Source: Bacteroidota bacterium (lineage in GTDB: Bacteria > Bacteroidota > Ignavibacteria > UBA10030 > UBA8401). From it: a stretch of 64,000 nt of DNA. The position numbers and the translations under genes are program-made. Positions within the stretch are counted from its first letter, which is position 1. Each line of letters starts with the position of its first letter. The notes below the pieces were generated by a model. That model was not told the DNA's origin. It saw nothing but the letters and a program-made list of their open reading frames with translations, and ran no database searches. Positions 1-64,000 of the stretch are shown here, one piece after another. The DNA is taken from the NCBI GenBank assembly GCA_035506275.1, contig DATJPT010000005.1:1-64000 (forward strand), given 5' to 3'.

Positions 1-640
1 AAGGATCCCTTCGGGGAAAATCGTAACGCGCGGATTCAATCCCAGCCGCACCCCCGCCAATTTCGGTGCGAACAAGTTTTTCGAACATCATCATATGGAA
101 TTTTTGCACCGAAATTGGAACCCTTCGATTGAATCCTTCCCTCTGCTCGCACCCGACGATTTCGAAACGCAATCAAAAAGCTGGTGAAATTTCAAGCGAG
201 GAATCGGCGGGTATGTGCGTTGGGCGCGATGCGCGCGTTAAGAAAACGGCAAGCTGTGAGTTGACATGAGGGGCCGTTTTCTTGGGCATGTGCGAAGGAA
301 AGCATCGCGAGGGTTCCGATTCCGAGAGGCTCTTCCCGCTTTCCAAAACTATGAAAGGCGGGATCCCGTAAAGCGGGACTTTGCTTCTTTCTCTGGCTAC
401 AGAGAAAGAAGACGGGTCTGGCAAAATTCAAACTGAGACACTACACAGAATCCTGCAGTGTTGCAGTTTGAGCAATTCCCTTCTCGCTCCGGCAACTCGT
501 TTTTCGGCTGAAGCGTTCACTCCGTTCCCAATCCGAGATTGGGAACGAGAGAACTCTTGCCAAAACGCTTCGAACGAGGAACTGTAACATGCCAGAGTCC
601 CGGGGAGCTCTGACATTCGCCATGGGGCGCTTGTCATTCG
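1..640. other. Intergenic region, no convincing gene
   Basis: No reading frame here has a convincing start, ribosome binding site or recognisable protein. The stretch lies downstream of the minus-strand T9SS protein that ends at 641. It contains a perfect 11-bp inverted repeat (523-533 with 537-547, CGTTCCCAATC/GATTGGGAACG). Around it is a longer sequence that, in reverse complement, matches repeats near 3.9 kb and 25.7 kb. A second purine/pyrimidine-rich stretch near 340-420 can also fold (CGGGATCCCG-like core). I see no promoter I would defend. Confidence 0.6.
495..565 (-). repeat. Dispersed intergenic palindromic repeat, copy A
   Basis: On the minus strand this reads TCTCTCGTTCCCAATC, then a perfect hairpin partner, then TTCAGCCGAAAA, and further on GGAGCGAGAAGGGAA. 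The same ordered blocks occur on the plus strand at about 3890-3965 and 25712-25795. The element lies only between genes. It resembles REP-type elements, but no transposase of that class is present here. Confidence 0.6.
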
Positions 641-3610
641 TCATTTGACGAGCAGCATTTTTTTCACTTCAACAAATCTGTTTCCCGGATCGTCGACGCT
701 CTCGGCATTGATGCGGTAGAAATAGATGCCGGACGCAACGTTCGCGCGCCACTCAACCTGGTGATCCCCCGGATCTTCTTCGTCATTATCGAGCACGGCA
801 ATCTGCTGGCCGATCGCATTTGTGATGTCGATCCTCACCTTGCTTTTGCCGGGAATGCTGTAGCGAATTGTCGTCGATGGGTTGAACGGATTGGGGTAAT
901 TCTGATACAGTGCAAACGTTGACGGGGCCGAGGCAATCGTTGCGTCCACCGCCTCAGAATATTGAAATGTACCGTCCCGGTTTATTTGTTTGAGGCGGTA
1001 CGAATATTTTCCGGCGGGAACGTTGGCATCGGTAAACGAATACTCAATCGGGGCGGAACTTGTCCCTGCTCCCTGAACAAATCCGAGGCGCGTCCACTGA
1101 CCGGGGCTCGGGCTCGCCGTCTGGCTTTGAAGAGTGGAAACGGAAGAACGCTCGACGTCGAAGCCGTAATTATTGAACTCGGTTTCCGTCCTCCATTTTA
1201 AGACGGCAGAGGATTGCTGCGGCGATACGTTAAAGGCAGAGAGTTCCACCGGAAGCTCTCCCCCGGAACCGATCCAGGCACTGCGTCCGTGGGTGAAGGC
1301 AAACAGGGTGTTCGTGCTCTTCTGCAACACCAGCTCGTCCGTGGGAACGTACGACGCCATCCCGGAATTGAACGACGACCAGGTACTCCCCCCGTTCGTC
1401 GTCGAATAGACTCCGGTTTCGGTCCCTACATAAAGCGTCGTCGAAGAGACAGGGTTGATAACGAGAGAATGGACCGGAACGTTCGGCAGGTTTCCGGAAA
1501 TGTCGGTCCAGGTCGAGCCCTGATTGGTCGAGGACCAGACATGCCGCGATGCCAGTGTTCCGCTCGTATTGTAGCCGCCGTACGTAACATAGAGTTGGTT
1601 CGTATTGTTTGTATCAACAACAATGCGTCGTACGAAACCGCCGTTATTTCCGGAAGGAGTAATTTCCGTCCACGTATCGATCCCGGACGACGGGTCGAGG
1701 CTTGTGCACTTAAAGACCCGTCCGTCCGTCGTTCCGGCGAACCCGAGATAATTCGCCGACGAGCCGGCAATCGTCACAGCGCTTACTTCATAGCCGGACG
1801 AAAGAACGTTGCTCGATTGGGTCCAGCTCCCCGCTGAATTCGATGTTACCCACACGCAATTTGATCCGGCGATCAGAACGGCGGAGTTCTGCCCGTCCAA
1901 TGCGAACGGAGCGATGAAGAGGCACTTCGAACTGCTGTTAGCGTCCGATAGCCCGCTCACGCAGCTGTTCCATGTCCCCCCTCCGTCCGTGGTTTTGCTG
2001 ATCGAAAGATAAACGTACTCCTCGTACGCGACGGAGCTGTTCGTTTGATCCTGCGCGGCATAGCCGCCGTCGCCGCCGTAAACTTCTGTCCATGATGTTC
2101 CCGATCCGCCATACTTCATGTGGCCGTTGTCCTGGGCACCGCCGTAGTAGGTCGAGCCCGATCTGTAAGTTGCACCGCCGTAAAACTGCGTGATCTCCAG
2201 ACCGTTGTTGATGTCGGTCCACGCTCCCCCGCTGTTGGTGGTTTTGTAGATGCCGCCGTCGTCTCCGTCATAAATGGTCCCCGAATGGCTTTTGTCGAAC
2301 ACGATCGCATGATGGTCCGCGTGAACGACCGGCGTTCCATAATAGGAATTCCAAAAGGTCAGCTGCGACCAGGTCGCCCCTCCGTTCGTCGATTTCATCA
2401 TGTCGACTCCGGCGACATAGATATTGCTGGTGTTGTTCGGGTCGACGGCAATAACGTTGTCGTACCATCCCTGGGTGCTGAGATACGACCTGCCGCTGGT
2501 CGAGTTGATTTTCGGAGGCGTTCCGAGCTGATTCCAAGTTGCTCCAGCGTCGGTGGATTTATAGATCCCTTTCAACCCTCCGTCGCCGGAGGACGATTCA
2601 TCGAGAGATTCAAAAACCGCGAACACGATGTTTGCGGTATCGGGGTTCTGAGCGAGAGCGATCCTTCCGTAGTTCGACGTCGGCAGGTTCGAGGCAACAA
2701 GGCTCCAGTTTGTGCCGCCGTTGGTGGTGCGGTAAATCCCGCCCAATGTGGAACCGTTCGCGTTGACCGCATACAAAATGATTGACGACGAAATCGGAAG
2801 GACGTCGGTCGGATTGAAATAATTCGTTGAAAAAGTGGCCGAGCTGATCTCCGTCCACGACGTGCCGCCATTGGTGGTCTTATACAGTCCGCCGTTCGCA
2901 GTATATGTCGTTGGACCGTAACCGTAGCGGTAGTTCTTCGTTGCGGCATAAATATTTCCGGACGAATCGGCGGCCAGCTTCATCACGTCGCCGAAGCTTG
3001 CAGACGAACTCGTGCTTGAAAGCAGCGTCCATGTCTCCCCGAAATCGGTCGACTTGAAGATCCCTCCGCCGTAAACAGCGTCCACGTTGGACCATCCCTC
3101 ACCGGTGCCAGCGTAGACCACGCTGTCGTTTGTCGGGTCGACGACCATCGAGCTTATTGCAAGATTATCCTGTCCGTCGGTCTTTGGCGACCATGATGCG
3201 CCCCCGTCGGTCGTTTTCCAGATCCCGCCCGAAACCGACCCTGCAAGAATGATGCTGCTGTTGAGCGGATCGATGACGATCGACCTGACTCTGCCGCCGA
3301 TATTCCCGGGACCGAGAGCCGACCAAAATGGCGTCGTTACTTTCATCAGGTTCTTCGCCGGAACTGAATGCTGCTTTGAGTAGACCACGGCATCCTTGCG
3401 AAATCCCCGCAGATCGATATCCCGTTCTTTGCCGGCCAGGATCGCGTAACGAAACTGGTAGGCCGCATCCGGATTGTCCCCGACGCCGACAACCGATTCC
3501 AGTAGTTCCTCATCCTCCCGCGGGTTCTTTTTTCCCTGAGAAGAATTGAGGATGAAGATAAATGCGCATACGGCGGCAATGACTGAGAGGACGGGTGTAA
3601 AGCGTTTCAT
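641..3610 (-). CDS. T9SS-secreted BNR/sortilin-type beta-propeller protein
   Basis: The 989-residue product is a predicted surface or secreted protein. It begins with a signal peptide (MKRFTPVLSVIAAVCAFIFI) and carries about eleven Asp-box/BNR repeats of the S/T-T-D/N-x-G-x-x-W type (KTTDGGASWSP, KSTDFGETW, STTNGGSTWSSF and others). These fold as seven-bladed propellers of the sortilin/VPS10 type. A fibronectin-like segment begins at LPVELSAFNV near residue 800. A type A T9SS sorting domain follows, with YQNYPNPFNPST and the terminal VKKMLLVK. The start at 3610 is preferred over an in-frame ATG at 3643 because GAGGAGACC sits just upstream and gives a clean signal peptide. The biological role is unknown: BNR propellers occur in glycosidases, adhesins and generic scaffolds. 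Secretion by T9SS is well supported by the C-terminus. Confidence 0.88.
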   Translation of the reverse strand: MKRFTPVLSVIAAVCAFIFILNSSQGKKNPREDEELLESVVGVGDNPDAAYQFRYAILAGKERDIDLRGFRKDAVVYSKQHSVPAKNLMKVTTPFWSALGPGNIGGRVRSIVIDPLNSSIILAGSVSGGIWKTTDGGASWSPKTDGQDNLAISSMVVDPTNDSVVYAGTGEGWSNVDAVYGGGIFKSTDFGETWTLLSSTSSSASFGDVMKLAADSSGNIYAATKNYRYGYGPTTYTANGGLYKTTNGGTSWTEISSATFSTNYFNPTDVLPISSSIILYAVNANGSTLGGIYRTTNGGTNWSLVASNLPTSNYGRIALAQNPDTANIVFAVFESLDESSSGDGGLKGIYKSTDAGATWNQLGTPPKINSTSGRSYLSTQGWYDNVIAVDPNNTSNIYVAGVDMMKSTNGGATWSQLTFWNSYYGTPVVHADHHAIVFDKSHSGTIYDGDDGGIYKTTNSGGAWTDINNGLEITQFYGGATYRSGSTYYGGAQDNGHMKYGGSGTSWTEVYGGDGGYAAQDQTNSSVAYEEYVYLSISKTTDGGGTWNSCVSGLSDANSSSKCLFIAPFALDGQNSAVLIAGSNCVWVTSNSAGSWTQSSNVLSSGYEVSAVTIAGSSANYLGFAGTTDGRVFKCTSLDPSSGIDTWTEITPSGNNGGFVRRIVVDTNNTNQLYVTYGGYNTSGTLASRHVWSSTNQGSTWTDISGNLPNVPVHSLVINPVSSTTLYVGTETGVYSTTNGGSTWSSFNSGMASYVPTDELVLQKSTNTLFAFTHGRSAWIGSGGELPVELSAFNVSPQQSSAVLKWRTETEFNNYGFDVERSSVSTLQSQTASPSPGQWTRLGFVQGAGTSSAPIEYSFTDANVPAGKYSYRLKQINRDGTFQYSEAVDATIASAPSTFALYQNYPNPFNPSTTIRYSIPGKSKVRIDITNAIGQQIAVLDNDEEDPGDHQVEWRANVASGIYFYRINAESVDDPGNRFVEVKKMLLVK

Positions 3611-3986
3611 GGTCTCCTCATAGAGTAGTGAACGATGGCGCAAGCATTCTTAACGTCCACGGCGCCGAACTGCAAACGGCGGAATGTCGGCGCAGAAACT
3701 TTTGGTCTCTTGAGAAAAGAAGGGAAACAAAGGCGGTTCCTACAAACCGGCGGCCGTCATCGGCGCGCTCCGGTCTCCCGCCCAAAGAGCGATCGAATGC
3801 TCTTATGGAGAAATGTAGCGGGATTCGGTGTGAGAGTCAAGGAAAGGGGGGAGTGGCACGGTTAGGCATTCGAAGCGTGGGGGCAAGGGCTCTCTCATTC
3901 CCGATCTCCTCAGCCTAAAGGCAAGTTGACGAAGCTGCTCCAATTCTGAGTTTGGGAGCCAGAGTGGAAATTCTCAGACCGCAACA
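3611..3986. other. Intergenic region with repeat copy
   Basis: This stretch separates the start of the T9SS propeller gene (3610) from the 3' end of the hybrid kinase (3987), both on the minus strand. No plausible gene is present. Its right half holds the second copy of a dispersed palindromic repeat (about 3890-3965). The rest shows nothing recognisable. Confidence 0.5.
3890..3965 (+). repeat. Dispersed intergenic palindromic repeat, copy B
   Basis: This diverged copy has the same order of blocks as the repeat near 25.7 kb: CTCTCTCATTCCCGATC, then CCTCAGCCTAAAGG, then GAGTTTGGGAGCCAGAG. The hairpin arms are less perfect than in the other copies. It lies just downstream of the hybrid kinase stop codon, so transcripts of that gene would include it. 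Confidence 0.5.
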
Positions 3987-6878
3987 TTACCCGGCGGAGT
4001 ATCCGTCGATCTTCAGAATTTTCGCAACGGTGCCAAGAAACTGGCTCGGTTTATAGGGCTTTTGCACAAATGCGCGGGGACGAACGCCGTCAAACGTCGA
4101 CCGTATCTCTTCTTCGGTGTAACCGGAACAAAGTATCACTACGACGTCCTTGTTGATTCTTACCAGCTCCTCAAATGCAGCTTTTCCGTCCATGCCTGGC
4201 ATTGAATAGTCGAGCACGACCAGATCGACGGCGTGCTCATTGCGACGGTAAAGATCGATACCTTCAACGGGATTCGATGCTTCCATCACTTTAAAACTGG
4301 CATCGCTGAAGACATCGTTCAACAACTCCAGCACCGAGGGTTCATCGTCGATGATGAGAACGGTTTTTCCCGTTCCATTGACAACGGCAGCGGCTTTCAT
4401 AGGCTTTTGCCCAATCGACGGTGTGGCTTGAATCAGGGGAAAGACCACTTCAAACTCCGTTCCTTTTCCCTCCTTACTTTCGATGCGCAGCCCTCCATTA
4501 TGTCCCCGCACAATTCCCAGAACAGCGGCAAGGCCGAGGCCTCTCCCCGTAAACTTCGTCGTAAAGAATGGGTCGAAAATGCGCGCCAACACCTCCGGCT
4601 TCATGCCTTGCCCAGTATCGATGACTTGAAGAGAAGCGTATGTGCCGGCGACTAACGGGGTGTTCGTATACTTCCAATAGGCGATATCATTTTCGGAAAG
4701 TCCGATGCATCTTGAACGGACGGTGATGATACCGGGGTTGGGGGTTATCGCCTCTCCGGCGTTGATGATAAGGTTCATAATGACCTGCTGGATCTGCGCT
4801 ACATCGCCCTTAATGTGCGGGGAAGGAACGCAAAGGTCATACCGCAGCCGAACGCTTTTAGGGACCGAGATTTCAAGAATCTGAACGTTCTCATTGACGA
4901 GCCGATTGACATCGATCTCTTCCGTGATGAACTTCCCTTTGCCCGAGTATGCAAGAAGATGCCGCGTAAGGTCGGCCGCCCGCTCCGCCGCCTTGATCGT
5001 TTTTTCAATGTGACTCTTTGCCGGGTTTTCCTTCGGCAGCTTGTTGATGGCGAGAGTCGATTGCCCAAGAATTGCGTTGAGGAGGTTGTTGAAGTCGTGC
5101 GCAATCCCCCCGGCGAGCGTTCCAATGCTCTCAAGTTTTTGCGCATTGCGCAGCGCCTCATCCACTTGTTTCCGTTCGGTAATGTCTTCTTTGACGGCTA
5201 CAAAATTGATGATCAGGTTGTCCTGGTCCTTGACGGGCGAGATCGACGCCATTTCCCAGAAAAGCTCCCCGTTCTTTTTCCTGTTGTGGAACTCCCCCCT
5301 CCACGCTTTGCCCGCAGAGATCGTTTCCCACATTTTCCTGTATTGTTCGTCCGACGTTTCACCCGACTTGAGAATCCGCGGATTCTTCCCCAAGACATCT
5401 TCCAGCGTGTAGCCGGTGACCTGAGTAAACTTGGGATTCACGTACTCGATGGTTCCCCGGATATCGGTGATGATGACAGAAGCCTGACTCTGTTCTATGG
5501 CAAGCGAGAGCTTTCGAAGCTGGTCCTCGGCACGCCGATGTTCGGTATTGTCATGTCCTATTCCGGCCAGTCCGATGATCCGCCCTTCCACGTCCTTCAG
5601 CGGCAGCTTGGAGGTCAACAGCCATCGCTTCTCCCCCTTTTCATCCAGAATAAATTCTTCCCTGTTCAACACCGCCTGCCCCGTGAGGAGCACCCGTTGA
5701 TCATCGGCAGTAAATCCGTCGGCGAGTTCTTTCGGGTAAAAGTCGTAGTCGGTCTTCCCAATGATGTCCGCTTCCGAATTCATCCGAAGGTTCCGCACCT
5801 CGGCATCATTGGCCAGTGTCTTTCGGCCGAGAATATCTTTGGAATAAATCGAGTCGGGAATATTATCGATGAGCGTGCGGAGAAGCATGCGTTCGAATCG
5901 CAGTTTCTCTTCCGTTTTCGTTCGTTCGCTGATGTCGACGACGAAGGCAATGTACACTTCTCCATCCCGGAGTTGGTGTTTCGCAACGGACACCTGGACG
6001 GGAAACTGCGTACCGTCGGTTCTGAGGCCGATGGACTCGAACTCCGAGGAAACGGGATGACCAATCAGACGCTGGCGTGTCCGCTCTTCTCGTTCCTTTC
6101 TCCGCTGCGGCGCGTAATATTCGATGATAGGGCGACCGACGGCCTCCTCAACGCTTTTCAATCCCATCATCTCCGCGAATTTTTTGTTGACATACACACC
6201 TTTTCCCCCTCTCGAAACGATAATCGCAACCGGTGCTTGTTCGATGAAGCCCTGGAATCGCGATTCGCTTTCTTTCCATGCCTCTTCAGCTTTCGTGCGG
6301 CGGCTGACTTCTTCTTTTGCTTCGCTGAGAGTTTTGTTGAGATTTCCCACGATGAGGTATTGAAGCAGAACAAGAAGAGCAACTTGCAGGACCGAATTCA
6401 CCAGAACGCTTGTCGAAGTCGGTACAACCGCAGCGGGGGGTAAATACCCGGCGCGCTCAGCGAGCACCAGACCTGCGCTCGCCGCAGCAGCCGCGGCAGC
6501 GTAGTAGGCCCCTTTCTTCCAGCCAAGCATGAGACCGGCGCCGAGAACGATGACCGGTACCTCCTGAATCGCCGGAGCTCTGATGCCGCCTGCAGACCAT
6601 GCCAGAACAAAGATCATCGTTAGGATGAACCCCGCGAACAGGTGGGATGCCAATACGATGAATCCTTTTCTATTTAAGGCGATCAGCACGATGGCTACAA
6701 GGTCTACGGCAACGGCAATATAGACCCACCTCATGAAATTCTCCGGCAGAACGAAAAGCTCAACGGCAAGGATCAAAGTCACGATCAGCGCAGTTCCGCT
6801 GACCAGCTTAAAAAATATTTGCGCCTTCGCCGTCGATTCTTTGTCGCCAAGTTCGGGAAGTGAAAAGAAATTTCTCAT
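3987..6878 (-). CDS. Membrane-bound hybrid histidine kinase (three PAS, HisKA, HATPase, receiver)
   Basis: This 963-residue sensor kinase has about five or six N-terminal membrane helices (roughly residues 20-180). Three PAS domains follow (about 205-320, 325-450 and 455-575; the third has NPRILKSGETS, a PAS signature). Next comes a HisKA dimerisation domain with phospho-acceptor His near 594 (GTLAGGIAHDFNNLLN), a HATPase_c domain (N box NLIINAGEA, G boxes DTGQGM and GRGLGL) and a C-terminal receiver (840-960) with phospho-Asp near 890 (VVLDYSMPGMDG). A receiver fused in cis suggests a phosphorelay or feedback role. A GTG at 6932 could extend the protein by 18 residues; the ATG at 6878 was chosen because the kinase begins MRNFFSLPEL and neither start has a strong ribosome site. 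The gene is monocistronic by position, and its signal is unknown. Confidence 0.93.
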   Translation of the reverse strand: MRNFFSLPELGDKESTAKAQIFFKLVSGTALIVTLILAVELFVLPENFMRWVYIAVAVDLVAIVLIALNRKGFIVLASHLFAGFILTMIFVLAWSAGGIRAPAIQEVPVIVLGAGLMLGWKKGAYYAAAAAAASAGLVLAERAGYLPPAAVVPTSTSVLVNSVLQVALLVLLQYLIVGNLNKTLSEAKEEVSRRTKAEEAWKESESRFQGFIEQAPVAIIVSRGGKGVYVNKKFAEMMGLKSVEEAVGRPIIEYYAPQRRKEREERTRQRLIGHPVSSEFESIGLRTDGTQFPVQVSVAKHQLRDGEVYIAFVVDISERTKTEEKLRFERMLLRTLIDNIPDSIYSKDILGRKTLANDAEVRNLRMNSEADIIGKTDYDFYPKELADGFTADDQRVLLTGQAVLNREEFILDEKGEKRWLLTSKLPLKDVEGRIIGLAGIGHDNTEHRRAEDQLRKLSLAIEQSQASVIITDIRGTIEYVNPKFTQVTGYTLEDVLGKNPRILKSGETSDEQYRKMWETISAGKAWRGEFHNRKKNGELFWEMASISPVKDQDNLIINFVAVKEDITERKQVDEALRNAQKLESIGTLAGGIAHDFNNLLNAILGQSTLAINKLPKENPAKSHIEKTIKAAERAADLTRHLLAYSGKGKFITEEIDVNRLVNENVQILEISVPKSVRLRYDLCVPSPHIKGDVAQIQQVIMNLIINAGEAITPNPGIITVRSRCIGLSENDIAYWKYTNTPLVAGTYASLQVIDTGQGMKPEVLARIFDPFFTTKFTGRGLGLAAVLGIVRGHNGGLRIESKEGKGTEFEVVFPLIQATPSIGQKPMKAAAVVNGTGKTVLIIDDEPSVLELLNDVFSDASFKVMEASNPVEGIDLYRRNEHAVDLVVLDYSMPGMDGKAAFEELVRINKDVVVILCSGYTEEEIRSTFDGVRPRAFVQKPYKPSQFLGTVAKILKIDGYSAG

Positions 6879-6932
6879 CCATTTCTCAATGATGTTTCTT
6901 TGGTGTACCGTTCGATTCCGCACGAACAACAC

Positions 6933-7234
6933 CCGTCCAGGACAAAAAAGCCTCCGTCATCAGTTTCGAATCTGGAGGTCTTCACGTGTGCTTTTCCCCC
7001 GCCCGCTTCACTTCATCGACCGCACAATTCGGAGGAAACTATATATAGAGAGAACAAATTACAAAAATCGTGCCTTTTGAATCGGTTCATTTTGTTGAAA
7101 TTTACGCTCAGGCTTACCAAAAATAGGAAGATTTGGCCTGCAATTCGCCCTCATGATAAGATAAATTAGCCAGGTGGCTCGGAGTACGCAGCCCGCTTTC
7201 CCCACTTCCGCGAATTCCTGATGATGAAATCCAT
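6933..7234. other. Intergenic region, nothing recognised
   Basis: This gap lies between the kinase start and the 3' end of the YgjP-like protease gene. The part around 7030-7110 is AT-rich and could hold the kinase promoter. No motif is clear enough to call, and no small gene is convincing. Confidence 0.4.
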
Positions 7235-7918
7235 CTATCGGAGCCACCACTCCATCGACTTTGCGGCGGATGTCAGCTCCTTGTCAAGGCGCCGGGATCC
7301 CGTGCAATGTCTCTCCACAAGCTCCCAAAATTTTTTGGAATGATTCATTTCCACCGTGTGGCACAATTCGTGGATCATCAGGTAGCCCACAAGCTCGGGG
7401 GAGAGGAAAAGAAGGGCGCTGTTCAGGCTGATATTCTTTTTCGCGGAACAACTCCCCCATCGCGTTCGCTGGGATCGAATAGCGCAACTATTATAGGGCA
7501 ACCCGTGGTCTCTGCTCACCCGCTCCAGCCATGGAATAAGGATCTCCTTAGATTTCTTTCGCACCCATTTCCTCAAAAGGGCAAAGGGAAATCTTTTATT
7601 GTGCGGGTTGACAAACAGCTTCAGGACATCGTTTTCTTCGACGAGCAAGCTCCTTCCGCGAGGGCTCGCGTGAACTTCCAGAGCAAAGCTGCGTCCGATG
7701 CTCCGAAGGTCCACGCGCGCAGGAATCTGTCGCGCCGGCGCAGACGACCTGATCTTTTCGATCGACCTCTTGATCCATTCTTCCTTGCGGAGAATGATCC
7801 CGGGGACTTCGGACGTATCGAACCCCGAAGGGACGGTGACAACGACGCCGGAATAATGAGAAACCGAAAGCCGAACGGAGCGCGACCGGCGGCTGACGCG
7901 AATTCTGTACTCAATCAT
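7235..7918 (-). CDS. YgjP-like zinc metallopeptidase (DUF45 / M48-type)
   Basis: The 227-residue protein carries the family hallmark HELCHTVEMNHSKKFW. His183, Glu184, His187 and probably His193 form the zinc-binding and catalytic set. Before it lies the characteristic RTRWGSCSAKKNISLN segment (about 151-166), which is diagnostic of the YgjP/DUF45 family (WLM/SprT-like metallopeptidases, often next to type I restriction systems). There is no signal peptide or membrane helix, so it should be cytoplasmic. Length is normal for the family. Its ATG overlaps a CATG that also provides an opposing ATG, but the divergent neighbour probably starts at 8085. The physiological substrate is not known for most members. 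Confidence 0.9.
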   Translation of the reverse strand: MIEYRIRVSRRSRSVRLSVSHYSGVVVTVPSGFDTSEVPGIILRKEEWIKRSIEKIRSSAPARQIPARVDLRSIGRSFALEVHASPRGRSLLVEENDVLKLFVNPHNKRFPFALLRKWVRKKSKEILIPWLERVSRDHGLPYNSCAIRSQRTRWGSCSAKKNISLNSALLFLSPELVGYLMIHELCHTVEMNHSKKFWELVERHCTGSRRLDKELTSAAKSMEWWLR

Positions 7919-8084
7919 GCAAACCTATGACCAGTTCATTCTGAAATTAGAGAAATTTATTCTGCGGAGCAAAAGAATTTGTCGACGAAATCCCCCCTTG
8001 CAACTGTTCAAAATATTTCTTAAGGTGCATGCGCCGCCCCAGCAATGTTGCCGACAGCCATCGACGAGCCGCCCAAGAATTGAG

Positions 8085-8471
8085 ATGCCGACATCGAACA
8101 TCATCGACAAACAAGTTGTGATTGTCCGAACCACCGCGGCCGGCGCGTTGACCGAAAAAGATCAGCTCGAGCATAAGCGGAAAGTGATGAACCACCATCC
8201 GTTCGAAGCCGGCATGTGCGGGCTGTCCGACGTCCGCGGAGTCAAGGACATCCAGGTCTCTCCGAAGGGAGCTTGTCCGATGATTCAGATAGATGAAAAA
8301 CATGCGTTAAAGCTCGTGTCGTTCAAGCTCGCAATTCTTGTTTCCAGGCATCTCGTGTTCGGCAAGGCGCGCATGTACCGATCGCTGACGGAAAAGAACG
8401 TGCCGTCTGTCGGCGTCTTCAGGGACCACCCCGAAGCCCTGCAATGGCTCGGCATTCACTTGTGTGACTAA
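8085..8471 (+). CDS. Small STAS/SEC14-like hypothetical protein
   Basis: The predicted 128-residue protein (MPTSNIIDKQVVIVRTTAAG) has the layout of small stand-alone STAS/SEC14-like proteins: a strand-turn start with GALTEKDQLE, a DVRGVKDI strand, and the tail VFRDHPEALQWLGIH, which closely matches the frequent closing motif of that group. The frame is open upstream to 7917. The first 56 residues of that longer version look like non-coding sequence, so the ATG at 8085 is preferred, although no strong ribosome site precedes it. It ends 8 bases before the next gene and probably shares its transcript. A second protein of similar type is encoded at 9610-10029. Function is unknown; a regulatory role is only a guess. 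Confidence 0.65.
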   Translation: MPTSNIIDKQVVIVRTTAAGALTEKDQLEHKRKVMNHHPFEAGMCGLSDVRGVKDIQVSPKGACPMIQIDEKHALKLVSFKLAILVSRHLVFGKARMYRSLTEKNVPSVGVFRDHPEALQWLGIHLCD

Positions 8472-8479
8472 AACGAACC

Positions 8480-9031
8480 ATGAAAACATTTCTTGCAGCC
8501 CTCCTCCTCTTTTCTTTTTCCTATGGTCTGGGGCAGACCGTTGAGAACACGTCATACGTTACCCAGACCGGCGAACGGGTGCTTCAGCTTGAAATCGTCG
8601 CTCCCATTTCACGGCCGGAAGCGTGGAAGCTGTTCAGCACAGAAGAGGGGTTACGGAAGTGGATCGCGCCGGTCGTTGTTCTTGACCTGAGAACCGGCGG
8701 CGTGATCCTCACAAATTACGATTCATCTAAAACGGTCAAAGACTCGGGAACAATTCATCTCCCCGTCATCAATTACCTCGAGGGTGAAATGATCACGCTG
8801 AAGGTCATCCTCAACAATAATTTTGCCGAGAGCGTTCGGCGGGAAGATGGTAACTTGCAGGAGATCATCCGGCTGAAAAGCGAGGGGAACGGAAGGACCC
8901 GCATCATTTCCACGATGGTCGGTTGGGGAAAGGGCCCCGACTGGGACAAGACGTACGAGTTCTTTCGACGCGGGAACACGTGGACCTATCAACAGATGAT
9001 AAAGGCAATTCTCGCGATGAATCATCAATAA
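8480..9031 (+). CDS. Exported SRPBCC/AHSA1-like ligand-binding protein
   Basis: The 183-residue protein has a clear signal peptide (MKTFLAALLLFSFSYGLGQ). It is followed by an SRPBCC (START/Bet v1, AHSA1-like) fold, recognisable from EIVAPISRPEAWKLFSTEEG and LRKWIAPVVVLDLRTGG near the N-terminus and a C-terminal helix ending in YQQMIKAI. Members of this superfamily bind hydrophobic ligands in a deep cavity. An exported copy is less usual than the cytosolic ones. The stop codon overlaps the start of the next gene by one base (TAATG), so the two are translationally coupled. Ligand unknown. Confidence 0.8.
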   Translation: MKTFLAALLLFSFSYGLGQTVENTSYVTQTGERVLQLEIVAPISRPEAWKLFSTEEGLRKWIAPVVVLDLRTGGVILTNYDSSKTVKDSGTIHLPVINYLEGEMITLKVILNNNFAESVRREDGNLQEIIRLKSEGNGRTRIISTMVGWGKGPDWDKTYEFFRRGNTWTYQQMIKAILAMNHQ

Positions 9032-9573
9032 TGGCGACGACCCTTATCCTCCCGGGAATTTCAAATTCCGGCCCTGAACACTGGCAAACTCGTTGGGAAA
9101 AACTCGATCCTTCTTTTATAAGAGTTCAGCAGGATGAGTGGGAAGCCCCCCGGTGCGCCGATTGGGTCAAACGGCTGGACGAGACAATCTCTTCGACGCC
9201 GGGGCCGATCGTTTTGGTGGGACACAGCTCCGCCTGCGCTCTCGTTGCTCACTGGGTTCAGCGCGCGGCGCCGGCGAACCTCCGCCGTATACAAGGAGCG
9301 CTCCTTGTCGGGCCGAGCGACCCGGACGGACCTAACTACCCCGCGGGACCCACGGGTTTTAGTCCGATGCCGCTGGTCCCCCTCCCTTTTCGATCGATCG
9401 TTGCCGCCAGTACCGATGATAGATTCGTCGCACTCGAGCGGGCGCGGGAATATGCTCATGCATGGAACAGCCGTCTGGTGATCATCCAAAATGCCGGACA
9501 CATCAATTCCGCCAGCGGGCTCGGCGATTGGCCGGAAGGATTCGCCTTGCTCAAAGAGCTGCAAAAACTGTAA
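9031..9573 (+). CDS. RBBP9/YdeN-family serine hydrolase
   Basis: This 180-residue alpha/beta hydrolase begins ATTLILPGISNSGPEHWQ, the typical N-terminal strand and turn of the RBBP9/YdeN family. The nucleophile is Ser66 in VGHSSACALVAHW, the acid Asp lies near residue 128 (ASTDDRFV) and the catalytic His near 156 (NAGHINSASGLGDWPEG). All family landmarks and the usual length (about 180-190) are present. The ATG overlaps the preceding stop codon by one base, which decides this start. The frame is open further upstream to 8923, but that part is the shadow of the SRPBCC gene. Substrates of bacterial members are mostly undefined; esterase activity is expected. Confidence 0.9.
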   Translation: MATTLILPGISNSGPEHWQTRWEKLDPSFIRVQQDEWEAPRCADWVKRLDETISSTPGPIVLVGHSSACALVAHWVQRAAPANLRRIQGALLVGPSDPDGPNYPAGPTGFSPMPLVPLPFRSIVAASTDDRFVALERAREYAHAWNSRLVIIQNAGHINSASGLGDWPEGFALLKELQKL

Positions 9574-9609
9574 CGATCCTCCATCGCTTGAATCAATGCG
9601 CCGAGAACG

Positions 9610-10029
9610 ATGACGACTCAGCAGATTAAACCGCCGGAAGGGACAAAGATCGTTGAAGGGGAAATAGCCGATTATTGGATGGATGAAGCGGGGATTCTCT
9701 ACTCTCTCTCAAAAAGTCCGAGGCGTACGATAAGGAACATCACGGAGAATGTCGCGCTGGTCAAACGGATCACCGGCGGAAAGAAGGCGCCGCTGTTGAT
9801 CTATCTGAGCAATTCTCCGGTCCCCGACAAAGAGACGCAGCGATTTTCTACCGAGCAGCTGCCGAACGTTTATACCGCCATGGCCATGGTATCCAAACCG
9901 GGGCTGGCACAATTCATCATGAAACTCCTTTTCAAGCTCAAGCCGCCGCCGATACCGATGAGATCGTTTTCAAACGATATCGAAGCGAGAGCGTGGCTGC
10001 TGCAATTTTGTCGACCGCCTGCCCGCTAA
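9610..10029 (+). CDS. Small STAS/SEC14-like hypothetical protein
   Basis: This 139-residue protein has no signal peptide. Its pattern (EIADYWMDEAGILYSLSKSP, then a central LLIYLSNSP strand and a closing DIEARAWLLQF helix) resembles the small cytoplasmic STAS/SEC14-like group (DUF7793 and relatives). It follows the RBBP9-type gene by 36 bases on the same strand and likely belongs to the same transcript as 8085-9573. A similar but not closely alike protein is encoded at 8085. I cannot assign a function. Confidence 0.7.
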   Translation: MTTQQIKPPEGTKIVEGEIADYWMDEAGILYSLSKSPRRTIRNITENVALVKRITGGKKAPLLIYLSNSPVPDKETQRFSTEQLPNVYTAMAMVSKPGLAQFIMKLLFKLKPPPIPMRSFSNDIEARAWLLQFCRPPAR

Positions 10030-10187
10030 TCGAAAAGAGCGAACCGGATGAAACGTTCGAGGTTTTTCCTGATCATTGAGACGGCGCGAGCATCCTTCCC
10101 TTCAGCAACGTCATCCCGTGGTTTATCGCTCATCTCTTCGTCGGAGAAGATCAATACTCCCCCGAAATAATTTTCAGGAAGCCGGTT

Positions 10188-10652
10188 CTACGCTCCTCCC
10201 TGTTTCACGTTCTGCTCCCCGCCCGGAAAAAATCGGATATCAAGCGACCATGCGCCGGCACCGACGATAAGGAGATAGGTCACGCTCAGCAGCATTGCAT
10301 AGTCGGTTTTGGCATCGCTGACCATGAACCAGAAGCCCTGCTCCGGCCGAAACAACTCGGGAATTTTTGTCGTCGCAATGGCCATCAGCATGATAATGAG
10401 GAGCGGAATGCTTGCAAGCCGGGTGAAGAGGCCGAGTATCACCGCCGCTCCGCAGATGATCTCGAAGGTTCCGACAAAGTGGGCCATGAATTCGGGAGAA
10501 GGAAATCCTATTTTCGTAAACCGAAGGACGCCGAGTTTGGGGTCGATGAATTTCAAGATGCCCTGCGTGAAAAAAATCAGTCCTACGGCAAAGCGGATCA
10601 ATATTGCCGCGCTGGAAGCCCGGGTCGAAGCGGCGCGTTGAAACAGGTTCAT
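10188..10652 (-). CDS. DoxX family membrane protein
   Basis: This 154-residue protein has four predicted membrane helices and the DoxX landmarks: LIRFAVGLIFFTQGILKF in helix 1, the FEIICGAAVILGLFTRLAS motif in the middle, and a conserved acidic/aromatic loop before helix 4. DoxX proteins accompany quinone-linked thiosulphate oxidation in some archaea and redox stress responses in bacteria, but most members have no assigned role. The gene converges with the small STAS-like gene ending at 10029. Function here is undetermined. Confidence 0.88.
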   Translation of the reverse strand: MNLFQRAASTRASSAAILIRFAVGLIFFTQGILKFIDPKLGVLRFTKIGFPSPEFMAHFVGTFEIICGAAVILGLFTRLASIPLLIIMLMAIATTKIPELFRPEQGFWFMVSDAKTDYAMLLSVTYLLIVGAGAWSLDIRFFPGGEQNVKQGGA

Positions 10653-10936
10653 GACTTATCCTTTCACGAGATTGATTGATAGCCTGACTATCTGCAAAGC
10701 TGCGACAACCAGAATAACAACAACCGAAAAACAAAAGTTCGGATGTGAATGGCCGTCAATTCAGAACATCTGCAAACTGCTGAGAGGATCCCTGACAAGA
10801 AAAATCGCCGACATTCAACATGATAGTCTCCGTGTCTGCAGAAAGCTTTTTGATGTAATCCCAAAATTCCCTATCTTAGGGCGAGTCCCCTATCGAAGGG
10901 GAAGAATCATTGTACGGCCGGAGTGGAGGAGTGCCA

Positions 10937-13570
10937 ATGCGGACCTCCTGCGATCGATTTGCGGGTCTGAGAAAATGCAGCTGGATATTCGCGGCGGCCA
11001 TTTTCATCTTTACGGGGAGTTCAACCCTTTTTGCGCAAGTCCTTCCTTCGGAACACTGGGACCTCACCGGCGAATTCAAATCGTACATCCACGAATCGTG
11101 GACAACAGAGCACGGGCTCCCGCAGAATATCATCACTGCCATCGCTCAGACGCCGGACGGTTATCTCTGGCTTGGAACACAACTGGGCCTTGTTCGTTTC
11201 GACGGGGTCTCCTTCAAGACATTCGACCGCTACAACACTCCGCAAATGGTGAACGAATTCGTCCGGCGGCTTGCCGTTGCCGGCGACAGCTCGCTGTGGG
11301 TCGGAACCGACCACGGCGGCTTGATCTCTTATCGCGACGGAATCATCGCTGCAAGCAAACTCACGGACAGTCTGAGCGTCGGGGGGGTGCGCGTCCTTTG
11401 CGCGGGAACCGGCCGCACCCTTTGGGCCGCCATCCCAGGCCTCGGCGTCTGGAAGAACGACGGGAACCAATGGAGCCCGGTCGTTTCCTCGAGGCCGCTG
11501 ACTTCGTCGCGCGCGGCATTTGCGGACCTGGACGGAACGCTCTGGCTCGGTGAACAAGGCGCCCTGGTCCACATCATAGGCGATTCAACGGTATGGTACG
11601 ATTCACGGCAGGGAATGCCCGGATCCCAGGTCCTCTCGATCGACCGGGCGCCGAACGGCGCTCTTCTTATCGGGACGCTCCAGGACGGACTTTATCGTCT
11701 CTTGAAAAACAAGTTCGTTCCGCTCCCCGAGGGGGCTGAATTACAGCATGCCGATGTCACCGCGATGTGCAATGACCCGCACGGGGGCGTCTGGGTCGGC
11801 TGTTTCGACAAGGGGCTGTACTTTTATGACGGCGCTTCAGTGAAGCAATGCATTGCGAATGTTTCCAGTCCTCCCCTTCGCATCCTCTCGATCGCATACG
11901 ACAACGAAGGGAGTCTCTGGTTCGGAACCTCGGGGGACGGGCTGCATCGCTTCCGGCGCAGCGCGGTCCGGTATCTGCAGCCGATCAGCAATGAGATTTC
12001 CTCGCAGGTCTGGGCTGTCTTGCTGCGCGGCGGCGAAATGTGGCTGGGAACAAGGGAACACGGGCTGCGCTGCATCGTCGGGGGAAAAATTGTCGTTCCC
12101 CCGATGCCGAAAAAACTGGCATCGGCAACCATCAGTTCCCTGTTGGACACCCATGACGGGAGCTTATGGGTCGGCTGCGAGGATGGATTGTTCAGGAGAT
12201 CAGCCGGCACAACAACCGAAATAATGATGCCTGACGGCCGGCCGTTCTCGAACGTGTACGCGCTTTTGCAGGATCACACCGGGACGATCTGGATCGGAGG
12301 AGAAGGCCTCTTCACGCTGAAGAACAATTCCCCCAAAAAGATCGAAGGAATGCCGTCAAGCTTTTCCGTCAATTATCTGCTCGAGGACAGAGACCACAAC
12401 CTCTGGATCGGCTCGGACGCTAACGGCGTCGGCCTTCTCTCGAACAACAAGATCTCCTTTTTCACAAAAGACAGCGGCGTCACGAGCAATACGATCCTCT
12501 GTTTGTACGAGGGGACGGGGGGAGAGATTTGGGCGGGAACTGAAGGAGGGGGGCTTAGCATCTACAAGAACGGGCGCTGGGGATCGTTCACCACCGACAA
12601 CGGATTGATCGACAATTACGTCAACACGATCATTCCGGCGGATGACACCACGATCTGGATGTCGACCAACCGTGGATTGTTCGGCGCTCCGGCGCATTCG
12701 ATCATCGATGTTGCCGAAGGGCGTGCGGCACGGTGCGAGGGGACGTCGATCGAGTCGCACGACGGGCTGCAAACGATCGAATTCGGCGGAGGGCTGCAGA
12801 CGTGTTCCGCCAAAACTGCCGATGGAACTCTCTGGTTCGTCAGCTTAAAAGGACTGGTCGGATACAATCCGCGGGAACGAAAACAGAAGTTGCCTGCGCC
12901 CCAGGTGCACATCGAATCCATCGTTGTGAACGGTCAGCGTCAGCAGGCATCCAACGGCGCCGAATTTGACCCCGGTGTCGCATCCATCCAGTTCGAATAC
13001 GCGGGCCTCAGTTATATTAATCCCCCCGCCATGCGGTACCGGTATTCTTTGGAAGGGTTCGATAAAAAATGGATCGACGGGGGAAGCCGGCACGAGGTCA
13101 TGTACACGAACCTCGCCCCCGGAACGTATATCTTCCGTGTCCTCGCTGCGAACAGCGACGGGGTCTGGAGCACGCGCGACGCATCGCTCCGGTTCACGAT
13201 CCTTCCTCACTTCTGGCAAACGGGGCTGTTCAATTTTTTCGCCTTCGTTGTTCTGATCTCGGTCATCCTCGGGATCTTTCGGATTCGTGTCAGGCAGATC
13301 TTAAAGAGAGAAGAAGATCTGAAGCGGCGGATCGATGAAGCGCTGGTGAACATCAAAATGCTTCACGGCCTGATCCCAATTTGTGCGAACTGCAAAAAGA
13401 TCCGCGACGACAAGGGATTCTGGAACGACGTCGCGCAATACATCAGTGAACACTCCGAGGCCGTCATGACCCACGGGTTGTGCCCCGAGTGTTCCGAAAA
13501 ATTATATGGAGAGGAATTGAGAAGGATACGGGCAAAGAAAGAAAGCGGAGGGTCCGCGGCATCCTCGTAA
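10937..13570 (+). CDS. Two-component-type propeller sensor with Y_Y_Y domain and CxxC tail, no kinase
   Basis: The 877-residue protein has a signal peptide (roughly residues 1-34, ending TLFAQ) and more than ten Reg_prop repeats (GYLWLGTQLGLVRFDG, SLWVGTDHGGL, TIWIGGEGLF and others). These form the double seven-bladed periplasmic sensor of hybrid two-component systems. A Y_Y_Y domain follows (about 660-755, YRYSLEGFDKKWIDG), then one membrane helix (FFAFVVLISVILGIF) and a short coiled coil. The usual histidine kinase is absent. Instead the chain ends in a module with two CxxC pairs (IPICANCKKIRDD and HGLCPECSEKLY), common at the C-terminus of PAS or receiver proteins and probably metal-binding. 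The start at 10937 follows GGAGGAG; an earlier ATG at 10910 lacks such a site. The output mechanism is unclear. Confidence 0.88.
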   Translation: MRTSCDRFAGLRKCSWIFAAAIFIFTGSSTLFAQVLPSEHWDLTGEFKSYIHESWTTEHGLPQNIITAIAQTPDGYLWLGTQLGLVRFDGVSFKTFDRYNTPQMVNEFVRRLAVAGDSSLWVGTDHGGLISYRDGIIAASKLTDSLSVGGVRVLCAGTGRTLWAAIPGLGVWKNDGNQWSPVVSSRPLTSSRAAFADLDGTLWLGEQGALVHIIGDSTVWYDSRQGMPGSQVLSIDRAPNGALLIGTLQDGLYRLLKNKFVPLPEGAELQHADVTAMCNDPHGGVWVGCFDKGLYFYDGASVKQCIANVSSPPLRILSIAYDNEGSLWFGTSGDGLHRFRRSAVRYLQPISNEISSQVWAVLLRGGEMWLGTREHGLRCIVGGKIVVPPMPKKLASATISSLLDTHDGSLWVGCEDGLFRRSAGTTTEIMMPDGRPFSNVYALLQDHTGTIWIGGEGLFTLKNNSPKKIEGMPSSFSVNYLLEDRDHNLWIGSDANGVGLLSNNKISFFTKDSGVTSNTILCLYEGTGGEIWAGTEGGGLSIYKNGRWGSFTTDNGLIDNYVNTIIPADDTTIWMSTNRGLFGAPAHSIIDVAEGRAARCEGTSIESHDGLQTIEFGGGLQTCSAKTADGTLWFVSLKGLVGYNPRERKQKLPAPQVHIESIVVNGQRQQASNGAEFDPGVASIQFEYAGLSYINPPAMRYRYSLEGFDKKWIDGGSRHEVMYTNLAPGTYIFRVLAANSDGVWSTRDASLRFTILPHFWQTGLFNFFAFVVLISVILGIFRIRVRQILKREEDLKRRIDEALVNIKMLHGLIPICANCKKIRDDKGFWNDVAQYISEHSEAVMTHGLCPECSEKLYGEELRRIRAKKESGGSAASS

Positions 13571-13586
13571 CGCCGGGACGAACAAG

Positions 13587-13626
13587 AACAAAACAGCCCT
13601 CGCAACTTCCCGAGGGCTGTTTTGTT
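13587..13626. terminator. Strong bidirectional rho-independent terminator
   Basis: A perfect 16-bp stem (13587-13602 pairs with 13611-13626, core CAGCCCTCG/CGAGGGCTG) closes an 8-base loop. It is flanked by A-runs on the left and T-runs on the right. It sits between two convergent genes ending at 13570 and 13644 and should terminate both. Confidence 0.9.
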
Positions 13627-13643
13627 TTGAGGATCGCCTGCGT

Positions 13644-14729
13644 CTATTTCATCAACAGCAACTTCTTCGTTTCCGAATAACTTCCTGCCTGGAGCCTGTA
13701 GAGGTACACACCGCTCGGCAAACTCGATGCATCGAAACGGACAGAGTATGTTCCCGCATCTTTGGTCTCGTTGACGAGCGTGGCAACTTTCCTGCCCAGC
13801 ACATCATACACCTGCAACGAAACAAACTGGTGCGAGGGGACGGTGTACGAAATGTTCGTCGAAGGGTTGAACGGGTTCGGGTAATTTTGCGCAAGCGAGA
13901 ACGTGCTGACAACGCCCGCCGGCTTTTCCGCTACGAACACGGCCGTGTTCACGACCTCGGTAAAATTGATGTTTTTCACCGGTATCGACCCCGAGGTCTG
14001 GTTGTTGAATTTTGCGCTGACGTTCGCTTGATGTCCCTCTCCCGTGTACCAGGTGAACGATATCAACGTATCGTTGGGGATGGATCCTCCGGACCCGACA
14101 AACTGGATGACGAGCACGTTCGTCTCTCGCAGGCATGAGAAGGTTCCGCCGGGAATCGTAATGCTGCCGTAGGCATCGAAGGTAGAAGTTGTCGTCTGGA
14201 TCTCGGAGGAACTTGCTCCGGTCGATATCGTGTCCGCCGATTTCGTGACTGTTCCCAGAACGATAGGAAGGAGCGCAATCAGCGTGTTGGTCTTCTTCAC
14301 AAACGTGGTATCGAATGCCCCTTCATGCACAGATTCCGTCCCGCCGAGGGTGAGGAAGGAATCGGGAACAATGCGGAAGTAGGAGGTAACGCTTATCGTG
14401 CCGCTGGAATCGGAGACGCTCGACACCGTCGCGTTCGTGGCCGACGGAAAGTCTCCGCCAAACGGCGTCGAGGAAGGCGCCTGGTTCACCGAGACCGAGG
14501 TGTCGACGAACGTTACAGACGGCAATGTCCAGGATTGGGCGGACGAAGTCTCGGCGGTCCCGACGTTCATCGTTCCGGAAGTGGTGTCCCCCGCGCTGAT
14601 ACTTTTCTGCGACTTTCCTGCACCGAAGAGATTGAGCAGGGTAGACGAGGTGAGGGTGATGGGCGTTTGTGCCCACGACGGCGCAATGCTGAAAGCGAGG
14701 AGGGCCAAAAAAAGAAAAAATGTTTTCAT
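13644..14729 (-). CDS. Secreted protein with T9SS type A sorting domain
   Basis: The 361-residue product starts MKTFFLFLALLAFSIAPSWA, a clear signal peptide. A central region rich in Thr, Ser and Gly (about 20-270) has no family I recognise. It ends with a T9SS type A domain: LAQNYPNPFNPSTNISY, then VYDVLGRKVATLV and KKLLLMK. AAGGAAG precedes the ATG at 14729 at suitable spacing; a longer frame from 14777 is not needed. The central part looks like a beta-rich, Thr/Ser-decorated surface domain. A short inverted repeat (14764-14779) lies upstream and could be an operator. The gene converges with the propeller sensor across a shared terminator. Confidence 0.88.
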   Translation of the reverse strand: MKTFFLFLALLAFSIAPSWAQTPITLTSSTLLNLFGAGKSQKSISAGDTTSGTMNVGTAETSSAQSWTLPSVTFVDTSVSVNQAPSSTPFGGDFPSATNATVSSVSDSSGTISVTSYFRIVPDSFLTLGGTESVHEGAFDTTFVKKTNTLIALLPIVLGTVTKSADTISTGASSSEIQTTTSTFDAYGSITIPGGTFSCLRETNVLVIQFVGSGGSIPNDTLISFTWYTGEGHQANVSAKFNNQTSGSIPVKNINFTEVVNTAVFVAEKPAGVVSTFSLAQNYPNPFNPSTNISYTVPSHQFVSLQVYDVLGRKVATLVNETKDAGTYSVRFDASSLPSGVYLYRLQAGSYSETKKLLLMK

Positions 14730-15339
14730 CGAACAAACTTCCTTTCGATACATTAAAAAATACGTTTGGTTAGCCAAACATTATGCAACAAGAAATTCCG
14801 CGAACATCGGCAAAGGCGATCAAGGAATGGCCCCGAAGATACAACACGGCGCTGGAGCCCCGGAAATAATTGTAAACGTTGAGATGGATGGCAAACGGCT
14901 TACGTTATATTGTACTTTCTTTGACGCATAATGTCAAGAAAATGAATCGTTATGAAAACATTTTCGTGTTCCGGGTCACGAACAGTGTTGAAAAGTTTTA
15001 CACTTCTTCAAAAAAAGGAATAAATGCTCCGCTGCAGTTGTCTAATTCATCTAGCAGCCATAAAAAAAATATAAAATTGGAGCCAGCGGAGGGAGATCGG
15101 GTGATTTCATTGAAGGCACGGCTTGCCGAATCTATCACCTCGGATTTGATCGGCACGCAGCGATGGACGAAGCCAGTCCCGAAACAACATCCTCGGCCAA
15201 GGCATTCGAGCGCGTTTTCATCCGCTTTAACGCTGAAAAACGTTTCACCGCTGGTGCTTCATTCGGCGGGGTGAATTCACTATATTCCTAACAACCACGG
15301 AGGCCTCATCGATCTCTAGCGACGATTTTCTCACAACTC
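14730..15339. other. Divergent intergenic region upstream of the cytochrome operon
   Basis: This region separates the minus-strand T9SS gene from the plus-strand cytochrome operon. It is AT-rich around 14900-15080 (including long A-runs near 15061), as expected for promoters in both directions. GGAGG at about 15299-15303 lies before the operon, but no ATG follows at a useful distance. A frame from 14879 to 15274 has no recognisable protein and atypical composition, so I do not call it. Confidence 0.45.
14764..14779. promoter_or_regulatory. Possible operator palindrome GTTTGG-TTAG-CCAAAC
   Basis: A perfect 6-bp inverted repeat with a 4-base spacer lies 35 bases upstream of the ATG of the minus-strand T9SS gene, in an AT-rich stretch where its promoter would be. 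It could be a repressor site or simply a small hairpin in the leader. No cognate regulator is adjacent. Confidence 0.2.
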
Positions 15340-16233
15340 TTGTGTTCACCCGTGAACGGTTTTTCCCACAGGATCTTTGTCTTCTTTCTTTTTATCTCAG
15401 CCATCAGCGCAGCGATTGCGATCTGGCTCCGCAATAACGACTACTACCTTTCTTCGCTCGACCAGCGCCCGTTTCATCCGCGTTACGAGCTCTTGAAGCC
15501 CAGTGGCAGGGAAAGCCACGGCTACGGGGTCGTAGGAACGGCGATGATCATCGTCGGCGTGGCGACCTATTCATCGCGCAAACGGATGAGGACGTTAGTC
15601 AACCTCGGAAAGATCAAATACTTCCTCGAGTTCCATATTTTTCTCTGCCTGCTTGGGCCGGTGCTTGTCGTTTACCACACCACATTCAAATTCGGCGGCC
15701 TGGTGGCGGTCGCGTTCTGGAGCATGACCGCTGTCGTATTCAGCGGGTTCATCGGAAGGTACCTCTATCAGCACATCCCGAAAAACATCGAGGGACATGA
15801 GCTATCGATGAAAGAGCTCGATGCAGAACGCGTCCGGCTGACGGAATCACTCCGGACGCAATTCCACGTGCCGGAGGAATTCCTTCATTCGATTGACACC
15901 ATCGGCATTCATGATTCCGAAGTGGAGAAGGCCGGTTTGATGAAGTTTCTCTGGATGATGCTTCGGTCGGATTTTTCGCGTTTCGGGCGAATGCAACGGA
16001 TTCGCGGCATCGTTCATCATTACTCGATCGACATGCATTCGTCCAGGGATCTCCTCCATGTCGTCAACGAGCGCATTCTCCTCCGCCAGCGCATCCTTCT
16101 GCTGGAAAAGGTCCAGCGTCTATTTCATTATTGGCACGTCGTCCATCTCCCCTTTTCGCTCGTGATGTTTGCCATCCTCGTCATTCATATCGGCGTTGCT
16201 GTCGCATTCGGTTATACCTGGGTCTGGCAATGA
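15340..16233 (+). CDS. Di-haem cytochrome b-like inner-membrane protein (ferric-reductase-like)
   Basis: This 297-residue protein has about five membrane helices: 10-30, 62-80, 95-115, 118-140 and 265-293. Helix 3 carries His99 and His113 and helix 5 carries His266/His269 and His283. This is the spacing expected for two stacked b-type haems with bis-His ligation, as in ferric-reductase and cytochrome b561-like proteins. A soluble loop of about 120 residues (145-262) separates helices 4 and 5. It is the first gene of an operon encoding two multihaem cytochromes, a beta-barrel and a flavo-iron-sulphur protein, so it probably passes electrons between the cytoplasmic side and periplasmic cytochromes. 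The start is uncertain: TTG at 15340 or GTG at 15352, neither with a clear ribosome site. Confidence 0.75.
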   Translation: MCSPVNGFSHRIFVFFLFISAISAAIAIWLRNNDYYLSSLDQRPFHPRYELLKPSGRESHGYGVVGTAMIIVGVATYSSRKRMRTLVNLGKIKYFLEFHIFLCLLGPVLVVYHTTFKFGGLVAVAFWSMTAVVFSGFIGRYLYQHIPKNIEGHELSMKELDAERVRLTESLRTQFHVPEEFLHSIDTIGIHDSEVEKAGLMKFLWMMLRSDFSRFGRMQRIRGIVHHYSIDMHSSRDLLHVVNERILLRQRILLLEKVQRLFHYWHVVHLPFSLVMFAILVIHIGVAVAFGYTWVWQ

Positions 16234-16309
16234 ACAACATCAATCTCGCAGAAAATTATCGTTGCGTTTGTTTGTCGATGCGTCATCAGGCAGCGCCGGG
16301 AAGACCGGA

Positions 16310-17959
16310 ATGAACCGGGCTCTCTTTTTTCTTTTCCTGAGCACAAGCATTCCGTTGAGTTTAGCCGCCGCGCAAATTTCCCCCGGCGAGTTGATCGCGG
16401 GCCACGCACGCTGGGAAGGGGTGGAAAACTGCACCGCCTGCCATACGGTTGGAAAATCGCTCTCCAATGACAGATGTTTGAGCTGTCACGCGGAGATCGA
16501 TTCGAGGGTGAAAGCAAAGGAGGGTTTTCACGCAACGGTCAGCGCGAAGCTGTGCGAGGAATGTCACAAAGAGCATCATGGAAGGAAATTCCAGATCATC
16601 CGGTTCGATACCACGGCGTTCGATCACGCGACGGTGGGATTCACTCTCGACGGGAAACATCGGACCATCGGATGCCGGCAGTGCCATACGAAAAAAACGC
16701 TTGCAGCCGAGGATATCCTCACGCTATCGGACGGGCGAAAGAACCGTACTTATTTGGGATTGTCGCCGCGCTGCAGTACGTGCCATGAGGACAAGCACCG
16801 CGGTCAGTTTGAAGGAAAAGAATGCTCGGCGTGCCACGATACCGAAAAGTGGAAGCCCGCGCCGAAGTTCTCGCACGATCAGTCCAGCTATCCGCTGACG
16901 GGAAAACACAAATCCGTCGATTGCCAGCGCTGCCACAAACCCGGGACCGACGAGTTCAAAACCGTCCGGTATGTTCATATGGAATTCGCTTCCTGCCGGT
17001 CGTGTCATGCCGACCCGCACAAAGGAAAGTTCAAACAGGAATGCGCCTCATGCCACTCAACCGAAGACTTTCACACGGTAACGAAAAAAGTGTTCGACCA
17101 CGACACGACGAGGTTTCCGTTGAAAGGAAAACACGCTCTCATGAAATGCGAAGGGTGCCATGAGAAGAACAACAACAAGAAGAATGCCAGCGGCGAGCTC
17201 GGGTTCCATATCACCAAATTTCAGCGCTGTGCCGACTGCCATGCCGATGCGCACGCCGGGCAGTTCGCGAACCGCATAGACGGCGGCCGATGCGAATCGT
17301 GCCATACGGAAGATGATTTTCTCCGGGTGACCTACTCGGTCGCCGACCACCGGAAAGCCCGGTTCTTATTGACCGGGGCACACGTTGCCGTTCCCTGTGC
17401 TGCATGTCATGCCGCTCAAAAAGTTAATGCGAAAAGTACCAGGCAATTCATTTGGGAAAAGTCGCCTCAGTGCACCACGTGCCATGAGGATATTCACAAG
17501 GGACAATTCGAGAAGAAAATGCCCAAGGGGTGCGAGACGTGTCACAGCGTTGAATCGTGGAATTCGCTTCTCTTTTCTCATGAGCAAACTCGTTTTCCTC
17601 TAAAAGGAAAACATGCGGCGGTAGCGTGCGAAAAATGCCACACACGGCCGAACAACTCGGCGACGCTCCCCGTGCAGTACACGGGGGTGGGGCTCGAGTG
17701 CATCGCGTGCCACAAGGACGAGCATGAAGGGCAGTTTGCAAAACGGGGAACGACCGACTGCAGCCCGTGTCACAATGCGGAAGCATGGAAGTCACTGGTC
17801 TTCAACCATAACCGGCAATCGCGGTATGAGCTCACGGGAAAGCATCTTGCAGTCGCGTGTGAAAAATGCCATCCGAAAGTCGAAATGAATGAGCGGAAGG
17901 TTGTGAGATACAAGCCGCTGGGAATGGAGTGTGCGGACTGTCATGCGGGGAAAATGTAG
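16310..17959 (+). CDS. 20-haem c-type cytochrome
   Basis: The 549-residue exported protein has a signal peptide (MNRALFFLFLSTSIPLSLAAA) and twenty CxxCH haem c motifs (CTACH, CLSCH, CEECH, CRQCH and so on to CADCH near the C-terminus). Five consecutive units of about 75-100 residues each hold three haems in the same order: CxxCH-x-D-x-H-x-G-x-F, then CxxCH with a following W or F, then F-x-H and Y/F-x-L-T/K-G-K-H before a third CxxCH. The extra conserved His residues outside CxxCH can serve as distal ligands. It follows the cytochrome b-like gene by 76 bases and precedes the 10-haem gene. A periplasmic or outer-membrane-spanning electron-wire role is inferred. The start at 16310 is fixed by the signal peptide; the frame is open further upstream. 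Confidence 0.92.
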   Translation: MNRALFFLFLSTSIPLSLAAAQISPGELIAGHARWEGVENCTACHTVGKSLSNDRCLSCHAEIDSRVKAKEGFHATVSAKLCEECHKEHHGRKFQIIRFDTTAFDHATVGFTLDGKHRTIGCRQCHTKKTLAAEDILTLSDGRKNRTYLGLSPRCSTCHEDKHRGQFEGKECSACHDTEKWKPAPKFSHDQSSYPLTGKHKSVDCQRCHKPGTDEFKTVRYVHMEFASCRSCHADPHKGKFKQECASCHSTEDFHTVTKKVFDHDTTRFPLKGKHALMKCEGCHEKNNNKKNASGELGFHITKFQRCADCHADAHAGQFANRIDGGRCESCHTEDDFLRVTYSVADHRKARFLLTGAHVAVPCAACHAAQKVNAKSTRQFIWEKSPQCTTCHEDIHKGQFEKKMPKGCETCHSVESWNSLLFSHEQTRFPLKGKHAAVACEKCHTRPNNSATLPVQYTGVGLECIACHKDEHEGQFAKRGTTDCSPCHNAEAWKSLVFNHNRQSRYELTGKHLAVACEKCHPKVEMNERKVVRYKPLGMECADCHAGKM

Positions 17960-18025
17960 GAAGCAGGAATACAGAAGACAGAATACAGAATAAAGAGAAT
18001 GATCGTCCTTGGTCCACCAGATGAA

Positions 18026-18841
18026 ATGAGGAAGACTGTGAGATCTTTGATCGTTATACTGCTGCTTTTCTGTGCGCCAGCGCTTGCGCAGGACTCCCCG
18101 CACGGCAAATTGACGCACGAGTGTACCGACTGCCACACAACGAACGGCTGGACAACGATGGCCGATCCGATGAGATTCAATCACTCGGAAACCGGGTATC
18201 TCCTGGTGGGCCAGCACCGGACAACCGCGTGCAAAAGCTGTCACATCGATCTGCATTTTTCCGGCACGCCGAGAACATGCTATGCCTGTCATGCACGTGA
18301 CTATGACGATGCAGTCGCGGTCAATCACCGCGCCGCAGGGTTTACGACAGATTGCTCTCTTTGCCACTCGACTGCGTCGGCATCGTGGCAGGCGAGCTTT
18401 GATCACGACAGGACACAATTCCCGACGCGCGGGGCACATTATGCCGTCCCGTGCCTCCAGTGCCATATGAACAACCGTTTCCGCGGCACGCCGATCCAAT
18501 GCGACGCATGTCATCATAACGTCTATCTGACGGCGACGAATCCGCCGCACACCAACCTCAGCACCGACTGTGCAACGTGCCATCCGGCCCTGAGCTGGCA
18601 GCTTCCCTCGTTCATCCCGCACTCATATTTTCCGATCGGGTCGGGAGCGCGGCACTCTCCCCTTTCGACATGGAGAAGCTGCACGGATTGCCATCAGAAC
18701 TCCCAGAATTATCCCTCATCGTATTCGTCGTACGTCTGCTACAACTGCCACACGCATGCGCTGGCGACGATGAAAACAAGGCACGAAGGCGTCCCGGCGT
18801 ACGACCCGAACAAATGCTACAACTGTCATCCTTCGCCGTAA
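18026..18841 (+). CDS. 10-haem c-type cytochrome
   Basis: The 271-residue protein starts with a signal peptide (MRKTVRSLIVILLLFCAPAL) and contains ten CxxCH motifs (CTDCH, CKSCH, CYACH, CSLCH, CLQCH, CDACH, CATCH, CTDCH, CYNCH, CYNCH). The spacing echoes the 3-haem unit of the upstream 20-haem protein, for example F-N-H-x-x-T-G-Y-L-L-V-G-Q-H before CKSCH and F-D-H-x-x-T-x-F-P-T-R-G-A-H before CLQCH. The two probably arose from the same module. An in-frame ATG at 17999 would add nine residues; the shorter start gives the better signal peptide. The stop is 3 bases from the next ATG, so translation of the next gene is likely coupled. A role in passing electrons across the periplasm is inferred. 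Confidence 0.9.
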   Translation: MRKTVRSLIVILLLFCAPALAQDSPHGKLTHECTDCHTTNGWTTMADPMRFNHSETGYLLVGQHRTTACKSCHIDLHFSGTPRTCYACHARDYDDAVAVNHRAAGFTTDCSLCHSTASASWQASFDHDRTQFPTRGAHYAVPCLQCHMNNRFRGTPIQCDACHHNVYLTATNPPHTNLSTDCATCHPALSWQLPSFIPHSYFPIGSGARHSPLSTWRSCTDCHQNSQNYPSSYSSYVCYNCHTHALATMKTRHEGVPAYDPNKCYNCHPSP

Positions 18842-18844
18842 CGC

Positions 18845-20446
18845 ATGAAAAAAATCTCTTTCACGCTAATTGTTTTCGCCGCGTCCGGACTTTTCTCACA
18901 GGAGAAAAAAGAATACCGTTTTGAAGTTTCCTACGTTGCGGCTTCAACCGTCTATATCGCGGCCGGCTCCGACCAGGAGATCGGCGTCGGCGATACGCTG
19001 GCGATCGTCCATGATTCGGCAAGCATCGGGAGGGTTGCTGTCACCGCTGTGGCGAGAAGGACGAGCATCGCACAAATTCTTGTCCAGCAGCGTCCGTTCG
19101 CCGTCGGGGATAACGCTGTGATCGACAAAGCGGTTATTCAACCATCGAACGGCACCGCGGCGGCGATAAAGAAGGACACGGCCCGCAGCCAGGAGCCGGC
19201 GGCTTCGGCATCCATCCAAAAAATATTTCCCGCCGAGAATATCGTTTCGGGACGAATCGCCTTGCAGCTGAACGAGCTCGTTGCCGCCGACAGCAAATAC
19301 AATCTTACCCAGCCTGCGGTCCTTTTCCGTTTTGGCATCCACAATCTTTTCGGCGCGGGGCTGCAGTTCTCCGTCGACGACCGAAGCTATTACGATCCGA
19401 CCAACAGCTACACCCAATACGGTAACTCGGCGGGAAGCGAGCACAGGCTGACCGAATTCGCGTTGCAGCAGGACCGGCCGGATGCGCCGGTCGGCTTCGG
19501 CATCGGACGCATGTCCTCCCGCTTTGTCGGAGGTATGGGAACGTTCGACGGTTTCCAGTTTTTCTACCGGCAGAGCGGCTTCACCGCCGGCGCGCTCGGC
19601 GGCGCACAGATCAACGATCCGGTGTCGGTCCTGAGCAACACCGGGACAAAAGGAGCGCTGTTCGTCAACTACCGAACAAGCGATGACCTGTTCCACTACT
19701 ATGACGGGACGTTGGCGTACGGCCGGCAAATGGTGAACAATAAATTGGACAGAGAATTCGTGTACCTTCAGAACTCTTTCGCCGCGAGCTCCGACCTTTC
19801 GTTCTATCAAAATTCCGACATCGAGCTTGACAAATTGACAACCGGCCGGATCGCTCCGGCAGTGAATCTCTCGAACATGAATGTTTCGGCGACTTATTTT
19901 CCCGTGGAATGGTTCTCGGGCGAAGTTGGATACGATGCAGCACGCCCCGTCTATTTATTCCAGACGATGAAGTCGATCCCCGATTCTCTTTTTCAGATGG
20001 ACCTTTCGGAGGGATACCGTGCGATGGCGACATTCCATCTCCCACTTTCGGTCACGTTGTCGGAGTATGCGACGTACCGGCCCAAACTGAGCGCGGTCCG
20101 GGACGCCCACACCCTGACGACGTCGCTCCGCGTCGTCGACATTTTCGGTTCAGGCATCGAGCCGGGTGTCCGTTACAGCAGCCTGATCGGAGAATTCTCT
20201 TCCGGCGACGACATCGCCGTCGACGTGTACAGCAACTTCTTCTCGAACCTCGAGGGGACGCTCCGGTATGAGTATGCACGCGCCAGCATCGGACTTCTTC
20301 AGCAGACGTACATCACAAAAACGATATCGGCGTCGATGTATTGGGTCATTTCGCAAACATGGTATGCGTCGGCGACCCTCGACGACGTTATCGACACGAC
20401 CCTGGGAGATTATCAGGGATTGCTGGAACTCGGCATCCGGTTCTAG
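18845..20446 (+). CDS. Outer-membrane beta-barrel protein of the cytochrome operon
   Basis: The 533-residue protein has a signal peptide (MKKISFTLIVFAASGLFSQ). A short SH3-like domain follows (about 20-95, GDTLAIVHDSASIGRVAVTA, resembling FlgT-C-type domains), then a Ala/Thr-rich linker. A long C-terminal region (about 125-533) has alternating polar and aromatic residues and ends LLELGIRF. A terminal Phe is the classical signal for outer-membrane insertion by BAM. I count enough amphipathic strands for a sizeable barrel but cannot fix the number. It is packed between the 10-haem cytochrome and the oxidoreductase, as MtrB/PioB-type porins are in porin-cytochrome conduits. There is no visible sequence match to MtrB or PioB, so a role as the barrel sheath of a conduit is inference. 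Confidence 0.72.
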   Translation: MKKISFTLIVFAASGLFSQEKKEYRFEVSYVAASTVYIAAGSDQEIGVGDTLAIVHDSASIGRVAVTAVARRTSIAQILVQQRPFAVGDNAVIDKAVIQPSNGTAAAIKKDTARSQEPAASASIQKIFPAENIVSGRIALQLNELVAADSKYNLTQPAVLFRFGIHNLFGAGLQFSVDDRSYYDPTNSYTQYGNSAGSEHRLTEFALQQDRPDAPVGFGIGRMSSRFVGGMGTFDGFQFFYRQSGFTAGALGGAQINDPVSVLSNTGTKGALFVNYRTSDDLFHYYDGTLAYGRQMVNNKLDREFVYLQNSFAASSDLSFYQNSDIELDKLTTGRIAPAVNLSNMNVSATYFPVEWFSGEVGYDAARPVYLFQTMKSIPDSLFQMDLSEGYRAMATFHLPLSVTLSEYATYRPKLSAVRDAHTLTTSLRVVDIFGSGIEPGVRYSSLIGEFSSGDDIAVDVYSNFFSNLEGTLRYEYARASIGLLQQTYITKTISASMYWVISQTWYASATLDDVIDTTLGDYQGLLELGIRF

Positions 20447-20488
20447 CGCAACGGCAGCATTTTCAGCGTCAGGCAAAGGCATTCGTTC

Positions 20489-21790
20489 ATGCAAGACATC
20501 GTATTGACAACGATCATCAGCGTTCTCCTCTTTTCAGCTGCGCTCATCCCGTACATCCGGCGGATGAGAACGAAAGAGAAGAAAGCCAAGAAAAAGTTCG
20601 ATGAGATGAGGATCACCGGCCTTCACGAGTCGAGGACGATGCATCCCCACATCGACGTCACCAATTGCATCGGCTGCGGCGGCTGCGCGAAGGTCTGTCC
20701 CGAAGGGGACGTGATCGGCGTGATCGAGGGGAAGGCCACGCTCATCCACGGCGCAAAATGCGTCGGACACGGCCTCTGCGTCGAGGCCTGTCCGGTCGGT
20801 GCGATCGAACTGCTGTTGGCGAAGCCGGGGCGCAGCGCCGATGTTCCCATGGTGGACGGGCATTATGAGACGAACGTGAAGGGCATTTTCATCATCGGCG
20901 AACTCGGCGGCATCGGGCTGATCAAGAACGCCGTCCGTCAGGGGAAGGCGGCGCTGGAATATATTGCCGCAGCTCAAGCGCCCCACAGCGCCGAATATGA
21001 CGTTGCGATCATCGGCGCCGGCCCGTCCGGGCTCGCCGCCGGACTGACGGCTGCCAGCAAAAATTTGAAATACATCGTCCTCGAGCAGAGCGACGTCGGC
21101 GGGGCGATCCTCCATTACCCGCGGGCAAAAGTCGTGATGACTGCGCCGGTGGAACTCCCCCTCTGGGGAAAACTGAAATTGACCGAGGTCACCAAAGAGA
21201 CGATGCTCGACACATGGCAAAAGATCATCGCGAAGACGTCGCTGAACGTTTCGGTCAATGAAAAGGTGGTCGAGGTACAGAACAACAGGGGGCATTTTTC
21301 GGTCACCACGTCGAAGCGAACGCTGACCGCGGCCCGGATCGTGCTGGCGCTCGGCAGGCGCGGAACGCCGCGGAAGCTCGGCGTTGAAGGAGAAGAGCTC
21401 TCGAAGGTGATGTACCGACTGATCGACGCGTCGACCTTCAACGGCAGTCATGCGCTCATTGTCGGAGGGGGGGACTCAGCAGTCGAAGCGGCAATCGGGC
21501 TGGCAATTCAAAACGGAAATGATGTGATCCTCTCATACCGCGGAAAAGAATTCACACGCATCAAAGAGCGGAACCGAACCCATCTTATGGAACAGGTCGC
21601 GAGGAAAAAGATCACGGTCATCTTTGATTCCCATCTGAGGCAAATTCTGGAGGACGAGGTTGTCCTCTCGACCCCCGGCGGAGAAATTCGACGCAAAAAC
21701 GATTTCGTTTTCATTTTCGCCGGAGGAGAATTGCCGTTTGAATTCCTGAAAAAGCTCGGCATCTCGATGCACCAGCAGTCGATCGATTGA
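20489..21790 (+). CDS. Membrane-anchored 4Fe-4S / FAD / NAD(P) oxidoreductase
   Basis: This 433-residue protein has an N-terminal membrane helix (about 4-24) followed by a basic stretch. A ferredoxin-like domain follows, with one complete 4Fe-4S motif (CIGCGGCAKVCP, Cys60/63/66/70) and a second in which the second Cys is His (CVGHGLCVEACP, Cys91/His94/Cys97/Cys101). Then comes a thioredoxin-reductase-type flavoprotein with FAD motif IIGAGPSGLAAG near 175 and NAD(P) motif IVGGGDSAVEAA near 322. The redox CxxC of true thioredoxin reductases is missing, as in YpdA-type and ferredoxin:NADP-type enzymes. The basic residues after the helix suggest a cytoplasmic catalytic part. As last gene of the cytochrome operon it is the likely entry or exit point for NAD(P)H electrons. 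Confidence 0.85.
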   Translation: MQDIVLTTIISVLLFSAALIPYIRRMRTKEKKAKKKFDEMRITGLHESRTMHPHIDVTNCIGCGGCAKVCPEGDVIGVIEGKATLIHGAKCVGHGLCVEACPVGAIELLLAKPGRSADVPMVDGHYETNVKGIFIIGELGGIGLIKNAVRQGKAALEYIAAAQAPHSAEYDVAIIGAGPSGLAAGLTAASKNLKYIVLEQSDVGGAILHYPRAKVVMTAPVELPLWGKLKLTEVTKETMLDTWQKIIAKTSLNVSVNEKVVEVQNNRGHFSVTTSKRTLTAARIVLALGRRGTPRKLGVEGEELSKVMYRLIDASTFNGSHALIVGGGDSAVEAAIGLAIQNGNDVILSYRGKEFTRIKERNRTHLMEQVARKKITVIFDSHLRQILEDEVVLSTPGGEIRRKNDFVFIFAGGELPFEFLKKLGISMHQQSID

Positions 21791-21951
21791 CAATACGCAG
21801 CACGGTTCACGCCGCTAAACCTTCCTCTGCACACAGGCCATACTTCACCGGAAGAGAAAACGAAGAGAAGACAACCAACCATTTTCAGGCAGTTGAATGC
21901 CACTGGTACGGCGTTGAACTGTCAGGATGAGTGCGGACAATGAAGAGGCGG

Positions 21952-22461
21952 TCAGAGTTGAACGAAGTATGTTGTCAGCAGCGATTCCAGGCCGGGGTTG
22001 GTGTTTGAAAGGCTGCCGTTTGAAACGTGGTAGATGGAAATTCCGATGCACGAGTTTCGGGTGCACTGCCAGGCAATTTCGAGGTAGGACCTGAACTCGA
22101 CAAAATAGCCGAGCTCGATCCCCTTTCCGTGTTTGTACAGCCCTGCATTGAAACTCGGCATAAGAAAAACCCGGCTGGACAAATCGATCGGCAGCGCAAC
22201 CCCCCCTCCCGCAAAAATGTCGTCCGTTCTCGTTGCCGAAATGCTCGCCTTCGTACGGAAAATTCCCAGCGTGTACGCCGGATAAATTTCCGCCTGGTAT
22301 TCGACGGTGGCACTTTGGCGCCGGACATCGTACATCCCCGCGCTGAACTGAACAAGCTGTGCGCTGTCATCGCGAGCGATCGTCTGGGCGTCACTCATCG
22401 ACATGGCGCCGGGAAGCAGCCCTGCAATGAGCAAAAGAGCCGCACGAAAATAACTTCTCAC
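21952..22461 (-). CDS. PagL-like lipid A 3-O-deacylase (acyloxyacyl hydrolase)
   Basis: This 169-residue outer-membrane protein has a signal peptide (about 1-26, ending SDAQT) and amphipathic beta strands. The PagL catalytic segment near the C-terminus is ISIYHVSNGSLSNTNPG, with the His-Ser pair and the Asn-Pro-Gly that follows in the family. It ends YFVQL. PagL removes the 3-O-acyl chain of lipid A in the outer leaflet and lowers endotoxin reactivity. Length agrees with the family. It is transcribed toward the cytochrome operon but is not part of it. The family call is strong; the exact lipid bond cleaved is inferred. Confidence 0.85.
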   Translation of the reverse strand: MRSYFRAALLLIAGLLPGAMSMSDAQTIARDDSAQLVQFSAGMYDVRRQSATVEYQAEIYPAYTLGIFRTKASISATRTDDIFAGGGVALPIDLSSRVFLMPSFNAGLYKHGKGIELGYFVEFRSYLEIAWQCTRNSCIGISIYHVSNGSLSNTNPGLESLLTTYFVQL

Positions 22462-22990
22462 GGATGCTCTCGCTGAGACTTACCTGGAAGGTTTGGCAAG
22501 TGGTTCTGTTGAAGATAAGAAATTTTTATATGAAGGCAAATTGCGGCGGGGGCTGAAAAAACACCCTTTTTCGCCACACGGTCAAATAGAGACTCTCGTT
22601 CTCGGCCGCACTTGTTCGGGGGGAAACTTCGCCTCCCGGACGACGAAAGAGAGAGTTCTTCACCGTTGAAGCCGTACCCGTTAACCGGAAAGAGATGAAG
22701 GAACAACTTTGCCGCGGCGGGGAGAGCAAGGACGAGGAACTCCGGCTGAAATATTCGCAAGACATGGTGAGCGATAGGAGGCGTTTGATCGTGAGTCCTG
22801 TTCATCGCGGGTGTCGAGAGGTTTTAGGCGATAAGCGATCGTTTCACAGACTGAGCAGGACGCGGTCTCCTACAGCATACGCGTCAATAAACAAAGAGTC
22901 GGAGTACGACGACCGCCAGGAAACCCCCGGTTGCTTTGGCTTCCCTTTTTTTCCGGACCGGTTACAGAGGGCGCCTGAGCGGGGATATTT
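22462..22990. other. Intergenic region, nothing recognised
   Basis: This gap lies between the 5' end of the PagL-like gene and the 3' end of a T9SS propeller gene. No frame shows a recognisable protein, and no terminator-like hairpin with a T-run is evident. The promoter of the PagL-like gene must lie in the left part. Confidence 0.4.
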
Positions 22991-25261
22991 CTATTTCATA
23001 AGGACAACTTTTTTTACGTCCGAGAACTTCCCTGCCTGCAGCCGATAGAAGTAGACTCCGCTTGCCAGACGCGTGCCGTCGAAAAGTACTTCATGCGGCC
23101 CGGCCGCTTGTTGTCCGGTGACGAGCGTCGCCACCTCCCTGCCGACAATATCGTACATCTTCAGCGTCACCTGACTGTTCACCGGCAATTGATAGCTGAT
23201 CACTGTCGAAGGATTGAACGGGTTCGGATAATTCTGGTTCAGGACGAATGACCCGGGGGATGTGAGATTCTTGTCCGGCACGGCCGTGCTGCCGGTCTTC
23301 GAGAGAAGGAACATCCCGCTATTGTAGGTCACCGCGACTATTGAATCGCCGTAAGAAAAGAGCCCCCGCACGGCTAATCCATCGAGGCCGATTTTTGTCC
23401 ATGAGCCGCCCCCGTCGGTGGTGCAATAGACTCCCTGCCACGCATAGTTGAAGCCGTTCTGGTATGCAAACCCTGCGAAGAGCGCGCCGGAATTGTCGAC
23501 CGCGGTGACGAACGCATCGTTTCCGGAAAGCCCGGCTGGGGATGAAAGCGAAGCCCACGTACTTCCGGTTCTTTTATACACCCCGTTGCCGAACGTACCT
23601 GCATAGAGATTGCCGCTCTGGTCCGCGCTAATACTGTAGACAATCGCCCCCTGAAGTCCGGCAGTATCGTACGTCCATGCCCCTCCGCCGATCGGACGTT
23701 TCAGCAGCAGTCCGGTGAACGAATCGGTTGCCGTAAGGGCAAGATAGATGTTCCCGTGCTGGTCGCTGGCGATGATGTTAGGATAATTTGCCGGGAGCTT
23801 CGACAGTCCGGCCGTGTCGGGTGTCCAGGACGAACCCGAACTCTTTTTGTAACACTCCGCCGGTACGCCGGCAGCGGAATAATGCTGGACTCCTGATTCA
23901 TCGGCAAAATATTTTGCGATAGATCCTCCCGCCATTGCCCCAAGTCCGGCTGTATCGGGATTCCACGTCGCACCGTTGTCGGTGCTCTTCCAGTTTGCAT
24001 TCGGGCTCTGCGAATTGTTAACGTTGACGATCGGTCCGAGCGTGTACACGATGCCGCCATCGTCAACGTAGATGGAATTTCCGGCGGCGTATCCGTTCGC
24101 CGGAAATGCTTTGGTCCAGGTCGTGTCGCCGGAATTATTATAGAAGAGGCCCAGCCCAGTGGCAGCAAATTGGCGGGACGGCGTCCTTGCAAAACCGTAG
24201 ATCGTCCCGGCCTGAATGCCGCGGTTGGATTCTGCCCAGGTTGCCCCGCGGTCTGAACTTGCGAAAAGGCCGTAATTCGTCCCGAGATACAAAACGGAAT
24301 CGCCGCTGATGTATTTGTACGGAGAATTGTAGGAAGTCACCGGGTCCAGAAACAAGCGGGTAATGGAAGTGTCGATCTCTTTCCAGGATGCCGTGCCGCT
24401 GTCCGACCTGAACACCTGAGCTCCCGCGATGCAGTAGACGTTGGAATAGACGTCATCGCCGAACGTTGTCACCTGGTTGCTGTTGAGCCCTGTGCTCATC
24501 GGGCTCCATGTCTGTCCCCGGTCGATGCTGATATACACGGCGCCGAACAGCGTGGAAACATAAATCCTGTTTTTCCGGTCGATAAAGACGCTCGTCATAT
24601 ATGTGTTGGTCAACGAGGTCACGGGGTGCCATATATTTGAATCCGGATTTTGCATGAAGAGGCCGGTGCTTGTCGCCGCAAAGACATACTGCGAAGAATC
24701 GACGGCAATGTCCCAAACGTGTGTCGTTCCCAGCCCGGCGCTGTCCACCTGCCATGTATTCAATGTGTCGCGGCTGACATAGACCTGAAGTGTTGTCAAT
24801 GCATAAATGGCATCCCCCACTGCTCTGCTCCATTCCTCTGTACTTGTCATTTGAAGCTTCTTGGTTATCGGGGGGAAGGAGCTCGGGAGAACGATGGTTC
24901 CATCATCAAGAAGAATGATCGGCTGCCACGACGCGCGATCATTTCGAATGCTTTGTCTCTTCGTACCGGCTTTGACGATCGTGCGCCCCGGAGGCGGAGT
25001 GTAAGATTTTGAGTAGTAATCGGGGTTGCGTCCCGACAACCCTCCTTCGGCGGTGTAGACGCCGCTCGACGTAACGGCGTAAACGGTGTTGACCGCCTCC
25101 GTTTCCCCATAGGAGGTCGTGCCAATAATGGGATCCCCGTACAGTTGACCGTTGATCGGGACGCTGCTCCCTTGTGCCGCAAGACGCAGAGGAAATGCCG
25201 CCATGAACAAGAGCAAAAAAATATCCCGCATTGGCCCGGCGATTGAATGATGTCCGTTCAT
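22991..25261 (-). CDS. T9SS-secreted beta-propeller protein (sortilin/BNR-like)
   Basis: The 756-residue product has a signal peptide with an extended N-region (hydrophobic part RDIFLLLFMAAFPLRLAA). It carries repeated blades such as FIDRKNRIYVSTLFGAVYIS, SSDRGATWAESNRG and TTDGGGSWTKIG, with periodic G-x-x-W Asp-box motifs and ISADQSGNLYAGTFGNG-type strands. The C-terminus is a type A T9SS domain (LNQNYPNPFNPSTVISY, MYDIVGREVATLVTG, KKVVLMK). The start at 25261 has AAGGAG nine bases upstream, better than the next Met. It resembles the large propellers at 641 and 53101 in overall plan but is not a close duplicate. Function unknown; it should be exported and attached to the surface. Confidence 0.86.
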   Translation of the reverse strand: MNGHHSIAGPMRDIFLLLFMAAFPLRLAAQGSSVPINGQLYGDPIIGTTSYGETEAVNTVYAVTSSGVYTAEGGLSGRNPDYYSKSYTPPPGRTIVKAGTKRQSIRNDRASWQPIILLDDGTIVLPSSFPPITKKLQMTSTEEWSRAVGDAIYALTTLQVYVSRDTLNTWQVDSAGLGTTHVWDIAVDSSQYVFAATSTGLFMQNPDSNIWHPVTSLTNTYMTSVFIDRKNRIYVSTLFGAVYISIDRGQTWSPMSTGLNSNQVTTFGDDVYSNVYCIAGAQVFRSDSGTASWKEIDTSITRLFLDPVTSYNSPYKYISGDSVLYLGTNYGLFASSDRGATWAESNRGIQAGTIYGFARTPSRQFAATGLGLFYNNSGDTTWTKAFPANGYAAGNSIYVDDGGIVYTLGPIVNVNNSQSPNANWKSTDNGATWNPDTAGLGAMAGGSIAKYFADESGVQHYSAAGVPAECYKKSSGSSWTPDTAGLSKLPANYPNIIASDQHGNIYLALTATDSFTGLLLKRPIGGGAWTYDTAGLQGAIVYSISADQSGNLYAGTFGNGVYKRTGSTWASLSSPAGLSGNDAFVTAVDNSGALFAGFAYQNGFNYAWQGVYCTTDGGGSWTKIGLDGLAVRGLFSYGDSIVAVTYNSGMFLLSKTGSTAVPDKNLTSPGSFVLNQNYPNPFNPSTVISYQLPVNSQVTLKMYDIVGREVATLVTGQQAAGPHEVLFDGTRLASGVYFYRLQAGKFSDVKKVVLMK

Positions 25262-25666
25262 GCGTACCGACTCCTTCTATTAATAATGTCGAATTCGTGT
25301 TCAGCCGTCATTGGGATCGGATGCGTGCTCAAAACAGAAATTTCCGGACTGCGCTCAAAAAGTCCATTAGCCTCTGCGCGGTTCTTAAGACCGGAGCGGC
25401 TCCGTACGTCGATGAAAATAGTATATTTGATTTGAGTTTTTATGGAGGACGAAGGGAACTCCTCCAAGGCTAAGTCAATCTACATCTTCGAATGTTGAAA
25501 CGCAAACCGACCCTCTTTTTGGTAGCGGGTTACTTTGCAAAGTCCCGCTTTCTCCCGAAGGCGTGGCTTTGCCAGACTTGCCCCACTTTGGAGGATTTGC
25601 TTCCCCAAGCGATTTTCTGGGGACAGGGTGAACAGTTTGTGTTTTGTTAACATAAACAAAAATATG

Positions 25667-25716
25667 TTCATCCTGAGCGAGTGCCAAAAAGCGGCACGAG
25701 ACGAAGGACATCTTCT
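25667..25716 (-). repeat. REP-like hairpin, same family as the 48.2-kb tandem repeats
   Basis: The minus strand reads GATGTCCTTCGTCTCGTGCC, loop, GGCACTCGCTCAGGATGAAC. The same frame of ATGTCCTTCGTCTCGTG and CACTCGCTCAGGATGA encloses the hairpins at 48176-48313, but with different stem bases: GTGCC/GGCAC here against GTGGCGC/GCGCCAC there. The stem pairing is kept although the bases differ. Confidence 0.6.
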
Positions 25717-25795
25717 CTCGTTCCCAATCCCTTCAGTCGAAAATCAACTCACCAAAAACGCTCCCAAACTGAGTTTGGGAGCGAGAAGGGAAAAG
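25712..25795 (+). repeat. Dispersed intergenic palindromic repeat, copy C
   Basis: This copy runs TCTCTCGTTCCCAATC, CTTCAGTCGAAAATCAA and then a 12-bp perfect inverted repeat CGCTCCCAAACT/AGTTTGGGAGCG (25759-25770 with 25772-25783), followed by AGAAGGGAA. The same blocks in the same order occur in reverse at about 495-565 and on the plus strand at about 3890-3965. Confidence 0.65.
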
Positions 25796-25997
25796 AGTTT
25801 CCCCTGGGATGCGGCTGGCGCGGCTGTATCGCGTCATGAGAAAAGATCAATTATTTATCCGGCAAAAATCAACGCAACCCCTTCTTTTTCAGCCCCACGC
25901 CCTGACACGCCCCATTTCCCGTACGCGGCTTGCATAATTTGTCCTTTTCCGTTATCCTAGCGCCATAGTCTTGTGCGCAAATCCCGGACCTTTAATC

Positions 25998-26022
25998 CCC
26001 GGGTTCTTCCCCCCGAACCGGG
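25998..26022. other. GC-rich hairpin before the PAS kinase gene
   Basis: CCCGGGTTC pairs with GAACCGGG across a C-rich loop, with one bulged G, and is followed by CTTCTTTT. It looks like a terminator, but no plus-strand gene ends nearby. It may be a leader structure of the kinase mRNA or another repeat. Confidence 0.3.
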
Positions 26023-26080
26023 CTTCTTTTAGGAATCGTGCGCATGCCCCAACGTAAAATTCTCAATAAGGAATAATTCA

Positions 26081-28654
26081 ATGGATACCCACTCGCCGGG
26101 TTTGACCGATGAGCGCTATCGCCTCGCTTTCGAAAGCGCCAATGATGGAGTCTGTCTGGTAAGCATCGACGGAAAGTTTTTAGAGGTCAACAGGGCGATG
26201 TGCGAGATGCTCGGCTATACCCGGGAAGAACTTCTCTTGAAGACCTTCAATGAGGTCACGTATCCTCCCGATATGCACATCGGCGATACCTTTCTGGGAA
26301 ATATCTCTGCGGGGAGAATAGAGAGGGAAAAGTTTGAAAAGCGGTACGTCCGCAAATCCGGCCTCGTCGTGTGGGCGCAGGTGGCATCATCGCTCGTGCG
26401 CGACGCATCGGGCAATGCGCTCTATCTCATTTCCCATATTGAGGACATTACCGGGCGGAAGGAAGCGGAACGGCTGCTGCGGGAAAGCGAACATCGGTAC
26501 AGGACGCTTTTCGATTCAGCCGGCGATGCCATTTTCCTGATGCGCGAAGGGATCTTCATCGATTGCAATGCCAAAACGTTGGACATGTACAGGGTCTCCG
26601 CCGCTCAGATTCTCGGGCATCGTCCTGCAGAATTTTCCCCTTCCCGCCAGCCGGACGGCAAAGACTCCCTGGAGTCCTCGGTGGAAAAAATCAATGCGGC
26701 GCTTGCCGGCAATTCCCAGTTCTTCGAATGGAAACACCTGCGCGGAGACGGTACGCTTTTCGACGCCGAGGTGAGCCTCACCCGCCTTACGCCGTATGAG
26801 AACTCGCCGGACCTCCTGGCTATCGTCAGAGACATCACAGACCGAAAACGGGAGGAGCGGGCGCTGAGAGAATCCGAAGAAAGATTTCAGAAGATCTTTC
26901 ACGCGAGCCCCGTGCCGATGAGCATCAGCCGCCTCAGGGATGGAAAATATCTGGACGTGAACGAAAGCTTCACGGCTGCCATGGAATACGACCGGTCCGA
27001 GATCATCGGCGACAACGCCGTTGAACTGAACACCTGGGCCGATCCCGAAGAGCGGAAACAGGTAGCGGCGATCCTCCGCGAGCGGGGCACGATAAGAAAT
27101 TTTGAAGGACGCTACCGGACCAAAACCGGGAGGGTGGGACATTCGATCGTGTCGGCGGAGCTGATCGAGCTTGAAGGGGAACCGTTCATCCTCGGCGTCA
27201 CGCTCGACATCACCGAACGGAAGCAGATGGAAGAAGCGCTGAAAATTTCCGAAGAGAAATTTTCGAAGGCCTTCCTGAACGCACCGGTGGGGATCTCGCT
27301 CAGCACCATGGCAGACGGACAGCTCATCGAGGTGAACCGCGAATTTGAACGGATCTTCGGCTACACGCGGAGCGAAGCGGTCGGTCGGCGTTCGTCGGAC
27401 CTGGGGTTATGGGTCGATGCGCAGGACCGCGAAGACCATATTCGCAGCGTCGCTGCGAACGGGACCGTCAGCGATTCAGAGCTGCGGCTCCGTTCGAGGG
27501 ACGGCTCGCTGCACATCCTCCGGACGAATGCGCAGGCCATCGAGCTGAACGGAGCGCTCCTTCTTCTTTCCACCTTCATCGACGTCACTGAACGGAAACG
27601 CATGGAAGAAGCGCTGCGAAAAAGCGAGGAACGGTACCGCGCGCTCGTTGAAAATACGCCGGATGTCATCGCACGGTTCGATAAGAACCGCCGCTATACG
27701 TTCGTCAACTCGGCCGTCAAAAAAGTCTCGTCGTTCAAGCCCGAGGAATTCCCCGGAAAGACGGTGTGGGATGTTGACTTCACCCATCAACAGGCAAAAG
27801 AACGGGATGAACTTATCGCCAAGGTGCTTGAAACGGGGAACCCCGTCGACGCCGAGCTGACGTTCACCGGGCCGACGGGGCCGCGGACGTACGAGTGGCG
27901 CGGGTTCCCGGAGCTTGACGAGAACGGTTCGGTACAGTCCCTCGTAACGATCAACAGGGACATCACGCAGCGGAAACTGGCGGAAGAGAACCTCAAAGCA
28001 TCGATGGAGCAGCTTCATGAACTGGCACGGCGCCTCGAGCAGGTCCGCGAGGAGGAGCGGAGAGCAATTTCGCACGAGGTCCACGACGAGCTCGGACAGA
28101 TCCTGACCGCCGTCAAGATGGATCTCTCTTCCCTCAAAAAAATCGGCCGCAGCCCTGCTTCCGAGTTCGAAGAAAAAACGAAATCGCTTCTCGACCTGAC
28201 GGACCTTGCCATTGAAAGCGTCCAGGATATTGCGGCGAGGCTCCGTCCGGGCATGCTGGATTACCTCGGGCTTCTGGCCGCGGTCGAGTGGCAGGTCGAG
28301 GATTTTCAGAAACGGAGCGGCGTGAAATGCCTGCTCCATGCGCCGGACCAGGAGCCGGTTCTGGACGGCGAGCGGGCGACGGCGCTGTTCAGAATTCTTC
28401 AGGAAGCGCTGACGAACGTTGCACGGCACGCCCGGGCGACCTCCGTGGACGTAACGCTGTTCGATGCGGGGAACGAGTTCGTTATGACGGTTGCCGACAA
28501 CGGCGTCGGGATATCGCATGAGCAGATCAACGGCACACGGTCGTTCGGCCTTCTGGGCATGCGCGAACGATTGCATCCGTTCAAAGGAATCTGTACAATA
28601 GAGAGTCCTAAGGAAGGGGGAACGACCGTGACGGTCCGCTTTCCGAGAAACTGA
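26081..28654 (+). CDS. Soluble multi-PAS sensor histidine kinase, NarL/DegS type
   Basis: The 857-residue protein has no membrane helix. It consists of five PAS(-PAC) domains (roughly 8-125, 130-250, 255-375, 378-498 and 505-625), each closed by a D-I-T-x-R-K-like linker such as VRDITDRKREERALRESEER. A HisKA_3 domain follows (EERRAISHEVHDELGQILTA, phospho-His near 664-668), then a HATPase_c domain (N box LQEALTNVARHA, DNGVGIS, GLLGMRERL). HisKA_3 kinases pair with LuxR/NarL-type regulators, and exactly such a gene begins 15 bases downstream, which makes a cognate pair likely. An AAGGAAT motif precedes the ATG. Cofactors of the PAS domains cannot be told from sequence. Confidence 0.94.
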   Translation: MDTHSPGLTDERYRLAFESANDGVCLVSIDGKFLEVNRAMCEMLGYTREELLLKTFNEVTYPPDMHIGDTFLGNISAGRIEREKFEKRYVRKSGLVVWAQVASSLVRDASGNALYLISHIEDITGRKEAERLLRESEHRYRTLFDSAGDAIFLMREGIFIDCNAKTLDMYRVSAAQILGHRPAEFSPSRQPDGKDSLESSVEKINAALAGNSQFFEWKHLRGDGTLFDAEVSLTRLTPYENSPDLLAIVRDITDRKREERALRESEERFQKIFHASPVPMSISRLRDGKYLDVNESFTAAMEYDRSEIIGDNAVELNTWADPEERKQVAAILRERGTIRNFEGRYRTKTGRVGHSIVSAELIELEGEPFILGVTLDITERKQMEEALKISEEKFSKAFLNAPVGISLSTMADGQLIEVNREFERIFGYTRSEAVGRRSSDLGLWVDAQDREDHIRSVAANGTVSDSELRLRSRDGSLHILRTNAQAIELNGALLLLSTFIDVTERKRMEEALRKSEERYRALVENTPDVIARFDKNRRYTFVNSAVKKVSSFKPEEFPGKTVWDVDFTHQQAKERDELIAKVLETGNPVDAELTFTGPTGPRTYEWRGFPELDENGSVQSLVTINRDITQRKLAEENLKASMEQLHELARRLEQVREEERRAISHEVHDELGQILTAVKMDLSSLKKIGRSPASEFEEKTKSLLDLTDLAIESVQDIAARLRPGMLDYLGLLAAVEWQVEDFQKRSGVKCLLHAPDQEPVLDGERATALFRILQEALTNVARHARATSVDVTLFDAGNEFVMTVADNGVGISHEQINGTRSFGLLGMRERLHPFKGICTIESPKEGGTTVTVRFPRN

Positions 28655-28669
28655 CGGGAACGTGAAAGC

Positions 28670-29314
28670 ATGAAGACGAGAATCCTGATAGTCGATGACC
28701 ACCCGTTCGTCCGTCAGGGGCTGAAAGCCGCCCTTGCCGGCTCAGTGGAGTTCGAAGTTGCGGACGAAGCGTCGGACGGCGAGGAAGCAGTATTGAAGGC
28801 ACGCTCGGCAAAACCCGATATCGTCCTCCTCGATATCTCCCTTCCCAAGAAGAACGGCTTCGAGGTGCTCAAACAGCTCCAGGCCGAGATGCCGCACGTA
28901 AGAATTCTCATCCTCAGCACATTTCCCGAGAAACAGTACGCCGTCCGGTGTTTCGCGAACGGCGCGCGGGGATACCTGACCAAGCAAAGCGCCTCCGACG
29001 AGCTGTTGACCGCCCTCCGGAAGATCATGCTCGGCGGGAAATACGTCAGCGCTTCCATGGCCGACCTGCTCGCCAGCGTCATCGACGCCGACGCGGCCCG
29101 GCCGCTGCATGAACGATTATCGGACCGGGAATTCCAGGTCCTCTGTCTCCTCGGCCAGGGGCAGACCGTTTCCCAAGCGGCAAAAACGCTCTCGCTCAGC
29201 CTGTCGACCGTCAACACCTACCGGGCGCACATCCTGAAAAAAATGAATATGGAGACGACCGCCCAGCTCATCCGGTATGTGCTTGACAACAACCTCGTCG
29301 AGTCGCCGCAATAA
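28670..29314 (+). CDS. LuxR/NarL-family response regulator
   Basis: This 214-residue regulator has a receiver domain with the acidic pair Asp9-Asp10 (ILIVDDHPFVRQG), phospho-Asp55 (DIVLLDISLPKKNG) and the conserved Lys in GYLTKQSAS near 105. A LuxR-type helix-turn-helix follows (about 145-205, LSDREFQVLCLLGQGQTVSQ and STVNTYRAHILKKM). The gene follows the HisKA_3 kinase by 15 bases and is very probably its partner in a single transcript. Targets cannot be inferred from the sequence here. Confidence 0.95.
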   Translation: MKTRILIVDDHPFVRQGLKAALAGSVEFEVADEASDGEEAVLKARSAKPDIVLLDISLPKKNGFEVLKQLQAEMPHVRILILSTFPEKQYAVRCFANGARGYLTKQSASDELLTALRKIMLGGKYVSASMADLLASVIDADAARPLHERLSDREFQVLCLLGQGQTVSQAAKTLSLSLSTVNTYRAHILKKMNMETTAQLIRYVLDNNLVESPQ

Positions 29315-29537
29315 AACAACCGCATTCCGCCGCTCCCCCGTTTCCCCATCGCATTTTCTGCTATAGAAGGTTCATACTCCTGCCGATACCGTGCCAAAAA
29401 TAAATTCCCGATCATGATGAGGACCGGCGGCAGGCCTTTGTCAGCCGTCGTATTTTTTGCTATTTCTTTTTCACATGTACGTCGATTTCGCGATCGATCT
29501 TAATGTCCGAAATTGCGATATCAATTCTTGAGGGTTC

Positions 29538-29939
29538 ATGAAAGCTCCATTAACGGTCCTGGTGGCCTGCGGATCATGGCACATCGGGGCGAGAGTGATT
29601 CAAAGGCTCAGCGAGGTGAAGGGCGTTGATATTATGGGGCATGTCACCGACGCGGGAGAAGCGCTCGGCCTCATCGAATCGATGAAGCCGAAACTCGTCA
29701 TTCTGGATGCGCACTTGTCGCATGGGACGGGCATCGGAGTTCTCCGCGCGGTGAAAGAGTCGGTCGCCGGCACTATCGTGATCATGCTCTCGGCGTCTTC
29801 GTATCCGCAATACCGGAAGGAATGTCTCAAGGAAGGGGCCGATTTCTACTTCCATCTTCCCGACGAAATGGAAGAACTGAAAAATTCAGTGCGCGATCTT
29901 GCGAGGGCCGGCACGGCCCGCTCAATCGTGCAAGAATAG
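29538..29939 (+). CDS. Degenerate stand-alone receiver domain
   Basis: The 133-residue protein has the receiver fold, with a putative phospho-Asp57 in LVILDAHLSHGTGIGVL and an S-A-S in IVIMLSASSYPQY. The acidic pair that binds magnesium is absent (LVACGSWHIG in place of the usual IVDDxxxV), and the conserved Lys after the fifth strand is missing (FYFHLPDEMEEL). It therefore probably cannot be phosphorylated normally and may act as a pseudo-receiver or protein-interaction module. It lies between the NarL-type pair and the next multi-PAS kinase. The ATG is chosen for its position next to GAGGGTTC. Confidence 0.8.
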   Translation: MKAPLTVLVACGSWHIGARVIQRLSEVKGVDIMGHVTDAGEALGLIESMKPKLVILDAHLSHGTGIGVLRAVKESVAGTIVIMLSASSYPQYRKECLKEGADFYFHLPDEMEELKNSVRDLARAGTARSIVQE

Positions 29940-30037
29940 TCCGGAGCTCGAATCCGGTCGTCATGATGAACCGGTCGATCATAAAGGGCCTGTTCAGCGT
30001 TCACTCAATTCACTATTAGGAAAGCGGTGCTGTACAA

Positions 30038-33000
30038 TTGAAGATCATTGACATCCTGAAACAGAATTTTTCCGAAGCATACGATGCAGCGGAGGACAAA
30101 AGGCGCATTTCAAAAATTGTCGTCATCATCTCCTACGCAATTCTCCTTGGATTGGCCGTGGTGCTTTTGTACAGGGTCCCCTCCGGGGTCGGAAGACAAA
30201 CCGTTGCGATGGTTATTGCCGGCGTAATGGTGACGGCCTCTCTCGTTCTTCTCCGGCGCGGACTTGTCGAATTGGCGACGGTCATTCTCACGTGGACGCT
30301 CCTCGGCTTCATCGAGTTCATGATATGGGAAAGCGACGGGCTTCACGATACCGGAATCCTTGCCCTTCCGGGCATCCTTGTCATTGCCAGCCTAACGCTA
30401 AACCGGCGTCATTTTATTGCCATCGTTGCCATCGTGCTCGCCCTCGTCGGTCTCCTTGGGTATTTCGAAATCCGCGGAGTTATCGTGAATCGGTTTGCTT
30501 CCGGAACAGACGCATACGACGTCCTCGACCTCACGGTCATTCTTGCCATTACTGCCGTGACCGTCCGGCTTCTCACCGACATGTATACCAAAAGTTTCGA
30601 AGCCGTCCGAAAAAGCGAAACTGAAATTCGTACGTTTGCCGACCGGCTCAAGCTTTCGGAAGACCGGCACCGGATGCTCTTTGAATCCGCGAACGATTCC
30701 ATCCTGATCCTTGCGGGAGAACGGTTCATCGACTGCAATTTTACCAGCGTCACGATGTTCGGCTGCGGGAGCCGGGAGGACCTTGTCGGACGCTCTCCGT
30801 GGGATTTCAGCCCGCGTGTCCAGCCGGACGGAGAGAATTCGAGGCAAAAAGCTTCGAAAATCATGCTATCGGCGTTGAACGGAGAGTCCCAGCGTTTCGT
30901 CTGGCAGCACGTGAGAAGGGACGGGACTCTCTTCGACGCCGAGATCTCGCTGAACCGGCTTGAAGCGGGAAACGAGCTTCTTCTTCAGGCGATCGTCCGC
31001 GATGTCACCGAGCGCAACCGGATGGAAGAACGCATCCGGCGGTCCGAAGTTTACTACCGGACGCTCGTCGAAGCCTCCCCCGAAGCGATCATCATCATCG
31101 ACACGCACGGCAGGGTCGAATACGCTTCCACCCGGGCGTATGAACTTTTTGGCGCCCCGAAAGAGATGCCGCTCAGCAAGAATTCCGTCTTCGACTGGGT
31201 CGTCCCCGATGACCGCGCTATGGTTTTTACGAAGATCGGCGATGCGGTCGCCGGAAAAAGCAGGCCCCATTCTCAGGAATACCGGCTCGTCAGGGATGAC
31301 GGCACGATGTTCTGGGCCGAAGTTGCAGCGGCCCCTTTCTTCGACGACAACGGAGAAGTATCGCGCCTCCTCCTGTTGTGCCATGACATCTCTGAACGGC
31401 GGGAGGCGCTCCAGGCCTTGCGTGAAAGCGAAGAGAGATTTTCCCGGCTTTCTGAAGCCACGTTCGAGGGGATCGTCGTGAGCAAAGGCGGAATAATCAT
31501 CGATTCAAACATGCAATTTGAGCGGATGCTGGGTTACGGGCAAGGTGATACTATCGGAAAGGAAGTTTCTGCGTTCGTCGCCCCTGAATCGCGCACCCAG
31601 GTCGCGGAGAATATCCGGTCGCAGAGCGAGGTGCCGTATGAACACCTGGCCCTGCGAAAAGACGGTTCCGTCTTTCCGGTCGAGATCAGAGCAAAGACCG
31701 TCGCCGCGAACGGCCACAGCCTGCGATTGACCGCGGTCCGCGACATGACGGAGCGGAAAAAAATGGAAGAAGACCTGCGCATCGTGTGGCGCGCGGCCGA
31801 ACAAAGCCCGGCGTCGATCGTCATCACCGATACCTCCGGCGCGATTCAATATGTCAACCCGGCGTTCACGGAGGTCTCCGGGTACAGCTTGGATGAAGTG
31901 CTGGGAAAAAATCCCCGCATCCTGAAATCGGGGATCACTTCTCCGGAAGAGTACGCGCGGCTGTGGGAAACGATCAGCTACGGCGGGGTGTGGCACGGGA
32001 AATTCGCCAACAAGAAAAAGAACGGAGAGATCTATTGGGAATCGGCCTCGATCTCCGGCGTGACGAACGAACAGGGCATCATCACCCATTACGTCGCCGT
32101 CAAGATGGACATCACCGACCAGAAAAAAATGGAAGACGCCCTCCGGACGAGCGAACAGCGGTACCGCAATCTGATGGAGCACTCGCCGGACGGGGTGTAC
32201 AAAACGACGCACGACGGAAAATTTGTCGAGCTGAACCAGGCGATGGTGAACATGCTCGGGTACGACAGCAAAGAAGAATTGATGGCGGTCGATATTGCAT
32301 CCGATCTATACTTCAACCGCGGAGACCGCGAAAAAGCAGTTGCCAATGAACAGCGTGGCCAAATGGCGATCTTCCGATTGAAGAAAAAAGACGGCACAGA
32401 GGTGTGGGTTGAGGATCATGGCCGATACGTCGCCGGGGAAAACAATACGATCGCGTACCATGAAGGGATCCTCCGCGATATCACGCAGCGCTTAAAGGGA
32501 GAAGAAGAGCGCAAAAAACTGGAACACCAGCTCTATCAGTCCCAAAAATTCGAGTCCATCGGGACGCTGGCTTCCGGCATCGCGCACGACTTCAACAATA
32601 TGCTGAACATCATCCGCGGCAACACCGACCTCCTCCGGCAGTCGGCCGGCATGAATGACAAAAACGAACATCGTCTCGAGAAGATCTCCAAAGCAGCCGA
32701 TCATGGAACGCAGCTTGTGAAACAGCTGCTCACCTTCGCCCGGAAGACGGAATTTGTCAAACGGAGTGTGATGATCAATGACCTGATCCGGGAAATTGCC
32801 GGCCTCCTCGAAGAGACGTTCCCGAAGAATATTTCTCTCATACTCGCGCTGACCCCCCAGCCGGTCAAAACGGTCGCAGACAGCGGTCAGATTCATCAGG
32901 TCCTTGTGAACCTGTGCGTGAACGCCAGAGATGCAATGCCTGACGGCGGCTCGATCACCATCACCACCGCCAGGGTCTCATCGGACACTGTGCGGGAAAG

Positions 33001-33256
33001 ATTTCTTTCTGCGTCAGACGGCCGGTACGTTTCCATCAGCGTCAAGGATACAGGAATGGGAATGGATGAAGAAACGCGAAAGAAAATATTCGACCCCTTC
33101 TTTACCACGAAAACCCCGGAGAAAGGGACCGGATTAGGGCTCTCCGTCGTCATGAGAATAGTTTCCAAACACAACGGCTTCATCGACGTCCATAGCGCAC
33201 CGGGAAACGGGAGCGAGTTCATGATCTATTTGCCTGAGGATCCGGACGCCGCGTGA
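30038..33256 (+). CDS. Membrane-bound multi-PAS histidine kinase
   Basis: The 1072-residue kinase has about six N-terminal membrane helices (roughly 28-190, MASE-like). Five PAS domains follow, ending in linkers such as VRDVTERNRMEE, CHDISERREALQ and KMDITDQKKMED; the fourth has NPRILKSGITSPEEY like PAS3 of the kinase at 3987. Then come a HisKA domain (FESIGTLASGIAHDFNNM, His near 850) and HATPase_c (NLCVNARDAMPDGG, DTGMGM, GTGLGLSVV). No receiver is attached, unlike the 3987 gene. TTG at 30038 serves as the start because no in-frame ATG occurs before the first helix. A separate receiver partner is not adjacent; the degenerate receiver just upstream lacks the acidic pair. Confidence 0.92.
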   Translation: MKIIDILKQNFSEAYDAAEDKRRISKIVVIISYAILLGLAVVLLYRVPSGVGRQTVAMVIAGVMVTASLVLLRRGLVELATVILTWTLLGFIEFMIWESDGLHDTGILALPGILVIASLTLNRRHFIAIVAIVLALVGLLGYFEIRGVIVNRFASGTDAYDVLDLTVILAITAVTVRLLTDMYTKSFEAVRKSETEIRTFADRLKLSEDRHRMLFESANDSILILAGERFIDCNFTSVTMFGCGSREDLVGRSPWDFSPRVQPDGENSRQKASKIMLSALNGESQRFVWQHVRRDGTLFDAEISLNRLEAGNELLLQAIVRDVTERNRMEERIRRSEVYYRTLVEASPEAIIIIDTHGRVEYASTRAYELFGAPKEMPLSKNSVFDWVVPDDRAMVFTKIGDAVAGKSRPHSQEYRLVRDDGTMFWAEVAAAPFFDDNGEVSRLLLLCHDISERREALQALRESEERFSRLSEATFEGIVVSKGGIIIDSNMQFERMLGYGQGDTIGKEVSAFVAPESRTQVAENIRSQSEVPYEHLALRKDGSVFPVEIRAKTVAANGHSLRLTAVRDMTERKKMEEDLRIVWRAAEQSPASIVITDTSGAIQYVNPAFTEVSGYSLDEVLGKNPRILKSGITSPEEYARLWETISYGGVWHGKFANKKKNGEIYWESASISGVTNEQGIITHYVAVKMDITDQKKMEDALRTSEQRYRNLMEHSPDGVYKTTHDGKFVELNQAMVNMLGYDSKEELMAVDIASDLYFNRGDREKAVANEQRGQMAIFRLKKKDGTEVWVEDHGRYVAGENNTIAYHEGILRDITQRLKGEEERKKLEHQLYQSQKFESIGTLASGIAHDFNNMLNIIRGNTDLLRQSAGMNDKNEHRLEKISKAADHGTQLVKQLLTFARKTEFVKRSVMINDLIREIAGLLEETFPKNISLILALTPQPVKTVADSGQIHQVLVNLCVNARDAMPDGGSITITTARVSSDTVRERFLSASDGRYVSISVKDTGMGMDEETRKKIFDPFFTTKTPEKGTGLGLSVVMRIVSKHNGFIDVHSAPGNGSEFMIYLPEDPDAA

Positions 33257-33344
33257 TTTGCCGGGCCGCCGCGGTGAGAATTCCGTTCCGGTATCCAGAT
33301 GCCCCGATAGTTATCAAACGAGGTGGGGGCCTGGAAGCGTTTCT

Positions 33345-35234
33345 CTATCGAACGCCTAATTTATAGAGCTTTCCTTCGCCGGGCTGAAGAGTGTCGGTAA
33401 AACTGCCGTTGGGGGAAACGATCCAAGAATTCTTTGAATTCACGTCCGAGACTGTCCACGTTGCTCCGTTCGTGTTAAGTATCGTTTTTATCGCTCTGAT
33501 TTCGGTCGGCAGCGTCCTCCTGTTGACAAGATAAAGGTAGTTCGCCCCGGTTCCGTCCTTGAGATGGCCCGTCTCGACATAGAAGATCTCCCCCTCAATG
33601 TTCGTTGCGACCGCAGTAACAAGACCCGCCCATGCTCCATATACCTGCCCTCGCGAATTCCAGCTTTTTGTCCCCTGCCATGCCAGGGATAGCAGTGCCG
33701 GACCGATCGATGCGAGGGTATGGTTGAGAACTTTTATCGTCTCCCATTTGGGTTGACCATACGGATCGGTGTACTCCGGCGTCGCACTCGAATTGTCCGC
33801 GAGCAATCCCGTCCTATAGATCTTCTTCGCGGGATCGCTGTTGTTTGTATACATAAAATAGATAATTCCCTTTGCGCCAAAAGAGACTGCAAGATTCGTC
33901 ATGGCACGCACTTCATACGCAGAAGGTTCCCTCGTATATAACTCGGGCGGATCGACGGTAGGGTTGGACCATTCATGCGCCTGTACTGTGAGCCAGAACG
34001 GCTTGGAGAATTTCTGCGCGACGGCTGCTAAATCGGACAACCTGCCGGCGAACGATTCGAAGCACCGCTGGACCTGAGATGTGTACCCGTTTTCGTTCGG
34101 GGTCGCCGTCCCGTACACGATCGGGTAAGTATCGCACACCAGGACCGGCAGTCCTGTTTCTTTCAGAAATTTCTTTGTCGAATCGTCGGCTCGTCCGGTG
34201 AATGCCCGGTAAGAAAACGAACTCTTGTTCGTCAATCCTGCCACGAGATTCCTGTAATATTGTACGGGGAGAAAGTTTTCGGGATATGGTTCGTCCCACA
34301 CAACGAAGCTTTTCGCCGCATTTTTATAGTTATTGACAAAACTTTTCACCCTCGCATCGAATTCCCCGTTATACAATCTGTGGGCGACCGTATCATCGAT
34401 CGCAACGTAATCAAGGTCGACAGTGTATTTGTAGGGCGAGGTATCGAACCATTCTATTTGCACGTCATTGCGCGGAGGCTCAACTCTTTCATTGCGTCCG
34501 CTATTTTTCTGAAAATAGGAAGCGACGAGTATTTCTTTCCAGCGATGGTTCGTAAATTCGCTCGCATAGACTATGCGGCCGACCGAGGAATTCTCGAGGC
34601 CCACTCGGAGAACGGGGACGCTGTCAAAGCTGGCTGCAAACGGCAGCCGCATTTTGATTTTCAGAAAATAGTATTGGTTGTCGTACTGGAGGTTCGGCAA
34701 TCTCAAGTGATTTGCCACAATGCCATACGGAGGATTTCCCGGCGTCAAGCGAAGGAAATTTGCTGCCTGCTTGCCGGAGTCGGGGACAACATTCCAGTGA
34801 GTCGAAGCTTCCTGATCATAAAGGATCGTTCCGCCGCTGACGTTCGTAAAATCGTTGAGTTTATTTGCAACCGGGTTTTCAATTTGGTACACCCACCGCT
34901 CGGGAAAATATACGCTGCCAGAGGCGTCATAACGGTCGAAACCGTTGGTTAAAAATACCTCGATGCCAACAGCATTGGCTTCTGCAATGTCTTCTCTGAT
35001 CTGGGCGACGGTTGCGTTGCCGTAATTGGAATACCTCTCGAAATACTTCAAACCGGCAAAATTGATCCCCAGAGATTTTGCTGTATCCCAATACGCTCGA
35101 GTATGTACGACCTTGCTTGAATCCCAAAAATCGGCAAACGAGCTGACATGCTCCGCCCCTATGATAAATTTTTCCTGTTGGGCCCGCACTGAAGCCGCGA
35201 GGATGACGGCAAGAAAGAGAATAGCATGTTTCAT
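33345..35234 (-). CDS. Secreted glycoside-hydrolase-like protein of unknown family
   Basis: The 629-residue protein has a signal peptide (MKHAILFLAVILAASVRAQ). An alpha/beta (TIM-barrel-like) layout is suggested by DTAKSLGINFAGLKYFERYS, GIEVFLTNGFDRYD, then an inserted beta-sandwich-like section (about 130-290). The barrel resumes with SFVVWDEPYPENFLPVQYYR, PVLVCDTYPIV, KPFWLTVQAHEW and FGAKGIIYFMYTNNS. The motif WDEP and the later HEW/YFM strands are typical of GH barrels acting on glycans, but I cannot assign a CAZy family. It carries no T9SS tail, so it probably remains periplasmic or is exported otherwise. It diverges from the sugar symporter gene across about 104 bases. The upstream frame to 35333 is disregarded in favour of the signal peptide. 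Confidence 0.7.
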   Translation of the reverse strand: MKHAILFLAVILAASVRAQQEKFIIGAEHVSSFADFWDSSKVVHTRAYWDTAKSLGINFAGLKYFERYSNYGNATVAQIREDIAEANAVGIEVFLTNGFDRYDASGSVYFPERWVYQIENPVANKLNDFTNVSGGTILYDQEASTHWNVVPDSGKQAANFLRLTPGNPPYGIVANHLRLPNLQYDNQYYFLKIKMRLPFAASFDSVPVLRVGLENSSVGRIVYASEFTNHRWKEILVASYFQKNSGRNERVEPPRNDVQIEWFDTSPYKYTVDLDYVAIDDTVAHRLYNGEFDARVKSFVNNYKNAAKSFVVWDEPYPENFLPVQYYRNLVAGLTNKSSFSYRAFTGRADDSTKKFLKETGLPVLVCDTYPIVYGTATPNENGYTSQVQRCFESFAGRLSDLAAVAQKFSKPFWLTVQAHEWSNPTVDPPELYTREPSAYEVRAMTNLAVSFGAKGIIYFMYTNNSDPAKKIYRTGLLADNSSATPEYTDPYGQPKWETIKVLNHTLASIGPALLSLAWQGTKSWNSRGQVYGAWAGLVTAVATNIEGEIFYVETGHLKDGTGANYLYLVNRRTLPTEIRAIKTILNTNGATWTVSDVNSKNSWIVSPNGSFTDTLQPGEGKLYKLGVR

Positions 35235-35338
35235 GGGAATACTTTTTTTACCGGTCGAGCAATCTTCACTTGTTATTCCGCGGTCGAAGATGTACCTTGT
35301 GCCGTTCCCGAATCTATAAATTATCGACGACATTGTCT

Positions 35339-37123
35339 ATGCAGCCCTTGAAATTGTATGAGAAGATCGGCTACGGCTTCGGCGATGCAGCCTCTTCAAT
35401 GTTCTGGAAGCTTTTCGGAATGTACCTCCTCTTTTTTTACACCGACATCTTCGGCATCACCGCCGCAGCGGTCGGAACGATGCTCTTTATCACCCGGCTC
35501 GGCAACGCCGCATTCGACCCGTTTGTCGGCATCCTCGGCGACCGGACCAACACCCGGTGGGGAAAATTCAGGCCGTATATGCTCTGGATGGCCCTGCCGG
35601 TCGGCCTCATCGCGGTCTTGACCTTTACAACTCCCGACATCGGAGAAAACGGAAAACTCGTCTATGCGTACGTCACCTTCTCATTGATGATGATCCTCTA
35701 TTCGATGATCAACGTTCCGTATGCCTCGCTGATGGGAGTGATGACCGACGACGGCAAGCAGAGGACTACTCTCGCGACGTACCGTTTCATCTTCGCGTTC
35801 GGGGGAAGTTTTCTCGTGCTCGGCCTGTTCCAGCCCCTGTTCGACGGATTCGGGACGAGAACATTCTATGAATTTTCCTCGCCGAAGATCGTTGAAACGG
35901 CCGACACTCCCGCAAGGACCACGAACAAGCTCATCGTGTGGGAAGGAACTTCTGCAGGCTCGGCTGCCGGGCAGCGCGTCGATTCCCTTCTTTTCATCAC
36001 TGCGAAAATAAATACGAGCGCAAATGATGCGTTCAGCCTCGGCGTGGTCAATGCAAGAACAAATCAATTTTACGGCTGCAGTTTTCCTGAAGGGAAGGAC
36101 ACTCTTGGATTGCTCCGCACCGGAGCGACGAGCGACGTCAAGCTGAGGCTGGACCGGTTTGTTCCGAGCGAAGATCTGGCAAATCTTGCCGATTTGAAGT
36201 TTGCGTGCAAAGGGCTGGGCCAGGAATCCATCACGGTCCGAAATATTGCGTTGAAAGAGATCAACTACCGCGCCGGCACGGAGCGCGCCGTTGTCGTGAT
36301 CTCCTCGCTCGCCGTCGTCTTCTTCATCCTCACATTCCTTCTCACAAAGGAAAAGGTGCCGCCGACCACGGTCGAGACCTCTCTGAAAAACGACCTGAAA
36401 GATCTGAGCAGGAACGGCCCGTGGTTCATTCTCGTCGGCGCCAGCATCTCCACGATCTTTCTCAACACGATCCGGGACGGAGCCACAGTCTATTACTTCA
36501 CCTACTATTTCAAGGGGATGAGCAATATCGAATTTAGTTCTTCCGTCATTCTCGCCATCAGTACCGTGTACCTGCTCGTGGGGCAGGCGGCCAACATTAT
36601 CGGCGTCGTCCTGGCAAAGCCGGTCTCCGACAGGATCGGCAAGAAGAAAACGTTCCTTATCGCGATGGTCAATGCGGCCGTGCTCAGCTTCATCTTCTTC
36701 ATGCTGGATAAATCCGCCATCGTGCTGATTGTCGTTCTTCAGTTTTTGATCAGCATCAATGCCGGCATCATTTTCCCTCTCATCTGGTCCATGTTTGCCG
36801 ATACCGCGGATTACTCCGAGTGGAAGAACGGGCGGCGCGCTACCGGTCTTGTCTTCTCCGCCGCATCCATGTCGCAAAAATTCGGGGCCTCGATCGGGAT
36901 CGCCATGGTCGGCTGGATCCTGTCGTTCTACGGCTATCAGGCGAACGTCGAGCAGACCGAGGCGACGCAGAACGGCATCCGCATGATGCTGAGCGTCTAC
37001 CCCGGCATAGGAGCGCTGCTCGCCGCAGGATTTATCTTCATCTATCCGCTCAAAGAATCCGTACTCGACAAGATCAGCGCGGAGTTGGCAACGTTCCGTT
37101 CGACGGGAGCAAAACCGTCATAA
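35339..37123 (+). CDS. GPH-family sugar:cation symporter (MFS) with large inserted periplasmic domain
   Basis: The 594-residue transporter has the glycoside-pentoside-hexuronide symporter pattern: KIGYGFGDAASSMFW at helix 1, LGNAAFDPFVGILGDRTN-type loop, and IGKKKTFLI in the second half. Twelve helices are expected. Typical members have about 450-500 residues; this one has an extra block of about 140 residues (172-315) between helices 5 and 6. On normal topology that block lies on the periplasmic side. It is hydrophilic and beta-rich (FITAKINTSANDAFSLGV through SITVRNIALKEI), resembling a carbohydrate-binding sandwich. The gene is divergent from a GH-like secreted protein and followed by a GlcG-like gene. 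The start ATG at 35339 fits a cytoplasmic N-terminus. Substrate not predictable. Confidence 0.86.
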   Translation: MQPLKLYEKIGYGFGDAASSMFWKLFGMYLLFFYTDIFGITAAAVGTMLFITRLGNAAFDPFVGILGDRTNTRWGKFRPYMLWMALPVGLIAVLTFTTPDIGENGKLVYAYVTFSLMMILYSMINVPYASLMGVMTDDGKQRTTLATYRFIFAFGGSFLVLGLFQPLFDGFGTRTFYEFSSPKIVETADTPARTTNKLIVWEGTSAGSAAGQRVDSLLFITAKINTSANDAFSLGVVNARTNQFYGCSFPEGKDTLGLLRTGATSDVKLRLDRFVPSEDLANLADLKFACKGLGQESITVRNIALKEINYRAGTERAVVVISSLAVVFFILTFLLTKEKVPPTTVETSLKNDLKDLSRNGPWFILVGASISTIFLNTIRDGATVYYFTYYFKGMSNIEFSSSVILAISTVYLLVGQAANIIGVVLAKPVSDRIGKKKTFLIAMVNAAVLSFIFFMLDKSAIVLIVVLQFLISINAGIIFPLIWSMFADTADYSEWKNGRRATGLVFSAASMSQKFGASIGIAMVGWILSFYGYQANVEQTEATQNGIRMMLSVYPGIGALLAAGFIFIYPLKESVLDKISAELATFRSTGAKPS

Positions 37124-37178
37124 TGATGATGTTATAGCACCGTCCAGTACTTCACAAAGACTAACACGAGGAAGAGCA

Positions 37179-37598
37179 ATGGAGAATTTTCAAAGCGCTG
37201 CACCGAAAATGATCGCTGCAATGGAACAGCATGCGAAAAAACTTGGCGTGAGAGGAGCCATTGTCATCGCAAGCATGGATAAGCATGGGGAGTCGTGGAT
37301 ATCACAGATGAAAGTGGTGGGGGCGATGGCATCCGTTCCGGAAACCCCCAAACCCGGGGAATATCCCGGTTACAATTTCATCGGCATCGCATATTCAAAG
37401 GCGGCAGAAATGGCGGATACAAAGATCAACAGCGGCAGCAAGCTGCGTCCTCCATACCAGGGAGAATTCGGCTACCAGGGAGGGATGATAAAAAAATTTG
37501 AGTCTGGCTTTATTCTCGCCGTCTTCAGCGGCGCCACAGGCGAGCAGGATTTTGAAATAGCCGGCGTTGGAATGAAAGCGTACGAAACCGGCAAATAA
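37179..37598 (+). CDS. GlcG/HbpS-like haem-binding-family protein
   Basis: This 139-residue protein matches the GlcG/HbpS fold: AAPKMIAAMEQHAKKLGVRG, then IVIASMDKHGESWI and a Gly/Ala-rich IAVFSGATGEQD-type closing segment. Family members bind haem, cobalamin or dicarboxylate-related ligands, and often accompany metabolic genes without a settled role. It has no signal peptide and lies 55 bases after the sugar symporter on the same strand, so it is probably in its transcript. It converges with the ribokinase gene, only 16 bases apart. Confidence 0.75.
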   Translation: MENFQSAAPKMIAAMEQHAKKLGVRGAIVIASMDKHGESWISQMKVVGAMASVPETPKPGEYPGYNFIGIAYSKAAEMADTKINSGSKLRPPYQGEFGYQGGMIKKFESGFILAVFSGATGEQDFEIAGVGMKAYETGK

Positions 37599-37614
37599 GC
37601 CGTACGCTGCTGCT

Positions 37615-38541
37615 CTACGGGCTCGCTGTCCTCAGAAAATTCTCAATTTCCCCCCGCGTCGGCGCCGACGGCTGGGCGCCGAGGCGGGTCACGGAGATCG
37701 CCGCACCGGCTGTCGCAAATCTCACGGCCTCCGAAATGTCCTTGCCTTCCACTAACGCAACGGCCAGACATCCGCAATAGATATCCCCCGCACCTGTCGT
37801 GTCGAGAGCGTTTACTTTGAATGCGTCCACCCACCTCTCCCCATTCGCCGAATAAATGAACGAACCGCGCGCGCCAATCGTGATGATCACCGTTTCACAC
37901 CCTAAGCGGGCAATTTCCGTTGCCGCTTTCGACACCGAGGCGTCGTCCGCAACGGCAATTCCCGAAATATATTCCGCTTCGGATTCATTGACGACCAGGA
38001 TCTCCACTTTTTTGAGATAACTTCTGTCGAATTCGCGGGCAGGGGCAAAATTCCAGAGAACTCTTTTCTTGCGCTGATGGCAAACATCCAGAACATATTT
38101 CAGCGTCTCGGGGAGGATCTCATATTGAAGGACAATGATTTCCGCCTCTTTAATAAGATCGAGAACTTTATCGATATGCCGGGGGGTCAGCCTATAGTTG
38201 GCTCCCGGCGCAACGGAGAGATAGTTGGTCCCCAGGTCGCCGATCATCACGAGCGCCGTACCGCTTGAAATATTCTTTTCCTGAAAGACAAAATCGGTGT
38301 TGATGCCAGCTTTGTTGAACTGGTCGACCATCCTCGGCGTAATGTCGTCGTCCCCGACGCAATTGACGAAGGAGACATTGCCGCCGGCGCGGGCGGCGCC
38401 GACCGCCTGATTCGCCCCTTTGCCCCCGAACGTCTGGAAGAAGACGCCGTCCGTGATCGTCTCCCCCACTTTCGGAAGGCGGGGCATCTTCATGATGAAA
38501 TCAATATTCGAGCTGCCGATGACGGCTATTTTCTTCTTCAT
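37615..38541 (-). CDS. rbsK: Ribokinase (PfkB family)
   Basis: The 308-residue enzyme shows both PfkB signatures: GGKGANQAVGAARAGG near 40 and DTTGAGDIYCG near 250, which holds the catalytic base Asp and the anion hole. It begins IAVIGSSNIDFIMKMPRLPK as ribokinases do. It phosphorylates ribose (or a related pentose) at O5. The gene lies downstream of a GRP-type sugar transporter and in a glycan-degradation region, consistent with pentose salvage. Because PfkB kinases vary in substrate, ribose specificity is likely but not proved. Confidence 0.9.
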   Translation of the reverse strand: MKKKIAVIGSSNIDFIMKMPRLPKVGETITDGVFFQTFGGKGANQAVGAARAGGNVSFVNCVGDDDITPRMVDQFNKAGINTDFVFQEKNISSGTALVMIGDLGTNYLSVAPGANYRLTPRHIDKVLDLIKEAEIIVLQYEILPETLKYVLDVCHQRKKRVLWNFAPAREFDRSYLKKVEILVVNESEAEYISGIAVADDASVSKAATEIARLGCETVIITIGARGSFIYSANGERWVDAFKVNALDTTGAGDIYCGCLAVALVEGKDISEAVRFATAGAAISVTRLGAQPSAPTRGEIENFLRTASP

Positions 38542-38732
38542 AAGAGGGGATGCGCAACATGCGAGGATTTATTGCCGCAAAGTGACTAAAGGAGCAGGAA
38601 AAATAATCTACTCATTAATGAACCTGGCAGATCGGCGCTTTAATTGAAAGTTCTTCTGTGTCTCACCATTTTTGCGGCATGGCCTTTGAACTCTGCGTAC
38701 ATCGGTCCATCTTCATTTGAAGGGGTAAAATG

Positions 38733-39725
38733 TCACAGCCGGGCGATGACGATCAATCCGAGGCCGATCACGAAACAGATGAACATCGTTGCAATGTAGG
38801 AAGCAGGAGCGCCTTTGAATTCCTTGAAAACGAATACCCCCCAGGCCGCCCCGATCATCGTCGAACCCTGCCCGAGGCCGTAGGAGATCGCCGGCCCCGC
38901 TTTGTCCGAGGCGATCAGGTTGAAGAGGAATCCCGTATTCCAAATGAGCCCGCCGAGAATGCCGATCAGGTGCAGACGCACAGTGCCGTTCTTCCAATAA
39001 TCGGCGTAGGCCGATTTGTTCCCGACGACCGGTTTGACCATAAAGAACGTGTTCCACAAAAAATTGGAGAGGAAGACGCCGATGGAAAAAATGAATACCC
39101 CGGAATATGGGGTAACTCTGCCGGCATCGGGATGAACGAAATCGAGCGTCATGCTGGCGGCAACGAACCGGTAAAAGAATCCCATAATGACGCCCCCCGC
39201 TACCGAGAGGGCTAATCCCTTCGCCGGTGTCGAGCCTTTTGATTTCGAGACTTTGGCGGCCGCAAAGGCATTCACGGTCATTGCAACAACTACGAGCAGC
39301 ACGCCCCCGAACAGAAAGAGAGGATTCCCCTGCGGCTGCTTGACGTAATTGACGATCACGCCGATCACCAATGCCAATCCAACGCCGATGGGAAAGGCCA
39401 CCGACAAACCGGCGACGGCGATCGCGGCAACGATCAGCAAATTCGAAAGATTGAAAACAACGCCGCCGAGGAATGCAGAGACGACCGAGTCGGTATCGGC
39501 TTGCAAGAGGTCGGGAATGAATCCTCTGCCCCCATCACCGCTGCTGCCCATCGTGAGGCCATAGATCAGCGAGACGATGATGAGGCCGAGCGAGTAGTCC
39601 CAGTAAAAAAGCGGGAATGGCCATCGCTCCGTCGAGATCTTTGACGTGTTGGCCCATGAGCCCCAGCAGAGCATCGTGACGACGCAAAAACAGACGGCGA
39701 GAAAATAATCGTTGATGATGAACAT
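38733..39725 (-). CDS. GRP/RbsU-type sugar permease (DMT superfamily)
   Basis: The 330-residue protein has about ten membrane helices with the layout of glucose/ribose porter (GRP, RbsU) and ureide-permease-like transporters: CWGSWANTSK in helix 1, a Gly/Ala-rich LSVAFPIGVGLALVIG, and GLGQGSTMIGAAWGVFVFKE near the end. It sits 6 bases after the GH9 gene on the same strand and about 190 bases before ribokinase, so uptake of a sugar released by the upstream hydrolases is a sensible inference. The start at 39725 is a normal ATG. Rhamnose and other sugars are possible substrates. Confidence 0.82.
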   Translation of the reverse strand: MFIINDYFLAVCFCVVTMLCWGSWANTSKISTERWPFPLFYWDYSLGLIIVSLIYGLTMGSSGDGGRGFIPDLLQADTDSVVSAFLGGVVFNLSNLLIVAAIAVAGLSVAFPIGVGLALVIGVIVNYVKQPQGNPLFLFGGVLLVVVAMTVNAFAAAKVSKSKGSTPAKGLALSVAGGVIMGFFYRFVAASMTLDFVHPDAGRVTPYSGVFIFSIGVFLSNFLWNTFFMVKPVVGNKSAYADYWKNGTVRLHLIGILGGLIWNTGFLFNLIASDKAGPAISYGLGQGSTMIGAAWGVFVFKEFKGAPASYIATMFICFVIGLGLIVIARL

Positions 39726-39731
39726 GATCTT

Positions 39732-41630
39732 CTATTTGTCTGTTGAGAGATATTGTGACAGATACGTGACCGCTCCGATGGCATGGTAGAACGGCACCCC
39801 CCACACTTCCTGCGTGTTCCACTCCACCGCGTTCGAAGTCTCCATGTACGGGGTATCATCCACTCGTCCGATGAAACCGTCGAGAGTGGCATCGGGGATC
39901 CGGTAGTTCACGAATGAGGCGATGACCGGATGTCTGAATCCGACGCCGGTGAACAAGCACAATCCGGTAGTGTTATGGCCGGTCGCCCACTGCAGAAGTT
40001 TTTCGCACTCGCTGATATATTCCGGCTTGTGCCATAACTTTCCGGCGCGGGCGAGCAGATAGGCGTGATGCATCAGCACGGCGTCGGTTCCGTGTACCAT
40101 CTCCTGCGAGTTCAGCGGGTTGATGAATGTGCGGACAAAATTTCCCCCTCCTGCGTCCCGGAAGGTTACTTCATCGGCGTACAACGGCTTGACGAATATT
40201 CCGTAAGGCGTGACTCCAAACGGATTGCTCAAGGCATCCTTGAGCAGATACTTTTCGACGTAACGCTCGACCGATTCCCTGCATCTTTTGGTCATCGCGT
40301 CCGCGCCGGGCAATTGAAGTTCGCAGAGGCGAAGCAGCGCCATAGCCGGCTCAGCATTCCACACAATGCTCCGGTAGCCGTCTGTTTTATCTTTCTCATA
40401 AAAATACCCGCTCAGGTGCTGCTCTCCCGTTTCCTGACGCTGCAGCAATTGATCGGCGAGCATTTCCAGATGATGGACAGTCACGGATCTGCTTCCCGAT
40501 GCATACAGTTCGGCCGCCGCGAGGAGTTCTTCCGCAACGAAGAGCGTCCGTCCATCGTGGCCGGCCTGCTGGCTGTAGTTCCATGCACGTTCTGCGAGCT
40601 GTCTGCACACTCCCGCATCGGCCGAGTCGAGCGCTTGAGCGGCGAACTCTTGATTCCGAACAAAGAGGAACTGGCAGACCGGATTGTATGTCGTCCGGAT
40701 CTTCCGTTCGTCGCCGTTATTGATGATGTTATCGCTCTTTCCCTCGCCGGCAGCAAGACATCCGGCATGGTTTTCGCACCACCAGTCCGCGGCGTAATTT
40801 CCTCCTGTCCGCAGAGGTCCGCTACCGATATCTTCGTAAACGCGCCCCTCCGCCGTGATCATAGAATGGAAGAACTTATTTCCCCATCGTATTTCTTCCT
40901 GAGCGGCGGTTTTGTAAACCGGGTCGCCGTACTTCACAATCATGCCCAGCGCCTCGAGGTGAGAACTTGTCTGGGAGATCCACTTGCGGAAATCGCCGGC
41001 GTCGTTCCATCCTCCGGCGGCCGGAATATAGACTCCGCCCGAATCGGTGACCCCGTCGTCGAAATTCTCAAGCGGACGAATGCCCGGAATCTCCGTCCCC
41101 GACCTCTGACAGTAAAGATAATTCAGATAGCTTCGGATAAAGCGGTCGTATGGATTATGTTCGATGACGAACGGTGTCGTGAAGCCGTATTCGGTTTCGA
41201 TCTGATAGAGACCCGGCTCGCGAAAGTTTGAAAAATCCCCCTGCCAGAAGATTCCCCATCGCGTCTGAATTTTCCGCAACGTACCGCGAAATGCCGGCGT
41301 CTCGCCTTCGGACTGCCCAGGCTGAAGATAGCTCCCCTTGTCGAGGTCGAACGGCCAGCGGAACGTGGCCCCTTTCCAGCTTTTCGGATGCCACTGATCG
41401 CGTTTCAGGCGCGAGCCGAGCCGGTCGATGAAGAAGGGAATTTCATCGGGAAGTTTTGATTCATGAAGCGATGGGAGCAACGTGACCGTCTTGGGACTGT
41501 TCCCGCTGAATCCGACTTGAGACGTCACGAGCGTTGCTTTGTCGACATACACCATTCCTGCCTCCTGCGCAGCGGCGAACGTGATCAGTGTGAGAAGGGA
41601 GACGAAAAGAAAATGCTGTCTCGTGCTCAT
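39732..41630 (-). CDS. Glycoside hydrolase family 9 (endoglucanase-like)
   Basis: This 632-residue enzyme has a signal peptide (about 1-21) and an N-terminal Ig-like/CelD_N domain (about 25-150) starting TLVTSQVGFSGNSPK. The (alpha/alpha)6 GH9 barrel follows. The hallmark GGWNDAGDFRKW near 210 gives the two catalytic-base Asp residues, and a putative acid Glu lies near the C-terminus in YMETSNAVEWN. It has no T9SS tail. GH9 enzymes cleave beta-1,4-glucans, mixed-linkage glucan or xyloglucan. It is followed 6 bases later by a sugar transporter, which suggests that it processes imported or periplasmic oligosaccharides. Confidence 0.9.
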   Translation of the reverse strand: MSTRQHFLFVSLLTLITFAAAQEAGMVYVDKATLVTSQVGFSGNSPKTVTLLPSLHESKLPDEIPFFIDRLGSRLKRDQWHPKSWKGATFRWPFDLDKGSYLQPGQSEGETPAFRGTLRKIQTRWGIFWQGDFSNFREPGLYQIETEYGFTTPFVIEHNPYDRFIRSYLNYLYCQRSGTEIPGIRPLENFDDGVTDSGGVYIPAAGGWNDAGDFRKWISQTSSHLEALGMIVKYGDPVYKTAAQEEIRWGNKFFHSMITAEGRVYEDIGSGPLRTGGNYAADWWCENHAGCLAAGEGKSDNIINNGDERKIRTTYNPVCQFLFVRNQEFAAQALDSADAGVCRQLAERAWNYSQQAGHDGRTLFVAEELLAAAELYASGSRSVTVHHLEMLADQLLQRQETGEQHLSGYFYEKDKTDGYRSIVWNAEPAMALLRLCELQLPGADAMTKRCRESVERYVEKYLLKDALSNPFGVTPYGIFVKPLYADEVTFRDAGGGNFVRTFINPLNSQEMVHGTDAVLMHHAYLLARAGKLWHKPEYISECEKLLQWATGHNTTGLCLFTGVGFRHPVIASFVNYRIPDATLDGFIGRVDDTPYMETSNAVEWNTQEVWGVPFYHAIGAVTYLSQYLSTDK

Positions 41631-41808
41631 AATAATCGCATGGGGATTGAATACTGAAGTTTCATGGAAAAGGGACGGATGACCGGTCTTTCAACGCGAT
41701 CGAACCCTCTCGGTAAACCGTCGTTTCTCTTGCGCCAATCTATCTTTTCTTTGCTCCAAAGGCAACCAATGTTCCCGCAGAGGCAAGCATTGCTGCGCAG
41801 CGGCAGAA

Positions 41809-42738
41809 CTAATTTCTTCCATTCAGCCATCCGAGCCACAGCTTCAGATCGTTGGCCCATGCGCCGACATGCGGATTGTGTACGGCCAGCCCGAAGCCGT
41901 GTTCTCCTTCCGAAACGAGGTGCAACTCCACCGCGATCTTTTTCGCTCGCAAAGCTTTCACCATCAACAATGAGTTCTCGGCCGGAACGGCCGGATCGTC
42001 GTTGGCATGTACGATAAATGCCGGCGGCGTATCGTCGCGCACCTGCAGTTCGTTTGAGAAATACGTCAACAAGCTTGGCTCGGGATTTTTTCCGAGCAAT
42101 GCTTCCTCCGAGCCCCGGTGAACGGAGGAGTCGACAAATGAAATTACCGGATACATGAGGACCATGAAATCGGGACGGCAGCTTTCCTGCTCGATCGAGT
42201 CGCCCGCCGACGAATTTCCATAATCGAAATGCGTCCCGAGTGTTGAGGCCAGGTGTCCGCCGGCGGAGAAGCCCATGATGCCGATCTTCTTCGCGTCGAT
42301 GTTCCATTGCGCAGCATGATGACGGACCAGGCGCATCGCACGCTGGGCGTCCTGCAGGGGTACTTTATACTGTTCACTCCAATTGCCGGAGGTCGGCAGG
42401 CGGTACTTGAGCACGATGCCGGCAACGCCGATTGAATTCAGGTACCGCGCAATGTCGGTCCCCTCAAGATCGTAGGCCAGGATCCAATATCCGCCGCCGG
42501 GACAGATAACAACCGCCTGTCCTGTCGCAAAACGTTTGCTCGGCAAATAGACCGCGATGTTAGGGGACTGGACATTTCGGATCCGGGTGATATCCGCCTT
42601 TTCCGCTATCTCTTCCCCTCCACTGCTTTTCATGTTCGGAATTGTTCCCTCGTAAAGGGGCAGGACGCAGTCTTGACTGTACGAAGTGCAGCGGAGAGCG
42701 AAGAGCATCAGGATCAGAAACCCGCGGTATGTTTTCAT
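41809..42738 (-). CDS. Exported alpha/beta hydrolase, acetyl-xylan-esterase-like
   Basis: The 309-residue hydrolase has a signal peptide (to about residue 20) and the esterase/lipase core: VVICPGGGYWILAYD (oxyanion region), catalytic Ser in IGIMGFSAGGHLAS, Asp in FIVHANDDPAVP and His in GEHGFGLAVHNP. This arrangement matches BD-FAE/acetyl-xylan-esterase enzymes that deacylate hemicellulose. It lies between a GH28-like gene and the GH9 gene on the same strand. Deacetylating plant polysaccharide before hydrolase action is a likely role; exact ester not determinable. Confidence 0.87.
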   Translation of the reverse strand: MKTYRGFLILMLFALRCTSYSQDCVLPLYEGTIPNMKSSGGEEIAEKADITRIRNVQSPNIAVYLPSKRFATGQAVVICPGGGYWILAYDLEGTDIARYLNSIGVAGIVLKYRLPTSGNWSEQYKVPLQDAQRAMRLVRHHAAQWNIDAKKIGIMGFSAGGHLASTLGTHFDYGNSSAGDSIEQESCRPDFMVLMYPVISFVDSSVHRGSEEALLGKNPEPSLLTYFSNELQVRDDTPPAFIVHANDDPAVPAENSLLMVKALRAKKIAVELHLVSEGEHGFGLAVHNPHVGAWANDLKLWLGWLNGRN

Positions 42739-42819
42739 TGGACCCTCTCTCTATGTGTGTGCCACGAGGGCACTAAGACTTCAATAGGTTTTTTGCGTTT
42801 TTGCGGCATGGTTGCAGAA

Positions 42820-44223
42820 TTATCTGACGAGCAATCCCTCGACGAACTTCCCGGCATGAATTACCTTAGAGCCGAGCTCGCCGAGCGGCTTTCCCGCAAC
42901 GGTGCAATGATCGAAAATCACCGATTGAATTTTGTGCTGTTCGTCGAATCCTCTCAGCATGATCGGTCCTTCATGTGCCCAGGAAACATTTCTAAGCGTG
43001 ACGTTCTGAATATGCCCGGGGGGACCGGTGCCATATTTCTTCCCGTCGGTGATGTTCAATTCGAATAATTTGACCTCGGACCGCTCGACACGGATGCTGT
43101 CGTAAAGAATATTGCGGACAACGGACGGTCCGTCGCATACAATGCTGAACCCGCTGTGCCCGTCCACGCGGCTCCCGCCGCGGGCTAAGATCACATCGCA
43201 ATTTCGGACGGTAACGTTGCTGATTGAATCGGCATCGGTCTCGAAACCGATCGTGACGCCGTCGCTGAAGGCGTACCCGAGCATCGTATTTCCGCTTACT
43301 AGAACGTCATCGACGTTCTGACCACGGTTGGGAGCTTTGATCCCGATGCAGTCATCGGTGCAACGGAGAAAGGAGTTCGTGATCCTCACTTTTCTTGAGC
43401 CGAGCGGGTCTATTCCGTCGCATGCGGGACCGAAACCGAGCACTTTAACATTATTGTATGTTATCCCGTCACAATTAACAAGAGTATTCGTCCAGCCCTC
43501 TCCGTTGCGGATCATGATGCCGTCAACGAGAACGTCCCGGCAATTTTCGATGAGCACCATCTGATTGAACTTCGCTTCCCCGTCCAGAATGCCCCTGCCG
43601 AGAATGCGGATCTTGCTAACATCCTTTGCGCGGATGCCGCCGTAGACAATTCCCCCCGCCGCTATGTAAACGGTCTCGCTGTCCTTCAGTGTAATATATC
43701 CCGGCCGATGGACACCGGGCCCAAAATAGTGAACGCCGGGAGCTGAAGAAGAGATTTCCTCGAGCCCTGCCGGATTTGCAAAAAGAAATAACGGCGGCAG
43801 CGAGTCTATCTGAACAACGATATGACGGGGTTCAGGAAGGGTAAATGTCAGGCCGTTTCCGCCGACAACCGGCTTGATCCCAAGGCTCATCGGATGGATC
43901 GAGACATGTGTCACAGGGGCGTGAACGCGAATGGCGATGCTCACTTTTCCGCTGCACGAGAAGCTTGCCTGATGAATTTCCTGCTGTACTTTCGTGTAGG
44001 GTTCAATAAACCAGTCAGGAAACTTGCTGACATCGAAATCTGTCCGGAATTTCTCCGTCCAGATTTCCCGGCCGTTGGCCGTGACCGAATAGCGATCGCT
44101 GGTCGCAAGACCGGATATTGAAGGATAAACAACTATTGTCGAATTATCCTTGTCGGAATCCTGTGCATTCGACATCACAATCGCGGAAATAAGGAGCATT
44201 GGAAGAATAAAATATCTCTGCAT
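42820..44223 (-). CDS. GH28-like right-handed beta-helix glycosidase
   Basis: The 467-residue exported protein (signal peptide MQRYFILPMLLISAIVMSNA) has a leading beta domain. A parallel beta-helix follows, with the GH28-like cluster of acids: CDGIDPLGSRKVRI, then FLRCTDDCIGIKAPN, then FSDGVTIGFETDAD. In GH28 polygalacturonases three Asp residues in this order form the active site; here the middle D-D pair is kept. It could act on pectin-type uronans, or be a related beta-helix such as GH49/iso-pullulanase. It is first in the minus-strand run with the esterase and GH9 genes. Confidence 0.85.
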   Translation of the reverse strand: MQRYFILPMLLISAIVMSNAQDSDKDNSTIVVYPSISGLATSDRYSVTANGREIWTEKFRTDFDVSKFPDWFIEPYTKVQQEIHQASFSCSGKVSIAIRVHAPVTHVSIHPMSLGIKPVVGGNGLTFTLPEPRHIVVQIDSLPPLFLFANPAGLEEISSSAPGVHYFGPGVHRPGYITLKDSETVYIAAGGIVYGGIRAKDVSKIRILGRGILDGEAKFNQMVLIENCRDVLVDGIMIRNGEGWTNTLVNCDGITYNNVKVLGFGPACDGIDPLGSRKVRITNSFLRCTDDCIGIKAPNRGQNVDDVLVSGNTMLGYAFSDGVTIGFETDADSISNVTVRNCDVILARGGSRVDGHSGFSIVCDGPSVVRNILYDSIRVERSEVKLFELNITDGKKYGTGPPGHIQNVTLRNVSWAHEGPIMLRGFDEQHKIQSVIFDHCTVAGKPLGELGSKVIHAGKFVEGLLVR

Positions 44224-44563
44224 GTTGTCAGCGTCCTAATTTGAATTAATTTTAAGAATCCCTCAGCAATATCCGGAATGAGAAAAGCTTAGCCACCGCA
44301 GCAGCGGGAGAGGCGAGTGCTCCGTTGAACCATCCATTGGGAGAATGTTGATGACTCACTTTCCTTCCATCTCCTTCGTATCTTTGGAAGAATCGGGACA
44401 CTCCACTGCGGCATCGAAGGGACTACGGCGAGAGATCGCCGCGATTTAGTCGCGGCAATAGTAGGAATTCTCCGTTAAAGAAGCAACGGCCTCAGGCTAC
44501 CGGAAAAATACATTCCTTCATGCAAAAAGCCGGCGGCGATAGATGCCGGCTATTGTTTTCAAA
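44224..44563. other. Intergenic region with small inverted repeats
   Basis: The region upstream of the GH28-like gene holds a GC-rich hairpin-like pair (CCGCGA/TCGCGG around 44434-44450) and ends in the TrmO terminator. No gene is convincing. The promoter of the GH28-like gene should lie just above 44223. Confidence 0.4.
44528..44551 (-). terminator. Rho-independent terminator of the trmO gene
   Basis: On the minus strand a stem AGCCGGC/GCCGGCT (7 bp) closes a 10-base loop and is followed by a run of T residues. It lies 12 bases after the stop codon of the methyltransferase gene. Confidence 0.75.
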
Positions 44564-45022
44564 CTAAAAATATTCTTTCATCAGTTCGTCCACCCATGGC
44601 GGCGCCTTCGCCGCCGGTACGCAGTCGAATTGCAGGTAGTACGGTTTGATGTCGACGATGGGCGTACCGTCGATCGCATCCAACCCCCGGACATCGACAT
44701 AGTCAGCTCCGACCGCTTCAATCTTCACAGTCGTAATGCCTATCGGATTCGGCCGGTCTTTAGCGCGCTGAGAAAATATCCCGACCTCCGGCATCGAGTG
44801 CAGGTTCCGGGGGCGGCGAAGAAGGTGCCTGGCCGGGTCGAACTGCGAGCGGTGCAGGAATGTAACAACGATGGCGTGGGAAAATTGGCCGATGTGAAGA
44901 ATCCCTTTCGCAAATTTCGGCTCAATATTCAGGCGCGAGACGACGCTCCCCCAGTTGTCATCGACCGCTTCCTTGACGGAATTCGCGACAAAACCGACCG
45001 GCACCAGTTCGATCTTTTTCAT
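44564..45022 (-). CDS. trmO: tRNA (t6A37) N6-methyltransferase TrmO/TsaA family
   Basis: The 152-residue protein belongs to the YaeB/TsaA (TrmO) family: it begins IELVPVGFVANSV, carries the IGQFSHAIVVTFLH block and the signature FSQRAKDRPNPIGITTVKIE, followed by VDIKPYYLQFD. TrmO uses S-adenosylmethionine to methylate N6-threonylcarbamoyladenosine at position 37 of some tRNAs. The N-terminal domain is complete but the protein is shorter than E. coli TrmO (about 235), as in many TsaA-type members. It is unrelated to the surrounding glycan genes and lies 14 bases after the DUF3795 gene. Confidence 0.82.
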   Translation of the reverse strand: MKKIELVPVGFVANSVKEAVDDNWGSVVSRLNIEPKFAKGILHIGQFSHAIVVTFLHRSQFDPARHLLRRPRNLHSMPEVGIFSQRAKDRPNPIGITTVKIEAVGADYVDVRGLDAIDGTPIVDIKPYYLQFDCVPAAKAPPWVDELMKEYF

Positions 45023-45036
45023 AGCACGGGGTAAAG

Positions 45037-45489
45037 TTATGTTCTTTTCATCAGCGGCTTATACTTACGCCAGGCCGTTCCGCACGATGGACACGCCGCA
45101 TGGTGAACGCAAAGAGTCTCGCCGCATTGTTGACATTTCCATTTTCTGTTCTCATTTCTTACAAAATGTCGTATTCCGTATCTTTTGATGTTCAACAGGT
45201 TCTCTATCATGCTCATGCCGTAGTTCGCGCGGTATCGTTCATCGAGCTTCATCAACCGCGCACATGGAAAATCGCCGCAATCAAAGCAAAATGTGATTTC
45301 TTGCTCAGCCAGTTTATCGCACGTCTTAATATAGCAATGGGCGCGGGTTTTCGGCTTCGGGACATCGTCGATCCGGCAGCCGGGACAAGGCTCATGCTCT
45401 CTTTGATGCGCCCGGCATACGCCGCAATTCATTCCGCACGGAGCAATATGAACGGCTCTGGTAGGCGCTGTCATCGTCAACTTCGGCAT
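45037..45489 (-). CDS. DUF3795 Cys-rich protein
   Basis: The 150-residue protein has the DUF3795 layout: CGMNCGVCRAH near the N-terminus, then PCPGCR, CYIKTC, FCFDCGDFPC and a C-terminal CQQCGETLC ... CPSCG. These Cys clusters suggest zinc or iron-sulphur binding. The function of the family is not established. A longer frame (ATG at 45534) exists; the shorter start was preferred because the extra residues have no family match, but neither start has a clear ribosome site. It precedes the TrmO gene by 14 bases on the same strand. Confidence 0.75.
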   Translation of the reverse strand: MPKLTMTAPTRAVHIAPCGMNCGVCRAHQREHEPCPGCRIDDVPKPKTRAHCYIKTCDKLAEQEITFCFDCGDFPCARLMKLDERYRANYGMSMIENLLNIKRYGIRHFVRNENRKWKCQQCGETLCVHHAACPSCGTAWRKYKPLMKRT

Positions 45490-45568
45490 GTTGTATCGAA
45501 TAAGAGTTTTGGAATCCTGCGGTACTGATTTCATGTAGAAGCTGTCTCAAAGATATGTTACTCCATTT

Positions 45569-47863
45569 TTACTCCCCGCCTTGCGAAACTTTCACCAGCA
45601 CGACACCATGCGGCGCGACCGAAGCTTTGAACTGAGCATCAAATTTTCCGAGATCCTTCTGGCGCCACAGGTCGCGGATGACGCACGTTCCCGTCAATCC
45701 AAGCTGCCGAAGATCGAGAACAATCTCTTCCCTCTTCTCTCCGCGGTTGAAGAGACCGACCGCTCTCGATCCGTCTTCAAGTTCCTTGGACCATATCTCC
45801 AGACGACCGGCCGCCGATATTCTTGATGCCTGTTTTCCGAGGGGATCCTGGTCCACATCGATGACATCATCGTTTGTGAGAAGGCTCAGCGTAAAGCCGT
45901 CAAGCTGTGTCATGTCGCAGCCGATCAAGAGAGGCGCCGACAGGAGGCACCAGAGACTGATATGAGTGTATTGTTCATTGGGCATCAACCGGGTGGGATG
46001 CAGACTCGGTCCCCAGCCGACCATGCCGACCACGAGCATGTCGGGGTCGTTCCAGTTTCCCGGTTTCGCATACTTCTCGTGCCCCGCCTGATTGAAACCG
46101 ATGCCCGACATGCTCTCCCACGTGTCTTCGATATCGCCGGTCGTGCGCCAGCAATTTCCGCCGACTTTTCCCCCCCATTCCCAAACATTTCCCATCCCGT
46201 ATTGGCAGAGGCTAAAAAGGATATCTCTGTGGATAGAATTGAGCGCATTCCGCATGACGGTGTACGGTTTCATAAGATCGCTGAGGACGGAAGTATTTCC
46301 GTTGTATGAGCACCAGTCGTATTTCAGGTAATCGACCCCCCATTCGCCGTATTTCTGCGCGTCCTTTTCTTCGTAGCCGAAACTTGCCGTGCAGCCGCCG
46401 CAGGTCAACGGACCGGGGGAAGAATACACTCCCATTTTCAAACCCTTGCCATGAATGTATGCGCTGAGCGCTTTCATATCGGGAAATCTTTTGTTCGGAA
46501 TGATAAATCCGGCGCTGTCTCTTGGAGCCCCCAGAAGCGTCGTATCGTCCGCACCGGGTTTGGTCTCCCAATAGTCGTCGATATTGATGTAGGTCCACCC
46601 GTGATCAATGAGCCCGCTCTGAACCATTGCGTCGGCGGCAGCTTTGACTTTCGCCGCACTCACGGAACCGGCAAAACAATTCCAGCTGTTCCATCCCATC
46701 GGCGGCGTCAGAGCGATCTGACTGCCGCACTTGATCAAAAGCTTCCGTTGCGCGGAGCCGGCGCTGTTCTTTGCGCTTATCGTAACAGGATATTCGCCTT
46801 CATCCATAAGTGAACCGGTAATGATCCCGGTGTTTCTGTCCAACTCCAGCCCTTTCGGCAGGTTTTCTGCGGAGTATTGGAGGGGTCGATCCCCCGTGCA
46901 GGCGATCGTAAATTGGAACGGCGCCCCGGGCCGCACGCCGAAAACTTTGGCGCCGTTTATTTTCGGGGCGGCCGCAGGTTTGGGAGTGAGGGGAACAAAT
47001 TCGCTCTTTCTCGCTTCAATATACTTATTGTGGATCGATCTGATCCGAGCCAGGCCGACCGCGCCGGATGCTTCCTGGAGAATCTCATCCCCCATTCTTT
47101 CAGAGATCTGGCTTACGACGAAGGCATACTTCTTTGCCACCGGCGACAGGTCTCCCTGGTTCCAGTCTTCATCCCAGATCTTATCTTTTTGGGTCCACAG
47201 AATTTCAACGGATTCAGGATCCTTCGTAAAATCTTTTTCTATGAGAGACCAGATCACATCCTGAGGATTCATTCCGGTTATGGAAAAATAGAAGCCGTAA
47301 TCTCCCGCGTTATTATTGATCTTGAGGAGGAGTTTGTTCTCTCCTTTCTTCAGAGTCAATTCGGCTACATCCTGGTTTGGGTGTACCGGGCGGTCGATGT
47401 CCCTGCTGAGAATCAGCGCGCCGTTCAGCCATGCTTTGATCCCGTCGTCGCTCCCGAAAAATCCGCTGATCGTCGTGTCGCGGTCCGATGTGATCGTCCG
47501 GACCAGATACGTAGAGGCATTGCCCGTAGCGGGGAGGTTGATGACAACGCCGTCCTGCCAATAGGGCCTAGCCTCCCATTTTTTATCACCGTAGGCCGCT
47601 GAAATATCGGTATTGTCTTCGGGGGGAAACTTTTCACCGAACGATTTTCCCGATCCGCTCAGCCACGGTCCGATGGCATACCACGTCCCCATGACGGGTT
47701 TGAATTTCACGGTATTGACTCTCTGTTCCTCGGCAAGCTCTTGCCTCGATCCGATGAGGGTTTCGAGCCAGGTCCCTTTTTTAATATAGTATTTGGGAGC
47801 CTGTGCCATGCCAATTGAAATGGTGAAGACAGAGAGAAAGAAAATTACGGCCGGTTTTTTCAT
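45569..47863 (-). CDS. GH27 alpha-galactosidase with N-terminal sandwich and Ig domains
   Basis: This 764-residue secreted enzyme has a signal peptide (MKKPAVIFFLSVFTISIGMA) and a beta-sandwich domain (about 45-215, with GWLNG-type strand KAWLNGALILSRD). A putative Ig (He_PIG) domain follows (about 300-380, GLELDRNTGIITGSL). The GH27 barrel starts at LTPPMGWNSWNCF near 384. Candidate nucleophile Asp lies near 514 (VDYLKYDWCSYNG) and acid/base Asp near 579 (TTGDIEDTWESM). A C-terminal beta domain completes it. It releases alpha-linked galactose from galactomannan, melibiose-type sugars or related glycans. There is no T9SS tail, so it is probably periplasmic. It is the upstream-most hydrolase of the minus-strand block. 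Confidence 0.92.
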   Translation of the reverse strand: MKKPAVIFFLSVFTISIGMAQAPKYYIKKGTWLETLIGSRQELAEEQRVNTVKFKPVMGTWYAIGPWLSGSGKSFGEKFPPEDNTDISAAYGDKKWEARPYWQDGVVINLPATGNASTYLVRTITSDRDTTISGFFGSDDGIKAWLNGALILSRDIDRPVHPNQDVAELTLKKGENKLLLKINNNAGDYGFYFSITGMNPQDVIWSLIEKDFTKDPESVEILWTQKDKIWDEDWNQGDLSPVAKKYAFVVSQISERMGDEILQEASGAVGLARIRSIHNKYIEARKSEFVPLTPKPAAAPKINGAKVFGVRPGAPFQFTIACTGDRPLQYSAENLPKGLELDRNTGIITGSLMDEGEYPVTISAKNSAGSAQRKLLIKCGSQIALTPPMGWNSWNCFAGSVSAAKVKAAADAMVQSGLIDHGWTYINIDDYWETKPGADDTTLLGAPRDSAGFIIPNKRFPDMKALSAYIHGKGLKMGVYSSPGPLTCGGCTASFGYEEKDAQKYGEWGVDYLKYDWCSYNGNTSVLSDLMKPYTVMRNALNSIHRDILFSLCQYGMGNVWEWGGKVGGNCWRTTGDIEDTWESMSGIGFNQAGHEKYAKPGNWNDPDMLVVGMVGWGPSLHPTRLMPNEQYTHISLWCLLSAPLLIGCDMTQLDGFTLSLLTNDDVIDVDQDPLGKQASRISAAGRLEIWSKELEDGSRAVGLFNRGEKREEIVLDLRQLGLTGTCVIRDLWRQKDLGKFDAQFKASVAPHGVVLVKVSQGGE

Positions 47864-48440
47864 AGGTCACCGCTCAATGTTTATGAACGAAAGATGTGCG
47901 CCTTCAACGTGATCGCTATGAAGGTAGTAAAAAGTATGTCGGGGGGCAACGGGGGATGAATGTGCGGAGCTAAAGCGCGGTGAAAAGACCTCGAAGGGGC
48001 ATGGCTAACGATGCCGGATCAGCGTGGATTCATCTTCCCGCTTCAGCAGGTTGACGAATGACATTAGAAATTATCTCAAGCTGAATTTTGGCTGACCATT
48101 CTTCCGGACGGATGGCTTGTAAAAGGCGCCCCCTTTTAGGGGAGTTGTTGCCCAACGGGATCCCGTTGGGACAGGGTGCCCTTCGTCCCATGGCGTGAAA
48201 GAGCCGCGTCACTCGCGCTGGATGTCCTTCGTCTCATGGCGCGATAAAGCTGCGCCACTCGCTGAGGATGCCCTTCGTCTCGTGGCGCGATAAAGCTGCG
48301 CCACTCGCTCAGGATGAATAGATTGGTTAAGTCGTAATAACAGCATGTTCACCCTGTCCCAAAAGGACCCTTTCCTGAAGGATGAAGTGACATGTTTTTG
48401 AGATAGCTTCTACTCTGAGGCCCTGAAATGACCGATGGGA
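47864..48440. other. Repeat-rich intergenic region
   Basis: This region lies between the GH27 start and a small hypothetical gene. Its centre holds three tandem 46-base hairpin repeats (48176-48313). A GC-rich palindromic tract (CCAACGGGATCCCGTTGG, near 48150-48168) comes before and a CACCCTGTCCC-type motif after (48351 onward), both also seen elsewhere in the window. No gene is supported. Confidence 0.55.
48176..48313 (+). repeat. Three tandem 46-bp REP-like hairpin repeats
   Basis: Three units of exactly 46 bases (48176-48221, 48222-48267, 48268-48313) share ATGCCCTTCGTCTCGTG, a hairpin and CACTCGCTCAGG. In the last two copies GTGGCGC pairs with GCGCCAC around GATAAAGCT. The first copy is more diverged. 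A single inverted relative with a different stem lies at 25667-25716. There are no unique spacers, so this is not a CRISPR array. Confidence 0.75.
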
Positions 48441-48698
48441 TCAGGATACGGCCGAGACAAGGCTTCGTAAGCGAAGCCACAAAATCTTTTCTTTATCATC
48501 CAGGACGGGAATTGCAGAAAGTCTTTCCAGATAAATTCTTCTGTCGTTCGGATTGACGTATGTCAGGACCACAATGCGTTTCTTTTCCAGAGACTTTAAT
48601 TTCTTCTCCAATTGCGAGGCATCCCAATCCGGCAGTTTCTCCAGCAGCAAAGTCTGCTGTGCTGAAATCGAAGAAGGAAGTTCAAGACGTCGAGCCAT
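48441..48698 (-). CDS. Small hypothetical protein
   Basis: This 85-residue reading frame encodes a charged protein with two helices (about 20-45 LEKLPDWDASQLEKKL and 65-80 KEKILWLRLRSLVS) around an RRIYLERLS strand. I recognise no family. It is soluble and has no Cys or signal. It begins with ATG after GGGAAAGA, a fair ribosome site at a long spacing. It sits alone next to a repeat-rich region, so the coding call rests mainly on composition and length. Confidence 0.45.
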   Translation of the reverse strand: MARRLELPSSISAQQTLLLEKLPDWDASQLEKKLKSLEKKRIVVLTYVNPNDRRIYLERLSAIPVLDDKEKILWLRLRSLVSAVS

Positions 48699-48796
48699 GG
48701 TGACCAGAATATTCTTTCCCGCGGGGTCGATTTTTTACCCCCCATTTTTTATCTGATACTTACATTTCAGGTCTCCCGCTGAAAAATTCACAAAAA

Positions 48797-48832
48797 AAGC
48801 CGCCGGACACCATCGGGGTGCCTCGGCGGCTT
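48797..48832 (-). terminator. Rho-independent terminator of the anti-sigma-like gene
   Basis: AAGCCGCC and GGCGGCTT form the base of a long GC-rich hairpin with an inner ACACC/GGTG part. On the minus strand it is followed by a T-run (the A-run at 48792-48798). It lies 26 bases past the stop of the gene ending at 48859. Confidence 0.75.
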
Positions 48833-48858
48833 ATTGCGAACCGCACATTATTCCGGAG

Positions 48859-50277
48859 TTACTTCGCCGGCAGCGGCGCCACAACTTTCTTCACATCCTT
48901 CGTCCATTCCTCGCCATCCCAGTACCGGATCGCGTGCTTGATCTTTTCCAGATACGCAGAATTAAGAACGATCGACGTCTTCCCTTCTTTTTTCAGCCTT
49001 GCAATTTCACGAACGGTCTGGTCTTCATTCTTCACCTCGACTGCGTTCAGGCGTTTATCAAAGATAAATTCGAAATTGGGAAATGTGAGCCCGTGATCGG
49101 GCGAGGATGCATTGGTCGAGAACCGCAGGACGTTTTCCGAAGTTGATAGAAGCTTCTCCATGATCGGGTAACTCTGAAAGGCATGACATATCTCATTCAG
49201 GTCCAGGCGGATGTAATACAATTCCGCATTGGACTCGGGAAATCCAAATCCTCTCGTCGATGAGCATTCAGTTGTCCCGGATATTTTTGAAGGGTCGAGC
49301 ACCACGATGACGGGAAAATGATCTACTTCGGCTGATCCGGCGTCGTTGCTCCCGATCAGAACCACTTCGTCCTTACCGTCATTGTTCAAATCGACAGCAT
49401 ATCCCCCTCTGAAATCACCGAAGTGCCAGTATTCTCCGACCACATTTCCCGATGGATCATATCTTGTTACGACACACGGCGATCGCCCGTTATTCGAAAT
49501 GATAAGAATGCTCTTCTCCTTCCCCGTTCCGGCAATGATCGGTGAAAATGGATTGAATTGCGCCTCGTATTTGGTTCCGCGGAATTGAACCTGTCGTGCC
49601 CCGTAGCCGACCTTGGCAAGAACCGACATCGTACCGTCGATAATTCTTAAGGAATTCACATTCACATCATCCGCCAGTCGGACGGTTGTCACGACCAGGT
49701 TCTTTCCGTTTCCATTCAAATCGGAGACAATCGTACTTCTCATATTGCATTTCTCGTCCCCCTCTTTCGCCCCGGCGAGAAAATCCGAAGGCATCTCCCA
49801 TAGTCTCTCATTTTCATTGTTGTAAACTTCCATCATTCCGGCGCTGGTGTCATAATGCACGTACGATGGGTTTTTATCCTTAAAGAGGCCCGTCGCCGAG
49901 TACAGAACCGCAAGCGTTAACGCGCCGATCAGTGAAAACGCTGCAAATCCTGAGACAACAGGATGCAGGCGGGCGACACCCCGAACCTGCTGCCACCAGG
50001 TGAGAAGCATCGCCGGTCTCTTCACGGGAAGCGGGCCGATCGAATTCCAGATGTCGACGTTCTGATCCTGGCGGACGAGCGAGCGCTGCGGAGCCGCCGG
50101 TTCCCGGATGGGATGCCTCAGCTCGTGCTCAACATCGGCATAAAATGACCGCATCTGCTGTTCAAGCTCTCTGCATCCGGCGCAGCGGCGAAGGTGCCTT
50201 TCGATGACAAGCCTCTCTTTGGCCTTGCCGTCGCCGAGCACGTACCGTTCAATCGTATATTCGCTGGGGTGTTTCAT
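48859..50277 (-). CDS. Anti-sigma-like transmembrane protein with VCBS/FG-GAP repeat domain
   Basis: This 472-residue protein has an N-terminal zinc-finger-like anti-sigma domain (HLRRCAGCRELEQQM, H-x3-C-x2-C as in zf-HC2). One membrane helix lies near 105-130 (GFAAFSLIGALTLAVLYSA). A large periplasmic part carries FG-GAP/VCBS-type blades (GNGKNLVVTTV, DLNNDGKDEVVLIGSNDAGS). Such proteins hold an ECF sigma factor inactive at the membrane. The gene 53 bases upstream encodes a helical protein with DNA-binding-like residues that may be the partner. No known signal can be read from the propeller-like domain. Confidence 0.78.
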   Translation of the reverse strand: MKHPSEYTIERYVLGDGKAKERLVIERHLRRCAGCRELEQQMRSFYADVEHELRHPIREPAAPQRSLVRQDQNVDIWNSIGPLPVKRPAMLLTWWQQVRGVARLHPVVSGFAAFSLIGALTLAVLYSATGLFKDKNPSYVHYDTSAGMMEVYNNENERLWEMPSDFLAGAKEGDEKCNMRSTIVSDLNGNGKNLVVTTVRLADDVNVNSLRIIDGTMSVLAKVGYGARQVQFRGTKYEAQFNPFSPIIAGTGKEKSILIISNNGRSPCVVTRYDPSGNVVGEYWHFGDFRGGYAVDLNNDGKDEVVLIGSNDAGSAEVDHFPVIVVLDPSKISGTTECSSTRGFGFPESNAELYYIRLDLNEICHAFQSYPIMEKLLSTSENVLRFSTNASSPDHGLTFPNFEFIFDKRLNAVEVKNEDQTVREIARLKKEGKTSIVLNSAYLEKIKHAIRYWDGEEWTKDVKKVVAPLPAK

Positions 50278-50329
50278 CTATACGTAATATAATTTCATCC
50301 TGCGCCGCATTCTGAAAAAGAGGCGCCCG

Positions 50330-51364
50330 CTATTTTTCCTTCTTCAATTCCTCGACCGCCTTCTTCCTGCACAGCCGCGCAAGGTATTCAACAGTGCTCC
50401 GGTGATGCTTCCGGTAGTCCGAAGGAGTGAGGCCGGGGATCGCCCTCCGCAGCGATTCGAACAACGCCGTATCCCGTCCGTCCGTCCCCATGATGAACTC
50501 CGAAACGTGGCTTTCAATCGCCCGGAAATATGCGTCGAACACATCCCGCTCAATTTTTTTTGTTATCAGATATTTCCGGCTTGTTCCCCGCTTTATCCCT
50601 TCACATACCGCCTGCACGGTCCGCCGCGCATCTTCTGCCAGAAGCGTTCCGTCGATCGATGGCTCGGCGCCGGACTGCGTTTCCATTCCCCGCGAGTATA
50701 ATGCGCGGAAGGCGAGCGCGACCGAGACCAGCGGAACGCTCCGCCGGTACCGGTTCTGACCTCTCAAAAACAGCGCAAGCTTTGCGAGCATACCGGGAAT
50801 ATTTTCCGTGCCTGAAATGACCGGCCCAAGTTCTCTGATCAGGCTTTCTGCGTCGATCGTTGGGCAATGGTCGAGAGGGTCGCATTGAACCGGAGTGAGT
50901 TCGGCATCGTGGAACCGCTCCGTCTCCTGAAAGTTTCGCACGACCTGGATCGCGATCTTGATGTTGCGGAGGATCTTGCCGAGGGACGGATCATTCTCCT
51001 GATAGATCCTGAACAATCCCTGGTGAGTTTTCGATTGGACGATCCGCCGTACATGAGCAAGCAGCTCTGCATCGCTCAGCTGGGTCGGCGGCAAACTCTT
51101 AAAATATGTCTGGAATTGTACCAGGTTCCCCGCGTCGTCTTTGCGGAAAAGGTCGGCGATGCAGTCGTAGGCGGCATCCGAGCGGCGCAAGCCGAGATAT
51201 TCCTGTTTGGTGCTCCCGTCGACGAGGGCGTGTTTCAACGACGCCGAGGCGATCGCGTGGCAAAGAGCGACGACGGCATTCAGCTGCGCCTCAGAATACG
51301 AGTTGTGGAGAAGCGCAAAAAGATTTTTCCGAAGATTTTTGAGAACCAGAGGCTGGTCACCCAT
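50330..51364 (-). CDS. Putative divergent sigma factor or DNA-binding partner of the anti-sigma protein
   Basis: The 344-residue protein is mainly alpha-helical. Its N-terminal part has a sigma region-2-like look (RSDAAYDCIADLFRKDDAGN, then TYFKSLPPTQLSDAELLAHVR). The C-terminus has a helix-turn-helix-like basic segment (GLTPSDYRKHHRSTVEYLAR, then LCRKKAVEELKKEK). I do not recognise a named family. Position is the best evidence: 52 bases upstream of an anti-sigma-like gene, on the same strand, as ECF sigma/anti-sigma pairs are arranged. It could instead be an unrelated hypothetical protein. It is much longer than classical ECF sigma factors (about 180-200). Confidence 0.45.
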   Translation of the reverse strand: MGDQPLVLKNLRKNLFALLHNSYSEAQLNAVVALCHAIASASLKHALVDGSTKQEYLGLRRSDAAYDCIADLFRKDDAGNLVQFQTYFKSLPPTQLSDAELLAHVRRIVQSKTHQGLFRIYQENDPSLGKILRNIKIAIQVVRNFQETERFHDAELTPVQCDPLDHCPTIDAESLIRELGPVISGTENIPGMLAKLALFLRGQNRYRRSVPLVSVALAFRALYSRGMETQSGAEPSIDGTLLAEDARRTVQAVCEGIKRGTSRKYLITKKIERDVFDAYFRAIESHVSEFIMGTDGRDTALFESLRRAIPGLTPSDYRKHHRSTVEYLARLCRKKAVEELKKEK

Positions 51365-51574
51365 CCCCGAAACACCCCTTCTGAAGCGATTGGACTCTGA
51401 AGTGAGAAAACAATTACGGTGTCTGCCGCATGGGGAAGAGTTTACTGAATCTTTTGAAGGGAATCAAGAGCAGGAACAAACTGGCGGTGCTAAAGTTCGT
51501 CATTCCCTCGAGAGTCCCCCGACGGGATCCCCTTCTGAGCGTTCGCTCCGCTCACTTGGTCCCCAAAGGGGTCC

Positions 51575-51606
51575 CTTAGGAGACAGGGGGAACATGCTTT
51601 TTTACG
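51575..51606 (+). repeat. Copy of the GACAGGG-GAACATGCT motif
   Basis: The plus strand has AGACAGGGGGAACATGCTTT after a palindromic tract (CCCCAAAGGGG). Very similar motifs lie in reverse at about 48343-48362 (GGACAGGGTGAACATGCTGT) and on the plus strand at about 25619-25636 (GGGGACAGGGTGAACAG). All three follow GC-rich palindromes in intergenic DNA. Confidence 0.5.
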
Positions 51607-51642
51607 GCTCATACAATCTGCTCATCCTCCGTCGAACGCTGC

Positions 51643-52989
51643 TTACTTAAACAGCATCAGGTCAACGGCATCCCCCATCATCTTGTGCCCCACTTCATTC
51701 GGATGAAGGTGGTCTCCTGTGTCGCCTGAAGGGAGAAGATGCGACGGGTCTGCAGGATCGTGCAGTGCCGCGTCGAAGTCTATGACCGCATCGAAACATC
51801 CCCCCTTCCGGATCCAATCGTTCACTTTTTTCCAAGCCGCTCGATGGCCGGGGGAATCATAGAACGAACCGCCGAACGGAAGCAAGGTCGCACCGTAAAC
51901 ACGGATGCCCATTGCGTGCGCACGGTCGATCATTCTCTTATACTCTGCGATGAGGCCGTCGGCGACTGAGGCCGATCCTTCTTCGCCCCGCGCCTGTCCG
52001 ATGTCGTTGATTCCCTCGAGGATGATAAGCCACCGGACACCGTGCTGCGAGATCACGTCCCTTTCAAACCGGCTCCCCGCCGCCGGGCCCAGACAATTCC
52101 GAAGCACGCAGTTCCCACCGATTCCCATGTTGAGAACGGCAACACGCCGCATCCCTGGACTCGCCTGAAGGCGAAGCGCCAGCTCATCCGGCCAACGGTC
52201 CTGTTTGTTCGTACCGGAGCCGCGCCCGTCGGTGATGGAGTTGCCGAGCACGACGACGGCGGCGGCAGAATCCGGCGCAACGACATCGATGGCGTTGATG
52301 ATGTACCAATGATCCGTCCCGACCGCGCCGGGGAGATCCGCCGAAGATGCCCCATTTCCGGGAAGGATATACGATGTGGTCCGTGAGCCCGGATGGCCCG
52401 TCACGTCCGGCGAGGTCGAATCAAAGAAAATTGTGATCGCTACATTCATCCGCGGCTTCAGGTCGAAATCGATCGGGTCCGAGGTCATCGCACTCTGCGG
52501 CGCGAGAACGGCTTCCGGTCTTCCCCCGAACGACAGCTCCCGGTCGGTCGTCGTATCGATGACGCTCCCGCCGAGCGATGCGGCGACGCGTACCGTTTTC
52601 ATCGTCACCGGGCTTCCGCTGAATTCGTTCGAAAATCGGAAGCGCAGCCGATTTCCGCCGATCGAAACGCAGACGATCTGTCGGAGCGTACTGTTGTTCA
52701 ATCCGGGCTTCGGCGGCATGTTGCCCGGCTCGACCAGCTGCGGCGCCGTCCCCCATGTGCCGACCCACACTTCGCCGGAATCGGGTTTATCCCCCGCGAT
52801 CCCCTTACAGCTGACCCCGATCAAAAGGAACAGAACGAAGGCGAGGGAGGACGGAATGAGGGAATGGGGGAATAATGGAATGACGGAAAGATGAAATGGT
52901 GGAAAAGACTTGGTTGCGGGAGTGTTGTTCATGTTTGGCGGCCAAAGATTGTTCCACATCTTGTTTTTTTCCCGTGAGATCAACTGCAT
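51643..52989 (-). CDS. SGNH/GDSL-family hydrolase
   Basis: The 448-residue enzyme has the SGNH blocks in order: VVLGNSITDGRGS (block I Ser), GIGGNCVLRN (block II), EGINDIGQ (block III, G-x-N-D) and DHLHPNEVGHKM (block V Asp-His). It opens with a hydrophobic stretch ending LIGVSC, a weak lipobox, so it may be a lipoprotein. The segment around residues 29-50 is encoded by low-complexity repeats of GGAATGAG-like units, so the exact start is uncertain: ATG at 52989, 52959 or 52932 are all possible. SGNH enzymes of this type deacetylate polysaccharides or hydrolyse esters. The gene is isolated from the sugar block. Confidence 0.85.
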   Translation of the reverse strand: MQLISREKNKMWNNLWPPNMNNTPATKSFPPFHLSVIPLFPHSLIPSSLAFVLFLLIGVSCKGIAGDKPDSGEVWVGTWGTAPQLVEPGNMPPKPGLNNSTLRQIVCVSIGGNRLRFRFSNEFSGSPVTMKTVRVAASLGGSVIDTTTDRELSFGGRPEAVLAPQSAMTSDPIDFDLKPRMNVAITIFFDSTSPDVTGHPGSRTTSYILPGNGASSADLPGAVGTDHWYIINAIDVVAPDSAAAVVVLGNSITDGRGSGTNKQDRWPDELALRLQASPGMRRVAVLNMGIGGNCVLRNCLGPAAGSRFERDVISQHGVRWLIILEGINDIGQARGEEGSASVADGLIAEYKRMIDRAHAMGIRVYGATLLPFGGSFYDSPGHRAAWKKVNDWIRKGGCFDAVIDFDAALHDPADPSHLLPSGDTGDHLHPNEVGHKMMGDAVDLMLFK

Positions 52990-53100
52990 TATCCAAATAC
53001 GATCAGCTGAAATCGAAGGGAGCCGAGAATACTTCTATCGATAACCTTAAACCAACGAAGCGCGTTCGATCGGGTAAATGTTGTCGTTGCGCAACTGATG

Positions 53101-54351
53101 CTATTTCATGAGCAAAAGCTTCTTCGTCTCGCTGTATGTCCCAGCTTGTCCCGAAGGGGCGGCTTTGGCCACAAGCCGATAAAAGTAAACCCCGCTTGCC
53201 ATATTTGCCGCGTTCCATTGCTGAGTGTAGCTTCCGGCCTGGAGTTCTCCGGAGACGATCGTCGACACTTCCCTTCCCAGGATATCAAAGATCTTCAACG
53301 ATACGATCGAACGGGAAGGAAGGGTGAATGAAATTGTTGTCGTCGGATTGAACGGATTAGGATAATTTTGTGAAAGGGAGAACTGCACGGGCATTTGAAC
53401 GTCATGCGATCTTACAGAAGCCATCTCGGACAGCGGCCGCCGCCAGACTCCGCTTCCTACCGTTCCGGCAAAGAGATTCGGTCCGCTGACGGCAAGAGAA
53501 TAGACGACGGTGCTGGACAAGCCCGAATCGACCTGAGACCAGCTGGTTCCGTTGTTCGTAGTAACGAAGACCCCGCCGGCCGTTCCTGCATAGACGTCCG
53601 AGCCATTGGCGGCAAGAGAATAGACGATCGGTAAGGTTAGGCCCGAGTCGATGGGTGTCCAAACGGTTCCGGTGTCGTTAGTGACAGAGACGCCGTCATC
53701 GGTCCCCGCAAAGAGGTTCATTCCACTCACGGCAAAAGTGTGAACACTCACGTTGGTGAGGCCCGAGTCGACCGGGGTCCAGCTGGTTCCGTTGTTCGTG
53801 GAAAGAAAGACACCCCCCGCAGTCCCAGCAAAGAGATTTGTTCCGTTGACAGCGAGAGAAAAGACGTCCGTATTGGTGAGGCCTGAATCGACCGGAGCCC
53901 ATCGTGTGCCGTTGTTCGTGGAAAGAAAAACGCCGGCGCCATAGAACGTCCCGGCAAAAAGATCCGTTCCGTTGACGGCAAAAGAGAGGACAAAGGCGTT
54001 CGTAAGGCCCGAGTCGGCCGGAGTCCAGCTGGTTCCATTATCCGTAGAGCGATAAATGCCGGCTCCGGAAAGAGTACCGGCAAGAAGATCTGTTCCGTTG
54101 ACGGCAAGAGAGAGGACGAATGCCTTCGTGAGGTTTGCGCCGACGGGGGCCCAGTTTGATCCGCCGTTGGTGGTAAGAAACACTTCGCCGTATTCGGTCA
54201 CGGCAAAAAGATCTGCACCGCTCACGGCAAAACAGCTGATAACATCGCTGTCAGGATCGGAGAGACTCGTTTGTATCCATTGGGCCTGCAATGGAAGCAT
54301 ATATGCTTGCATTGTTGCCAGCCACAAGAACAAAAAGAAAATGCGCTTCAT
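53101..54351 (-). CDS. T9SS-secreted tandem-repeat propeller protein
   Basis: The 416-residue protein has a signal peptide (MKRIFFLFLWLATMQAYML) and seven tandem blades of about 40 residues, each with TNNGTSWTPVDSGLTN, then VFSLAVNGTNLFAG and T-x-G-G-V-F-L. A T9SS type A domain follows (LSQNYPNPFNPTTTISF, IFDILGREVST, KKLLLMK). The blades are unusually alike and correspond to near-identical DNA repeats of about 120 bases, so the array is prone to expansion or contraction by recombination. One full propeller of seven blades fits the number. The exact binding partner is unknown. The gene is followed by intergenic DNA leading to AT-richer sequence. Confidence 0.88.
   Translation of the reverse strand: MKRIFFLFLWLATMQAYMLPLQAQWIQTSLSDPDSDVISCFAVSGADLFAVTEYGEVFLTTNGGSNWAPVGANLTKAFVLSLAVNGTDLLAGTLSGAGIYRSTDNGTSWTPADSGLTNAFVLSFAVNGTDLFAGTFYGAGVFLSTNNGTRWAPVDSGLTNTDVFSLAVNGTNLFAGTAGGVFLSTNNGTSWTPVDSGLTNVSVHTFAVSGMNLFAGTDDGVSVTNDTGTVWTPIDSGLTLPIVYSLAANGSDVYAGTAGGVFVTTNNGTSWSQVDSGLSSTVVYSLAVSGPNLFAGTVGSGVWRRPLSEMASVRSHDVQMPVQFSLSQNYPNPFNPTTTISFTLPSRSIVSLKIFDILGREVSTIVSGELQAGSYTQQWNAANMASGVYFYRLVAKAAPSGQAGTYSETKKLLLMK
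53480..54190 (-). repeat. Tandem coding repeats of about 120-130 bp
   Basis: Seven direct DNA repeats encode the propeller blades of the 53101-54351 gene. Units such as GTTCCGTTGACGGCAAAAGA and GAGTCGACCGGGGTCCAGCT recur with few changes. Recent amplification or conversion between units is likely because silent positions are also alike. Confidence 0.7.
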
Positions 54352-54873
54352 AGCTTTTTATCTCCCGCCCCATAAACACAAGAACCTCTTTCATTCTGCG
54401 CAGCGGAAGTCCAGAGGTGTCTTGATACTCTCAGCCCAACCGTCTCATCACTCCCCAATGAGCCCGGCTGTTCGCGTTCTATTCAGGGTTAAAGTACTCC
54501 ATTTTCAGATGGAATGTCAAGGCAATAAAGAAGCCCCAGATGGTGAATGTCTGTGGCGAGATGTTGCAGAGAAACGGTGATATGAATTACGCTTATCTCC
54601 CATTTTAGTTTATTGAAATGGTAGTAGACTTATTGTAAATTGTTTTACAAGATTTACATTTAATTGACGTTACGCATTCTGAGGAAATCATGAAAGAGGT
54701 GCCACCAAACAAAAGACACACCTCTAAATCCCCTCTGTGTGTGAGCATGCGGCTAGGGTTGGAGGCGTCAAAAAGGATTTGTGCGTAATGTAAATTCTTA
54801 TTTTGAATAAGGTTAAAGTTGATGGATTTGTTGATCTCTACGATGATCTAAAAATGAAACATGGAGGAGAAAA
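54352..54873. other. AT-rich intergenic region, start of an accessory stretch
   Basis: Base composition shifts here to AT-rich. There is a pair of inverted heptamers, TTACGCA (54670-54676) and TGCGTAA (54782-54788), bounding about 119 bases without a gene, with TTTACAT and ATGTAAA nearby. It could be the remnant of a small element or coincidence. The DUF362 ribosome site lies at the right end (GGAGGAG). Confidence 0.5.
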
Positions 54874-56424
54874 TTGAAAACCCTTTTCGTGTTTATTCAA
54901 TGCGCAAAGAGACATTGGGTAAAATTGAGCTTCATAGTTCTGGGTATTAGTTCTACGCTTTGGTTTCTCATACGTGTCATACCCAAACCCTCGCGTGCGG
55001 CCTACCCTTGCATGCAAGCGGCATATCCAATAATGTCGGGTTTTGTAATTTGGATCCTGACTTTAGCCGGATCGGCGTTTGCTTTCAGAAAAGCAAAACG
55101 TAGTTTCTTCGAGGCCAAATACATTGGTGCGGCTCTCTTTGCGGTACTTGGGATCGTTGCCGTTAATTTTCATACGCCGGAATCGGATGCAAAACCAAGC
55201 GCTAACAAATTGGAAATCTGGTACAAGCCGAACGTGCCTCTTGGTATCGCCAAGGGCATGCACCCAGGCCGGGTTGCCTGGGGCCATAATCCAAAAATTG
55301 CATCGTGGGACGGAACAACAGGTTTTTGGTGGGACGATCAGTTTAACAATCAGGCGGAAACCGATAAACTGCTAACGCAAACACTCTGCGGTTTGACCGG
55401 AATTCAAAACGAAAAGGATTCGTGGAGCGCCTTGTTTCGTTTCTTCAACAAATCAAAACATAATATTGACGCCGGCTATAAACCGGGCGAAAGGGTAACG
55501 ATCAAAATAAACCTGAACAACACCTATTCACGCAAAAGCAACAATGAGATCAATGCAAACCCGCAGTTGGTTCTCTCTCTCTTAAAAAGTCTGGTGAATG
55601 AAGCCGGAATTCCCCAAGAAGACATTACCGTGACCGACCCCAGCAGATTTATTACGAATAATATCTACGACAAATGCCACACGGCTTATCCGAACGTGCA
55701 CTACACCGATCATAACGGAGGCGATGGCCGTGAAAAGGCGACGTTCGTGGACCACGCCATTCCCTATTCCGTCGATAACGGAAAGGTGGCAACCGGACTG
55801 GCCGCGTGTGTCGTCAACGCTGATTATATCATCAATATGGCGATCATGAAGGGACATGTCACTCAGGGCGTAAGTCTTTGTGCAAAGAATTTCTTTGGCT
55901 GCACGAGCATCGAAGACGACTGGCATAAGAACGCGCACTCCAGCGGTTTTAGCCAGAACCGCGAAGGTGTGCATACTTATTCTGTTTATCCCGATTATTT
56001 GGGACACAAAGATCTGGGCGGGAAAACGATGTTATTTTTAATTGACGGCATTTACAGCAATAAATTTGTCGACGGTGTCCCCGGCTACAAATGGGCGCTT
56101 GCTCCTTTTAACAACAACTGGCCATGCAGTTTATTTGCTTCGCAGGATGGCGTGGCAATTGATGCTGTCGTGCTGGACTTCGCGCTTGCGGAATGGCCTG
56201 ACGCGCCCGATATGATGTACAGCGATTACTCTGTCAATGAAAGCGCCCTTGCCGACAATCCGCCGTCTGGTACGTTTTATGATCCAGAGAGAACAGGCAC
56301 AAGATTGACCAGTCTCGGCACTTCGGAACATTGGAACAATGCTGCCGAGAAAAAATACAGCCGCAATCTTAGCGAAGAGGGGAAAGGTATCGAACTGGTT
56401 TATTCTTTGGTTAAGAGTAAATAA
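54874..56424 (+). CDS. DUF362-domain membrane protein
   Basis: The 516-residue protein begins at TTG, five bases after GGAGGAGAAAA, a strong ribosome site that decides the start. Three N-terminal membrane helices (about 17-36, 48-68 and 77-95) precede a DUF362 domain (about 115-510) with KINLNNTYSRKSNNEIN, VTDPSRFITN, DYIINMAIMKGH and CAKNFFGC. Normal DUF362 proteins often carry ferredoxin motifs; here no CxxCxxC is seen. The gene is AT-richer than the window average and begins a run with ThuA and an aldo/keto reductase. Function unknown. Confidence 0.85.
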   Translation: MKTLFVFIQCAKRHWVKLSFIVLGISSTLWFLIRVIPKPSRAAYPCMQAAYPIMSGFVIWILTLAGSAFAFRKAKRSFFEAKYIGAALFAVLGIVAVNFHTPESDAKPSANKLEIWYKPNVPLGIAKGMHPGRVAWGHNPKIASWDGTTGFWWDDQFNNQAETDKLLTQTLCGLTGIQNEKDSWSALFRFFNKSKHNIDAGYKPGERVTIKINLNNTYSRKSNNEINANPQLVLSLLKSLVNEAGIPQEDITVTDPSRFITNNIYDKCHTAYPNVHYTDHNGGDGREKATFVDHAIPYSVDNGKVATGLAACVVNADYIINMAIMKGHVTQGVSLCAKNFFGCTSIEDDWHKNAHSSGFSQNREGVHTYSVYPDYLGHKDLGGKTMLFLIDGIYSNKFVDGVPGYKWALAPFNNNWPCSLFASQDGVAIDAVVLDFALAEWPDAPDMMYSDYSVNESALADNPPSGTFYDPERTGTRLTSLGTSEHWNNAAEKKYSRNLSEEGKGIELVYSLVKSK

Positions 56425-56593
56425 GGTTGGTATTGAAAAACCAAAATCTTGACGATTAATTCGGGACCTCTGAAAAATCGTCTTTTGCCAATCCGCCAAG
56501 ACGCAAGGAATCTATTTTTAAATCGTTTTGCGTCTTTGTGTGAGCCCTGCTTTTGGAAATATTCAGAAGTCTCAATTTATAAATAACACCGTA

Positions 56594-57415
56594 ATGATAA
56601 AACATCTCTTGTTGGTTATCGGTGCGGCTCTGCTGGCAAGTTCCGCCTTTTCGCAAAATCAGGTTCTGGAAAACAACCAGGCACAGGAGGCTGGACATCA
56701 ACTGCGACAAGGAATGAATGTGCTTGTTTTTACAAAGACAACGGGTTTTTATCATGATTCCAAATCGAATGCGATAAAGGCATTTTATGAGATGGCACAT
56801 GAAAAAAATTGGCGGATCACCTTTACCGAGGATTCCACCATGTTTTCGGAGAAGGAACTAAGCAAATACAACGTTGTCGTATTTTTATTAACGACCGGCA
56901 ACGACCTTCTGGATGACGAAGAGAAACTCGCTCTTCAAAATTATGTTGAAGGCGGCGGTGGATTTGTGGGCGTTCATTCAGCTACTGATACAGAATACAA
57001 ATGGGCATGGTACGGGAAATTATTGGGAGCTCATTTTCTTGGTCATCCACCGGTGCATGAGGGAACACTCACCATTGAGGACAGAAATCACCCTGCGACC
57101 CTGTGTTTCAGCGCTGATACCGTGAGATGGAAGGACGAGTTCTATAGTTTTGACCGGAATCCAAGGGACAATGCGAGTGTGAAGGTGTTGGCCTCAATTG
57201 ATGAGAAATCTTATAACATCGATGAAAACTTGTGGTTTAAGAATGTCAATATCGTCATGGGCGATCATCCGTTGATTTGGTGCCAAAAGATCGGACGCGG
57301 ACGAAGCTTTTATACGGCTCTCGGTCACAGTGCGGAATTGTACGATAATGAAATTTTCAGAAAACATTTAACCGGTGCCGTACTCTGGGCTGCGGGGAGA
57401 GCTGAAGAGGAGTAA
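56594..57415 (+). CDS. Exported ThuA-domain protein (trehalose-utilisation-like)
   Basis: This 273-residue protein has a signal peptide (MIKHLLLVIGAALLASSAFS) and a ThuA domain: VLVFTKTTGFYHDS, the YVEGGGGFVGVHSATDTEY block and the GRSFYTALGHSAELYDN motif near the end. ThuA-type proteins have a class I glutamine-amidotransferase-like fold and are commonly linked to sugar processing in Bacteroidota. It is followed by an aldo/keto-reductase-like gene. Substrate unknown. The start at 56594 is chosen by the signal peptide; the frame is open to 56528. Confidence 0.88.
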   Translation: MIKHLLLVIGAALLASSAFSQNQVLENNQAQEAGHQLRQGMNVLVFTKTTGFYHDSKSNAIKAFYEMAHEKNWRITFTEDSTMFSEKELSKYNVVVFLLTTGNDLLDDEEKLALQNYVEGGGGFVGVHSATDTEYKWAWYGKLLGAHFLGHPPVHEGTLTIEDRNHPATLCFSADTVRWKDEFYSFDRNPRDNASVKVLASIDEKSYNIDENLWFKNVNIVMGDHPLIWCQKIGRGRSFYTALGHSAELYDNEIFRKHLTGAVLWAAGRAEEE

Positions 57416-57478
57416 TTTTTTTAGCGAACTCAGATCTTGCGGATTTAATATTTACTTCCATTATTCGAAAACTCCACA

Positions 57479-58390
57479 ATGAACAATACATCGTCAATGA
57501 AAAATATTTCATCCTTTATTTATGGAACGACGCGATTGGGCGATGAACACATCCCCTTCAAAGAACGAGTGACGGTAGCGTGTGCAGCGATAAATGCGGG
57601 GGTTTGGTTTCATACAAGCCGCCAGTATGGGAATGCGCTGGAACTGCTGTCGGCTGCTTTTGATAAAGACAGGACAAAAATTCCGACGGTGATTGCGAAA
57701 ATAGGCGGAGACAATATTGAAGCGCTTACGGCAGATATTAAAAGGAACCTTGAACCTCTCGGTTTGAAGAGTTTAGATGTGGGTCAATTGTGCATCGGCG
57801 GTGAATTAGCGCAGGATTTTGCAGCTGGTGGTACCTCTGTGAAAAAGCTGGAAAGAATTCGTGAATCAGGGCTTGTCAAAAGCTACGTCCTGGAAGTGTT
57901 TCCATGGACTTCGCAAACAGCGTTGAAAGCTTTGCAAGGCGGATCTGCCGAAGGAATTGTCGACGCCTTCATCTTGTATCTGAACCCATTGCAGCGTTTT
58001 GCAAGCAATGAATTATGGGACGTGCTGATTGAACGAGACCAGTCTATCATCGCCTTGCGAACCGTTGCCGGCGGGCCGGTGCACAGATTACGCGATGTTC
58101 CAGGCGCCGCCTGGAAGGAATATCTTCAGAAACGGGCTGTTCAGGTAGCTCCCATCTTTGAACGTTCCGGCATCACAAGCTGGACAGAATTTTGCCTTCG
58201 TTTTGCTCGTAGTATTCCCAACGTACTCGCCACCGTTGGAGCGGCGGCCAAATTGAGCAACCTCAATGAATTTCTGGCCGCAAAGGAATCGAAGCAGTTC
58301 TTATCACAGGATTTAATGGAAGAGATTTTTAGGCTGCAGCGACGCTGGTCGGATGAGCTCGACATTCATGCCGAGCCGTGGACGATGTAG
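57479..58390 (+). CDS. Aldo/keto-reductase-like protein with altered active site
   Basis: The 303-residue protein follows the AKR layout (FIYGTTRLGDEHIPFKERVT, then INAGVWFHTSRQYGNALELL, then VIAKIGGDNIEAL and KRNLEPLGLKSLDVGQL). Normally Asp, Tyr, Lys and His form the catalytic tetrad. Here the Asp before the Tyr is His (FHTSRQYG against the usual D-T-A-x-x-Y-G), Tyr and Lys are present, and the His expected after LDV.QL is missing (LCIGGEL). Activity as a classical NADPH reductase is doubtful; it could be a lyase or pseudo-enzyme. It lies 63 bases after the ThuA gene. Confidence 0.72.
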   Translation: MNNTSSMKNISSFIYGTTRLGDEHIPFKERVTVACAAINAGVWFHTSRQYGNALELLSAAFDKDRTKIPTVIAKIGGDNIEALTADIKRNLEPLGLKSLDVGQLCIGGELAQDFAAGGTSVKKLERIRESGLVKSYVLEVFPWTSQTALKALQGGSAEGIVDAFILYLNPLQRFASNELWDVLIERDQSIIALRTVAGGPVHRLRDVPGAAWKEYLQKRAVQVAPIFERSGITSWTEFCLRFARSIPNVLATVGAAAKLSNLNEFLAAKESKQFLSQDLMEEIFRLQRRWSDELDIHAEPWTM

Positions 58391-58535
58391 GACAAGATCG
58401 CTGGTGACAAGCATACGAATGAAAACTGTTTCTTTCCCAAAAATAAATTAACTCGTCTCGGTTATCGGTATCCCTTTCTCCGTCTCGGCCCAAATTTCCC
58501 TCCCGGTCACCGTCCGATAGTAACTCCCTGTTACG

Positions 58536-58619
58536 CGCGGCGCATTCGCCAAGGGTTGGTTCCGTCAGTCCCGAAGAGATCCCTTCGGGACTTGACCCGC
58601 TGGTCAGGCCGCCTTAGAC
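58536..58619. repeat. attC-like palindromic flank with an inserted hairpin
   Basis: The sequence CGCGCGGCGCATTCGCCAAG, then GGTTCCGTCAG, and finally GCCGCCTTAGAC at the 3' end of the gene 58604-59050, matches the flank at 59217-59265 (CGCGCGGCGCATTTGCCGAT, GGTTACGTCAG, GTGCCGTTAG). Here 39 bases (58569-58607) with a CCGAAG/CTTCGG hairpin are inserted between two GTCAG copies (58564-58568 and 58603-58607). Confidence 0.5.
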
Positions 58620-59050
58620 TTTTGCCATAAAGATAATACCAAAGCAATTAAAGAAAGCGGGAGTATTAAATAACTTCCTATTGCTCCCGGCGGCATTGCT
58701 GAAACTTCTAACGGTTTTAAATGTCCAACTCCAATGCGTAAAAATTGTTCGAGAGTAATTATCGCTAACATACATGGCACAAGAAATTGATAACGTACGA
58801 TAATCAACCAATAAATAAAAGCAAGAACAAGTTGACTCGCTCCCCATTGTGCAAAGATCGATATTATATTTGTTCCGCCAGCAACATTTATCGCTATTCC
58901 AGCAATCGAATTAGCTCCGCCATCAGAAAGTACAATATGTATAAGACTGCGAACTGTACTTATAACAGCGATTAAAACAAAATAATAAAAGGCAATTTGC
59001 GACCCTTTATATTCCTCAGTCACTTTTGGAAATAATCTTATCCAATTCAT
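58604..59050 (-). CDS. Small hypothetical membrane protein
   Basis: The 148-residue protein has about four membrane helices (25-45 FYYFVLIAVISTVRSLIHIV, 52-72, 76-98 and 120-142 SYLILPLSLIALVLSLW). No family is recognised. Its AT-rich composition differs from the bulk of the window. Its stop codon lies inside an attC-like repeat, and a related repeat lies just upstream, so it may be an integron-type gene cassette. Function unknown. Confidence 0.6.
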   Translation of the reverse strand: MNWIRLFPKVTEEYKGSQIAFYYFVLIAVISTVRSLIHIVLSDGGANSIAGIAINVAGGTNIISIFAQWGASQLVLAFIYWLIIVRYQFLVPCMLAIITLEQFLRIGVGHLKPLEVSAMPPGAIGSYLILPLSLIALVLSLWQKSKAA

Positions 59051-59078
59051 TACAAATGTTCCCTATTATTGATTTCTT

Positions 59079-59265
59079 TATGGCGCCCTGACGTACCGCG
59101 ACTAAGCTGCATGCGACTCTGCGAGTCATAGGCTCGAAGAGCGGCAACGTGCAGCATTTTGTTTGTGGTTCGTTGCACGGACGTGACAGTCGTTCATTTC
59201 AGCTTCTTTTGTTTTTCGCGCGGCGCATTTGCCGATGGCCGGTTACGTCAGCTTGTGCCGTTAGT
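59079..59265. repeat. attC-like imperfect inverted repeat
   Basis: The ends of this 187-base segment are an imperfect inverted pair: GGCGCCCTGACGTACC on the left and GGTTACGTCAGCTTGTGCCG on the right. The right side shares about 21 bases with the flank at 58536-58570. The right end reads CCGTTAGTT, close to but not exactly the integron core GTTRRRY. No integrase gene is in the window. Confidence 0.4.
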
Positions 59266-59445
59266 TATGGTGGCTTTCTTAGCAATGACCTTCCTTCTAT
59301 AATTAGAAATATTTATAAATGATGCAATTCCCGCAATGCCTTCAAATATTATGATCAGTAAAGATTTATTTGATGAACTATAATTATAGAAATCATGGAC
59401 ACAGACACTTAAGAACACTACTCCAACAACAAACCAAACAATCAT
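59248..59445 (-). CDS. Very small hypothetical membrane protein
   Basis: This 65-residue AT-rich frame encodes a protein with one N-terminal helix (MIVWFVVGVVFLSVCVHDF), a second hydrophobic stretch (LLIIIFEGIAGIASFI) and a basic tail. No family is recognised. Its stop codon lies at the right end of the 59079-59265 attC-like repeat, as for the neighbour at 58604-59050, so a cassette origin is possible. Coding status rests on the hydrophobic profile and position. Confidence 0.45.
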   Translation of the reverse strand: MIVWFVVGVVFLSVCVHDFYNYSSSNKSLLIIIFEGIAGIASFINISNYRRKVIAKKATITNGTS

Positions 59446-59542
59446 CGTTTTTTTCTTTGCTCATGTATACTCCTGATTATTCTTAAGCCACCAAATAAAC
59501 AGCGACTAACCTGCGACCACGTACAATTTCATTAAAACACAA

Positions 59543-59574
59543 AACCTCCATCATCAAGAACGAATCAGGAGGTT
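59543..59574 (-). terminator. Probable rho-independent terminator
   Basis: AACCTCC and GGAGGTT form a 7-bp stem around an 18-base loop, followed on the minus strand by TTTGTGTTTT. It would stop minus-strand transcription coming from the T9SS remnant at 59706 before the small membrane-protein genes. Confidence 0.5.
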
Positions 59575-59705
59575 CATCTGTAACCGTTCCGCCCCGAATT
59601 GGTTATATAATTGGACAAATGTAGAAGTTAAGGAGGGAAGAGTCAAGAAATAAAAAGGTCCGGCACCTACATCGGCACCGGGCAATGATAACGAATTTGA
59701 ACTGC

Positions 59706-59945
59706 TTACTTCAACAGCATCATCTTCTTCACCTGTATCTTCCCGTCAAACTCCAACGGCGAAAAATAGATCCCGCTCGAGGATTCGATCCGTTGAACTC
59801 CTCCAGGCTGAACTCCCCAACTTGTTTCGTCAATTAATTTTCCCCGGGGAAGAACAATCTTCTCCTGGATAATCGAAGATCTGCTATCTACGCTGGACGA
59901 TCTATCAAGAAGGTTCAACAATATGTGGGAACTCTGAGGTATGAA
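59706..59945 (-). pseudogene. Orphan remnant of a T9SS C-terminal sorting domain
   Basis: The minus strand encodes a decayed tail: IPQSSHILLNLLDRSSS resembles the usual IP-x-S-x-V-x-L-x-V-x-D-x-L-G-R strand, and the end SSSGIYFSPLEFDGKIQVKK with MMLLK is a clear T9SS terminus (normal: S-G-x-Y-F-Y ... V-K-K-M-x-L-x-K). No signal peptide or body precedes it, so the rest of the gene has been deleted. It lies downstream of the GH43 gene on the same strand. Confidence 0.65.
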
Positions 59946-60043
59946 ATGAATCGTTCACTAAAAGCTTACATGTGACCTCGCATGGAATTCACTTCTATTG
60001 AGATTTAGGAGACTGCCTGTTTTCTAAGGTCGCTGGAGCAACA

Positions 60044-60071
60044 AAAAGCCCCTGTGTTTACAGGGGCTTTT
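60044..60071 (-). terminator. Rho-independent terminator downstream of the GH43 gene
   Basis: A perfect 12-bp stem (AAAAGCCCCTGT/ACAGGGGCTTTT) closes a four-base loop, with A- and T-runs on its ends. It lies 72 bases past the stop codon of the gene ending at 60143 and can work in both directions. Confidence 0.85.
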
Positions 60072-60142
60072 GCATTTCCGGCGACACCGAGTAACCAAAA
60101 TGTAACTGAGAATTGCTGTCTTTCAATAGCGTTTTCACAAAG

Positions 60143-62422
60143 TTACTTCATTACGATCAACTTCCTTGTCTGAACGAATGCTCCCGCCTGCAGTCTATAG
60201 AAGTACACTCCGCTCGCTAACGAGCTCGCATCGAAAGTCACCGAGTGAGCACCCGCAGTCTGACGTTCGCTGATTATGGTCTTGACTTCTCTCCCAAGCA
60301 CATCGTATACGTTCAACGTCACAACAGTATTCATTGGTAATTGATAACTGATGACTGTTGTTGGATTGAACGGGTTTGGAAAATTCTGTTCCAACGAATA
60401 CACTTCTGGTCTGCGAGCGGGGTGCAGATCCTTAACGAACGTCTCCGGAAAGTTGCTGTCAACAAAATACAGCCATTGCAGTTGGAAAAGTTCTTCCGAG
60501 CCGGTCCCGACAAATTTCAGATACACATCATGATTGCCGGTGACGGGTGATGCCACCTTTGCGGCAAAAGTCTTAAAAACGCCGGAAGAGCCGGTGTTGC
60601 TGATATTGCAGACCGCTATTTTGTTGCCTGTATCAAGAGAATCAAGCCACACTTCTACAGTACCTCCCAATGAGGCACAAGAAGCGACGATCATGACCGA
60701 GTCGCTTTTCTTCGGATATTTGTCCGCATTGCCAAATTCTACTCCCGCATAGAGTGCCCAATCGTTGTTGTGAATATTGTCGAGTACGGCAATGCCCTGG
60801 GTTGGGGCTGACCGTGCGGTGCCGTTCTGATTGGCTGGGCATTCCGCAAGCATCGGTGTATGAGCGTCGCGGTAAATATAGAGATCGAAATACGCAGGAC
60901 TGTTTTGAACAAACACACCCTGCCGGTTGCCTGTCCATGAGTTATAGTTTGGCTGCAAACCGTCCATTCCCGATGTATTGAAGCTGCTTCCCACCTGAGT
61001 CCAATCATAACCGTCGACGCTCCAATAGCCCGTCATTGTATGATTTACTCGAACCAGTTTCAACCATACGGCATCCCCCGCGTTGTTTGGAGTCTGGTAA
61101 TAAGTTCCGTTATAAGAACATGCGATGACCGTATGACCCGATGAATCAACGGTGCTGTAGAGCTTTATGCTCAGAGTCTGCAGACCGTTAAACACCCAAA
61201 TTCCGGCTTGATCGGCAGGAGTTTTCGGATCGAATTCCAATTGGGTAATGATCGAGTAATTATGTTCGCCGTCATTTTTTATCACCGTATTGATTTTCCC
61301 CTTTGGCGATAATCGCAGCCATCCTGGGCGATCGGTGAGCGAGTATGTATTGTCAGGCGTGTAACCTAAAAACGACCACTCAGGATTCAACGTTGCGGAA
61401 TTGAAAAAATCAGAATGAGGGACCATCCATGGGATACCGCTGCTCGGCAGTTTAGGGGCGGTCTTGGGGACGTTGATCGGATAATCTGCTGTCGGCTTGC
61501 CGCTGGTATCATAGCTTACCTCGTTGACCAATCCCTGCCGTCCCTGACCGTACCATTCATTACCATTGGCATTCCGCCACAATGGATGAATAACCCAGCT
61601 AGTGCTGTCGTTAAGCATGACGACGCCGGATGAATGATTCGGGTTTTGGAACAGTGCGCCGGAGATCTGACGGTCGGTAAGATTAAAGAAGTCACCCAGA
61701 AGCGTCCACGAAGATTGGTCCCCGGTTAGTTTGGAACTTCGGAGAACCTTTTGCCCGCCGGACACGTCGCGTGCAAAACTGTAGTAATAATACCCTTTAT
61801 ACTTCCACATCACGGGTCCCTCCGCCCAACTGTACGGGTACGAAGGGGCCGGATTGATCCAGCATAAATTATAGATCGCCCCGTTGGGTTGTCCGTCATC
61901 CCCTAATTGGACTATCCAATTGTTCACCTGGCCGTTCTTGACCAATAAGTACCAGGAGTTATCGTCGTCAATAAAAATGGAGTTGTCGTAGCCTAAGCCG
62001 GGAACGCTCGAAGGCGTACTCATTAACGTTGGCATGCTCCATGGTCCCTTGGGATCGCTTGCGGTAACAAAATACATCGAATTCGCTCGCGAAAAAAAAT
62101 CCCAGTATTTATTATTATAGTGAACCATTTGCCCGCCCCAACATCCGCCCGCCGGCGTATCGCCGTAGTTTGACCATGAAGCCGACACCGGCTGCGCGAC
62201 AGCTTCCCAATGAATAAGGTCTGTTGAGTGGTAGATGACCGGCGTTGGATTGAACGACGAGCCGGTGGTGTAAAAATCACTCCCCACCTTTGTCAACGTG
62301 CAATCAGGGTGGTCGCCGGGAATCACAGGATTTGTAAATGTGTCGAATGACATAGACTGGCCGGAACTATGGTTATACGCAGCAATATACAGCGCAAAAA
62401 AAACGACATGGACAATTTTCAT
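60143..62422 (-). CDS. GH43 glycosidase with CBM6 and T9SS sorting domain
   Basis: This 759-residue secreted enzyme has a signal peptide (about 1-22) and a five-bladed GH43 catalytic domain (about 28-330). Candidate residues are Asp in NPVIPGDHPDCT (base), Asp in FIDDDNSWYL (pKa modulator) and Glu in YSWAEGPVMWK (acid). A GH43_C2-like sandwich follows (about 345-535, GWLRLSPKGK), then a CBM6-type domain (about 550-660, YAGVEFGNADKYPKKSDSV). The type A T9SS domain ends the chain (EQNFPNPFNPTTVISY, VYDVLGREVKTI, RKLIVMK). GH43 enzymes with this design are xylosidases or arabinofuranosidases. It is the only glycosidase in the window with a T9SS tail, so it probably works at the cell surface, upstream of the periplasmic enzymes. 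Confidence 0.93.
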   Translation of the reverse strand: MKIVHVVFFALYIAAYNHSSGQSMSFDTFTNPVIPGDHPDCTLTKVGSDFYTTGSSFNPTPVIYHSTDLIHWEAVAQPVSASWSNYGDTPAGGCWGGQMVHYNNKYWDFFSRANSMYFVTASDPKGPWSMPTLMSTPSSVPGLGYDNSIFIDDDNSWYLLVKNGQVNNWIVQLGDDGQPNGAIYNLCWINPAPSYPYSWAEGPVMWKYKGYYYYSFARDVSGGQKVLRSSKLTGDQSSWTLLGDFFNLTDRQISGALFQNPNHSSGVVMLNDSTSWVIHPLWRNANGNEWYGQGRQGLVNEVSYDTSGKPTADYPINVPKTAPKLPSSGIPWMVPHSDFFNSATLNPEWSFLGYTPDNTYSLTDRPGWLRLSPKGKINTVIKNDGEHNYSIITQLEFDPKTPADQAGIWVFNGLQTLSIKLYSTVDSSGHTVIACSYNGTYYQTPNNAGDAVWLKLVRVNHTMTGYWSVDGYDWTQVGSSFNTSGMDGLQPNYNSWTGNRQGVFVQNSPAYFDLYIYRDAHTPMLAECPANQNGTARSAPTQGIAVLDNIHNNDWALYAGVEFGNADKYPKKSDSVMIVASCASLGGTVEVWLDSLDTGNKIAVCNISNTGSSGVFKTFAAKVASPVTGNHDVYLKFVGTGSEELFQLQWLYFVDSNFPETFVKDLHPARRPEVYSLEQNFPNPFNPTTVISYQLPMNTVVTLNVYDVLGREVKTIISERQTAGAHSVTFDASSLASGVYFYRLQAGAFVQTRKLIVMK

Positions 62423-62499
62423 AGGGCTCTTTCGTTAATTTTTTAATCGAGCTTATTCAGTCAGTCGAACGAGCTCGTTCCGAGATTCAGGCGCAAGCA

Positions 62500-62589
62500 C
62501 TATCTGAGCAGCATCCATTTCTTCGTATCGACAAAATCGCATGCCCTCATCTGGCAAATGTAAACTCCGCTGGCAAGGCTCGGCTAAGA
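62500..62589 (-). pseudogene. Second orphan T9SS sorting-domain remnant
   Basis: The minus strand reads SLASGVYICQMRACDF and DTKKWMLLR followed by a stop codon. It matches the closing part of T9SS tails (L-A-S-G-V-Y-F-Y-R-L-x-A-x-x-F-V-x-T-K-K-M-x-L-x-K), with several substitutions and an in-frame stop just upstream. Only about 27 codons remain. It lies just upstream of the GH43 gene on the same strand. Confidence 0.65.
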
Positions 62590-62832
62590 AATGCTTTTGT
62601 GGAGATGACCTGCCCCCCAAAAGATAATCCAATATAGTAGTATTAGGTAGAATAGTAAAAGGAGAAAACATCCGTGAGCCAATTTCTTACGGGTTAAAAG
62701 TACTAGAGAACATGGTGAAGGAATCTCCGGCGCTCTCTCCTTCGGCAAAGTTGCGGGCACAATTGAGGAGGAAGCCCTAAGCCTATTTGTTGGGGCTTAT
62801 ATCTAAAATCCTTTTTCAACTTTGAACATCTC

Positions 62833-62861
62833 AATGCCCATGCCTGATAGATATGGGCATT
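62833..62861. terminator. Possible terminator hairpin
   Basis: AATGCCCAT and ATGGGCATT form a 9-bp stem with an 11-base loop, followed on the plus strand by GTTATTT. No intact gene ends just before it; it may belong to lost sequence or insulate the methyltransferase gene. Confidence 0.45.
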
Positions 62862-63074
62862 GTTATTTAGTCATCCAATTTTTCGAGCTTCGAGGCCAGC
62901 CTATTTTCGCTGTCTGGTCAGGCATGCTCGGAAAAGTCAAAAGCGGTTGATGCTGTTGAATTGACCAATTAAAATAGCTACCTTTTGTCGAAATGAATCC
63001 GTGGAACGTATGGAGGGACGAGCTGCGGATTTTTCACATAGAATCCTTTCGAACATTGAATAATTGGAAATTTA

Positions 63075-64000
63075 ATGCCCACTCTTGATTGGATCGGGAA
63101 AAAGGCTGTCGTCAATCACCATACGCAAGTACCATACAGACTGTTGAAATGCGATCCATCTCTTTCAGCAGGCGACCCAGAGGCTGAGAATTTGCTGGTT
63201 CATGGAGACAATTTGCTTGCACTTAAGGCATTACTTCCATATTACGCCGGCGAAGTAAAATTTATTTATATCGATCCACCGTATAATACTGGAAACGAGG
63301 GCTGGAAATACAACGACAATGTAAATTCGCCCGATATCAGAGCGTGGCTTGATCAAGCCGTAGGAAAGGAAGGAGAAGACCTCTCCCGGCATGATAAGTG
63401 GCTGTGCATGATGTATCCGAGGTTAACTCTGCTACGAAAATTTTTACGAAAAGATGGTTTAATATTTATCTCCATTGATGATAACGAAGCATTTGCTCTG
63501 AAACCAATGTTGGATGAAATCTTCGGAGAAAACAACTTTGTTCAAGCTATTATTTGGAAAAATAAATACGGTCCAGGAGCGTTAACTAAAGGATTTGGTA
63601 ATATTCATGAATATATTTTTTGTTATTCACGGAATCCAATATTAAGTATTGAAGCGCCTCTTAGTATTGAAGAAGCAAAAAAATATAGAGGGCGTGATTC
63701 CAAATATGAAGTTCGTGGTGGGTTTGTTACGCAACCTTTGGCAACAAGGAGTAAAGATGATAGACCAAATCTTGTATATCCCATATTATATAAAGGCGAA
63801 GAAATTTGGCCTGACAAGCAATGGATTTGGGCAAAAGAGCGAATGTTAAAAGCTCTTGAAAATGATGAGTTAGTAATAAAAAAAGCAAAGGGTAAGTGGA
63901 GCGTGAGATTTAAGCAATATTTGAGAGATGAGGATGGTCAGATAAGAATGGCAAAACCAATTTCTATTATGACAGGGCCATTTAATCAAGATGGTACGTG
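63075..64000 (+). CDS. Type III-like (Mod-type) adenine DNA methyltransferase, 3' end beyond window
   Basis: The partial gene starts at ATG 63075 and stays open to the window edge (at least 308 residues). It has NLLVHGDNLLALKALLPYYA, then VKFIYIDPPYNTGNEGW, the D-P-P-Y catalytic motif IV of beta-class N6-adenine methyltransferases, and then the usual HDKWLCMMYPRLTLLRKFLR and GLIFISIDDNEAFALKPMLD. In beta-class enzymes the SAM-binding F-x-G-x-G motif comes after D-P-P-Y and so should lie past 64000. The N-terminus (MPTLDWIGKKAVVNHHTQVP) matches type III Mod proteins. AT-rich composition suggests recent transfer. A restriction partner (Res helicase) would be expected outside. Confidence 0.9.
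   Translation, partial: MPTLDWIGKKAVVNHHTQVPYRLLKCDPSLSAGDPEAENLLVHGDNLLALKALLPYYAGEVKFIYIDPPYNTGNEGWKYNDNVNSPDIRAWLDQAVGKEGEDLSRHDKWLCMMYPRLTLLRKFLRKDGLIFISIDDNEAFALKPMLDEIFGENNFVQAIIWKNKYGPGALTKGFGNIHEYIFCYSRNPILSIEAPLSIEEAKKYRGRDSKYEVRGGFVTQPLATRSKDDRPNLVYPILYKGEEIWPDKQWIWAKERMLKALENDELVIKKAKGKWSVRFKQYLRDEDGQIRMAKPISIMTGPFNQDGT

Follow-up and report, generated by a model that had tools for sequence, protein, structure and literature searches.

The window, a 64,000-nucleotide stretch of contig DATJPT010000005.1, encodes a GPH-family sugar:cation symporter that carries an insert of about 137 residues in its periplasmic loop between transmembrane helices 5 and 6 (TM5 and TM6). This insert is very probably a real β-sandwich of CBM30 stock. 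Folded domains within the cores of MFS transporters are rarely documented, and the window symporter adds a bacterial sugar transporter to them, one whose insert can be traced to a donor stock, the CBM-like modules of secreted enzymes, and was gained once. The features are listed in Table 1.

Table 1. Positions of the symporter, its inserted domain and the downstream neighbour in the window.
Feature	Positions	Strand	Basis
Insert-bearing sugar:cation symporter of the GPH family (PF13347/TIGR00792, MelB-like), 594 aa	35339..37123	+	Family matches, MelB alignment
TM1–TM5, residues 1–172	35339..35854	+	PF13347 positions 1–163, MelB alignment, hydropathy
Inserted periplasmic β-sandwich domain (predicted), residues 173–309, CBM30/ExoP-like	35855..36265	+	Profile comparison, AlphaFold2
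Insert core aligning with GH16-linked modules, about residues 229–270	36023..36148	+	hhalign
Best conserved insert element, F249-x-x-G252-K-D-T-L-G-L-x-R260-x-G262	36083..36124	+	Named residues invariant in 8/8 orthologues
TM6 and C-terminal half, residues 310–594	36266..37120	+	PF13347 positions 167–426
139-aa protein encoded immediately after the symporter; weak match to HbpS-like proteins (E 0.06)	37179..37598	+	Same pair in L063 and L064

Symporter core and position of the insert

The symporter scores 307.5 bits against PF13347 (MFS_2; cut-off 27) and 352 bits against TIGR00792, the NCBIfam GPH model (cut-off 231), so that its initial assignment to the GPH type is confirmed by both curated models. 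The PF13347 match falls into two stretches, covering profile positions 1–163 and 167–426 and separated by 408 bp within one open frame, and the TIGR00792 match is split in the same way. The closest relative in the PDB is MelB (4m64, E 1e-30), with the alignment running to residue 170 and resuming at residue 353. Since the PF13347 and MelB alignments break here, the extra block is placed at about residues 173–309; it falls inside 35852–36284, the interval in which the initial annotation had noticed additional residues between helices 5 and 6. The start codon is the ATG at 35339, as supported by the orthologues, which begin with MQPLKL.

Hydropathy, the distribution of Lys and Arg residues and the alignment of both halves with MelB agree on a 12-helix core with cytoplasmic ends. 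Helices at about residues 143–172 and 310–343 flank the insert, and nothing membrane-like is found between them (maximum hydropathy 0.76). The loops rich in Lys and Arg (2–3, 6–7 and 8–9) lie on the membrane side opposite the insert. Residues 173–309 are therefore assigned to the periplasm, which matches the expectation from MelB and the side originally predicted. Within the same order, further GPH symporters (L015, L031, L032 and L061) have some 20–40 extra residues in the periplasmic TM7–TM8 loop.

The whole 12-helix core is common to MelB and the window symporter, and the difference between them is the 137-residue β domain in loop 5–6 of the latter. By analogy with MelB, the core should act by alternating access. 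In the MelB alignment, Asp19 and Asp124 of the sugar site correspond to S20 and N125, respectively; of the cation-site residues, Asp55 aligns with N56 and Asp59 is kept as D60. Given these replacements, the window symporter may carry a sugar other than that of MelB, perhaps with altered coupling. At residue 56 (35504–35506), the counterpart of Asp55, 6 of the 8 orthologues have Asp, and the window copy and L065 have Asn, which might change the coupling.

When the insert was modelled in isolation by AlphaFold2 with six alignment rows, it folded into nine strands with a pLDDT of 75 and a pTM of 0.70. The full-length symporter model, also built from six rows, is poor (pLDDT 46), and the strand pattern recurs in it between the two helices. 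The block had been described as β-rich, which agrees with both models, and the prediction returned a β domain rather than disorder or an extra helix pair. Foldseek comparison with the PDB and with viral structures gave weak generic jelly rolls only, none better than E 0.007. These matches, which include CBM6, CBM35 and CBM4 types as well as TNF and coat proteins at TM values of about 0.3–0.45, were not taken as proof of kinship.

Kinship with CBM30-like modules

The window insert has no direct sequence match in Pfam (E ≤ 10), NCBIfam or the PDB and does not reach the cut-off of CBM30 (PF21582); no relative of it was found in viral contigs, and six inserts searched against Pfam (E ≤ 10) gave two weak matches, both unrelated. 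A profile of the eight known inserts, searched against 295 Bacteroidia genomes, yielded three further matches (L083–L085, E 9e-5 to 1.5e-3 per genome), each of which is a module that immediately follows the GH16 domain of a large secreted protein. In the reverse direction, a profile of these three GH16-linked modules retrieved the symporter insert of G604 from 247 genomes (E 5.7e-4). With hhalign, the insert profile matched the GH16-linked modules at 95.8% (E 7.6e-9) and a broader module set at 94.1% (E 1.3e-7), against maxima of 1.9% and 6.0% for column-shuffled inserts (200 against each module set, 400 in total) and of 0.2% for reversed inserts. The Pfam CBM30 cut-off of 27 bits is passed by the L083 module (33.5), a GH17-linked module (32.0) and a module from the genus of the window (28.9). 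The Bacteroidia GH16 enzymes L083, L084, L085 and L089 have a C-terminal CBM30-like module in common, which Pfam recognises in L083 and not in L084.

The firm alignment between insert and modules spans about 55–60 central residues, with loose ends, and over this length the profiles indicate that the insert shares descent with the CBM30-like stock. The modules concerned, of the CBM30 (PF21582) and ExoP-like galactose-binding (PF18559) types on GH16 and GH17 enzymes, have the β-sandwich and its central strands in common with the insert, together with the motif F-x-x-G-x-x-x-x-G-L-x-R-x-G. They hang on enzymes, whereas the window domain sits inside a transporter and lacks a direct Pfam match. Their W-F/Y-G strand has no reliable counterpart in the insert in the profile alignment. 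Within the best conserved element of the insert, the K-D-T of the loop GKDTLGL-x-R-x-G is transporter-specific, being absent from the CBM-like relatives.

The sole Trp of the window insert, W201, is invariant in all eight inserts. Two Trp residues of the relatives can be aligned reliably. The one in T/S-W-M/I-N-F is kept in 5 of the 8 inserts, while the window copy and the two orthologues nearest to it have Gly; the other, in D-G-S-W, is present in 2 of the 8 (L071 and L072), with Thr in its place in the window copy. With both positions replaced, the window copy shows no evident aromatic sugar platform of the typical kind, and, judged from sequence alone, a classical one is unlikely in it; a smaller polar site and an interface for another protein are conceivable alternatives. 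The initial description of the block as a carbohydrate-binding-like sandwich thus holds for its predicted fold and, since profile searches from either side connect its core with GH16-linked modules of which some pass the CBM30 cut-off, for its descent; the sugar-type aromatic patch that was expected with it is not seen.

Orthologues, single gain and selection

Full-length matches including the insert occur in 4 of 294 genomes of the class (G000, G282, G046 and G254). When the insert alignment was searched against about 85,000 species genomes, five loci were obtained, three in Ignavibacteriae fen MAGs (the loci of G282, G046 and G254) and two in Bacteroidetes MAGs. Two additional insert-bearers, G925 and G757, came from searching the order to which one of these Bacteroidetes MAGs belongs. 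In a phylum-wide sample of 395 genomes, the sole insert-bearer was the window's own. The architecture of symporter plus insert is rare. Two weak profile matches, L073 and L074, were discarded; their frames contain stops. The survey of GPH homologues suggested at the outset thereby arrived at eight orthologues with a homologous insert, the window's included, from Ignavibacteriota and Bacteroidota MAGs, and 27 other full-length symporters with the site uninterrupted.

In a maximum-likelihood tree of these 35 cores, from which the insert columns had been taken out, a single branch separates the eight insert-bearers from all other symporters, with a support of 100/100 and in 100% of the bootstrap trees. 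As the bearers form one clade, a single change on the core tree accounts for them, and the insert was gained once. The nearest relatives of the clade are seven insert-free symporters with cores 48–54% identical. Inside the clade, sequences from Bacteroidota and Ignavibacteriota interleave, which suggests that the insert symporter was transferred between phyla.

Relative to the window, the other orthologues are 39–65% identical in the insert and 64–82% identical in the two core halves. The dN/dS values, which are rough with dS near saturation (Nei-Gojobori), are 0.09–0.11 for the insert and 0.05–0.08 for the core. Even as a rough value, a ratio of about 0.1 is incompatible with unconstrained drift, and the insert is, on this codon-level evidence, under purifying selection. 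Most insert-bearing genomes are draft MAGs, a circumstance that might invite the explanation of an assembly or frameshift artefact or of decaying inserted DNA. Such an explanation has a negligible chance of being correct, given the open frame and this dN/dS, and an artefact is ruled out by the homologous insert in eight independent genomes.

Possible role at the transporter mouth and cargo

We propose that a CBM30/ExoP-like β-sandwich module, otherwise carried by secreted GH16/GH17 enzymes, entered the TM5–TM6 loop once, in the ancestor of the clade, and then became a fixed and closely fused part of an inner-membrane MelB-type symporter. The domain would sit beside the substrate mouth and aid by contacting glycan, holding periplasmic disaccharides or short oligosaccharides (ancestrally mannobiose or mannosyl-glucose) near the entrance, while the 12-helix core would carry out transport and coupling in the manner of MelB. 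Our preferred reading, held tentatively and at somewhat less than even confidence, is a CBM-derived accessory domain in contact with glycan at the transporter mouth. A bolder reading, which we regard as rather doubtful, is that the captured CBM traps substrate at the periplasmic entrance and so gives this secondary transporter a binding-protein-like function in a family otherwise lacking one. GPH symporters such as MelB operate without a separate binding protein, and the earlier idea of a domain standing in place of one was therefore misframed. Against glycan contact stand the two lost Trp residues, the limited length of firm homology, the weak Foldseek matches, the comparable β-sandwich insert of PepT2, which has no effect on KM (PMC4597091), and the lack of a GH130 gene beside the window gene.

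Folded domains inserted in an MFS core were described as first shown in 2015, in PepT1 and PepT2 (PMC4597091). Like the window symporter, they are MFS symporters with a folded β-sandwich placed between helices, on the outer face (PMC4597091). Unlike it, PepT1 and PepT2 are mammalian peptide transporters of the POT family with two Ig-like domains in another loop, which are not known to be related in sequence to the window insert. PepT2 keeps its KM when the extracellular domain is deleted; trypsin is bound by the PepT domains, which were proposed to gather it (PMC4597091). A literature search, in which subscription journals were thinly covered, found no CBM inserted in, or fused to, a transporter.

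In the manner proposed for the PepT domains and trypsin, the insert might be a docking platform for a periplasmic protein, with sugars released next to the importer and with CBM ancestry as no more than its source; candidate partners are a glycoside hydrolase, the HbpS-like neighbour and an outer-membrane uptake complex, through its periplasmic side. The replaced Trp residues and the invariant loop with its K-D-T would suit such a role, and the unchanged KM of the truncated PepT2, together with trypsin binding, leads us to weigh docking not far behind glycan contact. Against it, the eight loci have differing neighbours (GH130, GalT, HbpS-like protein, oxidoreductases) and no partner gene in common, and we regard docking as possible but on the unlikely side. 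Less probable again is a structural or regulatory role, in which the insert, as a rigid lid without a ligand, would brace TM5 and TM6 at their ends and adjust the equilibrium between outward-open and inward-open states. In the poor full-length model the strands begin at the helix ends (172/173 and 308/310) without a linker, and conservation runs on across the junctions (LFD-x-FGT, EI-x-Y), both in favour of a lid; against it, insert-free relatives with cores about 50% identical manage without the domain. The single gain and these close insert-free relatives offer a natural pair for comparing a symporter with and without an accessory periplasmic domain.

The gene context gives an indication of the cargo. 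In Bacteroidota β-mannan loci, a symporter imports manno- and manno-gluco-disaccharides (PMC9860051). The insert-free sister symporters adjoin GH130 in 4 of the 4 loci read, as identified by Pfam for L079 and by a matching N-terminal sequence pattern for L080, L081 and L082; GH26 and a 2-epimerase are also present at L079, and L081 includes a GH2 that has mannosidase domains (β-mannosidase-type). The sister clade, although without the insert, has the context of the symporters beside GH130 in β-mannan loci (GH26, 2-epimerase, GH130, GH2; Muricauda PUL, PMC9860051). The same GH130 immediately follows the symporter gene in the insert-bearers L066 and L067. In five other insert-bearing genomes, the window's included, a GH130 that is 66–68% identical to that of L066/L067 lies elsewhere, with an epimerase in 4 of them and GH26 in 2; two of the epimerases are only 26–27% identical to that of L079. 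Since GH130 lies next to the symporter in the sister clade and in two insert-bearers, the ancestral cargo was probably a β-manno-disaccharide. The insert-bearers L075 and L076 have GalT divergently upstream.

The window symporter, in contrast to those of the β-mannan loci, is surrounded by GH9, an esterase, GH28 and a GH27-type α-galactosidase, and the GH130/epimerase cluster of its genome is found elsewhere. This separate cluster (L125 5007–9589, G000:C13) contains an SSF-like symporter, a GH130 of mannoside-phosphorylase type and a 2-epimerase. A second GH130 of the genome lies beside an insert-free GPH paralogue (C13:27941–30507). The gene order in two orthologous loci hints at a tie between the symporter and its HbpS-like neighbour. 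Divergent to the symporter, 33345–35333 (−) encodes a probably secreted protein of 662 aa, unmatched in Pfam, NCBIfam and the PDB, which perhaps represents an undescribed glycan-active family. Its β-rich segment resembles the insert by eye and was rejected as kin of it, as the likeness is backed by no family. Further along, 38733–39725 (−) encodes a transporter matching Ureide_permease and, weakly, RhaT, which adjoins a PfkB kinase (37615–38541) and a divergent GH9 (39732–41630).
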